Origin: Candidatus Nealsonbacteria bacterium
GTDB taxonomy: Bacteria > Patescibacteriota > Minisyncoccia > Minisyncoccales > JAGGXC01
DNA: 47,682 bases
Direction: 5' to 3'
Assembly (NCBI GenBank): GCA_026396195.1
Contig: JAPLXH010000007.1
Location: 99,006 to 146,687, forward strand
Both the position numbers and the translations under genes were made by a program. The notes beneath the pieces were generated by a model. The model had not been told where the DNA came from. It was given only the letters and a program-made list of their open reading frames with translations, and made no database searches. This document shows, in pieces, positions 1 through 47,682 of this stretch; the stretch's first letter is position 1, and the number at the start of each line of letters is the position of its first letter.

Positions 1-1
1 G

Positions 2-805
2 GTTTTGGATGAATTTAGAAAAAAAGAAGGAGAAATTATTTCCGGGATTATTCAACGGATTGAAGGAAAAACGATTTATTTGAATCTTGGAAAAACCGTG
101 GGCGTTTTGCCTCTGGAGGAGCAGGTTATAGGAGAATTTTACAGAATTTCTCAAAGACTGAAAGTTTATTTATTAAAAGTAGAGGAAACCTCAAAGGGTC
201 CCTTAGTTTTTGTTTCTCGGGTTTATCCAAAATTAGTTTCCAAGCTTTTTGAATTAGAGGTACCTGAAATTTCTTCAGGTCAGGTAGAAATTAAATCAAT
301 TGCCAGAGAGGCCGGGTCTAGGTCAAAAATTGCGGTATCAGCTACTGACAAAGGAATTGACCCAATAGGTTCAGTAGTGGGCCAAAGGGGAACCAGAGTA
401 ATGGCAGTGATAAACGAATTAGGCGGAGAAAAAATTGACGTGATTGAATGGGCGGAAAATCCAGAAAAATTTATTGCTAATTCCCTGGCTCCGGCTAAGG
501 TTTCCGCAGTAAAAATCGGAGCAAAGAATACCGCCCAAGCATTGGTACCGGAAGACCAATTATCTTTGGCCATAGGTAAGAACGGCCAAAATGTCAGATT
601 GGCAGCCAAGCTTACCGGCTGGAAAATAGACGTAAAATCAGAAACTTCTCCGGAAGAACCGACCGAAGAGTTAGAAAAAGAAAAAACCTCAGAAAAAAAA
701 GAGCCAAAAAAAGAACCCTCCTCCGCCGAAGTAGATTCGGCTACGAAGGTCAAGTCGGAGGGCGAGGAAAGACCAAAAAAAGAAACAAAAAAAGAAAAAA
801 AATAA
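2..805 (+). CDS. nusA: Transcription termination/antitermination factor NusA, 3' part
   Basis: This is the C-terminal part of NusA, which binds RNA polymerase and nascent RNA to control pausing, termination and antitermination. The frame is already open at the window edge, so the N-terminal polymerase-binding domain lies upstream, and the TTG at position 5 is not a credible start. Visible in order are an S1-like segment (about residues 8-75), then two KH domains. KH1 contains GSVVGQRGTR and KH2 contains LAIGKNGQNVRLA, both GxxG-type RNA-binding loops. The tail of about 50 residues is Lys/Glu-rich and probably disordered. The inorganic pyrophosphatase gene follows 16 nt downstream, so the two may be co-transcribed. 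Identity is secure; only the true start is unknown. Confidence 0.95.
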   Translation, partial: VLDEFRKKEGEIISGIIQRIEGKTIYLNLGKTVGVLPLEEQVIGEFYRISQRLKVYLLKVEETSKGPLVFVSRVYPKLVSKLFELEVPEISSGQVEIKSIAREAGSRSKIAVSATDKGIDPIGSVVGQRGTRVMAVINELGGEKIDVIEWAENPEKFIANSLAPAKVSAVKIGAKNTAQALVPEDQLSLAIGKNGQNVRLAAKLTGWKIDVKSETSPEEPTEELEKEKTSEKKEPKKEPSSAEVDSATKVKSEGEERPKKETKKEKK

Positions 806-821
806 ATTAATTTTTAAAAAT

Positions 822-1355
822 ATGATAAATCTTTTTAAAGATATTCCGGCGGGAGAAAATCCTCCGGAAAATATAAATGTTATCGTAGAGAATATAAAAG
901 GATCGAAAAACAAGATTGAATACGAAAAAGAAGGATTTTTTAAATTAGACAGGACTTGTTATTCTCCTTTTTCTACTCCCTTTGAGTACGGTTTTATTCC
1001 TCAAACAGAATCCGGAGACGGAGATGCTTTAGACGTTATACTTTTGGTAACCCATTCTACTTTTCCGGGTTGTCTTATTAAATCAAGGCCAATAGGGTTG
1101 CTTCTGATGGAAGACGAGGAAGGAGAGGACAGTAAAATTATTGCAGTTCCTGATGATAAAGTTGACCCTAGATTTAAAGAAATTAGGGACATAAAAGACG
1201 TAGGTCAACATTTAAAAGATGAAATTGAGATATACTTCGCTGATTACAAAAAGCTTGAAAAAGAAAAATATAAATACGTTAAAGTAAAAGGCTGGGAAGG
1301 ATCAGAAAAAGCTAAAAAGTTGATAAAAGAAGGAATAGCATCTTATAAAAAATAA
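822..1355 (+). CDS. ppa: Inorganic pyrophosphatase, family I
   Basis: A soluble family I inorganic pyrophosphatase, which hydrolyses PPi to phosphate in the cytoplasm and so pulls polymerisation and activation reactions forward. At 177 aa it has the usual bacterial length. The family signature is seen as DGDALDV (residues 66-72, with metal-binding Asp66, Asp68 and Asp71; Ala stands where Pro is common). FEYGFIPQT and DPRFKEIRD are also typical of the fold. The gene lies 16 nt after nusA and is closed by a strong hairpin terminator shared with the convergent gene downstream. Confidence 0.95.
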   Translation: MINLFKDIPAGENPPENINVIVENIKGSKNKIEYEKEGFFKLDRTCYSPFSTPFEYGFIPQTESGDGDALDVILLVTHSTFPGCLIKSRPIGLLLMEDEEGEDSKIIAVPDDKVDPRFKEIRDIKDVGQHLKDEIEIYFADYKKLEKEKYKYVKVKGWEGSEKAKKLIKEGIASYKK

Positions 1356-1358
1356 AAA

Positions 1359-1382
1359 AAAGCGTGAAAATTTCACGCTTTA
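1359..1382. terminator. Bidirectional intrinsic terminator
   Basis: A near-perfect inverted repeat (AAAGCGTGAAA facing TTTCACGCTTT) sits between the convergent ppa and the - strand membrane protein gene, with A/T runs on both flanks. It can serve both transcripts. Confidence 0.85.
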
Positions 1383-1862
1383 ATGGTTTAGAAATCCGAG
1401 GCCCCAGTATACTGCATAACAAAGAACAAAGACGCGGAACGCGTTACCTAAAAGCAAAATAATTAAAGCGCCTTTCATTTTGATAGTTCTGGCCGCAATA
1501 ATCGTTGCTGTCGGAAGTTCGGGCAAAAGAGGAATAAAAGTTAAAATTGAAATAGCCAGCCCGCTTCTTTTTATCAGCCAATTTATCATTTTTTCTCTTT
1601 TTTCTTTGATTGAATCGAGCCATTTGATTTTTTTTATTTTCTCTGAAATTTTTTCTAAAAGAACCTTAAAAGGTTCCCATTTTTTTAAAAGACCAATTGC
1701 GCCGCCTGTCAGTTGGTAAGTCAATAAAAGAGTGAAAGACCAATAGATTGTCAAAGTTACTGTTGCTTGCCAAAAAGGAATTCCCTGAAGCTTCCAGTAG
1801 ATTGCAGCCGCCCAACCGTTAATAACCATCAATATAAATCCTATTAATTCTTCAAACACCAA
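1380..1862 (-). CDS. Small integral membrane protein
   Basis: A 160-aa hydrophobic protein of uncertain family. About three to four membrane segments are visible: ELIGFILMVINGWAAAIYW at the N-terminus, a second around WQATVTLTIYWSFTLLL, then a basic amphipathic region (about residues 62-92, rich in Lys), and two C-terminal segments around LAISILTFIPLLPELPTA and ALIILLLGNAFRVFVLCYA. The Pro-rich break in the third segment recalls small multidrug-export or SNARE-associated (DedA-like) membrane proteins, but no diagnostic motif is certain. The gene stands alone, convergent with ppa and divergent from tig. Function is not assigned. Confidence 0.7.
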   Translation of the reverse strand: MVFEELIGFILMVINGWAAAIYWKLQGIPFWQATVTLTIYWSFTLLLTYQLTGGAIGLLKKWEPFKVLLEKISEKIKKIKWLDSIKEKREKMINWLIKRSGLAISILTFIPLLPELPTATIIAARTIKMKGALIILLLGNAFRVFVLCYAVYWGLGFLNH

Positions 1863-1904
1863 AATCCATCTCCTTTTAACAGCCCTCTAAGCTTAACAAA
1901 TTTT

Positions 1905-3188
1905 ATGGAAACGTCAATTAAAAAATTGCCAAAATCAAAAATAGAAATTGAGATTACTCTTTCTCCCTCAGAGTTTGATGAATATTATAAAAAAGCAATT
2001 CTGAATTTAAAAGAAAAAATCGAAATGAAAGGATTCAGGAAGGGCAAGGTGCCTTTGGAAATTATTGAAAAAGAAATCAGCCAGGCCGAAATTTTGAATC
2101 AAGCCGCCCAATTGGCAATCAGGGAAAGCTACTTTGAAACAGTTGAAAAAGAAAAATTGGAAATAATTGAAAAAGCGGAAATAGAAATTCTAAAAATCGC
2201 TAAATCCAACCTTTTTATTTTTAAAGCTAAAGTTTCAGTTTTGCCTGGCGTTGACGACTTGCCTGATTATAAAAAAATTGCCGCTGCCTGCAAAGAAAAA
2301 GAAATTTCAATAGAAGAAAAAGAGGTTAAAGATGCCATGGATTGGATTTTGAAGTCCCGGGCCAAACTTATAGCTCTTGACCGGGAAGCGCAAAATGGAG
2401 ATTTTGTTGAGATTGAATATTCTTCCTTGCAAATCGAGGGAGGCGCCAAAAAGAAAGACTCTTTTTTATTAGGACAAGGCCATTTTATTAAAGGATTCGA
2501 AGAAAAACTGGAAGGCATGAAGGCTGGTGAAGAAAAAGAATTTTCCTTGATTTTAGATAAAAACAATATCAAAAAAGAGATAGCCGGCAAAGAAGTCAGT
2601 TTTAGGGTAAAAATGAAATCAATTTTTAAAATGGAATTGCCCGAGCTTAATGATGAATTTGCCAAGAGCCTGGGTAAATTTGAAAACTTAGCTGCTTTGA
2701 AAAAAAACTTAAGAGAAGGCATTAAAATGGAAAAAAGCGTAAAAGAAAAAGAGAGGCACCGGACGGAAATTTTAGAAAAAATAGCTGATTTGATAAAATG
2801 GGATTTGCCGGAAAGCTTAATAGAACAAGAAAGAGAAAGATTGTTCCAAGATTTTAAAATGAGCTTTTCTCAAAACGCCGGAATTTTTTTTGAAGATTAT
2901 CTGAAAAGTAACCAGAAAAACGAAATAGAAATAAAGGATTCATTTTTGAGATTAGCTGAAAAAAATATAAAAAACTTTTTGATTTTGAGAAAAATTTTTG
3001 AAAAAGAAAAAATCGAAGTTTCAGAAGGCGAAGTTAACCGAGAAATTGAAGAAAATTTAAAACAATATCCCGAAGCCGGCTTTATGGAAAAAAATCTTGA
3101 TTTGGAAAAAATTAAACATTATACTGAAGATAGAATTAAAAACGAAAAAGTTTTTCAATTCTTGGAAAATCTTTCAAAGCTAAGTTAA
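1905..3188 (+). CDS. tig: Trigger factor, ribosome-associated chaperone and prolyl isomerase
   Basis: Trigger factor binds the ribosomal exit tunnel and shields nascent chains. The 427-aa length fits the family. The N-terminal ribosome-docking signature GFRKGKVP is at residues 43-50. An FKBP-like prolyl-isomerase domain follows (about 160-245, containing [26 protein letters not shown]), then the long helical C-terminal chaperone domain starting near [14 protein letters not shown]. clpP begins 10 nt after the stop, matching the widespread tig-clpP operon; clpX is not in this window. The ATG start at 1905 is favoured because [17 protein letters not shown] aligns with the normal N-terminus. Confidence 0.95.
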
Positions 3189-3198
3189 ATACCGTATC

Positions 3199-3783
3199 AT
3201 GTCTTTAATTCCAATTGTCGTAGAAAAATCTCAATTTGGAGAAAGAGCATATGACATTTATTCCAGGCTTTTAAAAGAAAGAGTTATTTTGCTTACCGGC
3301 CCCATTGTTGATGAATCGGCTAATTTAGTCATTGCCCAGCTTTTATTTTTGGCCTCGAGAGACCCAAAAAGAGATATCAGCCTTTACATTAATAGTCCCG
3401 GAGGAGTGGTAACCTCGGCCTTGGCGATTTATGACACCATGCAATATGTTAAGTGCGATGTTTCCACTTTTTGCTTGGGCCAAGCTGCTTCGGGAGCCGC
3501 GCTTTTGTTGGCCGCCGGAACCAAGGGGAAAAGATATGCCCTGCCTAATTCCGAGATTCTTTTGCATCAGGTAATGGGAAAAGCATCCGGCCAAGCGGTT
3601 GACGTGGAAATTTGGTCAAAACACATTTTAAGAATAAGAGAAAGGCTTAATAAAATTCTTTCCAATCATACGGGCCAATCTTTAAAAAAAATTGAAAAAG
3701 ACACTGACCGAGATTTTTTCCTTTCAGCCCAAGAAGCCAAGGACTACGGAATTCTTGACGAGGTGATTAAGACAAAAGAATGA
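3199..3783 (+). CDS. clpP: ATP-dependent Clp protease proteolytic subunit
   Basis: ClpP forms the tetradecameric serine-peptidase chamber that degrades proteins unfolded by ClpX or a similar ATPase. The full catalytic triad is visible: Ser98 in [14 protein letters not shown], His123 in ILLHQVMG and Asp172 in [11 protein letters not shown]. The substrate-binding strand is seen as [17 protein letters not shown]. At 194 aa the length is normal. It is the second gene of a tig-clpP pair, and a hairpin terminator follows within 30 nt, so no third gene belongs to this operon here. Confidence 0.96.
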
Positions 3784-3805
3784 TTTGATTATTTTTTCGT
3801 TTACC

Positions 3806-3840
3806 AAAGCCGTTTTTTAAAAAGGGCTTTTTCTTTTTTT
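3806..3840 (+). terminator. Intrinsic terminator after clpP
   Basis: AAAGCC (3806-3811) pairs with GGCTTT (3825-3830) and is followed by a T-rich tract (TTCTTTTTTT). It closes the tig-clpP transcript. Confidence 0.75.
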
Positions 3841-3851
3841 ATGAAAAATGG

Positions 3852-3857
3852 TATAAT
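3852..3857 (+). promoter_or_regulatory. -10 element upstream of the secreted repeat protein
   Basis: A perfect TATAAT lies 22 nt before the ATG at 3880 and just after the clpP terminator. No convincing -35 box is visible at the expected distance. Confidence 0.55.
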
Positions 3858-3879
3858 ATAAAAACGATAAATTTAAATT

Positions 3880-5400
3880 ATGAAAAACATGAAAAAGAAA
3901 TTATTTTTAATAATCCTGATAGTTTTAAGTGTTTTTTTTGTAAAAAACACAAAATTTGAAAATAACAATATCAAAGATAATAGTTTTTTATATATATTTA
4001 AAAATTCAACAGTAAAAGCCCAGCCATCATGTCCAATGGAAATAGGTGAGCCATGTACTCCATTTGAACCCGATCCTGGCGATGATTATCCTCTGCCTGA
4101 TGGTAGTTTTTCTTATTCAGGGCTTTCATTCGCTTCTATGGATGAATTTTTTGAAGCCTTTTGGGCTGTTTTGGGTCACGCTTGGTCAGAAAATACTGGC
4201 TGGATAAGTTTTAGTTGTATCGACCATCTTTCTTGTGAAACTTCAAATTATGGAGTTTACATTGATAAGGTAACTGGTGAATTTTCCGGCTACGCTTGGT
4301 CAGAAAATATTGGCTGGATAAGCTTTAATAAAGACGATGATAATTGTAATTTTGAAGGAGTACGTTTTACTTCTACGCCGGGAGAGGTGACTGGTTTTGC
4401 CAAGGTTTTATCTTATAAGTTTTCGGGAGGCTGTTTGAAATTAAATGGAATTGTTCAAGATACCGCAGAACCCTACGGCGTATCAATGGATTCCCATGGT
4501 AAGTTCCATGGTTGGGCTTGGTCAGAAGATGTATTGGGCTGGGTAAGTTTCAACTGCGATAATACGGGAGCAGCCAATTGCGAACAGTCAAAATATGAAG
4601 TGTTTCTTTTTGATGGCAATGTTATTAATAATACTGCTCCTGAGGCCAAGATGTCTTGCGACATTGTAGATTGTGCGGGTAGCGGTTGCGAATGCAATGG
4701 AACATGGGAAACTTACAATCAAGGCGGTGACAGCAGTAATGCCATATACACAATTATAAATGAGTCTATCGACCCTGACCCCGGAGATTCCATAGCTGCT
4801 TCTAATTGGAAATTAAGAGATGCTGTAAGCAGAGCAGTTGTTTTTCAAATGGATTGTCCCGGAGCTTGTATTTTTACTATTCAAGATACTGATCCTGGAA
4901 ATTATAATATAGAACTGAAGGTTACGGATCAAAGAGGCAAGTCAGCCACAACCTCTCATCCAATAAAAATAAAACAAGAAGCAATTGCTGCTTTTGAATG
5001 TTGCTTATCTTATTCTGAGAATCCGGATGATTGGAAAACCTGTGATGATGCAGAATTTAAAAATAAAATGCCCGGTACCGTAATTTATTTAAAAGATGAT
5101 CTTCCTGACCTTCATTTGCATTCCATTGCTTCGGATGGCGGCAGTTTTATTGTAAATAGAACTTGGACTTTGAATGGCATTGTTCAGGCAGAAAACAATT
5201 CAACGTCTTCCATTGTCCTGTCAAAATCTTTGAATTCAATTAAATTGACCATTACAGACGACCAAACAGAAGCTAGGACTGCGGCTTTGGATATCTCCAT
5301 TCAAACTCTTATTCCGGCGCCCCCTGTATGGAAAGAAGTTTCGCCGGTTAGTTTTGCTGAAAAGATTCTGGCTTTTGTTTCCAGAATTTTTCGGGTTTAA
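3880..5400 (+). CDS. Secreted protein with AWSEN/GWISF repeats and PKD-like regions
   Basis: A 506-aa exported protein of unknown role. The N-terminus has a Lys-rich start and a hydrophobic stretch (about residues 5-21, KLFLIILIVLSVFFV), consistent with a signal peptide or anchor. Three copies of a Trp-rich motif follow: AWSENTGWISF (about 106-116), AWSENIGWISF (about 138-148) and AWSEDVLGWVSF (about 213-224), each with nearby Cys residues. Two regions resembling PKD/Ig-like folds come next, the first beginning near NTAPEAKMSCDIVDC and the second near IAAFECCLSY. A short hydrophobic C-terminus (FAEKILAFVSRIF) ends the protein. Similar AWSEN repeats are known to me from predicted surface proteins of CPR bacteria. 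The gene is monocistronic, between two terminators. A surface or adhesion role is inference. Confidence 0.75.
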   Translation: MKNMKKKLFLIILIVLSVFFVKNTKFENNNIKDNSFLYIFKNSTVKAQPSCPMEIGEPCTPFEPDPGDDYPLPDGSFSYSGLSFASMDEFFEAFWAVLGHAWSENTGWISFSCIDHLSCETSNYGVYIDKVTGEFSGYAWSENIGWISFNKDDDNCNFEGVRFTSTPGEVTGFAKVLSYKFSGGCLKLNGIVQDTAEPYGVSMDSHGKFHGWAWSEDVLGWVSFNCDNTGAANCEQSKYEVFLFDGNVINNTAPEAKMSCDIVDCAGSGCECNGTWETYNQGGDSSNAIYTIINESIDPDPGDSIAASNWKLRDAVSRAVVFQMDCPGACIFTIQDTDPGNYNIELKVTDQRGKSATTSHPIKIKQEAIAAFECCLSYSENPDDWKTCDDAEFKNKMPGTVIYLKDDLPDLHLHSIASDGGSFIVNRTWTLNGIVQAENNSTSSIVLSKSLNSIKLTITDDQTEARTAALDISIQTLIPAPPVWKEVSPVSFAEKILAFVSRIFRV

Positions 5401-5418
5401 TCCTTGATTTTAAAAACA

Positions 5419-5449
5419 AAAACCAGTTAATTTATAATTAACTGGTTTT
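5419..5449 (+). terminator. Intrinsic terminator after the repeat protein
   Basis: An almost perfect hairpin (AACCAGTTAATT facing AATTAACTGGTT) is followed by TTTT. The -35 box of the next promoter begins inside its tail. Confidence 0.85.
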
Positions 5450-5476
5450 GACATTTATTTTTAAATTTTCTATTAT
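5448..5476 (+). promoter_or_regulatory. Sigma-70-type promoter for rny
   Basis: Consensus TTGACA (5448-5453), a 17-nt spacer and TATTAT (5471-5476); an overlapping TATAAT (5474-5479) would give a 20-nt spacer. It leaves a leader of about 85 nt before rny. The leader's short frame (5483-5710) looks like a shadow that overlaps rny. Confidence 0.7.
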
Positions 5477-5567
5477 AATATTATGCTTAAAAATAACCTT
5501 GAAATTTTGGTTTTTAATTATAATTTAAAGAATTTAATGTTTAATTGCCAATCTTTCAACTTAAAAC

Positions 5568-7097
5568 ATGAATCAATTTATTCCACTTTGGCTGGGTCTT
5601 TTTTCTTTGGCAGTGGGATCTGTTTTGGGCTATTTCGCCCGTCAATCAATTGCCAGAAAAGAAGCTGGCTCTATCGAAGAAAAACTTCAAAAGAAAATTG
5701 CTCGGGCTAAAATTGAGACCGAAGAAATACTGTCTAAGGCCAACAAAAAAGCCTTAGAAATAATTACCAAAGCCCAAGAAGAAGAAAACCAAAAAAGATT
5801 AGAAATCTCCAATACTCAGCACTTTTTATTAAAGAGGGAAGATTTGCTTACCCGAAGGCTTTCCGAAATGGAAACAAAAGAAGAGGATTTCCGTCAAAAA
5901 GTAGAAAAGCTGAGAAATATAAAAGTAAGCTTGGAAAAAGTAAAAGAAGAAGCTTTTAAAAATCTGGAAAAAATTTCCGGATTAACCAAGGCTCAGGCCA
6001 GAAAAGAATTAATGGAAAGTTTGGAAGTGGAATATCAAAGAGAGATCACCGAAAAAATCAAAAAACTGGAAGTCGAAAAGGAAGAAAGATTCCAAAGAAA
6101 AGCAAAAGAAATCTTAGCGACAATTATTCAAAAAATAGCTGTTAACCAAACGCAAGAGTTAACAACCACTACCGTCAGTCTTCCTAACGAAGAAATCAAA
6201 GGCCGGATTATCGGAAAAGAAGGTCGTAATATTCGTACCTTTGAAAAATTAACCGGTACGGAATTATTAATAGACGATGCGCCAGAAACAGTAATTATTT
6301 CCAGTTTCGACCCTGTTAGGCGCCAAATTGCCAAAATTGCTTTAGAAAAATTAATTGCTGATGGAAGGATTCAGCCGGCCAGGATCGAAGATACGGTTGA
6401 AAAAGCTACCGAAGAGATTTCAAAAAAAATAAAAGAAGCCGGCGAGCAGGCAGTTTACGACGTCGGTGTTATCGGTCTGGACCCTAAAATTATTCAGCTT
6501 TTAGGCAGGCTTCACTTTAGGCAGAGCTACGGTCAAAGCGTTTTAATTCATTCGCTTGAAGTGGCCAATTTGGCGGGAGCTTTAGCTTCAGAATTGGGGG
6601 CTGACGTCCAAATTGCCAAAAAAGCAGGTCTCCTTCATGACATTGGCAAGGCGGTTGACCATCAAATCGAAGGTTCTCACGTGGACATCGGAATAAAAAT
6701 CTTAGAAAAATTTGATACGGAGCCGGAAGTGGTTAAGGCAATGAAGGCTCACCACGAAGAATATCCTTATGAAAGCCTGGAAGCCGTAATAGTCCAAACT
6801 GTTGACGCTATTTCCGGAAGCCGGCCGGGAGCGAGAAAAGATACTTTAGAAAATTACATTAAAAGATTGGAAGCTCTGGAAAAAATCGCTTTGTCTTTCA
6901 GCGGAATTGATAAGGCCTTTGCCTTACAGGCCGGGCGAGAAATTAGAGTTTTTGTGAGGCCGGAAGAAATAGATGATTTAAGGGCCAGAAAATTAGCCAA
7001 AGAAATCGCCGAAAGAGTCCAGTCCGAGTTAAAGTATCCGGGTGAAATAAAAGTAATTGTCATAAGAGAGTCCAGGGTAATTGAATACGCCAAGTAA
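5568..7097 (+). CDS. rny: Ribonuclease Y
   Basis: Membrane-anchored endoribonuclease that initiates mRNA decay in many bacteria lacking RNase E. The 509-aa protein shows the full architecture: one N-terminal membrane helix (about 5-24, FIPLWLGLFSLAVGSVLGYF), a long charged coiled coil (about 30-190), a KH domain with GRIIGKEGRNIRTFE, and an HD phosphohydrolase domain with the metal-binding pair His357-Asp358 in LLHDIGKAVD, plus MKAHHEEYP. The ATG at 5568 is chosen because it places the membrane helix directly at the N-terminus. The last codons overlap the promoter of the HU gene. Confidence 0.96.
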   Translation: MNQFIPLWLGLFSLAVGSVLGYFARQSIARKEAGSIEEKLQKKIARAKIETEEILSKANKKALEIITKAQEEENQKRLEISNTQHFLLKREDLLTRRLSEMETKEEDFRQKVEKLRNIKVSLEKVKEEAFKNLEKISGLTKAQARKELMESLEVEYQREITEKIKKLEVEKEERFQRKAKEILATIIQKIAVNQTQELTTTTVSLPNEEIKGRIIGKEGRNIRTFEKLTGTELLIDDAPETVIISSFDPVRRQIAKIALEKLIADGRIQPARIEDTVEKATEEISKKIKEAGEQAVYDVGVIGLDPKIIQLLGRLHFRQSYGQSVLIHSLEVANLAGALASELGADVQIAKKAGLLHDIGKAVDHQIEGSHVDIGIKILEKFDTEPEVVKAMKAHHEEYPYESLEAVIVQTVDAISGSRPGARKDTLENYIKRLEALEKIALSFSGIDKAFALQAGREIRVFVRPEEIDDLRARKLAKEIAERVQSELKYPGEIKVIVIRESRVIEYAK

Positions 7098-7109
7098 AGT
7101 TGATATAAT
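7081..7109 (+). promoter_or_regulatory. Sigma-70-type promoter for the HU gene
   Basis: TTGAAT (7081-7086), 17-nt spacer, TATAAT (7104-7109). The -35 box lies inside the end of rny. The ATG of the HU gene follows 48 nt later. Confidence 0.7.
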
Positions 7110-7156
7110 TAAATAAATCAAATAAAGGTCGGTCTTTTTAAATAAAAATAAAAAAC

Positions 7157-7429
7157 ATGACAAAAATAGATATAGTTGAAGCTTTAGCTAAAAAAACCAA
7201 ATGTTCAAAATCTTGCGCCGGAGAATGTTTAAACGTAATTTTAGAAGAAATTACCAAATCTTTAAAGAGCGGTAAGGGCGTAGTTTTAACCGGATTCGGT
7301 TCTTTTTTAGTTGCTAAAAGAAAAGCCAGAACCGGAAGGAATCCTCAGACCGGAGAAGCGCTTAAAATTCCGGCCAGAACTGTTGCCAGATTTAAAGCCG
7401 GAAAACAACTGAAAGACGCTGTTAAATAA
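7157..7429 (+). CDS. HU/IHF-family DNA-binding protein
   Basis: A 90-aa histone-like protein that bends and compacts DNA as a dimer. The start MTKIDIVEALAKKTKCSK and the C-terminal arm GFGSFLVAKRKARTGRNPQTGEALKIPARTVA (read in two parts around residues 54-84) are characteristic, including the RNPQTG tip that inserts the DNA-kinking proline. The length is exactly that of the family. It has its own promoter and terminator. HU cannot be told from IHF subunits by eye; HU is the likelier role for a single copy. Confidence 0.93.
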   Translation: MTKIDIVEALAKKTKCSKSCAGECLNVILEEITKSLKSGKGVVLTGFGSFLVAKRKARTGRNPQTGEALKIPARTVARFKAGKQLKDAVK

Positions 7430-7452
7430 ATTTGATTTTTAATAACGAAAAG

Positions 7453-7478
7453 CCGCCAAACAGAACTGGCGGTTTTTT
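7453..7478 (+). terminator. Intrinsic terminator after HU
   Basis: CCGCCA pairs with TGGCGG around an 8-nt loop and is followed by TTTTTT. It marks the right end of the core block before the accessory island. Confidence 0.88.
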
Positions 7479-7483
7479 CATTA

Positions 7484-7549
7484 TGAGCAGGTCGCCCACC
7501 CGAAAAAGCGGGACGAACCTCGCTCGAAATGCAGTACATTATGAGCGGG
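7484..7549. repeat. Double-hairpin intergenic repeat, copy 1 (degenerate)
   Basis: Contains GCCCAC...GCGGGAC, then CCTCGCTCGAAATGC facing CATTATGAGCG. The same arrangement, with perfect stems, occurs at 36858-36920 directly against the 3' end of tRNA-Gly(GCC). Here the GAGCGGGAT at its right edge matches the 3' end of tRNA-Gly(UCC) at 15912-15920. Confidence 0.65.
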
Positions 7550-7551
7550 AT
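7543..7551. other. Candidate left attachment-site remnant of the island
   Basis: GAGCGGGAT is identical to 15912-15920, which contains the 3' acceptor end of tRNA-Gly(UCC) read antisense. With the serine recombinase ending inside that tRNA, the two copies could be the attL/attR cores of an island of about 8.4 kb. Nine base pairs is short, but serine integrases use short cores. The stretch from here to 7673 contains no other feature that I can support. Confidence 0.45.
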
Positions 7552-7673
7552 TGTGAACGAAGTTAGAACCTATTTTCAGACCACTACAGACCGATTCTTC
7601 ATCCCAAGCTTATCATTGGAAGCGGCGAAAATCAATTAAAGCTAATCGAGGAATGTAGTCCGTTCGAACCTTT

Positions 7674-8063
7674 TTAACTTAAACTCTCTAATAATGACTT
7701 AAGCTTATCTAATACCTCAATAGCAAAAGGTTCTTTTAACTCTCCTTGGTTGACCCATTCATAATACTCAACTTCAGTGGCGTTACCGTCAATGGGCGTA
7801 AAGGTATATCTGACGCTATAGTTCCCATCCCCCGAGGTAAAAATAAAAAGTTTATTCTCCTCGTAGGCAGTAACGGTATACTCTGACCATTTGCCGTTCT
7901 GGTTTTGATTCCTGTAAACAGTGCCTATCTTTGTTGGTTTTTCATTCACTTCTTCTTTAGCTATAGAGCTAATCCAAGAGGGCGTATTCTCTGGATTCAG
8001 AGTAAATGTAAAAACTTCGTGAGCTAGTTTATTTATTTTGACAGTTAACTTGTTGTTTTTCAT
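7674..8063 (-). CDS. SRPBCC/START-like ligand-binding protein
   Basis: A 129-aa protein with the pattern of the SRPBCC (polyketide cyclase/START-like) superfamily: an N-terminal strand and helix with KINKLAHEVFTFTLNPENTPSW, a central set of antiparallel strands including KIGTVYRNQNQNGKWSEYTV, and a C-terminal helix (EPFAIEVLDKLKSLLESL). Such proteins enclose a hydrophobic pocket; the ligand cannot be told. It lies downstream of the dehydrogenase-like gene on the same strand, with a degenerate copy of the hairpin-promoter module between them. Its AT-rich composition is like that of the core genome. Confidence 0.65.
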   Translation of the reverse strand: MKNNKLTVKINKLAHEVFTFTLNPENTPSWISSIAKEEVNEKPTKIGTVYRNQNQNGKWSEYTVTAYEENKLFIFTSGDGNYSVRYTFTPIDGNATEVEYYEWVNQGELKEPFAIEVLDKLKSLLESLS

Positions 8064-8127
8064 ATTTTAACTTTACCAAAAAACCGTCTAGTTGGCGATT
8101 AGGGTCTAAGAATGAGCGAATTTTGTA

Positions 8128-9081
8128 TCAGTTTACTTGGTTCGTTGGAAACCCTTTCAAAAAGCTCTCGATATTACCAACGAAAATTTCCTGTTTTGCT
8201 ATTCTTGCCTCTTTTGTTATGTAGGCAATTGGCGGATAAATTATGCAATTTTTGAATTTTGAGAGCTTGTTTATATTTTCTTGAGACATCTCATCAGAGT
8301 GGTCTAAGATAAACGTTATATCTCCCTTGTTTAACCTTTCCGCTAAAGCGTCAATATCTACTAATTCCATTGGTGCGGTATTAATCACAATAGCTCCTTC
8401 CTTAATCTTTTGAATCCTTTTTTTGTCCAAGAAATTTTCAGTATCTTTAACTTGGGCAAAATGCAGTGAAAGAAAATCGCATTTTGGAATCAAATTGTCT
8501 ACGTCCTCGTATTTTATACCCCTTAACTCAAACTCCTCTCTTCTGTTTATGTTCCAATACCTGACATCTGCACTAAAACCCAAAGCTATTTCTGCGACCC
8601 TACCGCCAATCTTTCCTAAACCTAAAACTCCGAATATCTTGTCTTTGATTTCAATGGCTGAAAAACCAACTTCAGAATAATTTCCTTCTCCTGCCTGTTT
8701 CTTTCCTTTTTCTGTTTCTCTAATATGTTCTAAGATTATGGCAAAAACAAATTCTGCAACTGATTCAGTTGCATATCCTGGGATATTACAGACAAGAATT
8801 CCTTTGCTTTTTGCATAATCAACATCAATCTTCCCATAGGCGGTAGCCAGCACGTCAATATATTTTAAGTTGGGCGCGCTATCTATTATTTCCTTATTAA
8901 CCACTACTCCAAATCCTGTAAGCAGACAATCGGTGTCAGCTAGTTCGTCTTTAATCTCGGAGCTATCTTTATCGCAACTGACTATTTTTTCGGTCAGCGC
9001 TTCAATTCTTTGCCAATATACGGAATCCACTGCAAATTTCTTAATTCCGATAGTGAGAATTTTTTTGAATTTAGTATCCAT
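8128..9081 (-). CDS. D-isomer 2-hydroxyacid dehydrogenase homologue lacking catalytic residues
   Basis: A 317-aa protein with both halves of the D-2-hydroxyacid dehydrogenase fold: an N-terminal substrate-like domain (AYGKIDVDYAKSKGILVCNIP, TESVAEFVFAIIL) and a Rossmann domain with GLGKIG (154-159). The usual catalytic Arg of the NTAR motif is Pro237 (NTAPMELVD), and the catalytic His of the TPH motif is Pro284 (IYPPIAY). The region of the third residue, Glu, reads ILDHSDEM with Asp263 at the expected position. NAD binding is plausible but normal dehydrogenase chemistry is not. It may be a sensor, a regulator or a divergent enzyme. It is preceded by a terminator-promoter module on its own strand. 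Confidence 0.8.
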   Translation of the reverse strand: MDTKFKKILTIGIKKFAVDSVYWQRIEALTEKIVSCDKDSSEIKDELADTDCLLTGFGVVVNKEIIDSAPNLKYIDVLATAYGKIDVDYAKSKGILVCNIPGYATESVAEFVFAIILEHIRETEKGKKQAGEGNYSEVGFSAIEIKDKIFGVLGLGKIGGRVAEIALGFSADVRYWNINRREEFELRGIKYEDVDNLIPKCDFLSLHFAQVKDTENFLDKKRIQKIKEGAIVINTAPMELVDIDALAERLNKGDITFILDHSDEMSQENINKLSKFKNCIIYPPIAYITKEARIAKQEIFVGNIESFLKGFPTNQVN

Positions 9082-9088
9082 ATTACTT

Positions 9089-9127
9089 ATCTTATTCTAC
9101 CAAAAAATCGCCTGATTGGCGATTAGA
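9089..9127 (-). promoter_or_regulatory. Terminator hairpin fused to an extended -10 promoter
   Basis: On the - strand, AATCGCC pairs with GGCGATT, then TTTTTTGGTAGAATAA, giving a T-tract that runs directly into TGGTAGAAT (an extended -10 type). The start codon follows within about 15 nt. The same module precedes the gene at 28103. Confidence 0.6.
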
Positions 9128-9423
9128 TAGTTAGTACGGTTTTTTATCCATAATTTATCAGCCGAAATTGTGCAATTATCATAGTAGCATTAGCCCAGTT
9201 TTGCCATATACACTACCCATACATCCAAAACATTAAATTCCGCTAAAATGCTCTCGCGTAGGTATACGTGTTTAATCAGAGCATAACAGTGTTATAAAGA
9301 ATACTGTTAAAAGGGGGTACTCTCGTCCTTCTCGAGCCCTTCGTGGTGCAATTTTGATTTTGGGTAGTGGGAGTTTTGAAAAAGCCCTTTTTATTCGCGG
9401 CGGGGAAGACCTAAATTACACGA
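9128..9423. other. Intergenic stretch with one repeat copy
   Basis: I see no gene here. It holds the left copy of a 15-bp direct repeat (9275-9289) and a small inverted repeat (AACAGT...ACTGTT, about 9285-9306). There is also a GC-richer patch (about 9315-9345 and 9400-9410) without clear structure. Confidence 0.5.
9275..9289. repeat. 15-bp direct repeat, left copy
   Basis: ATCAGAGCATAACAG, identical to 12696-12710. The two copies bracket the HEPN/helical-repeat gene pair. The GCATAA core next to TTATAA resembles half-sites of Xer/dif sequences, but the match is loose. Confidence 0.6.
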
Positions 9424-10509
9424 CTAAACCTTGTCGAAAGCTTTTGACTTTGGCATAAGCGAAAGAATTTTCTCTGTCTCTTCAAGTACTTTCTTCCTTA
9501 GTTCAATATCTATAATTGACTGTTCAAGTAGATTGATAACTGTTTTTATATCCCCAAACATAGCCGATTGCAACCTTACGAGTTGAGCCAAATATAAATA
9601 TGCAACAAGTGCCCAGCGCACATATTCTTTCTGCTTATAGAGAAGGCCGAAATCTGGAATGGGTAAATTATTATTAGCGGTTTTACTATCTTTCGCAATT
9701 TGAGCAAAAAATGAACCGTGCACGAACGCACTTCGCTGGGTATAGAGTTCCTTAATATCTTCCTCAATCGAAGGAAATCTGTAAGACAAAAGCGTTGCTA
9801 TCCGTTTACGTAATCTATACCCAATCTCTTCATTTTTCGCCTTCTCCGCTGTGAATAAAGATTCTAAGATTGTTGCCATTTCCGCAGATTCTCTCTGCCA
9901 ACCGAACGAACTTTTCTCATTCTCGTAATCTTTTAGGCCAGTATATAGGAACGCGGCTACAAATAATCTCCAATCTTCTTCTTCCCACTTTTGTATACGG
10001 TCTAAGTACCAGCTACCATATTTTGATTGTTCAAATAAGGTTTTATAAAAAGTTACAAACTCTTTTGTTTTGAATATGGAGTGGTCTTGGGTATGAAAAT
10101 AAATAAGTGGGTCTTTTTTTGAATCTTGCTTCATTATGCCCATATCATTTACGGAGAAAAGTGGGTAAAGAAAATTTGGTGAATATAAATTAAAAAGAAA
10201 CATAGTTTCCGTGTGGGCGAAACCTCCTTCTTCAAGTGTGTCGGGAACAAGCAAGCCCCACGAAGATTTCTCGTAAAGTTTTTTATTTATTCCGAAAATT
10301 CCTCCTATTGATTTGTCCTCAACTATATAGTTAGGGAGAACATTCTGATTTACGGGAGGTATTTTCTTTTTGATTTCCTCGGAAAATTCGTCAAGATTTA
10401 ATTTCTTCAGATTCCAACACTCGTAACCATCCTGTATTTCAAAGATTTTTTCTGGTTGTTCTATCTCTTTGCCCGTGAATGCGAAAAACATTATTTTTGT
10501 TCTGCTCAT
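9424..10509 (-). CDS. ApeA-like HEPN domain protein, candidate defence RNase
   Basis: About 361 aa from ATG 10509; an in-frame ATG at 10530 would overlap the upstream gene. The N-terminal half is mixed alpha/beta and unrecognised. The C-terminal half fits an ApeA-type HEPN domain: LESLFTAEKAKNEEIGYRLR, RIATLL, then the Rx4H motif in YTQRSAFVHGS (Arg259 and His264 counted from 10509). Rx4-6H is the RNase active-site signature of HEPN proteins and is often found in anti-phage and toxin systems. The start lies 1 nt after the upstream stop, so the two are translated as a pair. Base composition is richer in GC than the core genes. The molecular target is unknown. Confidence 0.75.
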   Translation of the reverse strand: MSRTKIMFFAFTGKEIEQPEKIFEIQDGYECWNLKKLNLDEFSEEIKKKIPPVNQNVLPNYIVEDKSIGGIFGINKKLYEKSSWGLLVPDTLEEGGFAHTETMFLFNLYSPNFLYPLFSVNDMGIMKQDSKKDPLIYFHTQDHSIFKTKEFVTFYKTLFEQSKYGSWYLDRIQKWEEEDWRLFVAAFLYTGLKDYENEKSSFGWQRESAEMATILESLFTAEKAKNEEIGYRLRKRIATLLSYRFPSIEEDIKELYTQRSAFVHGSFFAQIAKDSKTANNNLPIPDFGLLYKQKEYVRWALVAYLYLAQLVRLQSAMFGDIKTVINLLEQSIIDIELRKKVLEETEKILSLMPKSKAFDKV

Positions 10510-10510
10510 A

Positions 10511-12610
10511 TTATTTTGTCCAATCAACATCTTGTAGAAGAGGATTTACGGTTTTCATCTCGTCATAAATAACCTTAAAAGCTTTCTTCATTTCCTTCTT
10601 ATGCTCGGCTGGTACAAGTTGGTATGTACCAAAAATAATCGCGATGTTTCCAATATAAATTTGCTTTTCCGCCATCCAGATGTTTTTAAGACGGCCAACT
10701 ACTGCCAAAAGCCGTTTTGGCTCTTTAGCGAGAATAGGCAACACTTCTTCTGTTCCCTCTATGTAATACTGATAACCATCTTTTGGCTTGGTTTTGAGAT
10801 AATTTTCGAGAGATTCAAGTGCTCGCTCATACAAAACCGCCGCATCGTCTGGTACAGTTTTTGATAATTCTTCAATAATAAGCGCCAATTTAGTCATAGC
10901 GCCACTGGCATACTTACCTTCAAGAAATAATGGTAAATACTCCTTGATTACTTCATAGGGTAGGACTTTGTCCACCAAAATTTTCCAAAGATGCCACGCG
11001 ATAGAATCACTTATTGAAGGTGCACCATTTTTTATCTGTTCTTTCAAGAGTGCAATAAATTTATCGGGGTTGAACTTTCCACCGTAATACTGGGAATCGG
11101 CTTCGCGAAATAGCGCAAAATACACAACAAATGCAGCAAGGTCGTTATTCACTTCGTCGTCGTTCGTTGCCAAAAATAAGTTGAGCATTTCTTCTGCCTC
11201 GTCTTCGTTCAAATCACGAACCTTATTAAATATCTGGAGAAGTGCCTCCATAACACGCGCGTAAGACCTATTAGCGCGGATAGTATCAAGAGCCAACTGA
11301 CGAATATATTGTCTTTCGTCGTCTTTCCAAGTAAATGCCGAACCATCTTGGTTACGCGTCGCGCGTCTTCGTCCCCAAAGCTCGATAAGCATAAAAGATG
11401 CCTGTATGCGAATATAAAGATTGTCTTCTTTAAGGTATCTCGTCATTATGTCAATAATTTCCGTATAGTATTGTGGCTGATTCTTTGCTACCATTTTCAT
11501 CATTAACCAGCAAAGATGTCCCCTTACCGTTGTTATGATGTTTGCATCCTCTCCACGTAAAATCCGTGTGTGATAATTGAATTCTCCTTTAGGGTCATCT
11601 TTATCGTTTGTGCCATCTGGATTAGGACTTGGGTCATTGTGTAATTGTCTAACAATCCATAAAGCTTCATCGATTAAATCCTTTGCGAGCAATTCCTCTC
11701 CAAAAGAAATTAGATTTTCCTTCGCGCCGTCATCAGCAAGCCAATTTATGCTTCCAGTAAGGGATGTAACCGTTTTCACATAATCGAAAGCTTCCTGCTT
11801 CTTATCGCCAAGTTGATAGCGCATATATTGGAGCATCAACTGTGTCGCTGGTAAGCCAGCGATTGGCTGTTTACCTTTAATAGCATCTACAACGGAGCGG
11901 TCGTATACTAAAGCAAATTGTCCTTCTCGTGCCTCAAAGAACATTTTGTCTACGTTTTGAAACTCGGAGAAATCGAATCCAGAAAGCGCACGAATTGTAT
12001 CGTTTCCATCTACAAACATAGCCCAACTAACTACCAGCAAGATTCTTTCGTGGTCTTGAACTGATACTTGCTGGTTTTTCTTTGGAAGTTTTTCTGCAAG
12101 ACGAGCCGCTGCTGTCCCGTGCGGGTCAATACTTCTTGCGCCAGAATGAGAAGAAAAAACGACAGTATCAAGGTCTTTGAATCTATGAAACTCAAAACCG
12201 CCATACTTAAATTTTTCAACCTCACTGTTGTTTTTTATAGCTTGCTCAAGCTCGATTGCGAGCTTACTTGAATAAGCGGGTATTTCTTTCTTTTTGATTG
12301 TAAACTCTGGAGTAGAAATTAGATATCCTTTCACGCCCCGATTCAAAAGTTCTTTTTTCAAATGGTCAATCATTGACCCCCAAACCTTCCCTCTTGCCAA
12401 ATCTTCACCGCTTTCAACGAGACGAAAAATCTCGGCAGCAACTTTTGTGCCGTCTTGTGCTTGAAGCTGATAATCGAAGTTCTCGCCAGTTGTGAGATTA
12501 ACTACCACATCCCTTCCCGTAATTGCATATGTTGTGGAGCGCTCTTCTCCTAAATACTTTCTGAACCTTTCGATAGCTTCTTCTTCCCATTGTTCTTTTG
12601 CTTTAGGCAT
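10511..12610 (-). CDS. Large alpha-helical repeat protein with a nuclease-like N-terminus, paired with the HEPN protein
   Basis: A 699-aa protein that I do not recognise as a named family. The first 100 residues look alpha/beta and contain NFDYQLQAQDGTKVAAEIFRL, where Asp46 and Glu60 are spaced like part of a PD-(D/E)XK nuclease core, but the usual Lys after Glu is missing. From about residue 180 to the end it is almost entirely helical with many Leu/Ala-rich helix pairs (for example YIRIQASFMLIELWG, YARVMEALLQIFNKV), suggesting a HEAT/ARM-like solenoid. It is the first gene of a tight two-gene operon with the HEPN protein and carries GC-richer codons than flanking chromosomal genes. A role as sensor or scaffold for the HEPN effector is inference. 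Confidence 0.65.
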   Translation of the reverse strand: MPKAKEQWEEEAIERFRKYLGEERSTTYAITGRDVVVNLTTGENFDYQLQAQDGTKVAAEIFRLVESGEDLARGKVWGSMIDHLKKELLNRGVKGYLISTPEFTIKKKEIPAYSSKLAIELEQAIKNNSEVEKFKYGGFEFHRFKDLDTVVFSSHSGARSIDPHGTAAARLAEKLPKKNQQVSVQDHERILLVVSWAMFVDGNDTIRALSGFDFSEFQNVDKMFFEAREGQFALVYDRSVVDAIKGKQPIAGLPATQLMLQYMRYQLGDKKQEAFDYVKTVTSLTGSINWLADDGAKENLISFGEELLAKDLIDEALWIVRQLHNDPSPNPDGTNDKDDPKGEFNYHTRILRGEDANIITTVRGHLCWLMMKMVAKNQPQYYTEIIDIMTRYLKEDNLYIRIQASFMLIELWGRRRATRNQDGSAFTWKDDERQYIRQLALDTIRANRSYARVMEALLQIFNKVRDLNEDEAEEMLNLFLATNDDEVNNDLAAFVVYFALFREADSQYYGGKFNPDKFIALLKEQIKNGAPSISDSIAWHLWKILVDKVLPYEVIKEYLPLFLEGKYASGAMTKLALIIEELSKTVPDDAAVLYERALESLENYLKTKPKDGYQYYIEGTEEVLPILAKEPKRLLAVVGRLKNIWMAEKQIYIGNIAIIFGTYQLVPAEHKKEMKKAFKVIYDEMKTVNPLLQDVDWTK

Positions 12611-12738
12611 TTTATCGACGCTTTTATTTTATGCTGGTTAATGAATAAGGTCAATTTCTATCGGAGCTTATTTCCAACTGTGGATGAATTTCTATATCAG
12701 AGCATAACAGACGATAACTTTCTATAACCGTCGGGTCA
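12611..12738. other. Short intergenic stretch upstream of the HEPN cassette
   Basis: It holds the leader of the - strand cassette and the right copy of the direct repeat. I do not see a clear promoter for the cassette. Confidence 0.45.
12696..12710. repeat. 15-bp direct repeat, right copy
   Basis: ATCAGAGCATAACAG, 86 nt upstream of the cassette's first codon, identical to 9275-9289. Confidence 0.6.
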
Positions 12739-12768
12739 TTGACACTAAAATTTGGTGTTTGGTATAAT
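12739..12768 (+). promoter_or_regulatory. Consensus sigma-70 promoter with operator-like palindrome
   Basis: Perfect TTGACA (12739-12744), an 18-nt spacer and perfect TATAAT (12763-12768). The spacer contains ACACTAAA-a-TTTGGTGT (12742-12758), a near-perfect palindrome suited to a repressor such as the HTH protein encoded nearby. No ORF starts soon after, so the product is the structured RNA below. Confidence 0.75.
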
Positions 12769-12774
12769 TAAATT

Positions 12775-12915
12775 AGGTTACATAGCGTCGAGAGAAAACG
12801 ACGACTACAAATTTCGTAACTGCCAATAAAATTGTATCCGTTTCTGCGGTAGCGCGGAGAACACTCCATAAACTATCCCAGAGTCGTTTTACAATTTTAC
12901 GGGCAGTTTTTATTT
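12775..12915 (+). ncRNA. Candidate structured non-coding RNA (element A)
   Basis: About 140 nt downstream of a consensus promoter without an evident ORF. A 5' hairpin (CGTCG 12786-12790 with CGACG 12799-12803) is followed by a long closing stem: AACTGCC (12818-12824) with GGCAGTT (12902-12908), a 2x2 internal loop, then TAAAATTGTA (12827-12836) with TACAATTTTA (12890-12899). Inside are small hairpins CCG-tttctg-CGG and GGAG-aaca-CTCC. The closing stem is followed by TTTTATTTA, so it can act as the terminator. No known RNA family was recognised. Confidence 0.6.
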
Positions 12916-12932
12916 AGCTCGTTAATTAAGAT

Positions 12933-13029
12933 GGCGGGATTCCACTTGGAAAATTACGCAAAAGCCCTCTGCTGGCTTCGCGGGTCGCCAACTCCAAGTG
13001 GAAACCCGCCGAGCCAATAGCGGGCTTTT
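12933..13029 (+). promoter_or_regulatory. Long-stem leader with alternative terminator-like fold (element B)
   Basis: GGCGGG-a-TTCCACTTGGA (12933-12950) pairs with TCCAAGTGGAA-a-CCCGCC (12993-13010), 17 bp with one symmetric mismatch. The 42-nt loop holds a further hairpin (AAGCC/GGCTT). The last CCCGC can instead pair with GCGGG at 13020-13024, followed by CTTTTATG, where ATG is the start codon of the next ORF. The two folds exclude each other, as in an attenuator. Confidence 0.5.
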
Positions 13030-13209
13030 ATGTTAAGCGAAGAAGCATTGCAAAATTTTAAGAAGGTTTGGAAAGAAGAATTTGGAGAGGAAATCCCCGA
13101 TGATTTAGCGGTAGAAGAAGCCGTAAATCTTTTAACATTTTATAAGGTCATACATCGTCCAATCCGTAAGGACTGGCTTGATGAGAATGAAGATGGAAAA
13201 AATAAATGA
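13030..13209 (+). CDS. Small acidic conserved-looking ORF
   Basis: A 59-aa frame starting MLSEEALQNFKKVWKEEFGE and continuing with a predicted helix pair (AVEEAVNLLTFYKV) and the end IHRPIRKDWLDENEDG. The function is unknown. I recall similar short acidic proteins near recombinases in CPR genomes, but cannot name a family. It starts exactly at the end of structured element B, without a Shine-Dalgarno sequence, and overlaps the start of the HTH gene by about 29 nt, suggesting translational coupling. Confidence 0.6.
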   Translation: MLSEEALQNFKKVWKEEFGEEIPDDLAVEEAVNLLTFYKVIHRPIRKDWLDENEDGKNK

Positions 13210-13960
13210 CATTTTGAATAAGAAAAAATGGCGGCCAAAACTGGATTCCCTTGATGGTTTACCAATAAGACCTTCAGTAAAACGAACGAGGTTGTATTTG
13301 GATAATGAATACTTTGAAAAAGGATACGGAGCTTTATTCCCTCATAGTGTTACGACGGTTTATTGTATCCTTGCGAGACGTGCAAGACACGAGACCCAAA
13401 TCTGCTATCCAGCCGCACAAGATATTATGGGGCTCGGAGGAATAACGAACAGAAACACTATATTTAAGGCGTTCAAAATACTCGAAGCGTATGATATTTT
13501 AGCCATCGTTCGACGCTCAAAAGGGCGCGTACCGAACGTATATGCTTTACTCGATTCATCCCATTGGAAACCTATCAACAGTATCAATTTTGAAACCGTT
13601 ATGGACTCGATAAGGAAGAAAAGAACAGTATCAAAAACAGATAGTCAACAGTTACAAAATCAACAAGCTAACAGTGGCACAGATGATACACGAAGTCATA
13701 TAACAAAGTCAGATAATGAAATCAGTGAAAAAATTAAAAAAATTTCAATTAAAGGAACAGAACTACTGCAACGTCTGTCGCCAATAGCAAAGTCAGTGGT
13801 ATCTCCTTGCTTCAGTGAAGACGATATAATCGGTTCTTTGGAGGAACTTGTCGCAGGTGGTAACAAAGTTGAAGAAATTGGCTATAAACTAATAATTGAA
13901 GCACTACGGCGTCGCGGCGCGATACCGATAAAAGAATTGCCGTCGTGGCTTAAAATTTAG
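13181..13960 (+). CDS. Helix-turn-helix protein, possible replication or regulatory protein of the island
   Basis: About 259 aa. Residues roughly 45-125 form a winged-helix type pattern: ALFPHSVTTVYCILARRA, CYPAAQDIMGLGGI, NRNTIFKAFKILEAYDILAI, then GRVPNVYALLD, similar to HTH_36-like domains found in phage and plasmid replication proteins and regulators. The middle (about 145-190) is polar and probably disordered; the C-terminus is a second small helical domain (EDDIIGSLEELVAGG, IIEALRRRGAIPI). Several starts are possible (TTG 13178, ATG 13181, 13187, 13193), and ATG 13181 is chosen without strong evidence. It may bind the palindrome in the upstream promoter. Confidence 0.65.
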   Translation: MRMKMEKINDILNKKKWRPKLDSLDGLPIRPSVKRTRLYLDNEYFEKGYGALFPHSVTTVYCILARRARHETQICYPAAQDIMGLGGITNRNTIFKAFKILEAYDILAIVRRSKGRVPNVYALLDSSHWKPINSINFETVMDSIRKKRTVSKTDSQQLQNQQANSGTDDTRSHITKSDNEISEKIKKISIKGTELLQRLSPIAKSVVSPCFSEDDIIGSLEELVAGGNKVEEIGYKLIIEALRRRGAIPIKELPSWLKI

Positions 13961-13989
13961 TTGTTTATGAGTAATTTTTATAGTATAAT
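13961..13989 (+). promoter_or_regulatory. Promoter upstream of hairpin element C
   Basis: TTGTTT (13961-13966), 17-nt spacer, perfect TATAAT (13984-13989). Transcription would start at the foot of the hairpin at 13996. Confidence 0.6.
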
Positions 13990-13995
13990 TAAGCT

Positions 13996-14132
13996 GCGTC
14001 CTACAATTTCGTACAAACCACGAGGTATTTCTTTAGTGCAGGAAGGGGCTAATTGTCCGTCTTCCACTAAAGATGCCCTCGTGGTGTCTGAAATTGTGGG
14101 ACGCAAGGCGGCAGTTAGTCCCTTTTTGCGTT
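13996..14132 (+). ncRNA. Candidate structured RNA or leader with a very long hairpin (element C)
   Basis: GCGTCC, ACAATTTC, ACCACGAGG and CTTTAGTG on the left arm (13996-14038) pair in order with CACTAAAG, CCTCGTGGT, GAAATTGT and GGACGC on the right arm (14065-14104), about 31 bp with small internal loops and a 26-nt apical loop. A second small hairpin (ACGCAA/TTGCGT, 14101-14132) competes for the outer right arm just before the next ORF. The apparent 60-aa frame across it is only the palindrome read through. Confidence 0.6.
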
Positions 14133-14147
14133 ATAAAAGTTAAAAAT

Positions 14148-14330
14148 ATGAAATACAACACAATAGCAAAAATCTGCGGTGTAATTGTCTTTCTCGATAT
14201 GGCTTATATGCTTTATGCCGAGGGCAGTCATTTTACGTGGACAGTGTTCTTTGTGTTCACTGTGCTCGCGATTTTATTCAATACGCTTGATAAAAATAAT
14301 AGCAATGGCAGACAACAACCCAAAAATTAA
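14148..14330 (+). CDS. Small two-helix membrane protein
   Basis: A 60-aa hydrophobic protein, MKYNTIAKICGVIVFLDM followed by a second membrane segment around TWTVFFVFTVLAILF and a polar tail. The ATG at 14148 is preferred over upstream starts because it puts the first membrane helix at the N-terminus. Its 3' end overlaps the recombinase start by 26 nt. No family recognised. Confidence 0.5.
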   Translation: MKYNTIAKICGVIVFLDMAYMLYAEGSHFTWTVFFVFTVLAILFNTLDKNNSNGRQQPKN

Positions 14331-16020
14331 ATACTTTCTTTACTGTCGGAAATCAACAGACGAAAAAGATAGACAGATTTTAAGTTTGGAATCGCAAGAC
14401 GAGGAAGCAATAAAGCGATTCTCTAATCTTAAAATAAAAAAAATGTCTCACGAATCGGTGAGTGCATTCAAGCCGTACAAGCGTCCAATCTTCAAAGAAA
14501 TGATTGAGCGTATTCAAAAAGGAGAAGCGCAAGGCATTATAGCTTGGCATCCAGACCGTTTGTCTCGAAATCCAATAGACGCAGCCCAAATTATTTATTT
14601 ATTGGATACGGGAGCTCTCAAAGACCTTAAATTCTGCACATATAATTTCGACAATACCCCCGAAGGCAAAATGCTATTGCAAATTACGATGTCGCAATCG
14701 AAATACAGCTCTGATAAATTAAGCGGGGACGTTGCAAGGGGTCTACGTAAAAAAGCACAAACGGGATGGAGGCCGACTCTCGCGCCATTAGGATACATCA
14801 ACAGTAAAACAAAACCGAAAGGTGAACAAGATTTCTCAAATGATGAAATAAGATTTTCTTTAGTAAAACAACTTTGGCAAATGATGCTTACGGGCAATTA
14901 TAGCGTTTCGCAATTGCTTGATATTGCAAACAATAAATTAAAATTGACGCAGCCAACCACTCCCAAAAGACCTGAAAGAAAATTATATTTAAGTACTCTT
15001 TACCGCATATTCAGTAACCCCTTTTATTATGGTTGGTATGAATGGGGCAAAGATAACTGGCTTCAAGGGAATCACGAATCGATGATAACCGAAGAAGAAT
15101 ATGACCAAGTTCAAAAGCTACTGGGCAGACACGGGCGGCCAAGACCACAAAAGCATAGATTTGCTTTTACTGGAATAATGCGATGTCCTTGCGGAGCTGG
15201 TATTACAGCAGAAGAAAAAGTTAAAAAACAAAAAAATGGGAATATCCATCGCTATGTTTATTACCATTGCACCAGAAAAATAAATACCGATTGTACGGAA
15301 AAGTCCATTGAGATTAAAGATTTTAATAAACAAGTTGATGACGTTCTCGCTAAACTGAATATCTCGGAACGTTTCCAGAAATGGGCTCTGCAATACCTAC
15401 ACGAAATCAGAAAAACCGAAGCTCACGTCCAGCAAGATTCATTGGCTGCAAAACAGCACGCGCTGGCAAGAACAACAGAGCAATTAGAGAACCTACTGCT
15501 TAAATACATCGCGCCAGAAAATGCTGAAAATAAACTAATAGCAGAGCAAGAGTATGCGTCAGCAAAAAGTCGTCTGTTGAAAGAAAAAAGCTCTCTCGAA
15601 GAAGATTTAAGAAAACAAGGTAGGGATGTTGAGGAGTGGGTTGAATTAAGCGAGAAGACGTTTAATTTTGCTCGCTACGCGCGCATATGGTTCGCCAGAG
15701 GCGACGCAGATGCCAGACGAGCTATATTTGCCTGTTTAGGTTCGGACTTCCTCTTAAAAGACCAAAATGTTCTCATTTCTATGAGAAAACCCTTCAAATT
15801 TATCTTTGAAGGGTTGTCTCAAGCCGAAGAAGAATTAAAACGGTTAGAACCTGCCAAAATGCCTGAAAATGTGAGGGAATTTGATTCTTTACGGCAAAAA
15901 ATTCCTGTGTGGAGCGGGATACGGGAGTCGAACCCGTCTCTTCACCTTGGAAGGGTGACGTTGAACCGATCAACTAATCCCGCAAGTAAATTTTTAATCT
16001 TTCGGGGCGCTGGGAATTGA
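14305..16020 (+). CDS. Large serine recombinase (integrase)
   Basis: A site-specific recombinase that probably moves this island. From ATG 14305 (MADNNPKIKYFLYCRKS) the protein has a resolvase catalytic domain with nucleophile Ser17 in YCRKSTDEKDRQ and the Arg pair in WHPDRLSRN; a recombinase domain (about 150-280); a zinc ribbon with CPCG near 294 and HC...DC near 322-331; and a coiled coil (about 365-440). The last 35 or so residues are translated antisense through tRNA-Gly(UCC) and into tRNA-Pro, reading GIRESNPSLHLGR, so the native stop was probably lost on integration. An alternative upstream start (14185) has no support. Confidence 0.9.
   Translation: MADNNPKIKYFLYCRKSTDEKDRQILSLESQDEEAIKRFSNLKIKKMSHESVSAFKPYKRPIFKEMIERIQKGEAQGIIAWHPDRLSRNPIDAAQIIYLLDTGALKDLKFCTYNFDNTPEGKMLLQITMSQSKYSSDKLSGDVARGLRKKAQTGWRPTLAPLGYINSKTKPKGEQDFSNDEIRFSLVKQLWQMMLTGNYSVSQLLDIANNKLKLTQPTTPKRPERKLYLSTLYRIFSNPFYYGWYEWGKDNWLQGNHESMITEEEYDQVQKLLGRHGRPRPQKHRFAFTGIMRCPCGAGITAEEKVKKQKNGNIHRYVYYHCTRKINTDCTEKSIEIKDFNKQVDDVLAKLNISERFQKWALQYLHEIRKTEAHVQQDSLAAKQHALARTTEQLENLLLKYIAPENAENKLIAEQEYASAKSRLLKEKSSLEEDLRKQGRDVEEWVELSEKTFNFARYARIWFARGDADARRAIFACLGSDFLLKDQNVLISMRKPFKFIFEGLSQAEEELKRLEPAKMPENVREFDSLRQKIPVWSGIRESNPSLHLGRVTLNRSTNPASKFLIFRGAGN
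15912..15920. other. Candidate right attachment-site core
   Basis: GAGCGGGAT, overlapping the 3' end of tRNA-Gly(UCC); identical to 7543-7551. Confidence 0.45.
15913..15983 (-). tRNA. tRNA-Gly (anticodon UCC)
   Basis: Acceptor GCGGGAT pairs with ATCCCGC; the anticodon loop CTTCCAA gives UCC; T-arm with TTCGACT loop; discriminator U. Its 3' end is the probable target of the adjacent recombinase. CCA is not encoded. Confidence 0.93.
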
Positions 16021-16072
16021 ACCCAGATTTCATGCTCCCAAAGCATGTATACTTCCATTGTACTACGCCCCG
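16002..16072 (-). tRNA. tRNA-Pro (anticodon UGG)
   Basis: Acceptor CGGGGCG/CGCCCCG, anticodon stem ATGCT/AGCAT with loop TTTGGGA (UGG), T-loop TTCAATT, discriminator A. It lies upstream of tRNA-Gly in the same orientation. Confidence 0.93.
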
Positions 16073-16170
16073 GGGTTAATTTCGGTCGCTATAAAAGGCC
16101 TCGTGTGAAAATCTCAAATCAAGTTAGCAATTTTTAATTTTACTATAAAAAATTTTTATTGCAAGTTTGT

Positions 16171-16290
16171 TTCTTTTGACCCGGCAAGTCGGGTCAAAAG
16201 AAGATATTCGGCTGAGCCCTTCGACGGTGAGCCGCTCAGGACGATAGAACCGCTCAGTCGAAGCCCTCTCTCCGCAAAGGATATCCACTC
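16171..16290. repeat. Palindrome-rich intergenic cluster
   Basis: A perfect 12-bp inverted repeat (TTCTTTTGACCC, 8-nt loop, GGGTCAAAAGAA; 16171-16202) is followed by a CCCTTCGAC...CTCAGGAC repeat (16217-16242). This pairs over a longer distance with GTCGAAG at about 16257-16263. No gene is seen here. Confidence 0.65.
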
Positions 16291-16348
16291 CCTTTAGGGC
16301 GGCGCAGTTCATTTTTTATTTTTATTTATGTTATGATATGATAAATAT

Positions 16349-17293
16349 ATGAAAAATAAAATTATTGAACAATTAAATCTAAAAACCCAATGCAAAAAGT
16401 ACGGCCTTCCCCTGTGGCAGTGCCCTCATTTTATTTTTGTTGTAATGGGCGTTGTCATTATGGTTACATCTCTTCTGGCTTATTTTATAGGGTTCAGATA
16501 CGTTGAAGACCCGTTATTAATTTGTTTGGTGGTGATGTTAATAACCGGATTTTTATTTATTTTGTCTTTTGTCGTAGTTAAAAGCTTTGAAAATTTAGCC
16601 GAAGCTTCTCGCATGAAATTAGAATTTTTAGCGATAATTTCCCATCAAATGAGAACTCCTTTTTCAAACCTAAGGTGGGTCATTGATTTATTAAATTCAG
16701 GCCGAGTCGGAGAAGTCCAGAATGACCAACAAGAATATTTGAAAATTTTAAAAGAAAACAGCGAAAGAATGGAAAGCTTAATTAGCCAGTTGCTTACCGC
16801 TTCAAAGTTTGAGCAAGGGAAGATTCCACTTAAGATGGCCGGTTTTTCTTTAAAAACATTAACGGAAAAAGTGATTACTGAACTTAAGCCGTTATCCAAC
16901 GCTTCGAACATAGAAGTAAAATTTGAATGCAAAGAAGAAATACCCGACATCTTTGGAGACCAAGATTGGATAAGGGAAGTTATAAGCAATTTGTTGGATA
17001 ACGCCATAAAATATACGAAAAACAAGGGAGAGGTTAAAATAACCATTTTTAAAAAGGGGCAAAAAATTTACTTTGAAGTAAAAGACACGGGAGCCGGAAT
17101 TCCCAAAGAAGACCAGAAGTATATATTTGAAAAATTTTTTCGCGCCCAAAATATTTTAAAGAAGCAAACCCAAGGTTCGGGACTCGGTCTTTTTATTGCA
17201 AAATCTATAATCGAATCCCATAAAGGAAAAATAGGATTTAAATCAGAAGCAGGGGAAGGGTCGACTTTTTGGTTTTTATTACCAATAAAATAA
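16349..17293 (+). CDS. Membrane sensor histidine kinase
   Basis: A 314-aa kinase with two membrane helices (about 29-49 and 57-77) and almost no extracellular loop, so it probably senses within the membrane. HisKA domain with phospho-acceptor His99 in AIISHQMRTPFSNLR; HATPase domain with N-box NLLDNAIKYT, G1 box DTGAGIP, F-box EKFFRA and G2 box GSGLGLFIAKSI. The receiver protein starts 9 nt after its stop, so the two form a two-component pair directly upstream of the pilus operon. A role in pilus control is inference from position. A weak -10 (TATGAT, 16332-16337) lies just before the ATG. Confidence 0.92.
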   Translation: MKNKIIEQLNLKTQCKKYGLPLWQCPHFIFVVMGVVIMVTSLLAYFIGFRYVEDPLLICLVVMLITGFLFILSFVVVKSFENLAEASRMKLEFLAIISHQMRTPFSNLRWVIDLLNSGRVGEVQNDQQEYLKILKENSERMESLISQLLTASKFEQGKIPLKMAGFSLKTLTEKVITELKPLSNASNIEVKFECKEEIPDIFGDQDWIREVISNLLDNAIKYTKNKGEVKITIFKKGQKIYFEVKDTGAGIPKEDQKYIFEKFFRAQNILKKQTQGSGLGLFIAKSIIESHKGKIGFKSEAGEGSTFWFLLPIK

Positions 17294-17301
17294 ATAAAAA
17301 T

Positions 17302-17676
17302 ATGAAAAAAATTTTATTTATAGAAGATGAATCTGCCTTACAAAAAACCTTCAGAGTTTTTATTGAGCAGGAAGGATACAAGATGGTTTCGGCCTTAGAC
17401 GGAGAATCGGGTTTTAATTTAGCTAAACTGGAAAAGCCGGATTTAATTTTGCTCGACCTTATCTTGCCAAGACTTAATGGTTTTGAAGTATTGGAAAAAC
17501 TGAAAGAAGACTACGAAACAAAAGAAATTCCGGTAATTATTCTTACTAATCTCGAAAATCCAGATGATATCAATAAGGCCTTGGAATTAGGGGCTAAAAC
17601 TTATTTAGTTAAATCAAATTATACTTTATCGGAATTGGTGGAAAAAGTTAAAAAAGCTTTAGAAGAAGAAAGGTAA
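17302..17676 (+). CDS. Single-domain response regulator (CheY-like)
   Basis: A 124-aa receiver with the acidic pocket Glu8-Asp9, phospho-acceptor Asp52 in LILLDLILPRLNGFEVL, Thr82 in ILTNLENPDD and Lys104 in YLVKSNYT. There is no output domain, so it acts through protein contact or a phosphorelay. The start at 17302 (MKKILFIEDES) is chosen over an upstream frame overlapping the kinase. It ends 10 nt before pilB, so it could be transcribed with the pilus genes. Confidence 0.93.
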   Translation: MKKILFIEDESALQKTFRVFIEQEGYKMVSALDGESGFNLAKLEKPDLILLDLILPRLNGFEVLEKLKEDYETKEIPVIILTNLENPDDINKALELGAKTYLVKSNYTLSELVEKVKKALEEER

Positions 17677-17686
17677 AAAAATTTTT

Positions 17687-19435
17687 ATGAGGATTGAAGT
17701 CCAACAATTAAAAGCTTTTTTATTGGATACCAGTTTAGTTACCGAAGAACAATTTGACAGAGCTTTAAAAAAAGCCGAGAAAACCAAACAAAAAATTGGT
17801 GATATTCTGATTTCCGACGGCTTAATTTCTCAAGAAGAATTAATAAAACTGGAGGCTTATATTTTGGGAATTCCTTTTGTGGACCTGGCAAAAGAAAAAA
17901 TCGACTCAGAAATTTTAAAAATTATTCCGGAGCCCATTGCCAAGTCCCACAATATTATTGCTTTTCGGAAAAAAGGAAATTCTTTGGAAGTGGCGATGCT
18001 TGACCCGGAGGATTTAGAAACAATAGAATTTATCAAGAAAAAATCTAATTTAAAAATATTGGCCAGATTAACCACTTCTCAGGGGATCAAAAACGCTTTG
18101 AGGCAATATCAAAAAACCTTGGAAGCGGAATTCGGCGATATTATAAAAAAAGAAGCCGGTGAGATAAGGGCTTTTAAGGAACAAACATTTGAAGAGGAAG
18201 AAAAAGAATTAAAAAAAGCAGCCGAGGAATTGCCGGTTATTAAAATAGTAGAAACTTTAATTCATCACGCTGTTTTAGAAAGAGCTTCCGATATTCACAT
18301 TGAACCTCAAGAAAAAGAAATTGTAATCAGATATAGAATAGACGGCATTCTGAGAGATGCCATGGTTTTGCCAAAAACCGCGGCCTCAGGCATTGTGGCC
18401 AGAATTAAAGTTTTATCTAATTTAAAATTAGACGAACATCGTCTTCCCCAGGACGGCCGTTTTAAGTTTGAAACTGAAGACTATAAATATTCAATCAGAG
18501 TTTCGATTTTACCGGTTTACAACGGAGAAAAAATTGTAATGAGACTTCTCTCTGAAAGCTCAAAAGCTTATACCTTGGAAGGGCTCGGTTTAAGGGGAGA
18601 AGAGCTGGAAAAAGTCCAAGAATCTTTAAGAAAACCCATTGGCATGGTTTTAATAACAGGTCCGACAGGCTCAGGAAAAACAACTACTCTTTACGCTATG
18701 ATGGATATTTTAAACACTCCGGACGTTAATATTTCCACCATTGAAGATCCCATCGAATATCGAATGCCGAGAATTAATCAAACTCAGGTTAATTCTAAAA
18801 TCGGACTGTCTTTTGCTTCGGGACTAAGAACATTGCTTCGTCAGGACCCAGATGTTTTAATGGTCGGAGAAATCAGGGATGCCGAAACAGTAGGATTGGC
18901 GATTAACGCCGCTCTAACCGGCCATTTAGTTTTATCAACTCTTCACACCAATGACGCGGCCGGATCCATTCCCAGATTAATTGACATGAAAGCGGAGCCG
19001 TTTCTAATTTCTTCAACCCTAGAGGTTATTATTGCTCAAAGATTGGTTAGAACGATTTACGAAGATAAAGATAAATATAAGTTAAAAAAACCGGAGATAG
19101 AAAACTTAAAAAAATATTGCGACCCGGATAAAATTTTAGATGTTTTAAAAAAAGAAAAAATAGCAAAACCAAAAGACAACTTTGAAGACATAGAATTTTA
19201 TCGGCCCAAATCGAGTCCAGATTGTCCCGACGGTTATTCCGGCCGGATAGGAATTTATGAGGTTTTGCCGGTTTCCGAATCAATAAAAGAACTAATCAAC
19301 AAAGGAGCCAGCTCTGATGAAATAAAAAGACAAGCCCAGAGAGAAGGAATGAGAACCATGGTGGAAGACGGATTTGTGAAAGCGGCCCAAGGAATTACTT
19401 CTATTGAAGAAATACTGCGCGTTATCACTGAATAG
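17687..19435 (+). CDS. pilB: Type IV pilus assembly ATPase PilB
   Basis: A hexameric cytoplasmic motor that drives pilus extension. The 582-aa protein has an N-terminal MshEN/GspE-N domain (about 1-150), a linker, and a secretion-ATPase domain with Walker A GPTGSGKTTTLY, the Asp/His-box regions, Walker B-like LLRQDPDVLMVGEIRD and HTNDAAGSIPRL. The tetracysteine zinc site usual in PilB is not intact: the first CxxC after AQRLVR is absent (RTIYEDKDKY), and only Cys in SPDCPDGYSGR remains near the second. It is followed by pilC after 12 nt. Confidence 0.95.
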   Translation: MRIEVQQLKAFLLDTSLVTEEQFDRALKKAEKTKQKIGDILISDGLISQEELIKLEAYILGIPFVDLAKEKIDSEILKIIPEPIAKSHNIIAFRKKGNSLEVAMLDPEDLETIEFIKKKSNLKILARLTTSQGIKNALRQYQKTLEAEFGDIIKKEAGEIRAFKEQTFEEEEKELKKAAEELPVIKIVETLIHHAVLERASDIHIEPQEKEIVIRYRIDGILRDAMVLPKTAASGIVARIKVLSNLKLDEHRLPQDGRFKFETEDYKYSIRVSILPVYNGEKIVMRLLSESSKAYTLEGLGLRGEELEKVQESLRKPIGMVLITGPTGSGKTTTLYAMMDILNTPDVNISTIEDPIEYRMPRINQTQVNSKIGLSFASGLRTLLRQDPDVLMVGEIRDAETVGLAINAALTGHLVLSTLHTNDAAGSIPRLIDMKAEPFLISSTLEVIIAQRLVRTIYEDKDKYKLKKPEIENLKKYCDPDKILDVLKKEKIAKPKDNFEDIEFYRPKSSPDCPDGYSGRIGIYEVLPVSESIKELINKGASSDEIKRQAQREGMRTMVEDGFVKAAQGITSIEEILRVITE

Positions 19436-19447
19436 TTTTAAAATAAA

Positions 19448-20659
19448 ATGCCCAAATATTTTTATCAGGCCACTTCTGCCCAAGGCGAGCTTCAATCAGG
19501 AGTTCAGGAGGCAAAAGATGAATCTGAATTGGCAAAAACTCTTCGCAATGAAGGGTATATTTTGGTTTCAGCCAGCTTGGAAAAAAAGAAAGAAAGGTTC
19601 GGTTTTTTGGGAAAATTAAAAGGAATTTCTTTAAAAGATAGATTATTTTTTACCAGGAATTTAAGATTGATGATAAAATCCGGCATTTCCTTACCAAAAG
19701 CCCTTTCTATTTTAAGCGCTCAAACCGGAAATAAAAAATTTCAAGAAATTCTTTTTAAAATTAAAGAAGAAATATTAAAAGGAAAAAAATTATCAGAAGC
19801 ATTAAAAAATCATCCCGCTACTTTTTCCGAACTTTATTCCAGCATGGTGGAAATAGGCGAAGAAACGGGAAATCTGGAAGACGTTTTAAATGGGTTATCC
19901 AAACAAATGGAAAGAACTTATGAATTAAGAGCAAAAATAAAAGGAGCGATGGTTTATCCGTCGGTTATTATTATCGCCATGATGGGAATCGGAGTTTTAA
20001 TGATGATTACGGTGGTTCCAAAACTGGCTGAAACCTTTGAAGAAATTGGAATTGAGTTGCCTTTTACCACAAAAGTGATAATTACGGCAGCCAGCTTAAT
20101 GTCTAAGTTTTGGTTTTTGTTGCCCTTAGTCTTTTTAATTATAATTTTATTATTTAAAAAACTTTTAGGTTCTTCTAAAAAAAGGAACAAAAAGATTGAC
20201 GGGTTGCTTTTGAAAATTCCGGTTATTTCTTCAATTATTAAAGAAAGCAATATAGCTTATACCGCCAGAACCCTTACAGCCCTTATTAATGCCGGTGTTC
20301 CCATCATAAAATCATTGGAAATCGTCTCAAGAACTTTGGACAATTTTTATTTCAGAGAAGCGATGGAGGTTTCCTCAATGGAAGTTAAAAAAGGAAAAAA
20401 ACTTTCAGACGTTCTTAAAAATTTTCCCAAGGTTTATCCGATTACTTTTTCGGAAATGTTGGCCATAGGAGAAGAGACCGGGGAAACAGCGGATATTTTA
20501 GATAAAATAGCCGATTTTGCCGAAAGCGAGGTTGACAGCTTGACTAAAAATTTATCAGCGGTGATTGAGCCCATAATCATGATAATAGTCGGAACAGCCG
20601 TCGGCTTTTTTGCGGTTTCCATGATTCAACCGATGTATTCTATGCTAGGGAGCATTTGA
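19448..20659 (+). CDS. pilC: Type IV pilus inner-membrane platform protein PilC
   Basis: The 403-aa integral membrane platform that couples PilB to pilin polymerisation. It contains two tandem T2SF domains, each with the GEETGxLxxxL signature: MVEIGEETGNLEDVL (about 136-150) and MLAIGEETGETADIL (about 340-354). Membrane segments lie near 175-195, 217-240 and the C-terminus (IIMIIVGTAVGFFAVSMI). Length and layout are typical of PilC/GspF. Confidence 0.95.
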   Translation: MPKYFYQATSAQGELQSGVQEAKDESELAKTLRNEGYILVSASLEKKKERFGFLGKLKGISLKDRLFFTRNLRLMIKSGISLPKALSILSAQTGNKKFQEILFKIKEEILKGKKLSEALKNHPATFSELYSSMVEIGEETGNLEDVLNGLSKQMERTYELRAKIKGAMVYPSVIIIAMMGIGVLMMITVVPKLAETFEEIGIELPFTTKVIITAASLMSKFWFLLPLVFLIIILLFKKLLGSSKKRNKKIDGLLLKIPVISSIIKESNIAYTARTLTALINAGVPIIKSLEIVSRTLDNFYFREAMEVSSMEVKKGKKLSDVLKNFPKVYPITFSEMLAIGEETGETADILDKIADFAESEVDSLTKNLSAVIEPIIMIIVGTAVGFFAVSMIQPMYSMLGSI

Positions 20660-20707
20660 TTGCTCCAAAGACATCAAATTCTATTTTATATTTTAGTATT
20701 TTTTTAT

Positions 20708-22432
20708 ATGAAAAAAGGACTTACTTTAATAGAAGTTTTAATAGGAATATTTTTACTTCTTATTATTTCTTCCGGTGTTTTTGGGTCCTACCGGTTAATT
20801 TTAAAGGTTATTGCCCAGTCTAGAAGCAGAATTACAGCTACTGCCATTGCCAACGGTCAAATAGAAAAAATTAAAAACTTATCTTATGAATCAATCGGAA
20901 TAAATGGCGGGTTTCCGGAAGGAACGTTAGAGGCATTTGCCACTACTAACCAAAATAATGCTCAATATACGATTGAACAAAGAGTCGATTATGTTATTGA
21001 TCCAATCGACGGGGTGTCTCCGCCCGAAGATGATTGTCCTAATGATTATAAAAGAGCGGAAGTTAAGGTTTCTTGGTCGCTAAAGCCCGGCGACAAGGTG
21101 GCTTTAATTACCGACATTGCTCCTAAGAATCTTACTCAAGAGTGTTTAATTAGCGGTGGGATTATTTCAGTTTCTGTTTTTGATGCTTACGGAACCATGG
21201 TTCCTTTTCCTTTGATTGAAATCAGGGACCCGGCAAACGATCAAACATTGAAAACAGCCACTCCCTTTGAAGGACAGCACTATTTTTCTTTATCTACCTC
21301 TACCTATAAGATTGTTGTTTCAAAGGATGGCTACAGCACGGAAAGAACCTATGGGACCAATGAGGTTCTTACTCCAGACAAGCCTAATCCGATAGTTCTT
21401 GAAGGAAAGCTTGTAGAAAACAGTTTTTCCATCGATAAGGTAAGCACTTTTTCCGTAGAAACTCTTTCTCCACGAGGAATTGATTATTTTTCAGACTCTT
21501 TTTTAAACGAAGATAAAATTTCCGAAAAATCCAACGTGTTCATTAACGATGGGAAAATAGAACTGGCAACCTCCGATGATGGATATTTGTCCGATGGTTT
21601 TGTTGTTTCAGCTGAGATTTTACCGACCAACTTAGTTCATTGGGATAAATTTTATTTTTCAGATTTAAAACCGACAGATACCAGCCTGAAATATCAAATT
21701 TATTATGCTTCCGGCACTGACGGGTACTTCTTGATTCCCGAGTCTGATTTGGCGGGTAACGCAGCGGGCTTTGAGGCTTCTCCTATAGACCTGTCAGGCC
21801 TTTCTATTGTTGATTATGATAAATTAAAAACAAAAGCAGGCTTTTTTTCCGGTTCTTTGGATAAAACTCCCGTTCTTTATGATTGGCAAACTTCTTGGAT
21901 TACTTCCCAAGCGGTTTCCATGCCAAATATTGAATTTAATTTACAAGGTGCGAAAATCATTGGAAAAGATAGCGAGGAAAATTTTGTTTATAAATATTCA
22001 ACCACCATAATAACAAATTCTGTCGGCCTTAAAGATATTCAAAATTTAGAGTGGGACTTGTATACTTTTTCAACTACGCCGGCTAGTAATCTGGATTTAG
22101 TAGAAATTCAGCCTTCTCCTCAGCCGATTAATCTTTTACCAGATACTAATTCTCCCGTTAAGTTGTATCTTGAGGCCCAAAATTCTTTTTTATTAACCTT
22201 AGAAGATAGCGAAACCCTGGAGCCGATATTTTCGGCCACAGCAACTTTATCTAATTTGGGTTTAGGTTACAGCCAATATCAATATACAAATGAAAAAGGT
22301 CAAACCTATTTCATTCCTTTAAGCCAAGTAAATTATACTTTAGAAATTTTTGCTGTCGGATACCTCAATACTTCAACGGTGGTTTTTGTTTCAGGAGATA
22401 CGAATAAAATAATTAAATTAGAGCAGGAATAA
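20708..22432 (+). CDS. Large prepilin-like protein with carboxypeptidase-regulatory-like domains
   Basis: A 574-aa protein with a class III-type prepilin N-terminus: MKKG|LTLIEVLIGIFLLLIISSG, with Gly before the cleavage site and Glu at +5. It then carries folds unusual for a pilin: a Cna-B/carboxypeptidase-regulatory-like segment around SVSVFDAYGTMVPFPLIEIR to VVSKDGYSTERTYG, and another near the end (LTLEDSETLEPIFSATATL, VNYTLEIFAVGYLNTSTV). It could be a tip or minor pilin with a large adhesive head. The start at 20708 is set by the prepilin motif. It belongs to the pilB-pilC operon. Confidence 0.8.
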   Translation: MKKGLTLIEVLIGIFLLLIISSGVFGSYRLILKVIAQSRSRITATAIANGQIEKIKNLSYESIGINGGFPEGTLEAFATTNQNNAQYTIEQRVDYVIDPIDGVSPPEDDCPNDYKRAEVKVSWSLKPGDKVALITDIAPKNLTQECLISGGIISVSVFDAYGTMVPFPLIEIRDPANDQTLKTATPFEGQHYFSLSTSTYKIVVSKDGYSTERTYGTNEVLTPDKPNPIVLEGKLVENSFSIDKVSTFSVETLSPRGIDYFSDSFLNEDKISEKSNVFINDGKIELATSDDGYLSDGFVVSAEILPTNLVHWDKFYFSDLKPTDTSLKYQIYYASGTDGYFLIPESDLAGNAAGFEASPIDLSGLSIVDYDKLKTKAGFFSGSLDKTPVLYDWQTSWITSQAVSMPNIEFNLQGAKIIGKDSEENFVYKYSTTIITNSVGLKDIQNLEWDLYTFSTTPASNLDLVEIQPSPQPINLLPDTNSPVKLYLEAQNSFLLTLEDSETLEPIFSATATLSNLGLGYSQYQYTNEKGQTYFIPLSQVNYTLEIFAVGYLNTSTVVFVSGDTNKIIKLEQE

Positions 22433-22465
22433 TAAACGCTGAGCTTAAATTTTTTTAAAAAAATT

Positions 22466-23440
22466 ATGAAAGGTTTTACGGCGATTGAAGCATTAGTGTC
22501 TATCATAATTTTCTCTTTAGCAACGGGAGCCATTACTGGTTTCATTTTTTTGTCTTATCGAACACATAACTATGCTTTTGAAGAGTCAACGGCTGTTAAC
22601 GAAGCTCGGAGAGGAGTTGAATTGATGACCAGAGATATAAGAGCGGCGAAAACAGGAGATAACGGCTCTTATCCGATAGAAAGAGCCGATGACAAACAAT
22701 TTATATTTTATAGCGACATAGATAAAGATGGCGAAACCGAAAGAGTAAGATATTTTTTAGGAACAATAAGTTCGGGGAGCCAGACAAAAGAGTGCACAGC
22801 TGCCAACAGAGGAGGGTCTTGCAGTGTTACTTTTTCTAATTTTTTAACCGGAGAACTGCAATCAGCCTTAGTAAAAGTTTCATTAGAAGGCGACCTAGAT
22901 GCTTCCGATGAATATGTTGAAATTTCGGCTGATGGGACACCCCTTATAACAGATCTTTGTGAATTCGGTTGTTCGCATTGCGCCGGGAGATGGGAAGGAA
23001 CCACTACTTTTGATGTAACCAGTCAAGCCAGCGATAACTCCATTCAATTTACAGCCGATGCAACTTATCCAGTTCATCGGCAATGTCCGGTAGTTTCTTC
23101 TGATCATGCAATGAGAGCAAGGTTTGAACTTCCTTGGACCGAAGAATTGATAGGCGCGGGAAACGAGTTAAAAAAAGGAGTAACAGAGCCTGTCGGCAAT
23201 CCGGTTACATATCCCGCAGACCAAGAAAAAATTTCAATTATAACTTCTTATATTCGCAATGATCCCCCGATTTTTAAATATTTTGACAAAGACGGAAACG
23301 AAATTATTAGCGCGCCTTTTCGCTTGACCGATACAAAATTAATGGGAATTTATCTGGTCATTAATGTTGACCCGAACCGTCCGCCCAATGAGTTCCAGCT
23401 GGAATCTTATGTTCAGCTGAGAAACCTGAAAACAGAATAA
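22466..23440 (+). CDS. Minor pseudopilin-like protein
   Basis: A 324-aa protein beginning MKG|FTAIEALVSIIIFSLATG, a clear prepilin peptidase site with Glu at +5, followed by an extended helix and a beta-rich head with several Cys residues (KECTAANRGGSCSVTF, CEFGCSHCAGRW). The family resembles PilW/GspJ-type minor pilins in position and style. Its early region ESTAVNEARRGVELMTRDIRAAKTG is typical of pseudopilin J/W proteins. Confidence 0.8.
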   Translation: MKGFTAIEALVSIIIFSLATGAITGFIFLSYRTHNYAFEESTAVNEARRGVELMTRDIRAAKTGDNGSYPIERADDKQFIFYSDIDKDGETERVRYFLGTISSGSQTKECTAANRGGSCSVTFSNFLTGELQSALVKVSLEGDLDASDEYVEISADGTPLITDLCEFGCSHCAGRWEGTTTFDVTSQASDNSIQFTADATYPVHRQCPVVSSDHAMRARFELPWTEELIGAGNELKKGVTEPVGNPVTYPADQEKISIITSYIRNDPPIFKYFDKDGNEIISAPFRLTDTKLMGIYLVINVDPNRPPNEFQLESYVQLRNLKTE

Positions 23441-23458
23441 ATTTTTTAATCATTGTTT

Positions 23459-24898
23459 ATGGATATTTTTTGCAAATTAAAATTATATAAAAACAAAAAA
23501 GGAACAATAATAACCTATGTTTTGGTTTTCGGGGCAATATTTTTAGTTTTAATCGGAGGACTTTTAGGGTTTATTTTGTTGCAACTGCGGCAAACCTCTC
23601 AAAAAGTAGCCTGGAACGAAGCCCTAAGCATTGCCGAAGCCGGTATTAATTATTATCGTTGGTGCATTAATAACGGAATTGAACAAGACTGTTTGAATCA
23701 AGGAGAAAAAGATTATTTTGATCCGGAGGGAAACAAGGTCGGGAAATTTTTTCTTCAGGTTACCTCAACTATTTCTTGCGGCCAGGACGTTAAAAAGGAC
23801 ATTGTTTCTACCGGTTGGACAAATGACTTTCCTAACGTAAAAAGAAAAATCGGCGTTTTATATGGCCGTCCGTCGGTAGCTCAATATTCTTACATATTAA
23901 ACACAAATGTTTGGATCGGGGATGACCATGAGATAAGAGGGCCTTATCATTCGAATGGCGGCATCAGAATGGACGGAACAAATCAATCAACTATATATTC
24001 GGCCCAAACCGAATGGGCCTGTACGGATTCTTTCGGCTGCTCTTCTTGCCCCACAAGTCACGGTTGCCGCGTTGAAGGGTCAAATTGTATTTGTCCCGGA
24101 GTGCTTACCACGACTGCCAACAGTAACCCTAATTTATTTAGTTTCCCCGTCACCTCTTTCGACTTTAATGGCATTACCATTGATTTGGCACAGATGAAAA
24201 GTGTTGCCCAAACGAGCGGAATTTATTTGCCACCCTCTACCACCACTAATCCTCTAGGGAAGGGATATCATATAAAATTTAAAAATAACGGAACTTTTGA
24301 AGCTTGGATAATCACCCAACTTTCCTCAACTTATGCCTATAGCCTAGAAGAAGATTGGCATTACGATTATTTTACGATTGCCAACGAGTATCTTTACAAT
24401 ACTTATGTCATTCCTTCGGCTTGTTCGGCTATTTTTGTTGAAGATAATATTTGGCCGGAAGGAACGACAACAGGGAAGGTTACTATAGCTTCAGCTAACC
24501 TTATAACTCCGGGCATAGATACCGATGCGGTATTATTGAACAATATTGATTATGTTCATACAGACGGTTCCGACGGTTTTTCTCTGATAGGGGAAAGAAA
24601 TATTTTAATTAGCCCTCAATCTCCCAACAACATGACCCTGAGGGGAATTTTCATCGCCCAAAAAGGGCGTTTTGGCAGGAACCATTATCCTAACAATTTC
24701 AGAAATAATTTAGAAATATACGGCTCAGTTGTCAGTAATGGACGGGTTGGAACTCAATGGACGTCCGGAGGAACCATAGTTTCCGGATATTCGAAAAGAG
24801 AAAGTTATTTCGACCCGGATTTAATTTATAATCCTTCTCCTTTTGTCCCTCATGTCGATTCCGACTTTAAAATTATCGACTGGAAAGAAGTAAATTAA
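23459..24898 (+). CDS. PilX-like pilus accessory protein
   Basis: A 479-aa protein with one N-terminal membrane helix (KKGTIITYVLVFGAIFLVLI, about 14-33) followed by RQTSQKVAWNEALSIAEAGINYYRW, the region typical of PilX/PulK-like proteins in which AEAGI follows the helix. Glu at +5 is absent, so prepilin processing is doubtful. The large outer part has Cys clusters (ACTDSFGCSSCPTSHGCRV) and beta-rich repeats. ATG 23459 is chosen over the TTG at 23453. It closes the pilin gene group; a new promoter precedes pilM. Confidence 0.75.
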   Translation: MDIFCKLKLYKNKKGTIITYVLVFGAIFLVLIGGLLGFILLQLRQTSQKVAWNEALSIAEAGINYYRWCINNGIEQDCLNQGEKDYFDPEGNKVGKFFLQVTSTISCGQDVKKDIVSTGWTNDFPNVKRKIGVLYGRPSVAQYSYILNTNVWIGDDHEIRGPYHSNGGIRMDGTNQSTIYSAQTEWACTDSFGCSSCPTSHGCRVEGSNCICPGVLTTTANSNPNLFSFPVTSFDFNGITIDLAQMKSVAQTSGIYLPPSTTTNPLGKGYHIKFKNNGTFEAWIITQLSSTYAYSLEEDWHYDYFTIANEYLYNTYVIPSACSAIFVEDNIWPEGTTTGKVTIASANLITPGIDTDAVLLNNIDYVHTDGSDGFSLIGERNILISPQSPNNMTLRGIFIAQKGRFGRNHYPNNFRNNLEIYGSVVSNGRVGTQWTSGGTIVSGYSKRESYFDPDLIYNPSPFVPHVDSDFKIIDWKEVN

Positions 24899-24899
24899 A

Positions 24900-24928
24900 T
24901 TGTAAAAGATTGGGCTTGTTTGTATAAT
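24900..24928 (+). promoter_or_regulatory. Internal promoter for pilM-pilN-pilO
   Basis: TTGTAA (24900-24905), 17-nt spacer, TATAAT (24923-24928), 8 nt before the pilM ATG, so the mRNA would be leaderless or nearly so. Confidence 0.6.
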
Positions 24929-24935
24929 TAAAAAA

Positions 24936-26036
24936 ATGATAGAAATTTTTAATTTAAAACCAGAAACTTTCGGATTGGATATTTCGGAATCGTCTTTAAA
25001 AATAATCAAGCTTAAAAAAAAGAGAAAGGGCTTTGGTTTGGTTTCTCTTGGAGAGCAAATAATTAAAGAGGGAATAATTAAAGATGGAGAAATAAAAAAC
25101 CAAGAAGAACTGATAAAAATAATCAAAGAAGGCATTTCAAAGGTTGAGGGAGAGAAATTAAGAACAAAATATGCGATTTGTTCCTTGCCCGAAGAAAAAA
25201 GCTTTTTAAAAATAATCCAGATGCCTAAAATGAGAGAAGAAGATTTGAGGATGGCAGTAAGATACGAAGCCGAAAATCATATACCTCTTTCTTTAGATGA
25301 AGTTTATCTGGATTCAAGGATTATTATTCCGATAAAAGATCATTTAGACCACACGGACGTTTTGATTGTCGCTTTTCCTAAAAACATAATTGATTCTTAT
25401 ATTCACTGCCTGAAAGAGGCCGGACTCCAGCCGGTTGTTATGGAGTTAGAATCAACTGCTATTGTCAGGGCATTGGTTGAAAAAGAAGTCAGTTATTTTC
25501 CTTTATTTATAATTGACATTGGCGTAGACAAAACCAGTTTTATTATTTTTTGCGGGCATTCTTTAAGATTTACCAGTTCCATTTTTATTTCTTCAAATAC
25601 ATTTACCGATGCTATCGCTAAAAATTTAAAAATTAATAGAGAAGAAGCGGAAAGAATTAAATTAAAGTACGGGTCCGACAGCAAGTCGGCAAAAAATAAA
25701 AAAACTTTTGAAAGCTTGCTTCCCGTTTTGACCGAGTTAACAGAGCAAATAGAAAAATGCTTGCTCTTTTACCAGACCCATGCTTCCCATGAACATTTGA
25801 ACGTTGAAAGCCACGGGGTCAAAAAAATTATTTTATGCGGAGGGGGAGCCAATATTAGCGGTTTAGCCGCATTTTTATCGGAAAAGCTTGGTTGTTCGGT
25901 TGAATTGGGCAACCCCTGGATAAATATTTTGTCCAAAACTCAAAAAGAATCGTCTCTGGTCTCTTATAAAAATTCTCTTAAATATACAACGGCCATAGGG
26001 CTCGCTTTAAGAGGATTTAAAGAAAAACATGATTAA
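24936..26036 (+). CDS. pilM: Type IV pilus assembly protein PilM
   Basis: The cytoplasmic actin-like ATPase fold protein that binds the PilN N-terminus. The 366-aa sequence starts with FGLDISESSLKIIKLKK (phosphate-1-like motif). It contains MAVRYEAENHIPLSLDEVYLD, a PilM hallmark, FIIDIGVDKTSFIIF (phosphate-2-like) and KKIILCGGGANISGL (adenosine motif). It overlaps pilN by 8 nt, indicating translational coupling. Confidence 0.93.
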   Translation: MIEIFNLKPETFGLDISESSLKIIKLKKKRKGFGLVSLGEQIIKEGIIKDGEIKNQEELIKIIKEGISKVEGEKLRTKYAICSLPEEKSFLKIIQMPKMREEDLRMAVRYEAENHIPLSLDEVYLDSRIIIPIKDHLDHTDVLIVAFPKNIIDSYIHCLKEAGLQPVVMELESTAIVRALVEKEVSYFPLFIIDIGVDKTSFIIFCGHSLRFTSSIFISSNTFTDAIAKNLKINREEAERIKLKYGSDSKSAKNKKTFESLLPVLTELTEQIEKCLLFYQTHASHEHLNVESHGVKKIILCGGGANISGLAAFLSEKLGCSVELGNPWINILSKTQKESSLVSYKNSLKYTTAIGLALRGFKEKHD

Positions 26037-26574
26037 TCTTTTGCCCCATTCAGAAAAAAATATTCTTAGGATAATAGAAAAAGAAAAAATAATTTTAATT
26101 TTAGAAATTATCTTATTGTTCTTTTTTGTCTGTTTAATTTTATTTTTATTTTTGATTAAAATTCAGGTTGCCGGTCAGGTTGAAGCGGAAAAAATTATTC
26201 TTGAACAAGAAAAAAAAGAATTCGAAAGCTTGGGAACCAAAAATATTTCAGAAGATATAATTTCAATAAATAAAAAAATTTCAGATTTAAAGTCTTTTTA
26301 TGAAAAACAATTTAGTATGATAGAAATTTTAGAAAAAATATCCAAAACTCTTTCCGACGAAGTTTATCTTAATAATTTTTCTTACACCAACAATAATTCT
26401 CAGGTTGTTCTTTCGGGTTTTTCAAAAACTCAAGAAGGATTGTTAAAATTTAAGCAAAACCTGGAACAAGAAAAGGATTTTCAGGGAATTTTTTTCCCCC
26501 TTTCTTCCTGGATTGCGAAAAAAGACATAAGTTTCAATTTAAATTTTAAATTAAAAAATGAAAATGGAATTTAG
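26029..26574 (+). CDS. pilN: PilN-like pilus alignment protein
   Basis: A 181-aa bitopic protein. It begins MINLLPHSEKN, the conserved PilN peptide that docks on PilM, followed by a membrane helix (about 24-45), a coiled coil and a small ferredoxin-like domain (ILEKISKTLSDEVYLNNFSY, QVVLSGFSKTQEGLLKFKQ). Position between pilM and pilO supports the assignment. Confidence 0.9.
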   Translation: MINLLPHSEKNILRIIEKEKIILILEIILLFFFVCLILFLFLIKIQVAGQVEAEKIILEQEKKEFESLGTKNISEDIISINKKISDLKSFYEKQFSMIEILEKISKTLSDEVYLNNFSYTNNNSQVVLSGFSKTQEGLLKFKQNLEQEKDFQGIFFPLSSWIAKKDISFNLNFKLKNENGI

Positions 26575-27124
26575 AAAAACTTACATAGCATCAGTTTTTT
26601 TTATCGGATTTTTTATTGCTTCCATAATTTTTTTAATTATTCCATTAATTAAAGAAATAGAAAAAAATTCGCGCGATTTGATTATAGTCAAAGCAGACAG
26701 AAAATTTTTTTCTGAAGAAAGGAGTAATATCGAAAAATTTGAAAATATATTTAAAGAAATACAACCGAATATTGAAAAAACCAATATTTTTTTTGTAAGC
26801 TCTGAAGTTCCCATTGATTTTATAAATTTTTTAGAAAAATTAGCCTCAGATTCTGATATTTTTCTAAAAATATATCCCTCCGGAGTAAGCTTAGTAGAAA
26901 AATCCAACAAAAGTTTATGGCCATTTTTAAATTTTAATCTGGAAGCTTCCGGGTCTTTTTACAATTTTTCAAAATTCATAGAAAAATTGGAGAACAGCTC
27001 TTATTTGATCCAAGTCCAGGATTTAAATATAAGAAAGGTAAAAACAGAAATTTCTTCTTCTTCCGACGAAGGGTTGTCTAATGAAATTAGCGCTTCTTTT
27101 TTTCTTAAAGTTTTTGCAAAGTAG
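26558..27124 (+). CDS. pilO: PilO-like pilus alignment protein
   Basis: A 188-aa bitopic protein with an N-terminal membrane helix (about 10-30), a coiled coil and a C-terminal alpha/beta domain (PIDFINFLEKLASDSDIFLKI, NFSKFIEKLENSSYLIQV) typical of PilO. It overlaps pilN by 17 nt; an alternative ATG is at 26564. It is expected to pair with PilN in linking PilM to the pilin. Confidence 0.85.
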   Translation: MKMEFRKTYIASVFFIGFFIASIIFLIIPLIKEIEKNSRDLIIVKADRKFFSEERSNIEKFENIFKEIQPNIEKTNIFFVSSEVPIDFINFLEKLASDSDIFLKIYPSGVSLVEKSNKSLWPFLNFNLEASGSFYNFSKFIEKLENSSYLIQVQDLNIRKVKTEISSSSDEGLSNEISASFFLKVFAK

Positions 27125-27165
27125 TCTTCTGTTTTTCAAAATTACCAACCTGAAATTATTTAATT

Positions 27166-27822
27166 ATGAAGATAAGTCCTAAAAAATTAATAAAGGCCCT
27201 TGGAGCATTGCCCAAAAAATTGGCCAAACATTCCTTTTTAACTTTTTTTATATTTTTTCTTTTAGACGTCGTCTTAGGGGGAATTGTTTTTTATAAATAT
27301 GTTATTTTGATTGAAAAAACAAAAGTAGAAAATTTGAAAACGCCCCTTAAGTTTGACCACGCTAATTATCAGGAAGTTTTAAATCAATGGGACAAAAGAC
27401 AAAAAAATTTAGAAAAAATTGATTCCAAGCAATATATTAATCCCTTTCAGGAAACAAGAATTTCTTTTTCAACATCCACGGAAAATGGGACTAGCGCAGT
27501 AAGTATTCCAAAGGGTGAGGAAATTATTATTCCCACCTCAACAGAAGAAACGGTCACAACTTCTGAGGAAGTTTCCGGCAGTAATCAAGAAGAAACTTCC
27601 ACGCAGGAAACAAGCGGTTTGCCTAGTGACCTTATGGCTAAACTTTTACTCGCTGGCAGTATTTCTGATTTTTATATAATTAAAAAAGAAAGATTTCCTT
27701 CTGTGTGGGAGAGGTCGATTTTTTGGGAAGAAAAAGGGATTGGCAAAAGAGATGATTATTATGGCAGTGAACACCAAAACGTACTTTTACTTCGAGCCTT
27801 GAAAAAAGAGTTGACCGAATAA
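27166..27822 (+). CDS. Membrane-anchored protein at the end of the pilus operon
   Basis: A 218-aa protein with a basic N-terminus and one membrane helix (about 26-46, LTFFIFFLLDVVLGGIVFYK). A Ser/Thr/Glu-rich low-complexity linker follows (about 100-150), then a conserved-looking C-terminus (LLLAGSISDFYIIKKERFPSVWERSIFWEEKGIG). Its place after pilO is where pilP stands in other operons, but no sequence likeness to PilP is seen, so no symbol is given. The end of the gene carries the promoter for the following tRNAs. Confidence 0.6.
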   Translation: MKISPKKLIKALGALPKKLAKHSFLTFFIFFLLDVVLGGIVFYKYVILIEKTKVENLKTPLKFDHANYQEVLNQWDKRQKNLEKIDSKQYINPFQETRISFSTSTENGTSAVSIPKGEEIIIPTSTEETVTTSEEVSGSNQEETSTQETSGLPSDLMAKLLLAGSISDFYIIKKERFPSVWERSIFWEEKGIGKRDDYYGSEHQNVLLLRALKKELTE

Positions 27823-27838
27823 TTTTTTTAATTATAAT
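27811..27838 (+). promoter_or_regulatory. Promoter for tRNA-Arg and tRNA-His
   Basis: TTGACC (27811-27816), 16-nt spacer, TATAAT (27833-27838), 20 nt before tRNA-Arg. Confidence 0.7.
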
Positions 27839-27857
27839 AAATTACGTACTATTTAAA

Positions 27858-27931
27858 GCCCTCGTAGCTTAACTGGATAAAGCAGGGCCCTTCTAAGGCC
27901 AAGACTGCAGGTTCGACTCCCGCCGAGGGCA
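27858..27931 (+). tRNA. tRNA-Arg (anticodon UCU)
   Basis: Acceptor GCCCTCG/CGAGGGC, anticodon stem GGCCC with loop CTTCTAA (UCU), T-loop TTCGACT, discriminator A. CCA not encoded. Confidence 0.93.
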
Positions 27932-27937
27932 CTTTAT

Positions 27938-28009
27938 GGTGGCTATGGTGTAATGGCAGCACAGTAGTCTGTGGCACTACTAGAGGCGGTTCGAGTCCGC
28001 TTAGCCACC
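27938..28009 (+). tRNA. tRNA-His (anticodon GUG)
   Basis: Acceptor GTGGCTA/TAGCCAC with the extra 5' G(-1) facing C73, which is the tRNA-His identity pair. Anticodon stem GTAGT/ACTAC with loop CTGTGGC (GUG). Its 3' end directly abuts the CCCTTCGAC repeat. Confidence 0.93.
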
Positions 28010-28086
28010 CCTTCGACTTCGCTTCCTTCAATTCGGTTCAGGACAAGCAGGGCAAGCCAACTAAATCGCCAAAGAGGCGATTTTTT
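28009..28086. repeat. Intergenic repeat block 1 with nested 24-nt insertion
   Basis: CCCTTCGACTTCGCT (28009-28023) is interrupted by a 24-nt related palindrome (28024-28047), then continues CAGGGCAAG (28048-28056). The block goes on to CCAACTAAATCGCCAA and the hairpin GGCGATTTTTT. Block 2 at 28756-28834 has the same backbone without this insertion. Confidence 0.8.
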
Positions 28087-28094
28087 GGTAGAAT
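28063..28094 (+). promoter_or_regulatory. Terminator hairpin fused to an extended -10 promoter
   Basis: AAATCGCC pairs with GGCGATTT (28063-28083); the T-tract runs into TGGTAGAAT (extended -10; TAGAAT 28089-28094). The ATG at 28103 follows 8 nt later. Confidence 0.6.
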
Positions 28095-28102
28095 AAAGCA
28101 AT

Positions 28103-28624
28103 ATGAACAAAAAAATATCTACACCAATAGCAATAGGGATTATTCTAATTTTAGCCATCCTTGTGGGCGTTTTTACTATTACTCAATTTTCAGCAATAAA
28201 ACGAGAAAAAATCCAGACAACAGAAATTACCAGCCTATCTGATTGCGATAAAATTCAAGAATCACTTTATAAAAATGAATGTTATGTGTCTATTGCCGTA
28301 AAAAAAATAGATCTATCAATATGCGATGAAATAAAAGAAGCAAAAGACCAATTTTTGAAAGATGATTGTTATTCTAAGATTGCTAAGGCAAAACAAGATT
28401 TATCAATATGCGATAAAATCATTGAAGAATCGTCAAAAAATGTATGTTATGTGGGTATTGCTCAAGTTAAGAAAGATCCCTCAATATGCGAAAAAATTCA
28501 GAATCCAAAATATAACATAATAGAATCTTGTTATATGGTTGTTGCTAAAGCTAAACAAGATTCATCAATATGTGATAAAATCCAAGACCAAACTTATAAA
28601 GAATCTTGCTATAAGCAGTTCTAG
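28103..28624 (+). CDS. Membrane-anchored Cys-repeat protein
   Basis: A 173-aa protein with an N-terminal membrane helix (about 8-29, PIAIGIILILAILVGVFTIT). The rest is four tandem repeats of about 33 residues, each of the form SICDKI...(K/E)xxCYxxIAxAKxD, giving paired Cys that could form disulfides outside the cell. Repeat starts are near LSDCDKIQ, LSICDEIK, LSICDKII and PSICEKIQ, with a final partial SSICDKIQ copy. No enzyme motif is seen. Similar Cys-repeat proteins are known to me from CPR and archaeal genomes but without a firm function. Confidence 0.7.
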   Translation: MNKKISTPIAIGIILILAILVGVFTITQFSAIKREKIQTTEITSLSDCDKIQESLYKNECYVSIAVKKIDLSICDEIKEAKDQFLKDDCYSKIAKAKQDLSICDKIIEESSKNVCYVGIAQVKKDPSICEKIQNPKYNIIESCYMVVAKAKQDSSICDKIQDQTYKESCYKQF

Positions 28625-28664
28625 GTTATTCCATCAAACAGGTTTTAATATTGTTCGCTAGGGG

Positions 28665-28713
28665 ACCACGTAAAGAACGTAAAATTACTTTCAGTAATCA
28701 CGTTCCACGTGGT
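28665..28713. repeat. Perfect multi-step hairpin
   Basis: ACCACGT, GAACGT and ATTAC pair in order with GTAAT, ACGTTC and ACGTGGT around a TTTCA loop: 18 bp with two small internal loops. It has no T-tract, so it is not a typical terminator. Confidence 0.75.
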
Positions 28714-28755
28714 AGGCGCGTGACGAAATTTATACAATTTCATTTTATGCGTCAC

Positions 28756-28834
28756 CCCTTCGACTTCGCTCAGGGCAAGCCAACTAAATCGCCAATCCTT
28801 CGACCGCTGCTCAGGACAAGTAGGCGGTTTTTTG
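28756..28834. repeat. Intergenic repeat block 2 with insertion at a different site
   Basis: The uninterrupted 24-nt unit lies at 28756-28779. After CCAACTAAATCGCCAA, a 25-nt palindrome (28796-28820) sits inside the loop of the AAATCGCC/GGCGGTTT terminator hairpin. Compare block 1. Confidence 0.8.
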
Positions 28835-28913
28835 CTTGCGTTGAATTTGTTGAAGCGTTTACGCTGAACTGGTTGAAGTGGTCATTGCACTTTCCGATAA
28901 ATCGGGACTCAAC

Positions 28914-28942
28914 TTGAGGGCTCCGGACGGACAAGGTATAAT
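28914..28942 (+). promoter_or_regulatory. Promoter for the split membrane protein
   Basis: TTGAGG (28914-28919), 17-nt spacer, TATAAT (28937-28942), 31 nt before the ATG. Confidence 0.6.
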
Positions 28943-28973
28943 AAAATAAAGATTAAAATTATTTTATAAAAAT

Positions 28974-29294
28974 ATGAATGAAGAACTCGCAAATTTAATC
29001 AAGGAAAAAATCAAAGAGGGAAGGAATAAGGAAGAAATTAAAAATCTTTTATTGTCCCATGGTTGGTCGACTGAAGAAATAGAGCAGTCGTTTCCAGCCC
29101 CACCAGAGGGTTCTTTGGCGTTTCCCGGCGTTATTTTTATTCTCAGAGAAACGCTTTTAATCTATAGAAAAAAAATAATAACTATTTTAGGAATTTCTTT
29201 AGTCCCACTGATTGCCGGCCTTATTTTAAATTTTTTATTAAATTTTTTATCTGATAAAAATTTACTCACCATTAATATTTCAGATTCTTTTTAA
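28974..29294 (+). pseudogene. 5' part of a frameshifted multi-pass membrane protein gene
   Basis: A 106-aa frame: an N-terminal helical motif (NEELANLIKEKIKEGRNKEE, SHGWSTEEIEQSF) that in related CPR proteins precedes a multi-pass membrane domain. It then has the first membrane segment (KKIITILGISLVPLIAGLIL) and ends abruptly at TAA 29292-29294 after a CTTTTTAA run. The continuation (FQILFNFGLFFYLAISIF) is in the +1 frame of the next entry. It could be a real frameshift mutation, an assembly error in a T-run, or +1 recoding at TTT-TAA. Confidence 0.7.
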
Positions 29295-30792
29295 TTTCGG
29301 TTTATTTTTTTACTTGGCGATATCGATTTTTTCAGTAATTGTTGCTGCAATATTTCAAACCTGGAGCTATCTTGCTTTGGTTTATGCGATCAAGGACAGT
29401 CAGGAGAATATTGGCGCAAAACAATCCTATCTTTTAAGCTGGAAAAATATTCTTTCTTATTGGTGGATATCATTTTTAATGGGATTCATATCCGTTGGCG
29501 GATTTTTTTTATTGATAATTCCGGGATTTATTTTTGCCATCTGGTTTGTATTCGCTCCCATTATATTGGTTATGGAGGGCGCAAAAGGGATGAGCGCTCT
29601 TTTAAAAAGCAAGTATTACGTTAAAGGAAAATTAATCAGTTTGGCTTGGAGGTTTTTCGCTGTTTTTTTAATTATTTTTTTTCTTTTTGCTTTATTATAT
29701 TTAATAACGAGTGCCAACAACATACTTTTTCAGACCGGAAGCACAATTTTTTCTTTTATTATTTTCCCTTTTGTAATTATTTATTATTTTTTAATTTATA
29801 CTTATTTAAAAAAGACCAAGGGAGATTTTGTTTTTACTCCTACCCCCAAAGAAAAGAAAAAGTTTGTTTTTGTCGGAATTTTAGGGATTATTTTGCCAAT
29901 TTTATTAATAGTCGCTTCTTTGTTTTTTCTTAAACAAGCTTTTGTAAAATGGGACACAATGCTCGATGCTGAACGAACAAGCGATATTAATTTGATTAGT
30001 ACGGCAATGAATGCTTACTATGAAAAAAATGGGAAATATCCGGAAGTTAAAATAACCAAAGAAAGAAGAATAAATCTTTCCAATATAGGACAAAATTTAA
30101 TGGATGTTCCTTCAGACCCTGGCTTGGGGAAAATTAAGGGTTGCAATGATGTTAGGGGGGCTTCCTATTTAGGGTTTGATAATATTTCAAACCGGGATAA
30201 ATATTGTATTTTTACTTGTTTAAACGACAGCAGTTTTTTTGCTGCCAGCCATAAAGGGGTTAAAATTTTGGATAAAATGCCCATTAACTTAGATTGCTGG
30301 CAAGAAGAAAAAAAAACAGATGAAACCTTTGGCTGGAAAACCTATACGAATAATGAACATGGATTTGAAATGAAATATCCTGAAAACTTCTTTTTTTCCG
30401 AACCTAAAATTACAACTACTAGCTGCGATTATCTTGATTTTTCTAAGCAATGTCCTTACGTACCGGTTCCCGGCTTTAATATAGAAAACGAAAAAGACCT
30501 TGAAGCTGCAACAGAAAAAGGACTGATAAAAATAGAAAAAGTTAAGATAAACGATAGAAATTATTGTTTGCAGCAATCAAGCGAGGGCGCAGCAGGTTCA
30601 ATTTATACCAATTATTACTACACTACGGTAAAAAACGATAAATGCATTTCGTTAAATTTGGTTTTGTATGATATTAATTGCGGCGTGCTTGGCTCTGCGG
30701 ACGAAGAAAATTACAAGAAATGCGAAGACGGAAAGATTAAAAAATCAGAAATATTAGATAAAATTATTTTTACTTTTAAATTTTTAAAGTAA
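29281..30792 (+). CDS. 3' part of the frameshifted membrane protein, with a pilin-like stalk
   Basis: The open frame resumes near 29281; 29314 is its first possible (TTG) start. It encodes about five membrane segments including the hallmark IFQTWSYLALVYAIKDSQENIG. A final helix (VGILGILLPILLIVASLFFL-like region around residue 180) is followed by ERTSDINLISTAMNAYYEKNGKYPE, the sequence that follows the helix in type IV pilins. A C-terminal extracellular domain begins YTNNEHGFEMKYPENFFFSE. So it looks like a membrane domain fused to a pseudopilin-like stalk and an outer domain. Function unknown. Confidence 0.7.
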   Translation, partial: QILFNFGLFFYLAISIFSVIVAAIFQTWSYLALVYAIKDSQENIGAKQSYLLSWKNILSYWWISFLMGFISVGGFFLLIIPGFIFAIWFVFAPIILVMEGAKGMSALLKSKYYVKGKLISLAWRFFAVFLIIFFLFALLYLITSANNILFQTGSTIFSFIIFPFVIIYYFLIYTYLKKTKGDFVFTPTPKEKKKFVFVGILGIILPILLIVASLFFLKQAFVKWDTMLDAERTSDINLISTAMNAYYEKNGKYPEVKITKERRINLSNIGQNLMDVPSDPGLGKIKGCNDVRGASYLGFDNISNRDKYCIFTCLNDSSFFAASHKGVKILDKMPINLDCWQEEKKTDETFGWKTYTNNEHGFEMKYPENFFFSEPKITTTSCDYLDFSKQCPYVPVPGFNIENEKDLEAATEKGLIKIEKVKINDRNYCLQQSSEGAAGSIYTNYYYTTVKNDKCISLNLVLYDINCGVLGSADEENYKKCEDGKIKKSEILDKIIFTFKFLK

Positions 30793-30827
30793 GTAATTAA
30801 AAAATAAGCAAATCAAAAAATAAAATC

Positions 30828-31250
30828 GTGGAGCAAGGAATCAAAAAACCAAAAATTTTAATTTTCGACGATGATGAATTAATAAGAGAATTTTATAAAA
30901 TGACGCTTTCTCGGGCTGGTTTTGAGGTAAAAACATTCGAGAATTACAAAGATGTTGTAAATATAGTTTTAGAAGAAAAACCGGATATTATTTGGTGTGA
31001 TATTTTAATGCCTGAACCTATGAATGGTTTTGGAGCCCTGGAACTTTTAAAAAAAAATAGAGAAACCCACAAAATTCCGGTTGTTATCGTCAGTAATGTT
31101 GAAGAGCCTCAGGACATTAATCGAGGGTTTAAATTGGGAGCAGATGATTATTTTTTAAAAATAAAATATACTCCAAGCAAGTTAGCCGAAATTTTGAAGG
31201 GGCATCTTTTAAAAAATAGCAAATTCAGTAAAAATAATTTTAAAAAATGA
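30828..31250 (+). CDS. Single-domain response regulator (CheY-like), second copy
   Basis: A 140-aa receiver with the acidic pocket FDDDELIREFY, phospho-acceptor Asp in WCDILMPEPMNGFGALELL, Ser in VVIVSNVEEPQD and Lys in YFLKIKYTPSK. It closely resembles the receiver at 17302 in its end (YT(L/P)S), suggesting a family of stand-alone receivers. The start codon is GTG at 30828. No kinase gene lies next to it. Confidence 0.88.
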   Translation: MEQGIKKPKILIFDDDELIREFYKMTLSRAGFEVKTFENYKDVVNIVLEEKPDIIWCDILMPEPMNGFGALELLKKNRETHKIPVVIVSNVEEPQDINRGFKLGADDYFLKIKYTPSKLAEILKGHLLKNSKFSKNNFKK

Positions 31251-31308
31251 AAATTTAGAAAAGTTTGATTTTGATTGGGGCTATAGTCAAATTTTAATAA
31301 AAATAAAA

Positions 31309-31339
31309 AACAACCTAAAGATAAGGCTGTTTTTTGTTT
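31309..31339. terminator. Bidirectional terminator
   Basis: AACAACCT pairs with AGGCTGTT (with a G-U pair in the - strand RNA), with T-runs on both sides. It separates the receiver gene from the convergent protease gene. Confidence 0.75.
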
Positions 31340-31349
31340 TATTATTCTA

Positions 31350-32390
31350 TTAAAATTTATCAATTAAAATAGTCGGCAAAATAATTTCTTTTCCTTTTCT
31401 TAAAATTTTTAAGGCGACCGTGTTCCCGACTTTAAATTCCTGAAGAATTTCTTGCAGAGGATTTTTCATGTTGATTTTTTTGTTTTGAATTTCCAAAACT
31501 ATATCCAATTCTTGGATTCCCGCTTTCTCCGCCGGACTTCCCTTAGTTATTGCTTCACCTCCCGGAAATCCTTCAGACACAACTAAAGCGCCATAATTTA
31601 CAGGCAAGCTGCATTCTTGTTGTAATTTTTTATTAACAGGAACGTATCTTAAACCAAGAAATGGCTGGCGGATTTTTCCATATTTTTTAAGCTCTTCCAA
31701 GTCTTTTTTAGCCGTATTAACGGGGATGGCGAAGCCGATATTTTCAGCCCCAAAAACCATTGCGCAGCTAATCCCGATTATTTTTCCGTCAATATCAACC
31801 AAAGGCCCTCCTGAGTTTCCCGGATTGATAGCCGCGTCGGTTTGGATTAAGCCCTTTAAACTTTGGGTGCTTTGTTCTATCGCGTCTACGGCCTGAATAT
31901 TCCGGCTTAATCCCGAAACCACGCCTACGGAAACAGTGTTTTTAAAAGCGCCCAAAGTATTTCCTATGGCAATAGTAGTTTGCCCCAGTTCAAGATTTGA
32001 TGAATCTCCCAATTCTACGACAGGGAGATTTTTTTCGTTTATTTTAATTATAGCGATGTCATTGATTGGATTTCGAGTGAGTATTTCTGCTTTATATTTT
32101 TTACCGTTGTTTAGAATAACGATATATTCGGCTTCAGGGTCAATTACAACATGGCGATTGGTGAATATAATACCTGATTTATTTGCTATAAAACCGGAAC
32201 CGCCGCCTATTTTTACCTTTTTCTTTTCTTTTGGAGTTTCAAGGGGGACATCAAAACCAAAAGAATTTTGGCTAAAAACATCATCTCCAAAGGGCTTAAT
32301 GGGCAGGTCTAAGTATTTAGAAACCGTAATACTCACCACGGCCGGTAAAACTTTTTTTATTGTTTCAATTTTTTTAGATTTTTCTGGCAT
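31350..32390 (-). CDS. HtrA/DegP-type serine protease without visible export signal
   Basis: A 346-aa trypsin-like protease plus one PDZ domain. The catalytic triad is complete: His80 in FTNRHVV, Asp111 in PINDIAIIKI and Ser193 in NPGNSGGPL. The PDZ domain spans about 245-340, with AGIQELDIVLEIQNKKI. Unlike usual DegP/HtrA proteins, the N-terminus (MPEKSKKIETIKKVLPAVVSIT) has no signal peptide or membrane helix, and no upstream in-frame start exists before a stop, so it may act in the cytoplasm or use another route. It is monocistronic, with a tRNA cluster upstream on the other strand. Confidence 0.92.
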   Translation of the reverse strand: MPEKSKKIETIKKVLPAVVSITVSKYLDLPIKPFGDDVFSQNSFGFDVPLETPKEKKKVKIGGGSGFIANKSGIIFTNRHVVIDPEAEYIVILNNGKKYKAEILTRNPINDIAIIKINEKNLPVVELGDSSNLELGQTTIAIGNTLGAFKNTVSVGVVSGLSRNIQAVDAIEQSTQSLKGLIQTDAAINPGNSGGPLVDIDGKIIGISCAMVFGAENIGFAIPVNTAKKDLEELKKYGKIRQPFLGLRYVPVNKKLQQECSLPVNYGALVVSEGFPGGEAITKGSPAEKAGIQELDIVLEIQNKKINMKNPLQEILQEFKVGNTVALKILRKGKEIILPTILIDKF

Positions 32391-32415
32391 TAATCTATTT
32401 TAACATTAAAACAGA

Positions 32416-32444
32416 TTGTATTTCAAGGAAAAATTTGTTATATT
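32416..32444 (+). promoter_or_regulatory. Promoter for the tRNA-Arg(CCU) cluster
   Basis: TTGTAT (32416-32421), 17-nt spacer, TATATT (32439-32444). Confidence 0.5.
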
Positions 32445-32456
32445 ATTATTGATAGA

Positions 32457-32499
32457 GGGGCCTTCGTAGTTCAAGGGACACCTGCCCGCCATAGCTTGA
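32457..32499 (+). pseudogene. Decayed 5' half of a tRNA-Gly-like gene
   Basis: GGGGCCTTCGTAGTTCAAGG resembles an acceptor and D-arm, and CACCTGCCCGCCATAGC resembles a tRNA-Gly(GCC) anticodon arm whose 3' strand is lost. It breaks off directly at the real tRNA-Arg. Confidence 0.5.
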
Positions 32500-32571
32500 G
32501 CCCCTGTAGTTCAACGGATAGAACAAGAGACTCCTAAGCTCTAGATAAAGGTTCAATTCCTTTCAGGGGCA
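32500..32571 (+). tRNA. tRNA-Arg (anticodon CCU)
   Basis: Acceptor GCCCCTG/CAGGGGC, T-arm AAAGG-TTCAATT-CCTTT, anticodon loop CTCCTAA (CCU). The anticodon stem AGAGA/GCTCT has an A-G mismatch at its last pair. Discriminator A. Confidence 0.88.
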
Positions 32572-32640
32572 TTGGCGATGGCAGACGGGGAACTCCTCAC
32601 TCCTAAGGAGGAAATGGAAGTTCGATTCTTCCCGGGGGCA
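32572..32640 (+). pseudogene. tRNA-Arg(CCU)-like copy with broken acceptor stem
   Basis: Anticodon arm CCTCA-CTCCTAA-GGAGG and T-arm GGAAG-TTCGATT-CTTCC are intact, and the 3' end reads CGGGGGCA. The 5' side, TTGGCGA, cannot pair with it. It shares the odd A-G anticodon-stem mismatch with the gene just upstream. Confidence 0.55.
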
Positions 32641-32652
32641 TAAAAAGAAAAT

Positions 32653-33030
32653 ATGTCTAAAAAACCCATTCTTTTTACATCTTTAATCCTGCTTTCAATA
32701 GTTTCTTTTCTTTTTTCCATTGGACTAATAATCGGTTATATTGGGGGAAGGTTTTTTACCAAAAAAATAATAGATGAAAAGAGCAGAATGAAGCCCGTAG
32801 TTTTTAGTATTAAAAATTGGCAAGTTCATTTGCATCATTGGTTTTTAGGGATAGTCGCCGTTTTGACAAGCTTGGTTTTGGGTTTTCCCGACCATCTTAC
32901 AGCGGGTTACTACGGTATCTTGGGAGGGATAATTTTGCAGGATATTTATTGGGACAGAAATTTATATCAGAAGCATTTTTATTTCAATAATAAGTGGTAT
33001 AAAGTTTTAGCCAGAACTAAAAAAAATTAA
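32653..33030 (+). CDS. Small membrane protein with HLHH motif
   Basis: A 125-aa protein of unknown function. Membrane segments are seen at about 8-33 (TSLILLSIVSFLFSIGLIIGYI), about 63-80 (GIVAVLTSLVLGFP) and about 84-98. Between them NWQVHLHHWFLG places three His residues at a membrane edge, which could bind metal. It lies between tRNA genes with only 4 nt to tRNA-Ala, so it is probably part of their transcript. Confidence 0.6.
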   Translation: MSKKPILFTSLILLSIVSFLFSIGLIIGYIGGRFFTKKIIDEKSRMKPVVFSIKNWQVHLHHWFLGIVAVLTSLVLGFPDHLTAGYYGILGGIILQDIYWDRNLYQKHFYFNNKWYKVLARTKKN

Positions 33031-33034
33031 TTTT

Positions 33035-33105
33035 GGGCCCATAGTCTAACGGTAAAACACTTCCATGGCATGGAAGAGTTGAGGGTTCGATTCCCTCTGG
33101 GTCCA
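33035..33105 (+). tRNA. tRNA-Ala (anticodon GGC)
   Basis: Acceptor GGGCCCA/TGGGTCC contains the G3-U70 alanine identity pair. Anticodon loop ATGGCAT (GGC), T-loop TTCGATT, discriminator A. Confidence 0.93.
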
Positions 33106-33156
33106 CTGTTGTTTGTTTTTTGATTAATTAAAGCCCATTATTTTTTTGTCGGGAAA

Positions 33157-33243
33157 GGAGGGGTGCCTGAGTGGTTTAAAGGGATGGTTTCGAAAACCAT
33201 TGTGGAAGAGATTCTACCGTGAGTTCAAATCTCACCCCCTCCG
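33157..33243 (+). tRNA. tRNA-Ser (anticodon CGA)
   Basis: Acceptor GGAGGGG/CCCCTCC, anticodon arm ATGGT-TTCGAAA-ACCAT (CGA), long variable arm, T-loop TTCAAAT, discriminator G as usual for serine. Confidence 0.93.
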
Positions 33244-33384
33244 CCTTCGCCTCGCTGAAGCTCGGTTTCGGCGCGATAAAATCCGCCAAGACGAGCGAAA
33301 GCGGGATTCGCTTCGCCGAAGCTTTAGCGAAGGCGAGCTTCGTTTTAGCTCCGGCGAGACGCAGTCCGCCATAAAAAATCCGTA
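33244..33384. repeat. GC-rich palindromic repeat cluster after tRNA-Ser
   Basis: Repeated CTTCGC/GCGAAG motifs: CCTTCGCCTCGCTGAAGC, GATTCGCTTCGCCGAAGC and AGCGAAGGCGAGCTTCG. They can fold into several alternative hairpins. It is much richer in GC than its surroundings and has no gene. Confidence 0.65.
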
Positions 33385-33414
33385 AAGGAGAACAAATTTA
33401 AAAATTTATTTTTT

Positions 33415-33792
33415 ATGATTAACTTTTTAAATAAAAAAAACAAAGAACCAAAAAACTTTAAAGAAATTTTAAGTTGTTTTAAGGCGCTGGAAAATAATTT
33501 TAAAAAGATTTCCCAAGAACTGGAAGCGTTAAAAGAGGAAAACAAGTTTTCGATTCAAAAAGTGGGAATTGTTAGGTTCAGTCCTTTCAATAAAGGGGGA
33601 GGAGACCAAAGTTTTTCCATCGCCTTGCTTAATAGCGCAGATACTGGTATTGTGATTACCAACTTGTTTAACGGCGAGGAAAGTCGTATTTACGGTAAAT
33701 CGATAAAAGACGGCAAGTCTTCTTATTGCTTAACCAAAGAAGAGGAAGAGGCGATAATTGAAGCTAAAAAATATAAAGATTCTTTAAAATAA
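33415..33792 (+). CDS. DUF4446 family protein
   Basis: A 125-aa protein matching the DUF4446 pattern: an N-terminal coiled coil (about 15-42), then VGIVRFSPFNKGGGDQSFSI, ALLNSADTGIVITNLFNGEE, SRIYGKSIKDGKSSYCLTKEEEEAI. The family usually has a membrane helix at the N-terminus, and none is visible here. Function unknown. It precedes infB by 45 nt on the same strand. Confidence 0.82.
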   Translation: MINFLNKKNKEPKNFKEILSCFKALENNFKKISQELEALKEENKFSIQKVGIVRFSPFNKGGGDQSFSIALLNSADTGIVITNLFNGEESRIYGKSIKDGKSSYCLTKEEEEAIIEAKKYKDSLK

Positions 33793-33837
33793 AAATTACT
33801 TGATTATTGCCAAATAATCCTTTTTTATTTATCACAA

Positions 33838-35322
33838 ATGGAAATTGTAAAAGAAAATAAAAATTTAACAGCTCGGCCGCCGGTAGCGGTCTTGATGGGC
33901 CATATTGACCACGGAAAATCGAGTTTGCTTTGCGCAATAAAGGATTTTGAAATTACAGAGAACGAATCAGGCGGCATTACTCAGCATATTAACGCTTACG
34001 AGGTGGAGCACGAAGGTAAAAAAATAACTTTTATTGATACTCCAGGGCACGAAGCTTTTTCAGCGATGCGTTCGAGAGGGGCTAAGGTGGCTGACCTTTG
34101 CGTTTTGGTGATAGACGCCGAAGAGGGGGTAAAAGTTCAAACCAAAGAAGTTATTTCCCATATTAAAAATTGTTCCTTGCCCGTTATTGTGGCTTTAAAC
34201 AAAATTGACAAGCCTCAGGCTAATCCGGAAAGAACAAAAAGAGAATTGGCTCAAAATGATATTGTAGTTGAAACTCTGGGCGGGAAAATTCCAAGCGTTG
34301 AAGTTTCGGCTAAAACCAAAAAAGGCATTCCTGAGCTTTTAGATCTGATTTTATTGGTTGCGGAAATGGAAAATTTAAAAGTTGATTTATCAAAGCCGCC
34401 CGAAGGCGTGATAATTGAGTCTTATTTGGACAGCCAAAGAGGGCCTACAGCCACTTTATTATTGAAGGAAGGAATATTAAAGAGGGGCGAGATTATCGGT
34501 ACAAATTCAGCGTTTGGCAAAATTAAAATTTTAGAAAATTTTCAAGGGAAATTGATTAACGAAGTTTTACCTTCAATGCCGGCTATTATCTTAGGCCTTG
34601 AAAAAGTTCCCAAAATCGGAGAAAGTTTTAAAAGGTTCGCTACTCTGGAAGAAGCCCAGCAAAATACAAAAATAGAGCGAAAAGAAGGAATCAGCCGAAA
34701 TTTTATTATTAATAGCGATTCCGATAAAAAAATACTTAATTTTATTTTAAAAGCCGATGTTTTCGGCTCCTTGGAAGTTATCGAAGAAATCTTGAAAAAT
34801 CTCTATAAAGAACAAATAGAAATTAAAATTTTAAAATCAGGGGTCGGAGAAATATCCGAGGAAGATTTAAAAATGGCGCAATTATTTAAAACCAAAATTT
34901 TAGGCTTTAAAGTTAAAGTCAATCCTCAGGTTTTGAACGCCGCCCAGTTCAGCAAGGTAAAAATAATAACCTTTGACATAATCTACAATTTAGTCCAGGC
35001 CGTCAAAGAAATGGCGGAAAAAGAGTTGAAACCAAAGGAAGGATTTAAGGAAATAGGGCAAGCCAGGGTTTTGGCGGTATTTATAAGCGATAAAAATCGG
35101 CAAGTAATTGGAGCTAAAGTTTTTAAAGGGGAGGCTTTGAAAGGCGCGAAAATCGAAGTTTTGAGCAATGGCGAGGCAACCGGAGAGGGAAAATTAATTA
35201 ATCTTCAAAGAAACAAAAAAACCATAGAGAAAATCCAAAAGGGCAATGATTGCGGTATTCTGTTCGAGGGAAACGTAAAAGTTAAAGAAGGGGATATTTT
35301 AATAATCAAAACGTATGGCTAG
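33838..35322 (+). CDS. infB: Translation initiation factor IF-2 (short form)
   Basis: The GTPase that brings initiator tRNA to the 30S subunit. G1 is GHIDHGKS (21-28), G3 is DTPGHEAF (from residue 67), G4 is NKID, and the switch region contains GGITQHI. Domains II, III and IV follow ([15 protein letters not shown]-like region, [32 protein letters not shown]). At 494 aa it lacks nearly all of the long N-terminal extension of common bacterial IF-2. It overlaps rbfA by 8 nt. Confidence 0.96.
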
Positions 35323-35665
35323 AGAACGGGTTCCAAGGGTAAATGAATTAATAAAAAGAGAGTTAAATAATATTTTATTAAGGGAATTGGATTTTCCCAG
35401 GGACACTTTGATTACCCTGACCCGGGTGGAAACTTCTTCCAACTTGATTCAATCCAAAGTTTACGTCAGCGTTATGCCGGAAAACCAGTATGGAAAAGTT
35501 TCGCTTTTTTTAAATAAAGAAATTTTCAGTATCCAGCAATCTTTAAATAAAAGGCTGAAAATGAGGCCTACTCCTAAAATTATTTTTGTCAGAGAAAAAG
35601 AGGTTCAAAAAGCGGATAAAGTTGAAGAAATTCTGGAAAAGATTACTGAAAACAAGGACAATTGA
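35315..35665 (+). CDS. rbfA: Ribosome-binding factor A
   Basis: A single KH-like domain protein for 16S rRNA maturation in the 30S subunit. The 116-aa sequence starts [24 protein letters not shown] and shows the family's LITLTRVETSSNLIQSKVYVSV and RPTPKIIFVRE. It is translationally coupled to infB, the usual bacterial order. Confidence 0.94.
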   Translation: MARERVPRVNELIKRELNNILLRELDFPRDTLITLTRVETSSNLIQSKVYVSVMPENQYGKVSLFLNKEIFSIQQSLNKRLKMRPTPKIIFVREKEVQKADKVEEILEKITENKDN

Positions 35666-35689
35666 AAAAAAATAAAAAATTGTTAGAAT
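35662..35689 (+). promoter_or_regulatory. Promoter for tRNA-Cys and tRNA-Leu
   Basis: TTGAAA (35662-35667), 16-nt spacer, TAGAAT (35684-35689), 8 nt before tRNA-Cys. Confidence 0.6.
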
Positions 35690-35697
35690 AGAATGAC

Positions 35698-35769
35698 GGC
35701 CTGGTAGCCAAGTAGCAAGGCATCGGTCTGCAAAACCGATATACGTGGGTGCAACTCCCGCCCAGGCCT
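35698..35769 (+). tRNA. tRNA-Cys (anticodon GCA)
   Basis: Acceptor GGCCTGG/CCAGGCC, anticodon arm TCGGT-CTGCAAA-ACCGA (GCA), discriminator U as expected for Cys. The T-loop reads TGCAACT, with G in place of the nearly universal U55. Confidence 0.92.
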
Positions 35770-35780
35770 CAAGTAGATTT

Positions 35781-35867
35781 GCCCGGGTGGTGGAACTGGC
35801 ATACACGAGAGACTTAAAATCTCTTGACCGTAAGGTCTTGTGGGTTCAACTCCCGCCCCGGGCACCA
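35781..35867 (+). tRNA. tRNA-Leu (anticodon UAA), CCA encoded
   Basis: Acceptor GCCCGGG/CCCGGGC, anticodon arm AGAGA-CTTAAAA-TCTCT (UAA), long variable arm, T-loop TTCAACT. A discriminator A is followed by CCA in the DNA, which the other tRNAs here lack. Confidence 0.92.
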
Positions 35868-35871
35868 AAAC

Positions 35872-35905
35872 AAAAACAGCCATCGTATAAAATGGCTGTT
35901 TTTGT
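35872..35905. terminator. Bidirectional terminator
   Basis: AAAACAGCCAT pairs with ATGGCTGTTTT with T-runs on both strands. It ends the tRNA-Cys/Leu transcript and the convergent 3D-domain gene. Confidence 0.85.
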
Positions 35906-35913
35906 TATTTTCG

Positions 35914-36408
35914 TTAGTTTTCCAAAACTTCTATGTAAGTTAGCTTTGCCCCGAATTTTTGGGCTTCTTCTTTGGAAGGAAACCAAATATCTACATGATA
36001 AAAGCCTGCTCTTCCGTTCATTCTGTCTTCAACAACGAAGATTTCGTTATCGTAAAGTTCGGGTATCCTTATTTCGGTTCCAAAAGGCAACAAGTTATTG
36101 GCAACAATTCCATCTCTTACCCAGGTTCCCTGGGCAGTAATAAAAGGAGTGTCATCGGTTTCTTCCGGAGTAGAAGAGTATCCGGTGATGACCACCTTCA
36201 TTTTTTTAGTTACTTTTTTTGGAGCGGAAGAATCACTTAAAGCCGCTAGGCTATTGTCCTGGATAATAATTAGGCTTTTGTCCGGGTCTTGGGGTTGATT
36301 TTCAACCACCGAAGCCTTGATTGATTTTATTCCTAAAAAAACCAAGGAAATAATCATTATAATTACTGAAAAGAACAAAATAGTAAGAATTTTCTTTGAA
36401 TTTAACAT
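35914..36408 (-). CDS. 3D-domain protein, cell-wall-active type
   Basis: From ATG 36408, 164 aa: an N-terminal membrane anchor or signal (KKILTILFFSVIIMIISLVF), a linker, then a 3D (Asp-Asp-Asp) domain with MKVVITGYSSTPEETDDTPF, AQGTWVRDGIVANNLLPFGT, VVEDRMNGR and HVDIWFPSKEEAQKFG. The 3D domain shares the double-psi barrel fold of MltA/RlpA-like lytic enzymes; the acidic residues in ETDDT, EDRM and VDIW are the likely active site. It probably acts on peptidoglycan outside the membrane. A longer start (36471) has no support. Confidence 0.85.
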   Translation of the reverse strand: MLNSKKILTILFFSVIIMIISLVFLGIKSIKASVVENQPQDPDKSLIIIQDNSLAALSDSSAPKKVTKKMKVVITGYSSTPEETDDTPFITAQGTWVRDGIVANNLLPFGTEIRIPELYDNEIFVVEDRMNGRAGFYHVDIWFPSKEEAQKFGAKLTYIEVLEN

Positions 36409-36538
36409 ATTTGCTGGATTTAATTGGTTTTCAACCTTTAAGCCAATGGGTAATAAAAAAAGATATCCCATAAAAGATATCCTCGCGTTTCATGTCCTTA
36501 TTCTATATTTTCCATAGGAAATGTCAAGTGCTAAAGAT

Positions 36539-36564
36539 AAAAACGCCAATATTTGGCGTTTTTG
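36539..36564. terminator. Bidirectional terminator
   Basis: AAACGCCAA faces TTTGGCGTTT with T-runs on either strand. It ends the GIY-YIG gene on the - strand. Confidence 0.8.
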
Positions 36565-36583
36565 TCCCAAGACAGGGCATTTT

Positions 36584-36829
36584 TTATTTTAGAGCAAAAA
36601 GTTGTCTCAATTTTTTTCTTCCGCCGCCGTTTTTCCAGTATTGTTCTCTCTTTTTGGCTTCTTGCGCTGTAATAAATTCTTCAGAGAATAGTAGCTTTAA
36701 TGGTTTCCTATGTTTTGTGGCTATTACTTGTCCAGAATTGTGCAGTTTTAATCTTCTTTTCAAATTATTTGTATAACCAACATAAGTTCTCATGTCTTTC
36801 AAGCTTTGGAGAATGTATATGTAATACAT
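36584..36829 (-). CDS. GIY-YIG nuclease domain protein
   Basis: An 81-aa single-domain protein of the small GIY-YIG (UPF0213/YhbQ-like) family: YYIYILQS for the first motif, TYVGYTNNLKRRLKLHN for the second with its conserved Arg, and the late Glu in KREQYWKNGGGRKKL. Such proteins are thought to cleave DNA, perhaps in repair; the exact substrate is unknown. It stands alone between a terminator and the repeat next to tRNA-Gly. Confidence 0.9.
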   Translation of the reverse strand: MYYIYILQSLKDMRTYVGYTNNLKRRLKLHNSGQVIATKHRKPLKLLFSEEFITAQEAKKREQYWKNGGGRKKLRQLFALK

Positions 36830-36857
36830 GGCTCAAGAATACGTAAAAATTAGAGAG

Positions 36858-36920
36858 CGGGCCGCCCACTCCTTTTGGAGTGGGACGAGCCTCGCTCAAA
36901 ATGCCTTGCATTTTGAGCGG
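36858..36920. repeat. Double-hairpin intergenic repeat, copy 2 (intact)
   Basis: CCCACTCC-tttt-GGAGTGGG followed by CGCTCAAAATGC-ctt-GCATTTTGAGCG, both perfect stems, the second running into the 3' end of tRNA-Gly(GCC). Copy 1 is at 7484-7549. Confidence 0.75.
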
Positions 36921-36987
36921 GTGAGCGGACTCGAACCGCCCTTACTACCTTGGCAAGGTAGAGTAATAACCACTATACTACACCCGC
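36916..36987 (-). tRNA. tRNA-Gly (anticodon GCC)
   Basis: Acceptor GCGGGTG/CACCCGC with one adjustment, anticodon arm CTACC-TTGCCAA-GGTAG (GCC), T-loop TTCGAGT, discriminator U. Last of the - strand tRNA run. Confidence 0.92.
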
Positions 36988-36994
36988 CTATCTG

Positions 36995-37067
36995 TGCCAC
37001 GGGCCAGACTTGCACTGGCGACCTTATCTTTTTCAGAGATACGCTCCACTACCTGAGCTACCGTGGC
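36995..37067 (-). tRNA. tRNA-Phe (anticodon GAA)
   Basis: Acceptor GCCACGG/CCGTGGC, anticodon arm TATCT-CTGAAAA-AGATA (GAA), discriminator A. T-loop TGCAAGT has G in place of U55, as in tRNA-Cys. Confidence 0.92.
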
Positions 37068-37111
37068 GTATAATTAAATATGGCAATCCTGAAAGATTTA
37101 TCTAAACAGGG

Positions 37112-37184
37112 TGGGCGCGTCCTGACTCGAACAGGAGGCCTTCTCGGTGTAAACGAGACGCTCTACCAACTGAGCTACGCGCCC
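37112..37184 (-). tRNA. tRNA-Val (anticodon UAC)
   Basis: Acceptor GGGCGCG/CGCGCCC, anticodon loop TTTACAC (UAC), T-loop TTCGAGT, discriminator A. Confidence 0.92.
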
Positions 37185-37190
37185 TTTTTG

Positions 37191-37274
37191 TGCCCAGGGT
37201 GGGACTTGAACCCACACGCCTTAAAAAGGCATAGAGCCTCAGTCTATCGCGTATACCGATTCCGCCACCTGGGC
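37191..37274 (-). tRNA. tRNA-Leu (anticodon GAG)
   Basis: Acceptor GCCCAGG/CCTGGGC, anticodon arm ATAGA-CTGAGGC-TCTAT (GAG), long variable arm, T-loop TTCAAGT. It begins 5 nt after the rplS stop. Confidence 0.92.
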
Positions 37275-37279
37275 TTTAT

Positions 37280-37678
37280 TTATTTTTTTATTTCAACCTC
37301 TTTTTTCTCTTTTTTGTTTTTTTCTTCCTTTTCTAACTCGCTTGCTTTAAGTCTCGCTCTAATGCCGGTAGCTTCTCTTAAATAATAAAGCTTTGCCCTT
37401 CTTACCTTTCCTCTTTTCACTTTTTCTATTTTTTCAATAATTGGAGAGTGCAAGGGGAATATTTTTTCCACTCCGATTCCGGAAACCATTTTTCTTACGG
37501 TAATGGTAGAAGAAATTCCTTTTCCGTGTTTTCTGGCTAGCACCAAACCTTCAAAAATCTGAGTTTTATCTTGTCCGCTGATATTTATTTTATGGTGAAT
37601 CCTAACTGTATCTCCCGGACGGATATCAACAAAATCATTTCTTAAGGCGGGATTAAATTTTTCATTTTTATTCGTCAT
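37280..37678 (-). CDS. rplS: 50S ribosomal protein L19
   Basis: L19 sits at the 30S-50S interface. The 132-aa protein shows the family features DIRPGDTVRIHHKI, QIFEGLVLARKHGKGISSTI, TVRKMVSGIGVEKIFPLHSP and KVKRGKVRRAKLYYLRE, with a Lys/Glu-rich C-terminal tail. It overlaps the upstream pseudouridine synthase gene by 11 nt, and a tRNA-Leu follows directly, so tRNAs and protein genes share one transcript. Confidence 0.96.
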   Translation of the reverse strand: MTNKNEKFNPALRNDFVDIRPGDTVRIHHKINISGQDKTQIFEGLVLARKHGKGISSTITVRKMVSGIGVEKIFPLHSPIIEKIEKVKRGKVRRAKLYYLREATGIRARLKASELEKEEKNKKEKKEVEIKK

Positions 37679-38384
37679 TTTCTTTTAAAGTTTTAATTAT
37701 TTTGTTTAAATTTTCGGGCAATTTCGACTCAAATTCCCTGTTTTCTTTTGGCGATAAATTAATTTTAAGATAATTAGCGTGTAAAAATTGCCTGTCCAAG
37801 CCCTTGGGACAGTGCTGATTTTTAAAGCTATAAAGTTTGTCTCCGGCAATGGGGTGTCCGATTGAGTTTAAATGACACCTAATTTGATGTTTTCTTCCGG
37901 TTTTGGGCTCTATTTCCAAAAGGGTAAATCCTTTAAATCTTTTTAAAACCTTATAACAGGTTTCAGCTTCCCTTTTTCCTTTAGGATTTTCTTCCAAAAA
38001 GAAAGCCTTTTGTTTTCTTCGGTCCTTAAGCGAGCGGCCGATCAAGGTTTTAATTTTACCTTTATTCTCTTTTATATTTCCCGCTACTAAGGCCAAATAT
38101 TTTTTAGCTACCAATCCTTCTTTAAACTGTTTTTGTAAAAACAATAAGCTATCATTGTTCTTGGCTACCAGTAAAATTCCGGAAGTGTCTTTGTCTAGTC
38201 GGTGGACTATGCCATATCTTGGAGAAAGTCCGGTTTTTTTTATTTCCGGTTTTTTCTCAATCAGATAATCAATCAAAGTTTTCTCTCCGCCAGACGGCGA
38301 ACTACCTTCAGGAAACACAATAATTCCGGCTGTTTTATCTACCACTAAAACATTATCATTCTCGTAAATAATTTTCAACTCCAT
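37668..38384 (-). CDS. RluA-family pseudouridine synthase without S4 domain
   Basis: A 238-aa RNA pseudouridine synthase. The catalytic Asp64 lies in GIVHRLDKDTSGILLVAKN; KKYLALVAGNI and PKTGRKHQIRCHLNSIGHPI are further family motifs. The S4 RNA-binding domain at the N-terminus of RluC/RluD is missing, so the exact target (23S rRNA or tRNA) cannot be told. The ATG lies a single nucleotide after the discriminator base of tRNA-Val, so tRNA 3' processing would release a leaderless mRNA. Confidence 0.92.
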   Translation of the reverse strand: MELKIIYENDNVLVVDKTAGIIVFPEGSSPSGGEKTLIDYLIEKKPEIKKTGLSPRYGIVHRLDKDTSGILLVAKNNDSLLFLQKQFKEGLVAKKYLALVAGNIKENKGKIKTLIGRSLKDRRKQKAFFLEENPKGKREAETCYKVLKRFKGFTLLEIEPKTGRKHQIRCHLNSIGHPIAGDKLYSFKNQHCPKGLDRQFLHANYLKINLSPKENREFESKLPENLNKIIKTLKENDE

Positions 38385-38385
38385 G

Positions 38386-38458
38386 TGGGCGCGACAGGAC
38401 TTGAACCTGTGGCCTTCTCGATGTCACCGAGACGCTCTGCCAACTGAGCTACGCGCCC
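38386..38458 (-). tRNA. tRNA-Val (anticodon GAC)
   Basis: Acceptor GGGCGCG/CGCGCCC, anticodon arm TCTCG-GTGACAT-CGAGA (GAC), T-loop TTCAAGT, discriminator A. Directly upstream of the pseudouridine synthase gene. Confidence 0.93.
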
Positions 38459-38493
38459 ATTAATGCGCGTGATAATGGTATCTATTTTGTTGG

Positions 38494-38565
38494 TGGGCGT
38501 GGATGGGATCGAACCATCGACCCCCACTTTATAAGAGTGGTGCTCTACCACTGAGCTACACGCCC
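38494..38565 (-). tRNA. tRNA-Ile (anticodon UAU)
   Basis: Acceptor GGGCGTG/CACGCCC, anticodon arm CCACT-CTTATAA-AGTGG (UAU), T-loop TTCGATC, discriminator A. First gene of the - strand tRNA/rplS run. Confidence 0.93.
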
Positions 38566-38620
38566 TTTTGCGTGAATATTTTTAGTTTATCGAATTTTAC
38601 TAAGTTAGTCAATTATAAAA

Positions 38621-38663
38621 TTGACCCTCCTTCTCCCTCGACTGCGCTCGGGATTCGGACGGG
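38621..38663. repeat. Palindromic repeat upstream of purB
   Basis: TTGACCC (38621) and GGGTTGACA (38661) bracket CTCCCTCGACTGCGCTCGGG, a relative of the CCCTTCGAC...CTCAGGG repeat. The right edge supplies the purB -35 box. Confidence 0.55.
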
Positions 38664-38691
38664 TTGACACAAAAAATATAATAGATAGGAT
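38664..38691 (+). promoter_or_regulatory. purB promoter
   Basis: TTGACA (38664-38669), 16-nt spacer, TAGGAT (38686-38691). The same boxes and spacing precede purC. A TATAAT inside the spacer (38677-38682) is too close to this -35 box to pair with it. Confidence 0.6.
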
Positions 38692-38702
38692 TGTTCTTGG
38701 AG

Positions 38703-38725
38703 GGCAATGAAGTTTTGCCTTTTTT
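38703..38725 (+). promoter_or_regulatory. Attenuator-like hairpin in the purB leader
   Basis: GGCAA (38703-38707) pairs with TTGCC (38715-38719), followed by six T. It lies after the promoter and before the gene, so it may end transcription early. The stem is only 5 bp. Confidence 0.4.
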
Positions 38726-38755
38726 AGGTGAAGCTAAGTCCTTTTAAATAAATAT

Positions 38756-40186
38756 ATGGAGAGTGAAGAAATGGTAGAGGAAAACTTAAGAGATATATAT
38801 GATAATATTTCTCCGATAGACTATCGTTATTGGAGAAAAGAAGTAGGCTGGTATCTTTCCGAAAACGGTTTTACTCGCTACAAACTAGAGGTAGAAGCAT
38901 CTTTGGCAAACGCCGTCCATAGAAGAGGAATGTGTGGTTTAGACATTCTTAAAGAAATTGAAAAGGCATGTGAACAGGTTACTACAGCAGAAGTATATAT
39001 TGAGGAAGGTAAAACCAAGCATGATATTCGAGCGCTCGTAAATTGTATCCAAAAAAGGGTCAGTGAACGGGCTCGATCTGTCGTTCATTTTACAGCAACA
39101 TCTTTTGATATTGTAGAAACAGCCAATGCGGCACGTTATCGAGATGTAACCATGGAGGTTCTTCTTCCTTCTCTTATTAAGCTCGAAGAAGTGCTTATCA
39201 TCTTAGCAAAACGTGAAGCTGAGACCCTTCAAATAGGCAGAACTCATGGTCAGCATGCCGTACCTATCACTTTCGGTTTCGCTATAGCAGAATATGTTAG
39301 TCGCTTGGGGGAATCTATCTTATTTTTAAGAAGAAGAGCAAATGAGTTAGTTGGTAAATTTTCTGGAGCATCCGGAGCTTACAATGCTTCATCATTGTTC
39401 TTTAGTGATCCCGAAATTTTTGAACGAGAAGTGCTATCTGAATTAAGAATTAAACCTGGAGAATATTCAACTCAAATCGTTATGCCAGAGAAGCTAGTGA
39501 GATTTTTTATTGAAATGATACTAATAGGTGGAATATTAGCTAATTTATCCAGAGATATGCGTAATCTTCAACGCACTGAAATCGGAGAAGTGGGAGAGCT
39601 GTTTGAAGAGAACCAAGTAGGTTCTTCAACGATGCCTCAAAAAAGAAATCCTATCAATTTTGAGAACGTAGAAAGTGTCTGGAAGATTCTGGTAGGTCGA
39701 GTTATAACTCTTCTTTTAGATCAAATCAGTGAGCATCAAAGAGATCTTACTAATTCTGCTTCTGCTCGTACCTTAGGCGAAGTCATCGGTTATTTGGTTT
39801 CTATAACAGAAAGGTTGACTAAAACAATGAAGAAGCTGCAAGTTGACAAGGTCAATCTTGAACGAAATTTCAATCTGCAAAAAGGCTTGATAGTAGCCGA
39901 ACCACTTTATCTGATCTTAGCTGCTCTAGGGCATCCTGATGCTCACGAAAAGGTAAGAACTTTGACTCTTCAATCTCAGAAAGAGCATAAAAACTTAGAA
40001 GAAATCGCAATGGCCGATCCTGAACTGAAAGTATATTTATCAAGGATGGATTCCTTGCAGAAAAGGATTATTTCCAACCCTTCTGAGTACGTTGGTATTG
40101 CGCCGAAGAAAGCAATGAAAGTAGCTTCAAACTGGAATAGAAAAATCAACAGTCTAAAAAGAAAAATGGCAAAAGCAAAAAAATAA
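38756..40186 (+). CDS. purB: Adenylosuccinate lyase
   Basis: PurB removes fumarate from SAICAR to give AICAR, and from adenylosuccinate to give AMP. The 476-aa protein of the fumarase/aspartase superfamily has the signature SSTMPQKRNPINFENVES with the catalytic Ser loop, GRTHGQHAVPITFG with the conserved His, and HFTATSFDIVETANAAR near the active site. Codon choice is less A-rich than in its neighbours, which may mean transfer. It has its own leader and terminator. ATG 38756 is the first start after the TAGGTGA sequence; MVEEN at 38771 is an alternative. Confidence 0.94.
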   Translation: MESEEMVEENLRDIYDNISPIDYRYWRKEVGWYLSENGFTRYKLEVEASLANAVHRRGMCGLDILKEIEKACEQVTTAEVYIEEGKTKHDIRALVNCIQKRVSERARSVVHFTATSFDIVETANAARYRDVTMEVLLPSLIKLEEVLIILAKREAETLQIGRTHGQHAVPITFGFAIAEYVSRLGESILFLRRRANELVGKFSGASGAYNASSLFFSDPEIFEREVLSELRIKPGEYSTQIVMPEKLVRFFIEMILIGGILANLSRDMRNLQRTEIGEVGELFEENQVGSSTMPQKRNPINFENVESVWKILVGRVITLLLDQISEHQRDLTNSASARTLGEVIGYLVSITERLTKTMKKLQVDKVNLERNFNLQKGLIVAEPLYLILAALGHPDAHEKVRTLTLQSQKEHKNLEEIAMADPELKVYLSRMDSLQKRIISNPSEYVGIAPKKAMKVASNWNRKINSLKRKMAKAKK

Positions 40187-40197
40187 AAACCTTTAAA

Positions 40198-40223
40198 GGC
40201 AGAAATTTTTCTGCCTCTTTTTT
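40198..40223 (+). terminator. Intrinsic terminator after purB
   Basis: GGCAGA pairs with TCTGCC through an A/T loop and is followed by a T-rich tail. Confidence 0.8.
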
Positions 40224-40236
40224 ATTTAAATTATTG

Positions 40237-40393
40237 ACCCCGTACAAACTTTACCGTTGGATTTCCTCGCGCAGTGCGTATGTCTAATAGCCCATATACC
40301 TTGTTGGGCGAAGCGTTGCGCCCCCAAACGGTATTGCGACTATTCGTCGCTCGCACTTCGCAATTATTTACAAAAGTAAAGTTTATACGGGGT
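40237..40393. mobile_element. MITE-like palindromic element or structured RNA before purC
   Basis: Inverted repeats of 18 bp with one mismatch, ACCCCGTACAAACTTTAC (40237-40254) and GTAAAGTTTATACGGGGT (40376-40393), enclose 121 nt that are themselves highly folded: ACCGTT/AACGGT, GGGCG/CGCCC, GCGAC/GTCGC and GCGCAGTGCG with CGCACTTCGC. No ORF. The right end overlaps the purC -35 box. Mobility is inferred from the shape; a structured RNA is the alternative. Confidence 0.5.
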
Positions 40394-40420
40394 TGACAGA
40401 TTAATTTTTTAATATAGGAT
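40393..40420 (+). promoter_or_regulatory. purC promoter
   Basis: TTGACA (40393-40398), 16-nt spacer, TAGGAT (40415-40420), matching the purB promoter. The Shine-Dalgarno-like AGGTGAG (40472-40478) then sets the start at ATG 40483. Confidence 0.6.
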
Positions 40421-40482
40421 AATTTCCAGAGAGGGTACAATTTTATTTTTAGCCCTTTCAAAATATATAGTAGGTGAGAAAA

Positions 40483-41406
40483 ATGGGACAAGAAGATGTT
40501 TTGATGGAAATAAAATTACCGCTACCAAAGGTTGGCGAGAAAGCTGGTGAAATTAAAAAAACAAAGATTCGTGAGGTTTTTGAAGCTGGTGTAGACGATC
40601 AAGGTCGCGATCTGATATTAATGGTTGCAACTGATCGAATTTCGGTCAGGGACGTCGTTCTTTTGAGCGGCATTCCAGGAAAAGGCAGAGTTTTGACTGA
40701 AATTTCTTCATATTGGTTTAGAGAGACAGCGGATATTTGTTGCAATGCATTCATAACCAATCAATTTGAAGAATTTCCTTCAGATCTAAAGGAAAGGTTG
40801 GCGTCATGTCGTTCTGACATCGAAGGGAGATCAACTTTAATGTACAAAGCATCACCTTTTCTAGTGGAATGTATAGTCCGGGATGTATTGGTAGGAAAAG
40901 GATCGGCCTGGATTAGTTACGAGAAAAACGGAAAAGTTTGCGGCATTCAATTACCAAAAGGAATGAAAAAAGATCAAAAATTTGCAGCACCCCTTTTTAC
41001 GCCTTCCACGAAAGCACCAGTGGGCGAGCACGATAAAAATATTTCATTTGAAGAAATGCGGCGCATCGTTGAGATAGCTCATAGAGGGCAAGAACTCAGA
41101 GCTTTCAGTCTTAGCCTTTACTGTTACGCACAAAATGTAGCTGCTCTAATGGGGTTTGGGATCGATGACACCAAATTCGAGTTCGGAATTTTGAAGGACG
41201 AAGAAACGGGAAGAGAACATATTGTTGTGATCGACGAGCTTCTTACCCCTGATAGTTCTAGATATAATCCAGACTACAGTAAGCAGCCTTTAAGGAATTG
41301 GCTAGAGCAAATCGGATGGGATGGTACACCGATTGAATTGCCTTCTGATCGAATTGAAAAAACAAGCCAAGACTACAATAAAGCGCTAGCAATGATTTTG
41401 CATTAG
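40483..41406 (+). CDS. purC: SAICAR synthetase (phosphoribosylaminoimidazole-succinocarboxamide synthase)
   Basis: PurC joins aspartate to CAIR with ATP to form SAICAR, the direct substrate of PurB. The 307-aa protein has KIREVFEAG at the N-terminus, VATDRISVRDVVLLSGIPGKG, the aspartate/phosphate-binding PLFTPSTKAPVGEHDKNISF, DTKFEFG and IDELLTPDSSRYNP. It is longer than the E. coli type and closer to the 300-aa form. ATG 40483 is preferred over the GTG at 40474 because of the ribosome-binding sequence between them. Codon use resembles purB. Confidence 0.95.
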   Translation: MGQEDVLMEIKLPLPKVGEKAGEIKKTKIREVFEAGVDDQGRDLILMVATDRISVRDVVLLSGIPGKGRVLTEISSYWFRETADICCNAFITNQFEEFPSDLKERLASCRSDIEGRSTLMYKASPFLVECIVRDVLVGKGSAWISYEKNGKVCGIQLPKGMKKDQKFAAPLFTPSTKAPVGEHDKNISFEEMRRIVEIAHRGQELRAFSLSLYCYAQNVAALMGFGIDDTKFEFGILKDEETGREHIVVIDELLTPDSSRYNPDYSKQPLRNWLEQIGWDGTPIELPSDRIEKTSQDYNKALAMILH

Positions 41407-41421
41407 TCAGTAATTAAAAAA

Positions 41422-41448
41422 CCGCCCTTATTATGGCGGCCTTTTTTT
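41422..41448 (+). terminator. Intrinsic terminator after purC
   Basis: CCGCC pairs with GGCGG around an A/T loop, followed by CCTTTTTTT. Confidence 0.85.
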
Positions 41449-41462
41449 ATTCTATTTTTTTC

Positions 41463-43292
41463 CTATTTCTTTTTCATCTTTCTTCCGATAATTTTTTCAA
41501 AGTCCTCTTTCTCGATTGTTTCTTTCTCCACTAAGGTTTCGGCAATTTTACTTAATAGTTTTTTATTCTTATTAATAATTTTTTTGGCTTTGACTTCAGC
41601 TTCTTTTATTAGTTTCGCCACTTCGTTGTCAATTTGAATTGCTATTTTTTCCGAATAATTTCTTTGTTCTCCGATTTCTTTTCCAAGAAAAACCAATTCC
41701 TCTTTTTTTCCGAAAGAAACGGGCCCTAAGGGAGACATTCCGTACTCTTTAACCAATTTTCGGGCCAAATCGGAGGCCTTCTCTATGTCATTGGTGGCTC
41801 CGGTGGTTATTTCTTTGAATTTAATAATTTCAGCTACATATCCTCCGAGCAAAACCGCGAGCTCAGAAAGGAATTCGGATTTAGTTCTTATTTTTCTGTC
41901 TTCGCTTGGAGTTGTTAACGTGTAACCAGCGGCCATGCCCCTGGCTATTATTGAAATTTTCCGGATAGGCTCCGTGTGAGGAGACAGGGCAGAAACTAAA
42001 GCGTGGCCTGCCTCATGGAAAGCGGCAATTTCTTTTTCTTTTTTTGATAAAATATGGCTTTTTCTTTCCGGCCCCAAAAGCACTTTTTCAATGGACTCCA
42101 ACACTTCTGTCTGATAAATTTGTTCTTTGTCTTTTCGAGCGGCTAAAATCGCCGCTTCGTTGATTACATTAGCCAAATCTGCTCCCGAGAATCCCGGAGT
42201 TCGCTCAGCTATTTCCCTGAGATTGACATCAGCGGTTAAAGGTTTTTTTCGGCAATGGATTCTTAAAATTTCTTCTCTTTCATTGATATCGGGTAAATCC
42301 AAAACTATTCTTCTGTCAAATCTTCCCGGCCTTAAAAGGGCGGGGTCTAAAACATCGGGTCGGTTGGTTGCTGACATTACAATACAGGTTGCTTCTTGTT
42401 CAAAGCCGTCCAGTTCCACCAAAATTTGATTTAAAGTTTGCTCTCTTTCATCGTGGCCGCCGCCGATTCCGGAACCCCGGATTCTGCCAATTGCGTCTAA
42501 TTCGTCAATAAAGATGATGCTGGGCTGGTGTTTTCTGGCGGTTGCAAAAAGGCTTCTGACCCGACCGGCTCCCACGCCCACAAATAATTCAATAAATTCC
42601 GAACCGGAAATTGAGAAAAAAGGAACGCCGGCTTCGCTGGCTACCGCTCTGGCCAATAGGGTTTTTCCGGTACCGGGGTGTCCCATCAATAAAACTCCTC
42701 TTGGAATCCGAGCTCCTATTTTTAAAAATTTTTTAGAGTTTTTTAAAAAATCAACGATTTCTTTCAGTTCCTCTTTAGCTTCTTTCAATCCTCCGACATC
42801 TTTTAGGGTAGTTTTTTCTTTTTGGCTTCCTCCCAAAAAAATTCGGGGATGAGCCTTGGTAAAACTGAAGGCCTCCATTGCTCCGGTTTTTGCTCTTTGG
42901 AGCGTGATAAATAAGAATATAAAAATAACAATAATGGGTAATATTAAAATAAGCGGTCCTATCCATAAGGACATTCCTGATTCTTTTTTCGGGTCAATAT
43001 CTATTTTATTTAAGCTTTCAGATTTTAATCCAAGATTTAAAAGAGACTGGGAAAGCCCGGTTTCTTTTTCTTTTGTTGATTCGGCCTTGGAGTCGTCCTT
43101 AAAGACAACCTCAAGCTTGTCGTCATAGCCAACGATTATTTTTTTAACATTGCCCTGATTGATTTCATTGACCAGCTGGCTAAGCGTGATTTGTTTTATC
43201 GTTTGGAATTCTTGGGAAAAAAGAGAAAAAACGCCCGACAAGACTATTATTATTAAAATAAAAATGCCAAATTTTTTGATTAAGTTTTTCAT
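41463..43292 (-). CDS. ftsH: ATP-dependent zinc metalloprotease FtsH
   Basis: A membrane AAA+ protease for quality control of membrane and short-lived proteins. The 609-aa protein has two N-terminal membrane helices (about 8-26 and 112-132) flanking an outer domain. The AAA module has Walker A GHPGTGKT, Walker [12 protein letters not shown] and the second region of homology [12 protein letters not shown]. The protease domain has zinc site HEAGHAL and the later Asp in [14 protein letters not shown]. It lies 25 nt downstream of the S1 gene on the same strand. Confidence 0.97.
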
Positions 43293-43317
43293 TTTTTATT
43301 TGATTAAAATTAAATGA

Positions 43318-44379
43318 TTAAGCCGAGAGCTCTAAAATCATTTTGTGTTCAATCGGGTCGATAAGGGAAATTTTAAAATCGTATTTTTTGCCGATTTCCA
43401 AAGTTTCTTCCATTTTCTTTTGAGAGCCGAATTCCGAAATATGGATTAATCCCTGAATTTCCGGAGTAATTTGAACAAGGGCGCCGAATGGTTTAAATTT
43501 TAAAACCTGCCCTTTTGTTTTATCTCCTTTTTTTAAATTTTTTTCCACAGTTTTCCAGGGATCTTCTTTCAGGGCTTTTAAAGATAAAAAAACCCTGTCT
43601 TTTTCAATATTAATGATTTTGGCCTTGACTTTCTGGCCGACCTTAACTATTTCATTAGGGTCTTCAATCAATTTCCAATCAAGTTCCGAAATATGAATTA
43701 ATCCTTCCAAAATCGGGGAGTTTTCCTTTTTAAACTTTATAAAAACTCCGAAATTTAAAACCGCGGTTATTTCTCCGTCAACGATATCTTCTTTATTATA
43801 ATTTTTTAAGGCGTCTTTTATTTTCTCTCCGCTTTCAGCTTTTTCTGAAAGAATGAGTTTATTTTCTTTGGCTAAAAAATCCAAAACCTTGACCTTCATT
43901 TCTTTGCCTAAAAATTTTTGGAGTTCTTTTAATATTTTTCCCGGATCCCGGTCTTCAACCCTGGGATAGTTTTCCGAAGACAACTGAGAGACCGGCAAGA
44001 AAGCGGGTACATTAAAAACCTGGGACAAAAGGCCTCCCTTATTCGCTCCCAGAATACTTATTGTAATAGATTCTCCTTTCTCTTTCAATTCTTCAATTTT
44101 TTTCCAAGTTACTTCTTGATTAGCCTCTCTTAAAGAAAGCTCAAAGAAACCTTCTTCGGTTTCCAGTCCGACTACTTTTGCCAAAATTTTTTCTCCGATT
44201 TTTAAATCTTTTAAAATTGTTTTGGCCTCTTTAAATTCTTTTCCGTAAATAATGCCGGTGCCTATCGGTCCCAAATCTAAATAAACGGCTGATTTTCCGG
44301 TTCCGACAACGTTTCCCTCAACCACTTCTCCCAAACGGGGAGGTTGAATCGAATCTTTGTCCTGGATAATGTTTTTCAT
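43318..44379 (-). CDS. rpsA: 30S ribosomal protein S1-like protein with four S1 domains
   Basis: A 353-aa protein of four S1 repeats: GEVVEGNVVGTGKSAVYLDL (1), the shorter second near ESITISILGANKGGLLSQVF (2), GEITAVLNFGVFIKF with LEGLIHISELDW (3) and GQVLKFKPFGALVQI with IQGLIHISEFG (4). S1 recruits mRNA to the 30S subunit. Six repeats are usual in Gram-negatives; four is common in other phyla. It is first in an rpsA-ftsH operon, divergent from the metallo-hydrolase gene across a 154-nt AT-rich gap. Confidence 0.9.
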   Translation of the reverse strand: MKNIIQDKDSIQPPRLGEVVEGNVVGTGKSAVYLDLGPIGTGIIYGKEFKEAKTILKDLKIGEKILAKVVGLETEEGFFELSLREANQEVTWKKIEELKEKGESITISILGANKGGLLSQVFNVPAFLPVSQLSSENYPRVEDRDPGKILKELQKFLGKEMKVKVLDFLAKENKLILSEKAESGEKIKDALKNYNKEDIVDGEITAVLNFGVFIKFKKENSPILEGLIHISELDWKLIEDPNEIVKVGQKVKAKIINIEKDRVFLSLKALKEDPWKTVEKNLKKGDKTKGQVLKFKPFGALVQITPEIQGLIHISEFGSQKKMEETLEIGKKYDFKISLIDPIEHKMILELSA

Positions 44380-44533
44380 AAATTTTATAATGTATTAAAA
44401 ATAATATACTAAAAATTTAATTTAATCAAGAGTTTTCTTTATTTGAAAAAATCTAAACGTATGATAAGATAAAAATGGCACAACTTCAAAGAAGTGCATA
44501 TCTTATTTTTTATTCGAAATACAATAAATATTT

Positions 44534-45187
44534 ATGAAAATTATTTGGCATGGGCAATCTTTATTCGAAATAACGGTTTCCGCCCGACAGGGAGAGGAAA
44601 CGAAAATCGTAATCGACCCTTTTGACGAGAGCTATGGTTTGAAGCTTCCCAAATTACAAGCTGATATTTTGTTGGTCAGCCACGAACACAAAGACCATTC
44701 TAATGTTGGCGGGGTTTTGGGAAATTATTTTTTGATTGAAAATCCGGGAGAATATGAGGCAAAGGGCGTTTACGTTAAAGGCATTCCCGCTTTCCACGAT
44801 TCTTCTTCGGGAAAAGAGCGGGGAAAAATAACCATGTTTAAAATTTTAGCCGAAGAAATTAAAATTTGCCATCTTTCGGATTTGGGCCAAAAAGAATTAA
44901 CCGAACAGCAACTGGACGAAATAGGGGAAGTTGATATTTTATTGATTCCGGTCGGAGGGAACTATACCATTGCGGCCAAAGAAGCCTCAATGATAATCAG
45001 CCAGATAGAACCGAAAATTGTAATCCCGATGCATTACCAAATTCCCAAATTAAAATTAAAGCTGGAGGAATTGGATAAATTTTTAAAAATAATGGGCTCG
45101 AAGAACCCGGAGAAATTAAATAAATTAACGATTAGAAAGAAGGAATTGTCGGAAGACGGAATGAAAATAATAGTTTTAGAATTATAA
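44534..45187 (+). CDS. Metallo-beta-lactamase-fold hydrolase (UlaG/YtkL-like)
   Basis: A 217-aa protein of the beta-lactamase-like superfamily: IIWHGQSLFEI at the start, metal ligands His50, His52, Asp54 and His55 in LLVSHEHKDHSN, then ENPGEYEAKGVYVKGIPAFHD with the next His, HLSDLGQ with Asp, and VIPMHYQIPK with the last His. The substrate is unknown; relatives include UlaG-like lactonases and nucleases. It ends 4 nt before the next ORF. Confidence 0.88.
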   Translation: MKIIWHGQSLFEITVSARQGEETKIVIDPFDESYGLKLPKLQADILLVSHEHKDHSNVGGVLGNYFLIENPGEYEAKGVYVKGIPAFHDSSSGKERGKITMFKILAEEIKICHLSDLGQKELTEQQLDEIGEVDILLIPVGGNYTIAAKEASMIISQIEPKIVIPMHYQIPKLKLKLEELDKFLKIMGSKNPEKLNKLTIRKKELSEDGMKIIVLEL

Positions 45188-45191
45188 TAAA

Positions 45192-45437
45192 ATGAATATT
45201 TTGGAAAAAATCCAAAAACTTCCTGTTATCGGAAGAAAAATTATGTTATGGACGCTGATGATTATCGTATCAATTTTTTTAGTTTGGTTATGGTCAAAAA
45301 GTTTCAATAAAAGCTTACAAGGCGTTAAAAAGGAAGGTTTGCTTGATGAATTTAAAATATCGGACTTTAAGGAAAAATTGGAAAAAGATTTGCCCAAAGT
45401 AGAAATTCCTTCAAATCTTCGAAATTTTAATCAATAA
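45192..45437 (+). CDS. Small single-pass membrane protein
   Basis: An 81-aa protein: [20 protein letters not shown], a membrane helix (about 19-37, [19 protein letters not shown]), then a charged soluble tail ([21 protein letters not shown]). No family recognised. It sits between the metallo-hydrolase and gyrA and is probably co-transcribed with both. Confidence 0.6.
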
Positions 45438-45460
45438 TCCTTAATGAAAAACAAACCAAA

Positions 45461-47682
45461 ATGGTAAAAGAACCAAAAAAAATAAATAATGAAATAGGCT
45501 ATATAAAACAGAGAGAAATTACGGAAGAGATGAAAGATTCTTATATTGACTATGCCATGTCTGTAATTGTTTCTCGCGCCTTGCCTGATGTCCGAGACGG
45601 GCTTAAACCGGTTCACCGCCGGATTTTATATGCCATGTACCAAATGGGCCTGGGACACGCCGCTAAATTCAGAAAATCGGCAGCTGTCACCGGAGAAGTT
45701 TTAGGCAAATATCATCCCCATGGCGATGCCGCTGTTTACGAGTCCATGGTTCGAATGGCCCAAGATTTTTCTTTCAGATATCCCCTGATTCATGGCCAGG
45801 GAAACTTCGGTTCGATTGACGGCGACCCGGCAGCAGCCCATCGGTATACTGAATGTAAAATGTCAAAAATAGGCGAAGAAATGCTTAAAGACATTGAAAG
45901 CGACACTGTGAACTTTATAGATAATTACGATGGGACAAAAAAGGAACCTGTGGTCTTGCCTTCTCCCTTGCCTCAGCTTTTGTTGAACGGTTCTCTGGGG
46001 ATTGCCGTAGGAATGGCGACCAATATTCCGCCCCATAATCTTTCTGAGCTAATAGACGCTTGTGTTTATTTAATTGATAACCCTAAAGCCGACACCGAAG
46101 ACCTTTTCAAATTTATTAAAGGCCCTGATTTTCCAACCGGCGGCCAGATTTACGATGCCAAAGAGATAATTTCAGCTTATTCTCAGGGCAAGGGCTCTAT
46201 TGTAATGCGGGGCAAATCCGAAGTAATTGAAAAAAATGATATTTGCCAAATTATAATCACTGAAATTCCTTATCAGGTTCAAAAATCCGCTTTAGTGGAG
46301 CAAATAGCCCAGTTGGTTCAAGACAAGAAAGTGGAAAAAATAAAAGACATTCGGGATGAATCGGACCGGGACGGAATGAGGATTGTCATTGACCTTCAGC
46401 GGGGCTCTTTTCCCCAAAGGGTTTTAAACCGAATTTATAAATACACCAACCTGCAGAAAACTTTTTATTTGAATATGGTGGCTTTGGTAGACGGTATTCA
46501 GCCGAGGGTTTTGTCTTTGGCGGACATGTTGAATTATTTTCTTTTGCACCGCCAGGAAGTTATAAAAAGAAGAGCTAAGTTCGATTTGGAAAAAGCTAAA
46601 GCCAGATGCCATATTTTAGAAGGGCTGGACAAGTGTCTTTCCCATATCGATGAAGTGATTAAAACCATAAAAAGTTCTCCTAACCGTGAAGAGGCTCAGA
46701 AGAATTTAATTAAAAAGTTTAAATTAACTCAAATCCAGGCCAACGCCATCTTGGAAACCAAGCTTTCGGCTTTGGCTAGATTGGAAAGAGAAAAAATAGC
46801 CGAAGAGCTTAGCCAAAAGAAAAAAGAAATAAAAGAATTGACGGAAATTTTTAAAAGTCCCCAGAAAATTAAAGAAGTGACAAAAAAAGAATTGAAAGAA
46901 ATTAAAGAAAAGTTCGGAGACGAAAGGAAAACCAAGGTTTTGTCTCAAAAAATCGGAGATATTCCGGAAAAAGATTTGATTCCCCAAGAGGAAACCATAA
47001 TCAGCCTGACCAAAGGCGGCTACATTAAAAGAATGGATCCGGAAACTTATAAAACCCAAAAAAGAGGGGGAAAGGGAATTATGGGGATGAAAACCTTGGA
47101 AGAAGATATTGTGGAAAACTTTCTTTTATGCCAAACCCACGATTCTCTATTTTTCTTTACTGATTCGGGCAAGGTTTTTCAGACCTTGGCTTATGAAATT
47201 CCCAAAGAAAGCAGATTGGCAAAAGGCAGGGGATTGGCTAATTTTTTGGAAATGTCTTCGCAGGAAAAAGTCTTGTCAATCATTTCCATAGTCAAGGAAA
47301 AAGAATCGCAAACAAAATATTTAGCCATGGTTACGAAAGATGGTATAATAAAGAAAACTGATTTAAAAGATTTTGAAAACGTCCGAAGGTCCGGCTTGAT
47401 TGCAATAAAACTGAAAAAAGACGACTTACTGAGAAAGGTGGTTAAAATTAAAGACAACGACCAGTTGATTTTAATAACCAAGCACGGCCAATCAATTAAA
47501 TTTAAAGAAAAAGACATCAGGTCAATGGGCCGTCAGGCTTCAGGCATCCGGGGAATAAGATTAAAAAAGCCTACTGTTCACACACAGGGAGATGAAGTGA
47601 TTGGCATGGAAGTAATTGACGAGAAATCCATGCAAAATCAGTTATTAGTGGTAAGCGAACTGGGTTTTGGCAAGAAAACCGA
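45461..47682 (+). CDS. gyrA: DNA gyrase subunit A, 5' part (runs off the window)
   Basis: The breakage-reunion subunit of gyrase, open to the last base, 740 codons visible. The catalytic Tyr129 lies in [11 protein letters not shown]. The winged-helix region contains [20 protein letters not shown], followed by the tower, coiled coil and the start of the beta-pinwheel C-terminal domain. A GyrA-box QKRGGKG begins at residue 533, which marks gyrase rather than topoisomerase IV. In the quinolone-determining region, E. coli Ser83 and Asp87 correspond to Ala90 and Glu94. The ATG at 45461 gives the normal N-terminus with [29 protein letters not shown] around residues 18-47. Confidence 0.96.

Follow-up and report, generated by a model that had tools for sequence, protein, structure and literature searches.

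Can a repeat of 24 nucleotides behave as a mobile element that enters copies of itself? The question is raised by two blocks of repeats in a 47,682-nt stretch of a Candidatus Nealsonbacteria genome (referred to here as the window; contig JAPLXH010000007.1, positions 99,006 to 146,687). A preliminary description had proposed that the two blocks share one backbone, that separate insertions have entered them and that the inserted units resemble the unit they enter. All three points hold, and insertion is the best supported reading of the locus. The features are listed in Table 1.

Table 1. Features of the two blocks in the window, and unit-in-unit nests elsewhere in the host genome (G000, contig:position)
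Feature	Sequence or form	Position	Strand	Remarks
tRNA-His (GTG)		27939-28009	+	ARAGORN (27939-28011); Rfam tRNA, 57.4 bits
Block 1, left arm of outer unit	CCCTTCGACTTCGCT	28009-28023	+	Identical to left arm of block 2
Block 1, inserted inner unit	TCCTTCAATTCGGTTCAGGACAAG, 24 nt	28024-28047	+	Between GCT and CAGG in loop of outer unit; absent from otherwise identical unit of block 2
Block 1, right arm of outer unit	CAGGGCAAG	28048-28056	+	Identical to right arm of block 2
Block 1, intrinsic-terminator-like hairpin	AATCGCC-AAAGA-GGCGATT + T-run	28064-28086	+	Empty counterpart of block 2 hairpin
Block 2, uninterrupted unit	CCCTTCGACTTCGCTCAGGGCAAG = CCCTTCGACTTCGCT+CAGGGCAAG	28756-28779	+	Empty site for block 1 insertion; 0 mismatches to family core
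Block 2, left arm of terminator-like hairpin	AATCGCC	28787-28793	+	Same as in block 1
Block 2, inserted unit	TCCTTCGACCGCTGCTCAGGACAAG, 25 nt	28796-28820	+	In loop of terminator-like hairpin; matches family core
Block 2, right arm of terminator-like hairpin	GGCGGTT + T-run	28823-28834	+	Sequence; fold
Nest		C7:98118		In YraN-type gene
Nest		C6:54147	-	
Nest		C6:59341		
Nest		C6:68260		
Nest		C10:4728		
Triple nest	GATnCT/AGTATC, CCCT/AGGG, TCCT/AGGA	C6:64458	-	Mirrored stems
Nest		C6:89747		Inner unit in opposite orientation

Two blocks with separate insertions

The blocks have two exact stretches in common, in the same order, one of 18 nt (28006-28023 and 28753-28770) and one of 25 nt (28048-28072 and 28771-28795). 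A 25-nt exact match within 48 kb is far beyond chance, the estimate being about 1e-6 for equal base frequencies. After their units both blocks run via CCAACTAAATCGCCAA into a terminator-like hairpin. The outer unit of block 1 is split by exactly 24 nt; in block 2 a related unit sits in the terminator-like loop between AATCGCCAA and TAGGCGGTTTTTT, where the counterpart in block 1 reads AATCGCCAA-AGA-GGCGATTTTTT. Comparison of the junction sequences shows that the insertion in block 1 is base-exact and that in block 2 is off by 1-2 bases at the junction. The blocks are therefore a paralogous pair of filled and empty sites within the window, and with this small offset in block 2 each is the empty site of the other, as had been proposed.

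Since a tRNA-His gene has its 3′ end where block 1 begins, the block forms the tRNA trailer; in the relatives that were read the sequence after this gene is a different one and lacks the unit. Folding shows a strong terminator hairpin in block 1, with z-scores of -4.6 for the RNA fold (28056-28090) and -5.2 for the DNA fold.

Other elements of the window were also recorded. Within 28064-28094 the hairpin AATCGCC-AAAGA-GGCGATTTTTT directly abuts a -10-like promoter sequence, GGTAGAAT. The minus strand of the window has one further case of the same fusion of terminator-like hairpin and -10-like sequence, and two further loci (L030 and L413) share it. Short matches to 28064-28094 (about 80-100% identity) occur in more than 20 genomes of the host order, and the stretch may be a conserved terminator-promoter joint. 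A small open reading frame of 173 amino acids (28103-28624) has a hydrophobic stretch at the N-terminus and a repeat of about 28 residues, around SICDKI...CY, in four copies. A related repeat, CCCTCGACTGCGCTCGGGATTCGGACGGG, lies at 38635-38663, with a second copy at C7:5383 of the host genome.

A mini-hairpin and its nests in the host

The unit comprises a 4-bp stem (YCCT/AGGR, with compensatory changes), a 12-nt loop (TCGACnnnGCTC) and a short tail, CAAG or CAGG. Alone it folds no better than shuffled sequence; it is the covariation of stem letters among host copies, not fold energy, that argues for the hairpin form. Of the 28 copies read in about half the host genome, 24/28 and 21/28 have pairing letters at the two stem positions, values that in 5000 shuffles were matched by none for the first position and gave p = 0.0006 for the second. 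The changes include C-G to A-T, T-A and G-C. The unit had been called a palindrome; the covariation upholds a hairpin, but with so short a stem, so wide a loop and a fold at the level of shuffles the word is weak and mini-hairpin is the better term. The idea of a strong palindrome was rejected on the same folding results. Within the 12-nt loop, further units enter mostly between GCT or ACT and CAGG, sometimes after TTCGAC.

The host genome measures 792 kb in 13 contigs and is 98.7% complete, about 387 kb of it was read, window included. Collecting copies, as the preliminary description had advised, yielded eight unit-in-unit nests in this half, block 1 among them, which represent seven distinct composites and include one triple nest; the terminator insertion of block 2 is a ninth case. 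The nest in block 1 is near-identical to that at G000:C7:98118-98165; the two represent one composite and have two differences between them, so copying can extend to whole nests. The exact inner sequence of block 1 never stands alone in the genome; it is found solely in these two nests. In an arm-pair scan 6/10 events pair at both test positions, against an expectation of 1/16; as controls, reversing the sequence yielded 1 event, and 3 were obtained in total from ten block shuffles.

The nest at C7:98118 is 48 nt long and lies in frame in a YraN-type gene of the host, directly after EVKT, where it accounts for 16 codons in an open frame of 144 amino acids. Compared with its orthologues the gene has about 14-16 extra codons at the unit. 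Of the aligned orthologues, that of G023 has a single unit at the same codon, that of G020 has a degenerate unit there, and all others have neither. This series represents either an old single insertion that was later entered by a second unit in the host, or repeated insertion at one spot.

Nests in other phyla and competing explanations

A pattern scan was run against 84,980 species genomes. Many of the matches listed are chance matches in coding sequence, but MAGs of Nitrospira, Deltaproteobacteria and Desulfobacterales are among those listed with clear nests; genome searches added dozens more, and the surroundings of 89 sites in seven genomes were read. The outer unit is often another subtype or an unrelated palindrome (GTCGGGTTA..TAACCCGAC, GGGACGGC..GCCGTCCC), which indicates that the inner unit was not duplicated from the sequence around it. 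In Nitrospira, units also sit inside unrelated palindromes. A pooled association of letter pairs weakened when permuted within genomes (p about 0.13 each), and a swap test within loci was therefore used instead. This test is clear: the pairing is mirrored in 19/19 loci in which the letters of both the left arms and the right arms differ, as nesting predicts, with the proviso that 19 is not a count of events since these loci may include copies of one composite. The earlier suggestion of self-targeting is supported by this mirrored order and by the further nests in the host and other phyla, but the targets are wider and take in a terminator loop and unrelated palindromes.

When the strict nest pattern was searched for exactly in 195 other genomes of the host's order, just two more matches came up, one of them a plain tandem of units. 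A generic test for complementary flanks around all units gave a modest excess in a set that had been selected for nests. In unbiased stretches of G209 the flanks of 4/15 units have 8 or more exact complementary bases, a level that 6.7% of cross-pairings attain. The unit was also seen in 67 stretches of viral contigs; IMGVR_UViG_3300020198_000066 (L478, L485, L491), a 30.8-kb contig listed as viral, has at least 8 units and may either carry them genuinely or be bacterial sequence wrongly assigned.

We consider that the unit is probably a mobile, non-autonomous mini-hairpin which enters hairpin loops, including those of its own older copies, and that its mover is not a recognisable Y1 REP transposase of the host. 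It would be a very small element, copied or moved into the unpaired loops of pre-existing hairpins (older copies of itself, the terminator hairpin of block 2) with no clear target duplication. In the window, a segment of unit and terminator would have been duplicated first, giving rise to blocks 1 and 2; one unit would then have entered the unit loop of block 1 between GCT and CAGG, and another the terminator loop of block 2. The insertions could proceed via single-stranded loops by an enzyme acting in trans.

The nests might also arise by template switching or gene conversion between copies, in which a fork stalled at a hairpin jumps, copies another unit whole and returns, with no dedicated enzyme. 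Hairpins can stall replication, units and targets are alike and no transposase was matched, all of which fits such a process. The entry junction, GCT followed by YCCTTCG, is however without evident microhomology, the inserts have defined ends and unrelated palindromes have been entered too; we regard this course as unlikely.

Arm slippage would require independent tandem duplications of the 15-nt left arm and of the 9-nt right arm during replication, to give A-A′-B′-B with no insertion. Forms that slippage would leave do exist: the 89 sites comprise 50 of the form A-A-B-B, 18 A-A-B and 18 A-B-B, the latter two within the same genomes, and other taxa have tandems made up solely of 15-nt left arms or solely of 9-nt right arms, the B-only arrays being in a Deltaproteobacteria MAG. 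In Bacterium UASB270 (L105, L112, L120) several left arms, CCCTTCGACTCCGCT, form arrays, 15-nt tandem repeats related to the family, that close with one CAGGGA or CAGGAA. The middle triplets of A and A′ agree in 34 cases against 21.9 expected, which hints at some tandem duplication. Slippage therefore acts on this family too and not every relative is an insertion; intermediates of the kind that the preliminary description had named as evidence against insertion occur, in part, elsewhere, and some relatives are slippage products. As the origin of the nests slippage is nevertheless improbable. The inner and outer left arms of block 1 differ at 5/15 positions while block 2 keeps its unit intact, outer arms belong to other subtypes, unrelated palindromes have been entered, and the mirrored order holds in all the informative loci and in the triple nest.

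The search for a REP-type transposase, which the preliminary description had recommended, gave no match to Y1_Tnp (PF01797) in the host genome or in five nest-rich Nitrospira genomes (G196, G197, G209, G212, G214). Y1_Tnp genes are present in G198 and G202 and in some relatives, including G023 and G020, both of which carry the YraN unit. As a rule the unit does not flank Y1 genes in the other genomes tested; only in G120 are two copies located close to a Y1 gene. With PF01797 searched in the host and 21 other genomes and no association found, a link to REP transposases was rejected.

The unit is like REP/BIME elements with their RAYT (TnpA-REP) enzymes in that these are dispersed hairpin repeats of 20-40 nt, mostly intergenic and sometimes genic. 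Unlike them, it repeatedly enters its own kind. A GTAG/CGTC tag beside the hairpin was not found, the units in the window carry CAAG (CTTG on the reverse strand) and other copies mostly CAGG; nor was the stable stem of REPs, which is 8-9 bp in CGTC families and 4 bp here. TnpA-REP cuts between C and T (PMC8266576). The left side of the insertion junctions ends in CT and the base to the right is nearly always C, a bias that comes partly from the search pattern; there is no plain cut between C and T at both ends on either strand, and this cleavage does not account for the junction simply. A REP element moved by a RAYT/TnpA-REP enzyme, formerly encoded here or supplied by another organism, is thus very improbable, even though the unit is like REPs in its size, its hairpin form and its occurrence both between genes and in frame within them, REP families inside palindromes have been reported (PMC3733652) and two carriers of the YraN unit have Y1 genes.

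Known small repeats and the spread of gene-less elements

The small dispersed repeats (SDR) of cyanobacteria are mobile, a little over 20 nt long and without a known transposase. They are found in different hosts, and the likeness drawn here is one of size and mobility. The pneumococcal BOX, RUP and SPRITE repeats are larger and of different families, and the Rickettsia palindromic elements (RPE) are longer. BOX, RUP and SPRITE form clusters of small repeats that insert into one another (PMC10969869), whereas in the present case members of one 24-nt family enter each other at a fixed position in the loop. RPEs are palindromic repeats inserted in frame in protein genes (PMC10969869, PMC3733652); the 48-nt nest resembles them in lying in a conserved YraN-type gene with the reading frame intact. 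Precedents thus exist for REPs inside palindromes, for small repeats that insert into one another and for in-frame palindromic elements. In the open literature searched, most subscription journals lying outside it, there is no report of the 24-nt family, and the sequence motif matched no paper.

Tentatively, the units may belong to a cross-phylum class of mobile mini-hairpins of about 24 nt which transpose into existing hairpin loops, often those of their own copies, building palindromes in the manner of Russian dolls by a mechanism independent of Y1 REP transposases. The family bears on the question of how very short repeats that carry no gene come to be dispersed in bacterial genomes. Its nested insertions, which have exact ends, empty sites and an in-frame example within a gene, occur in genomes that gave no match to the enzyme usually suspected, and so offer a direct way to test the mechanism.
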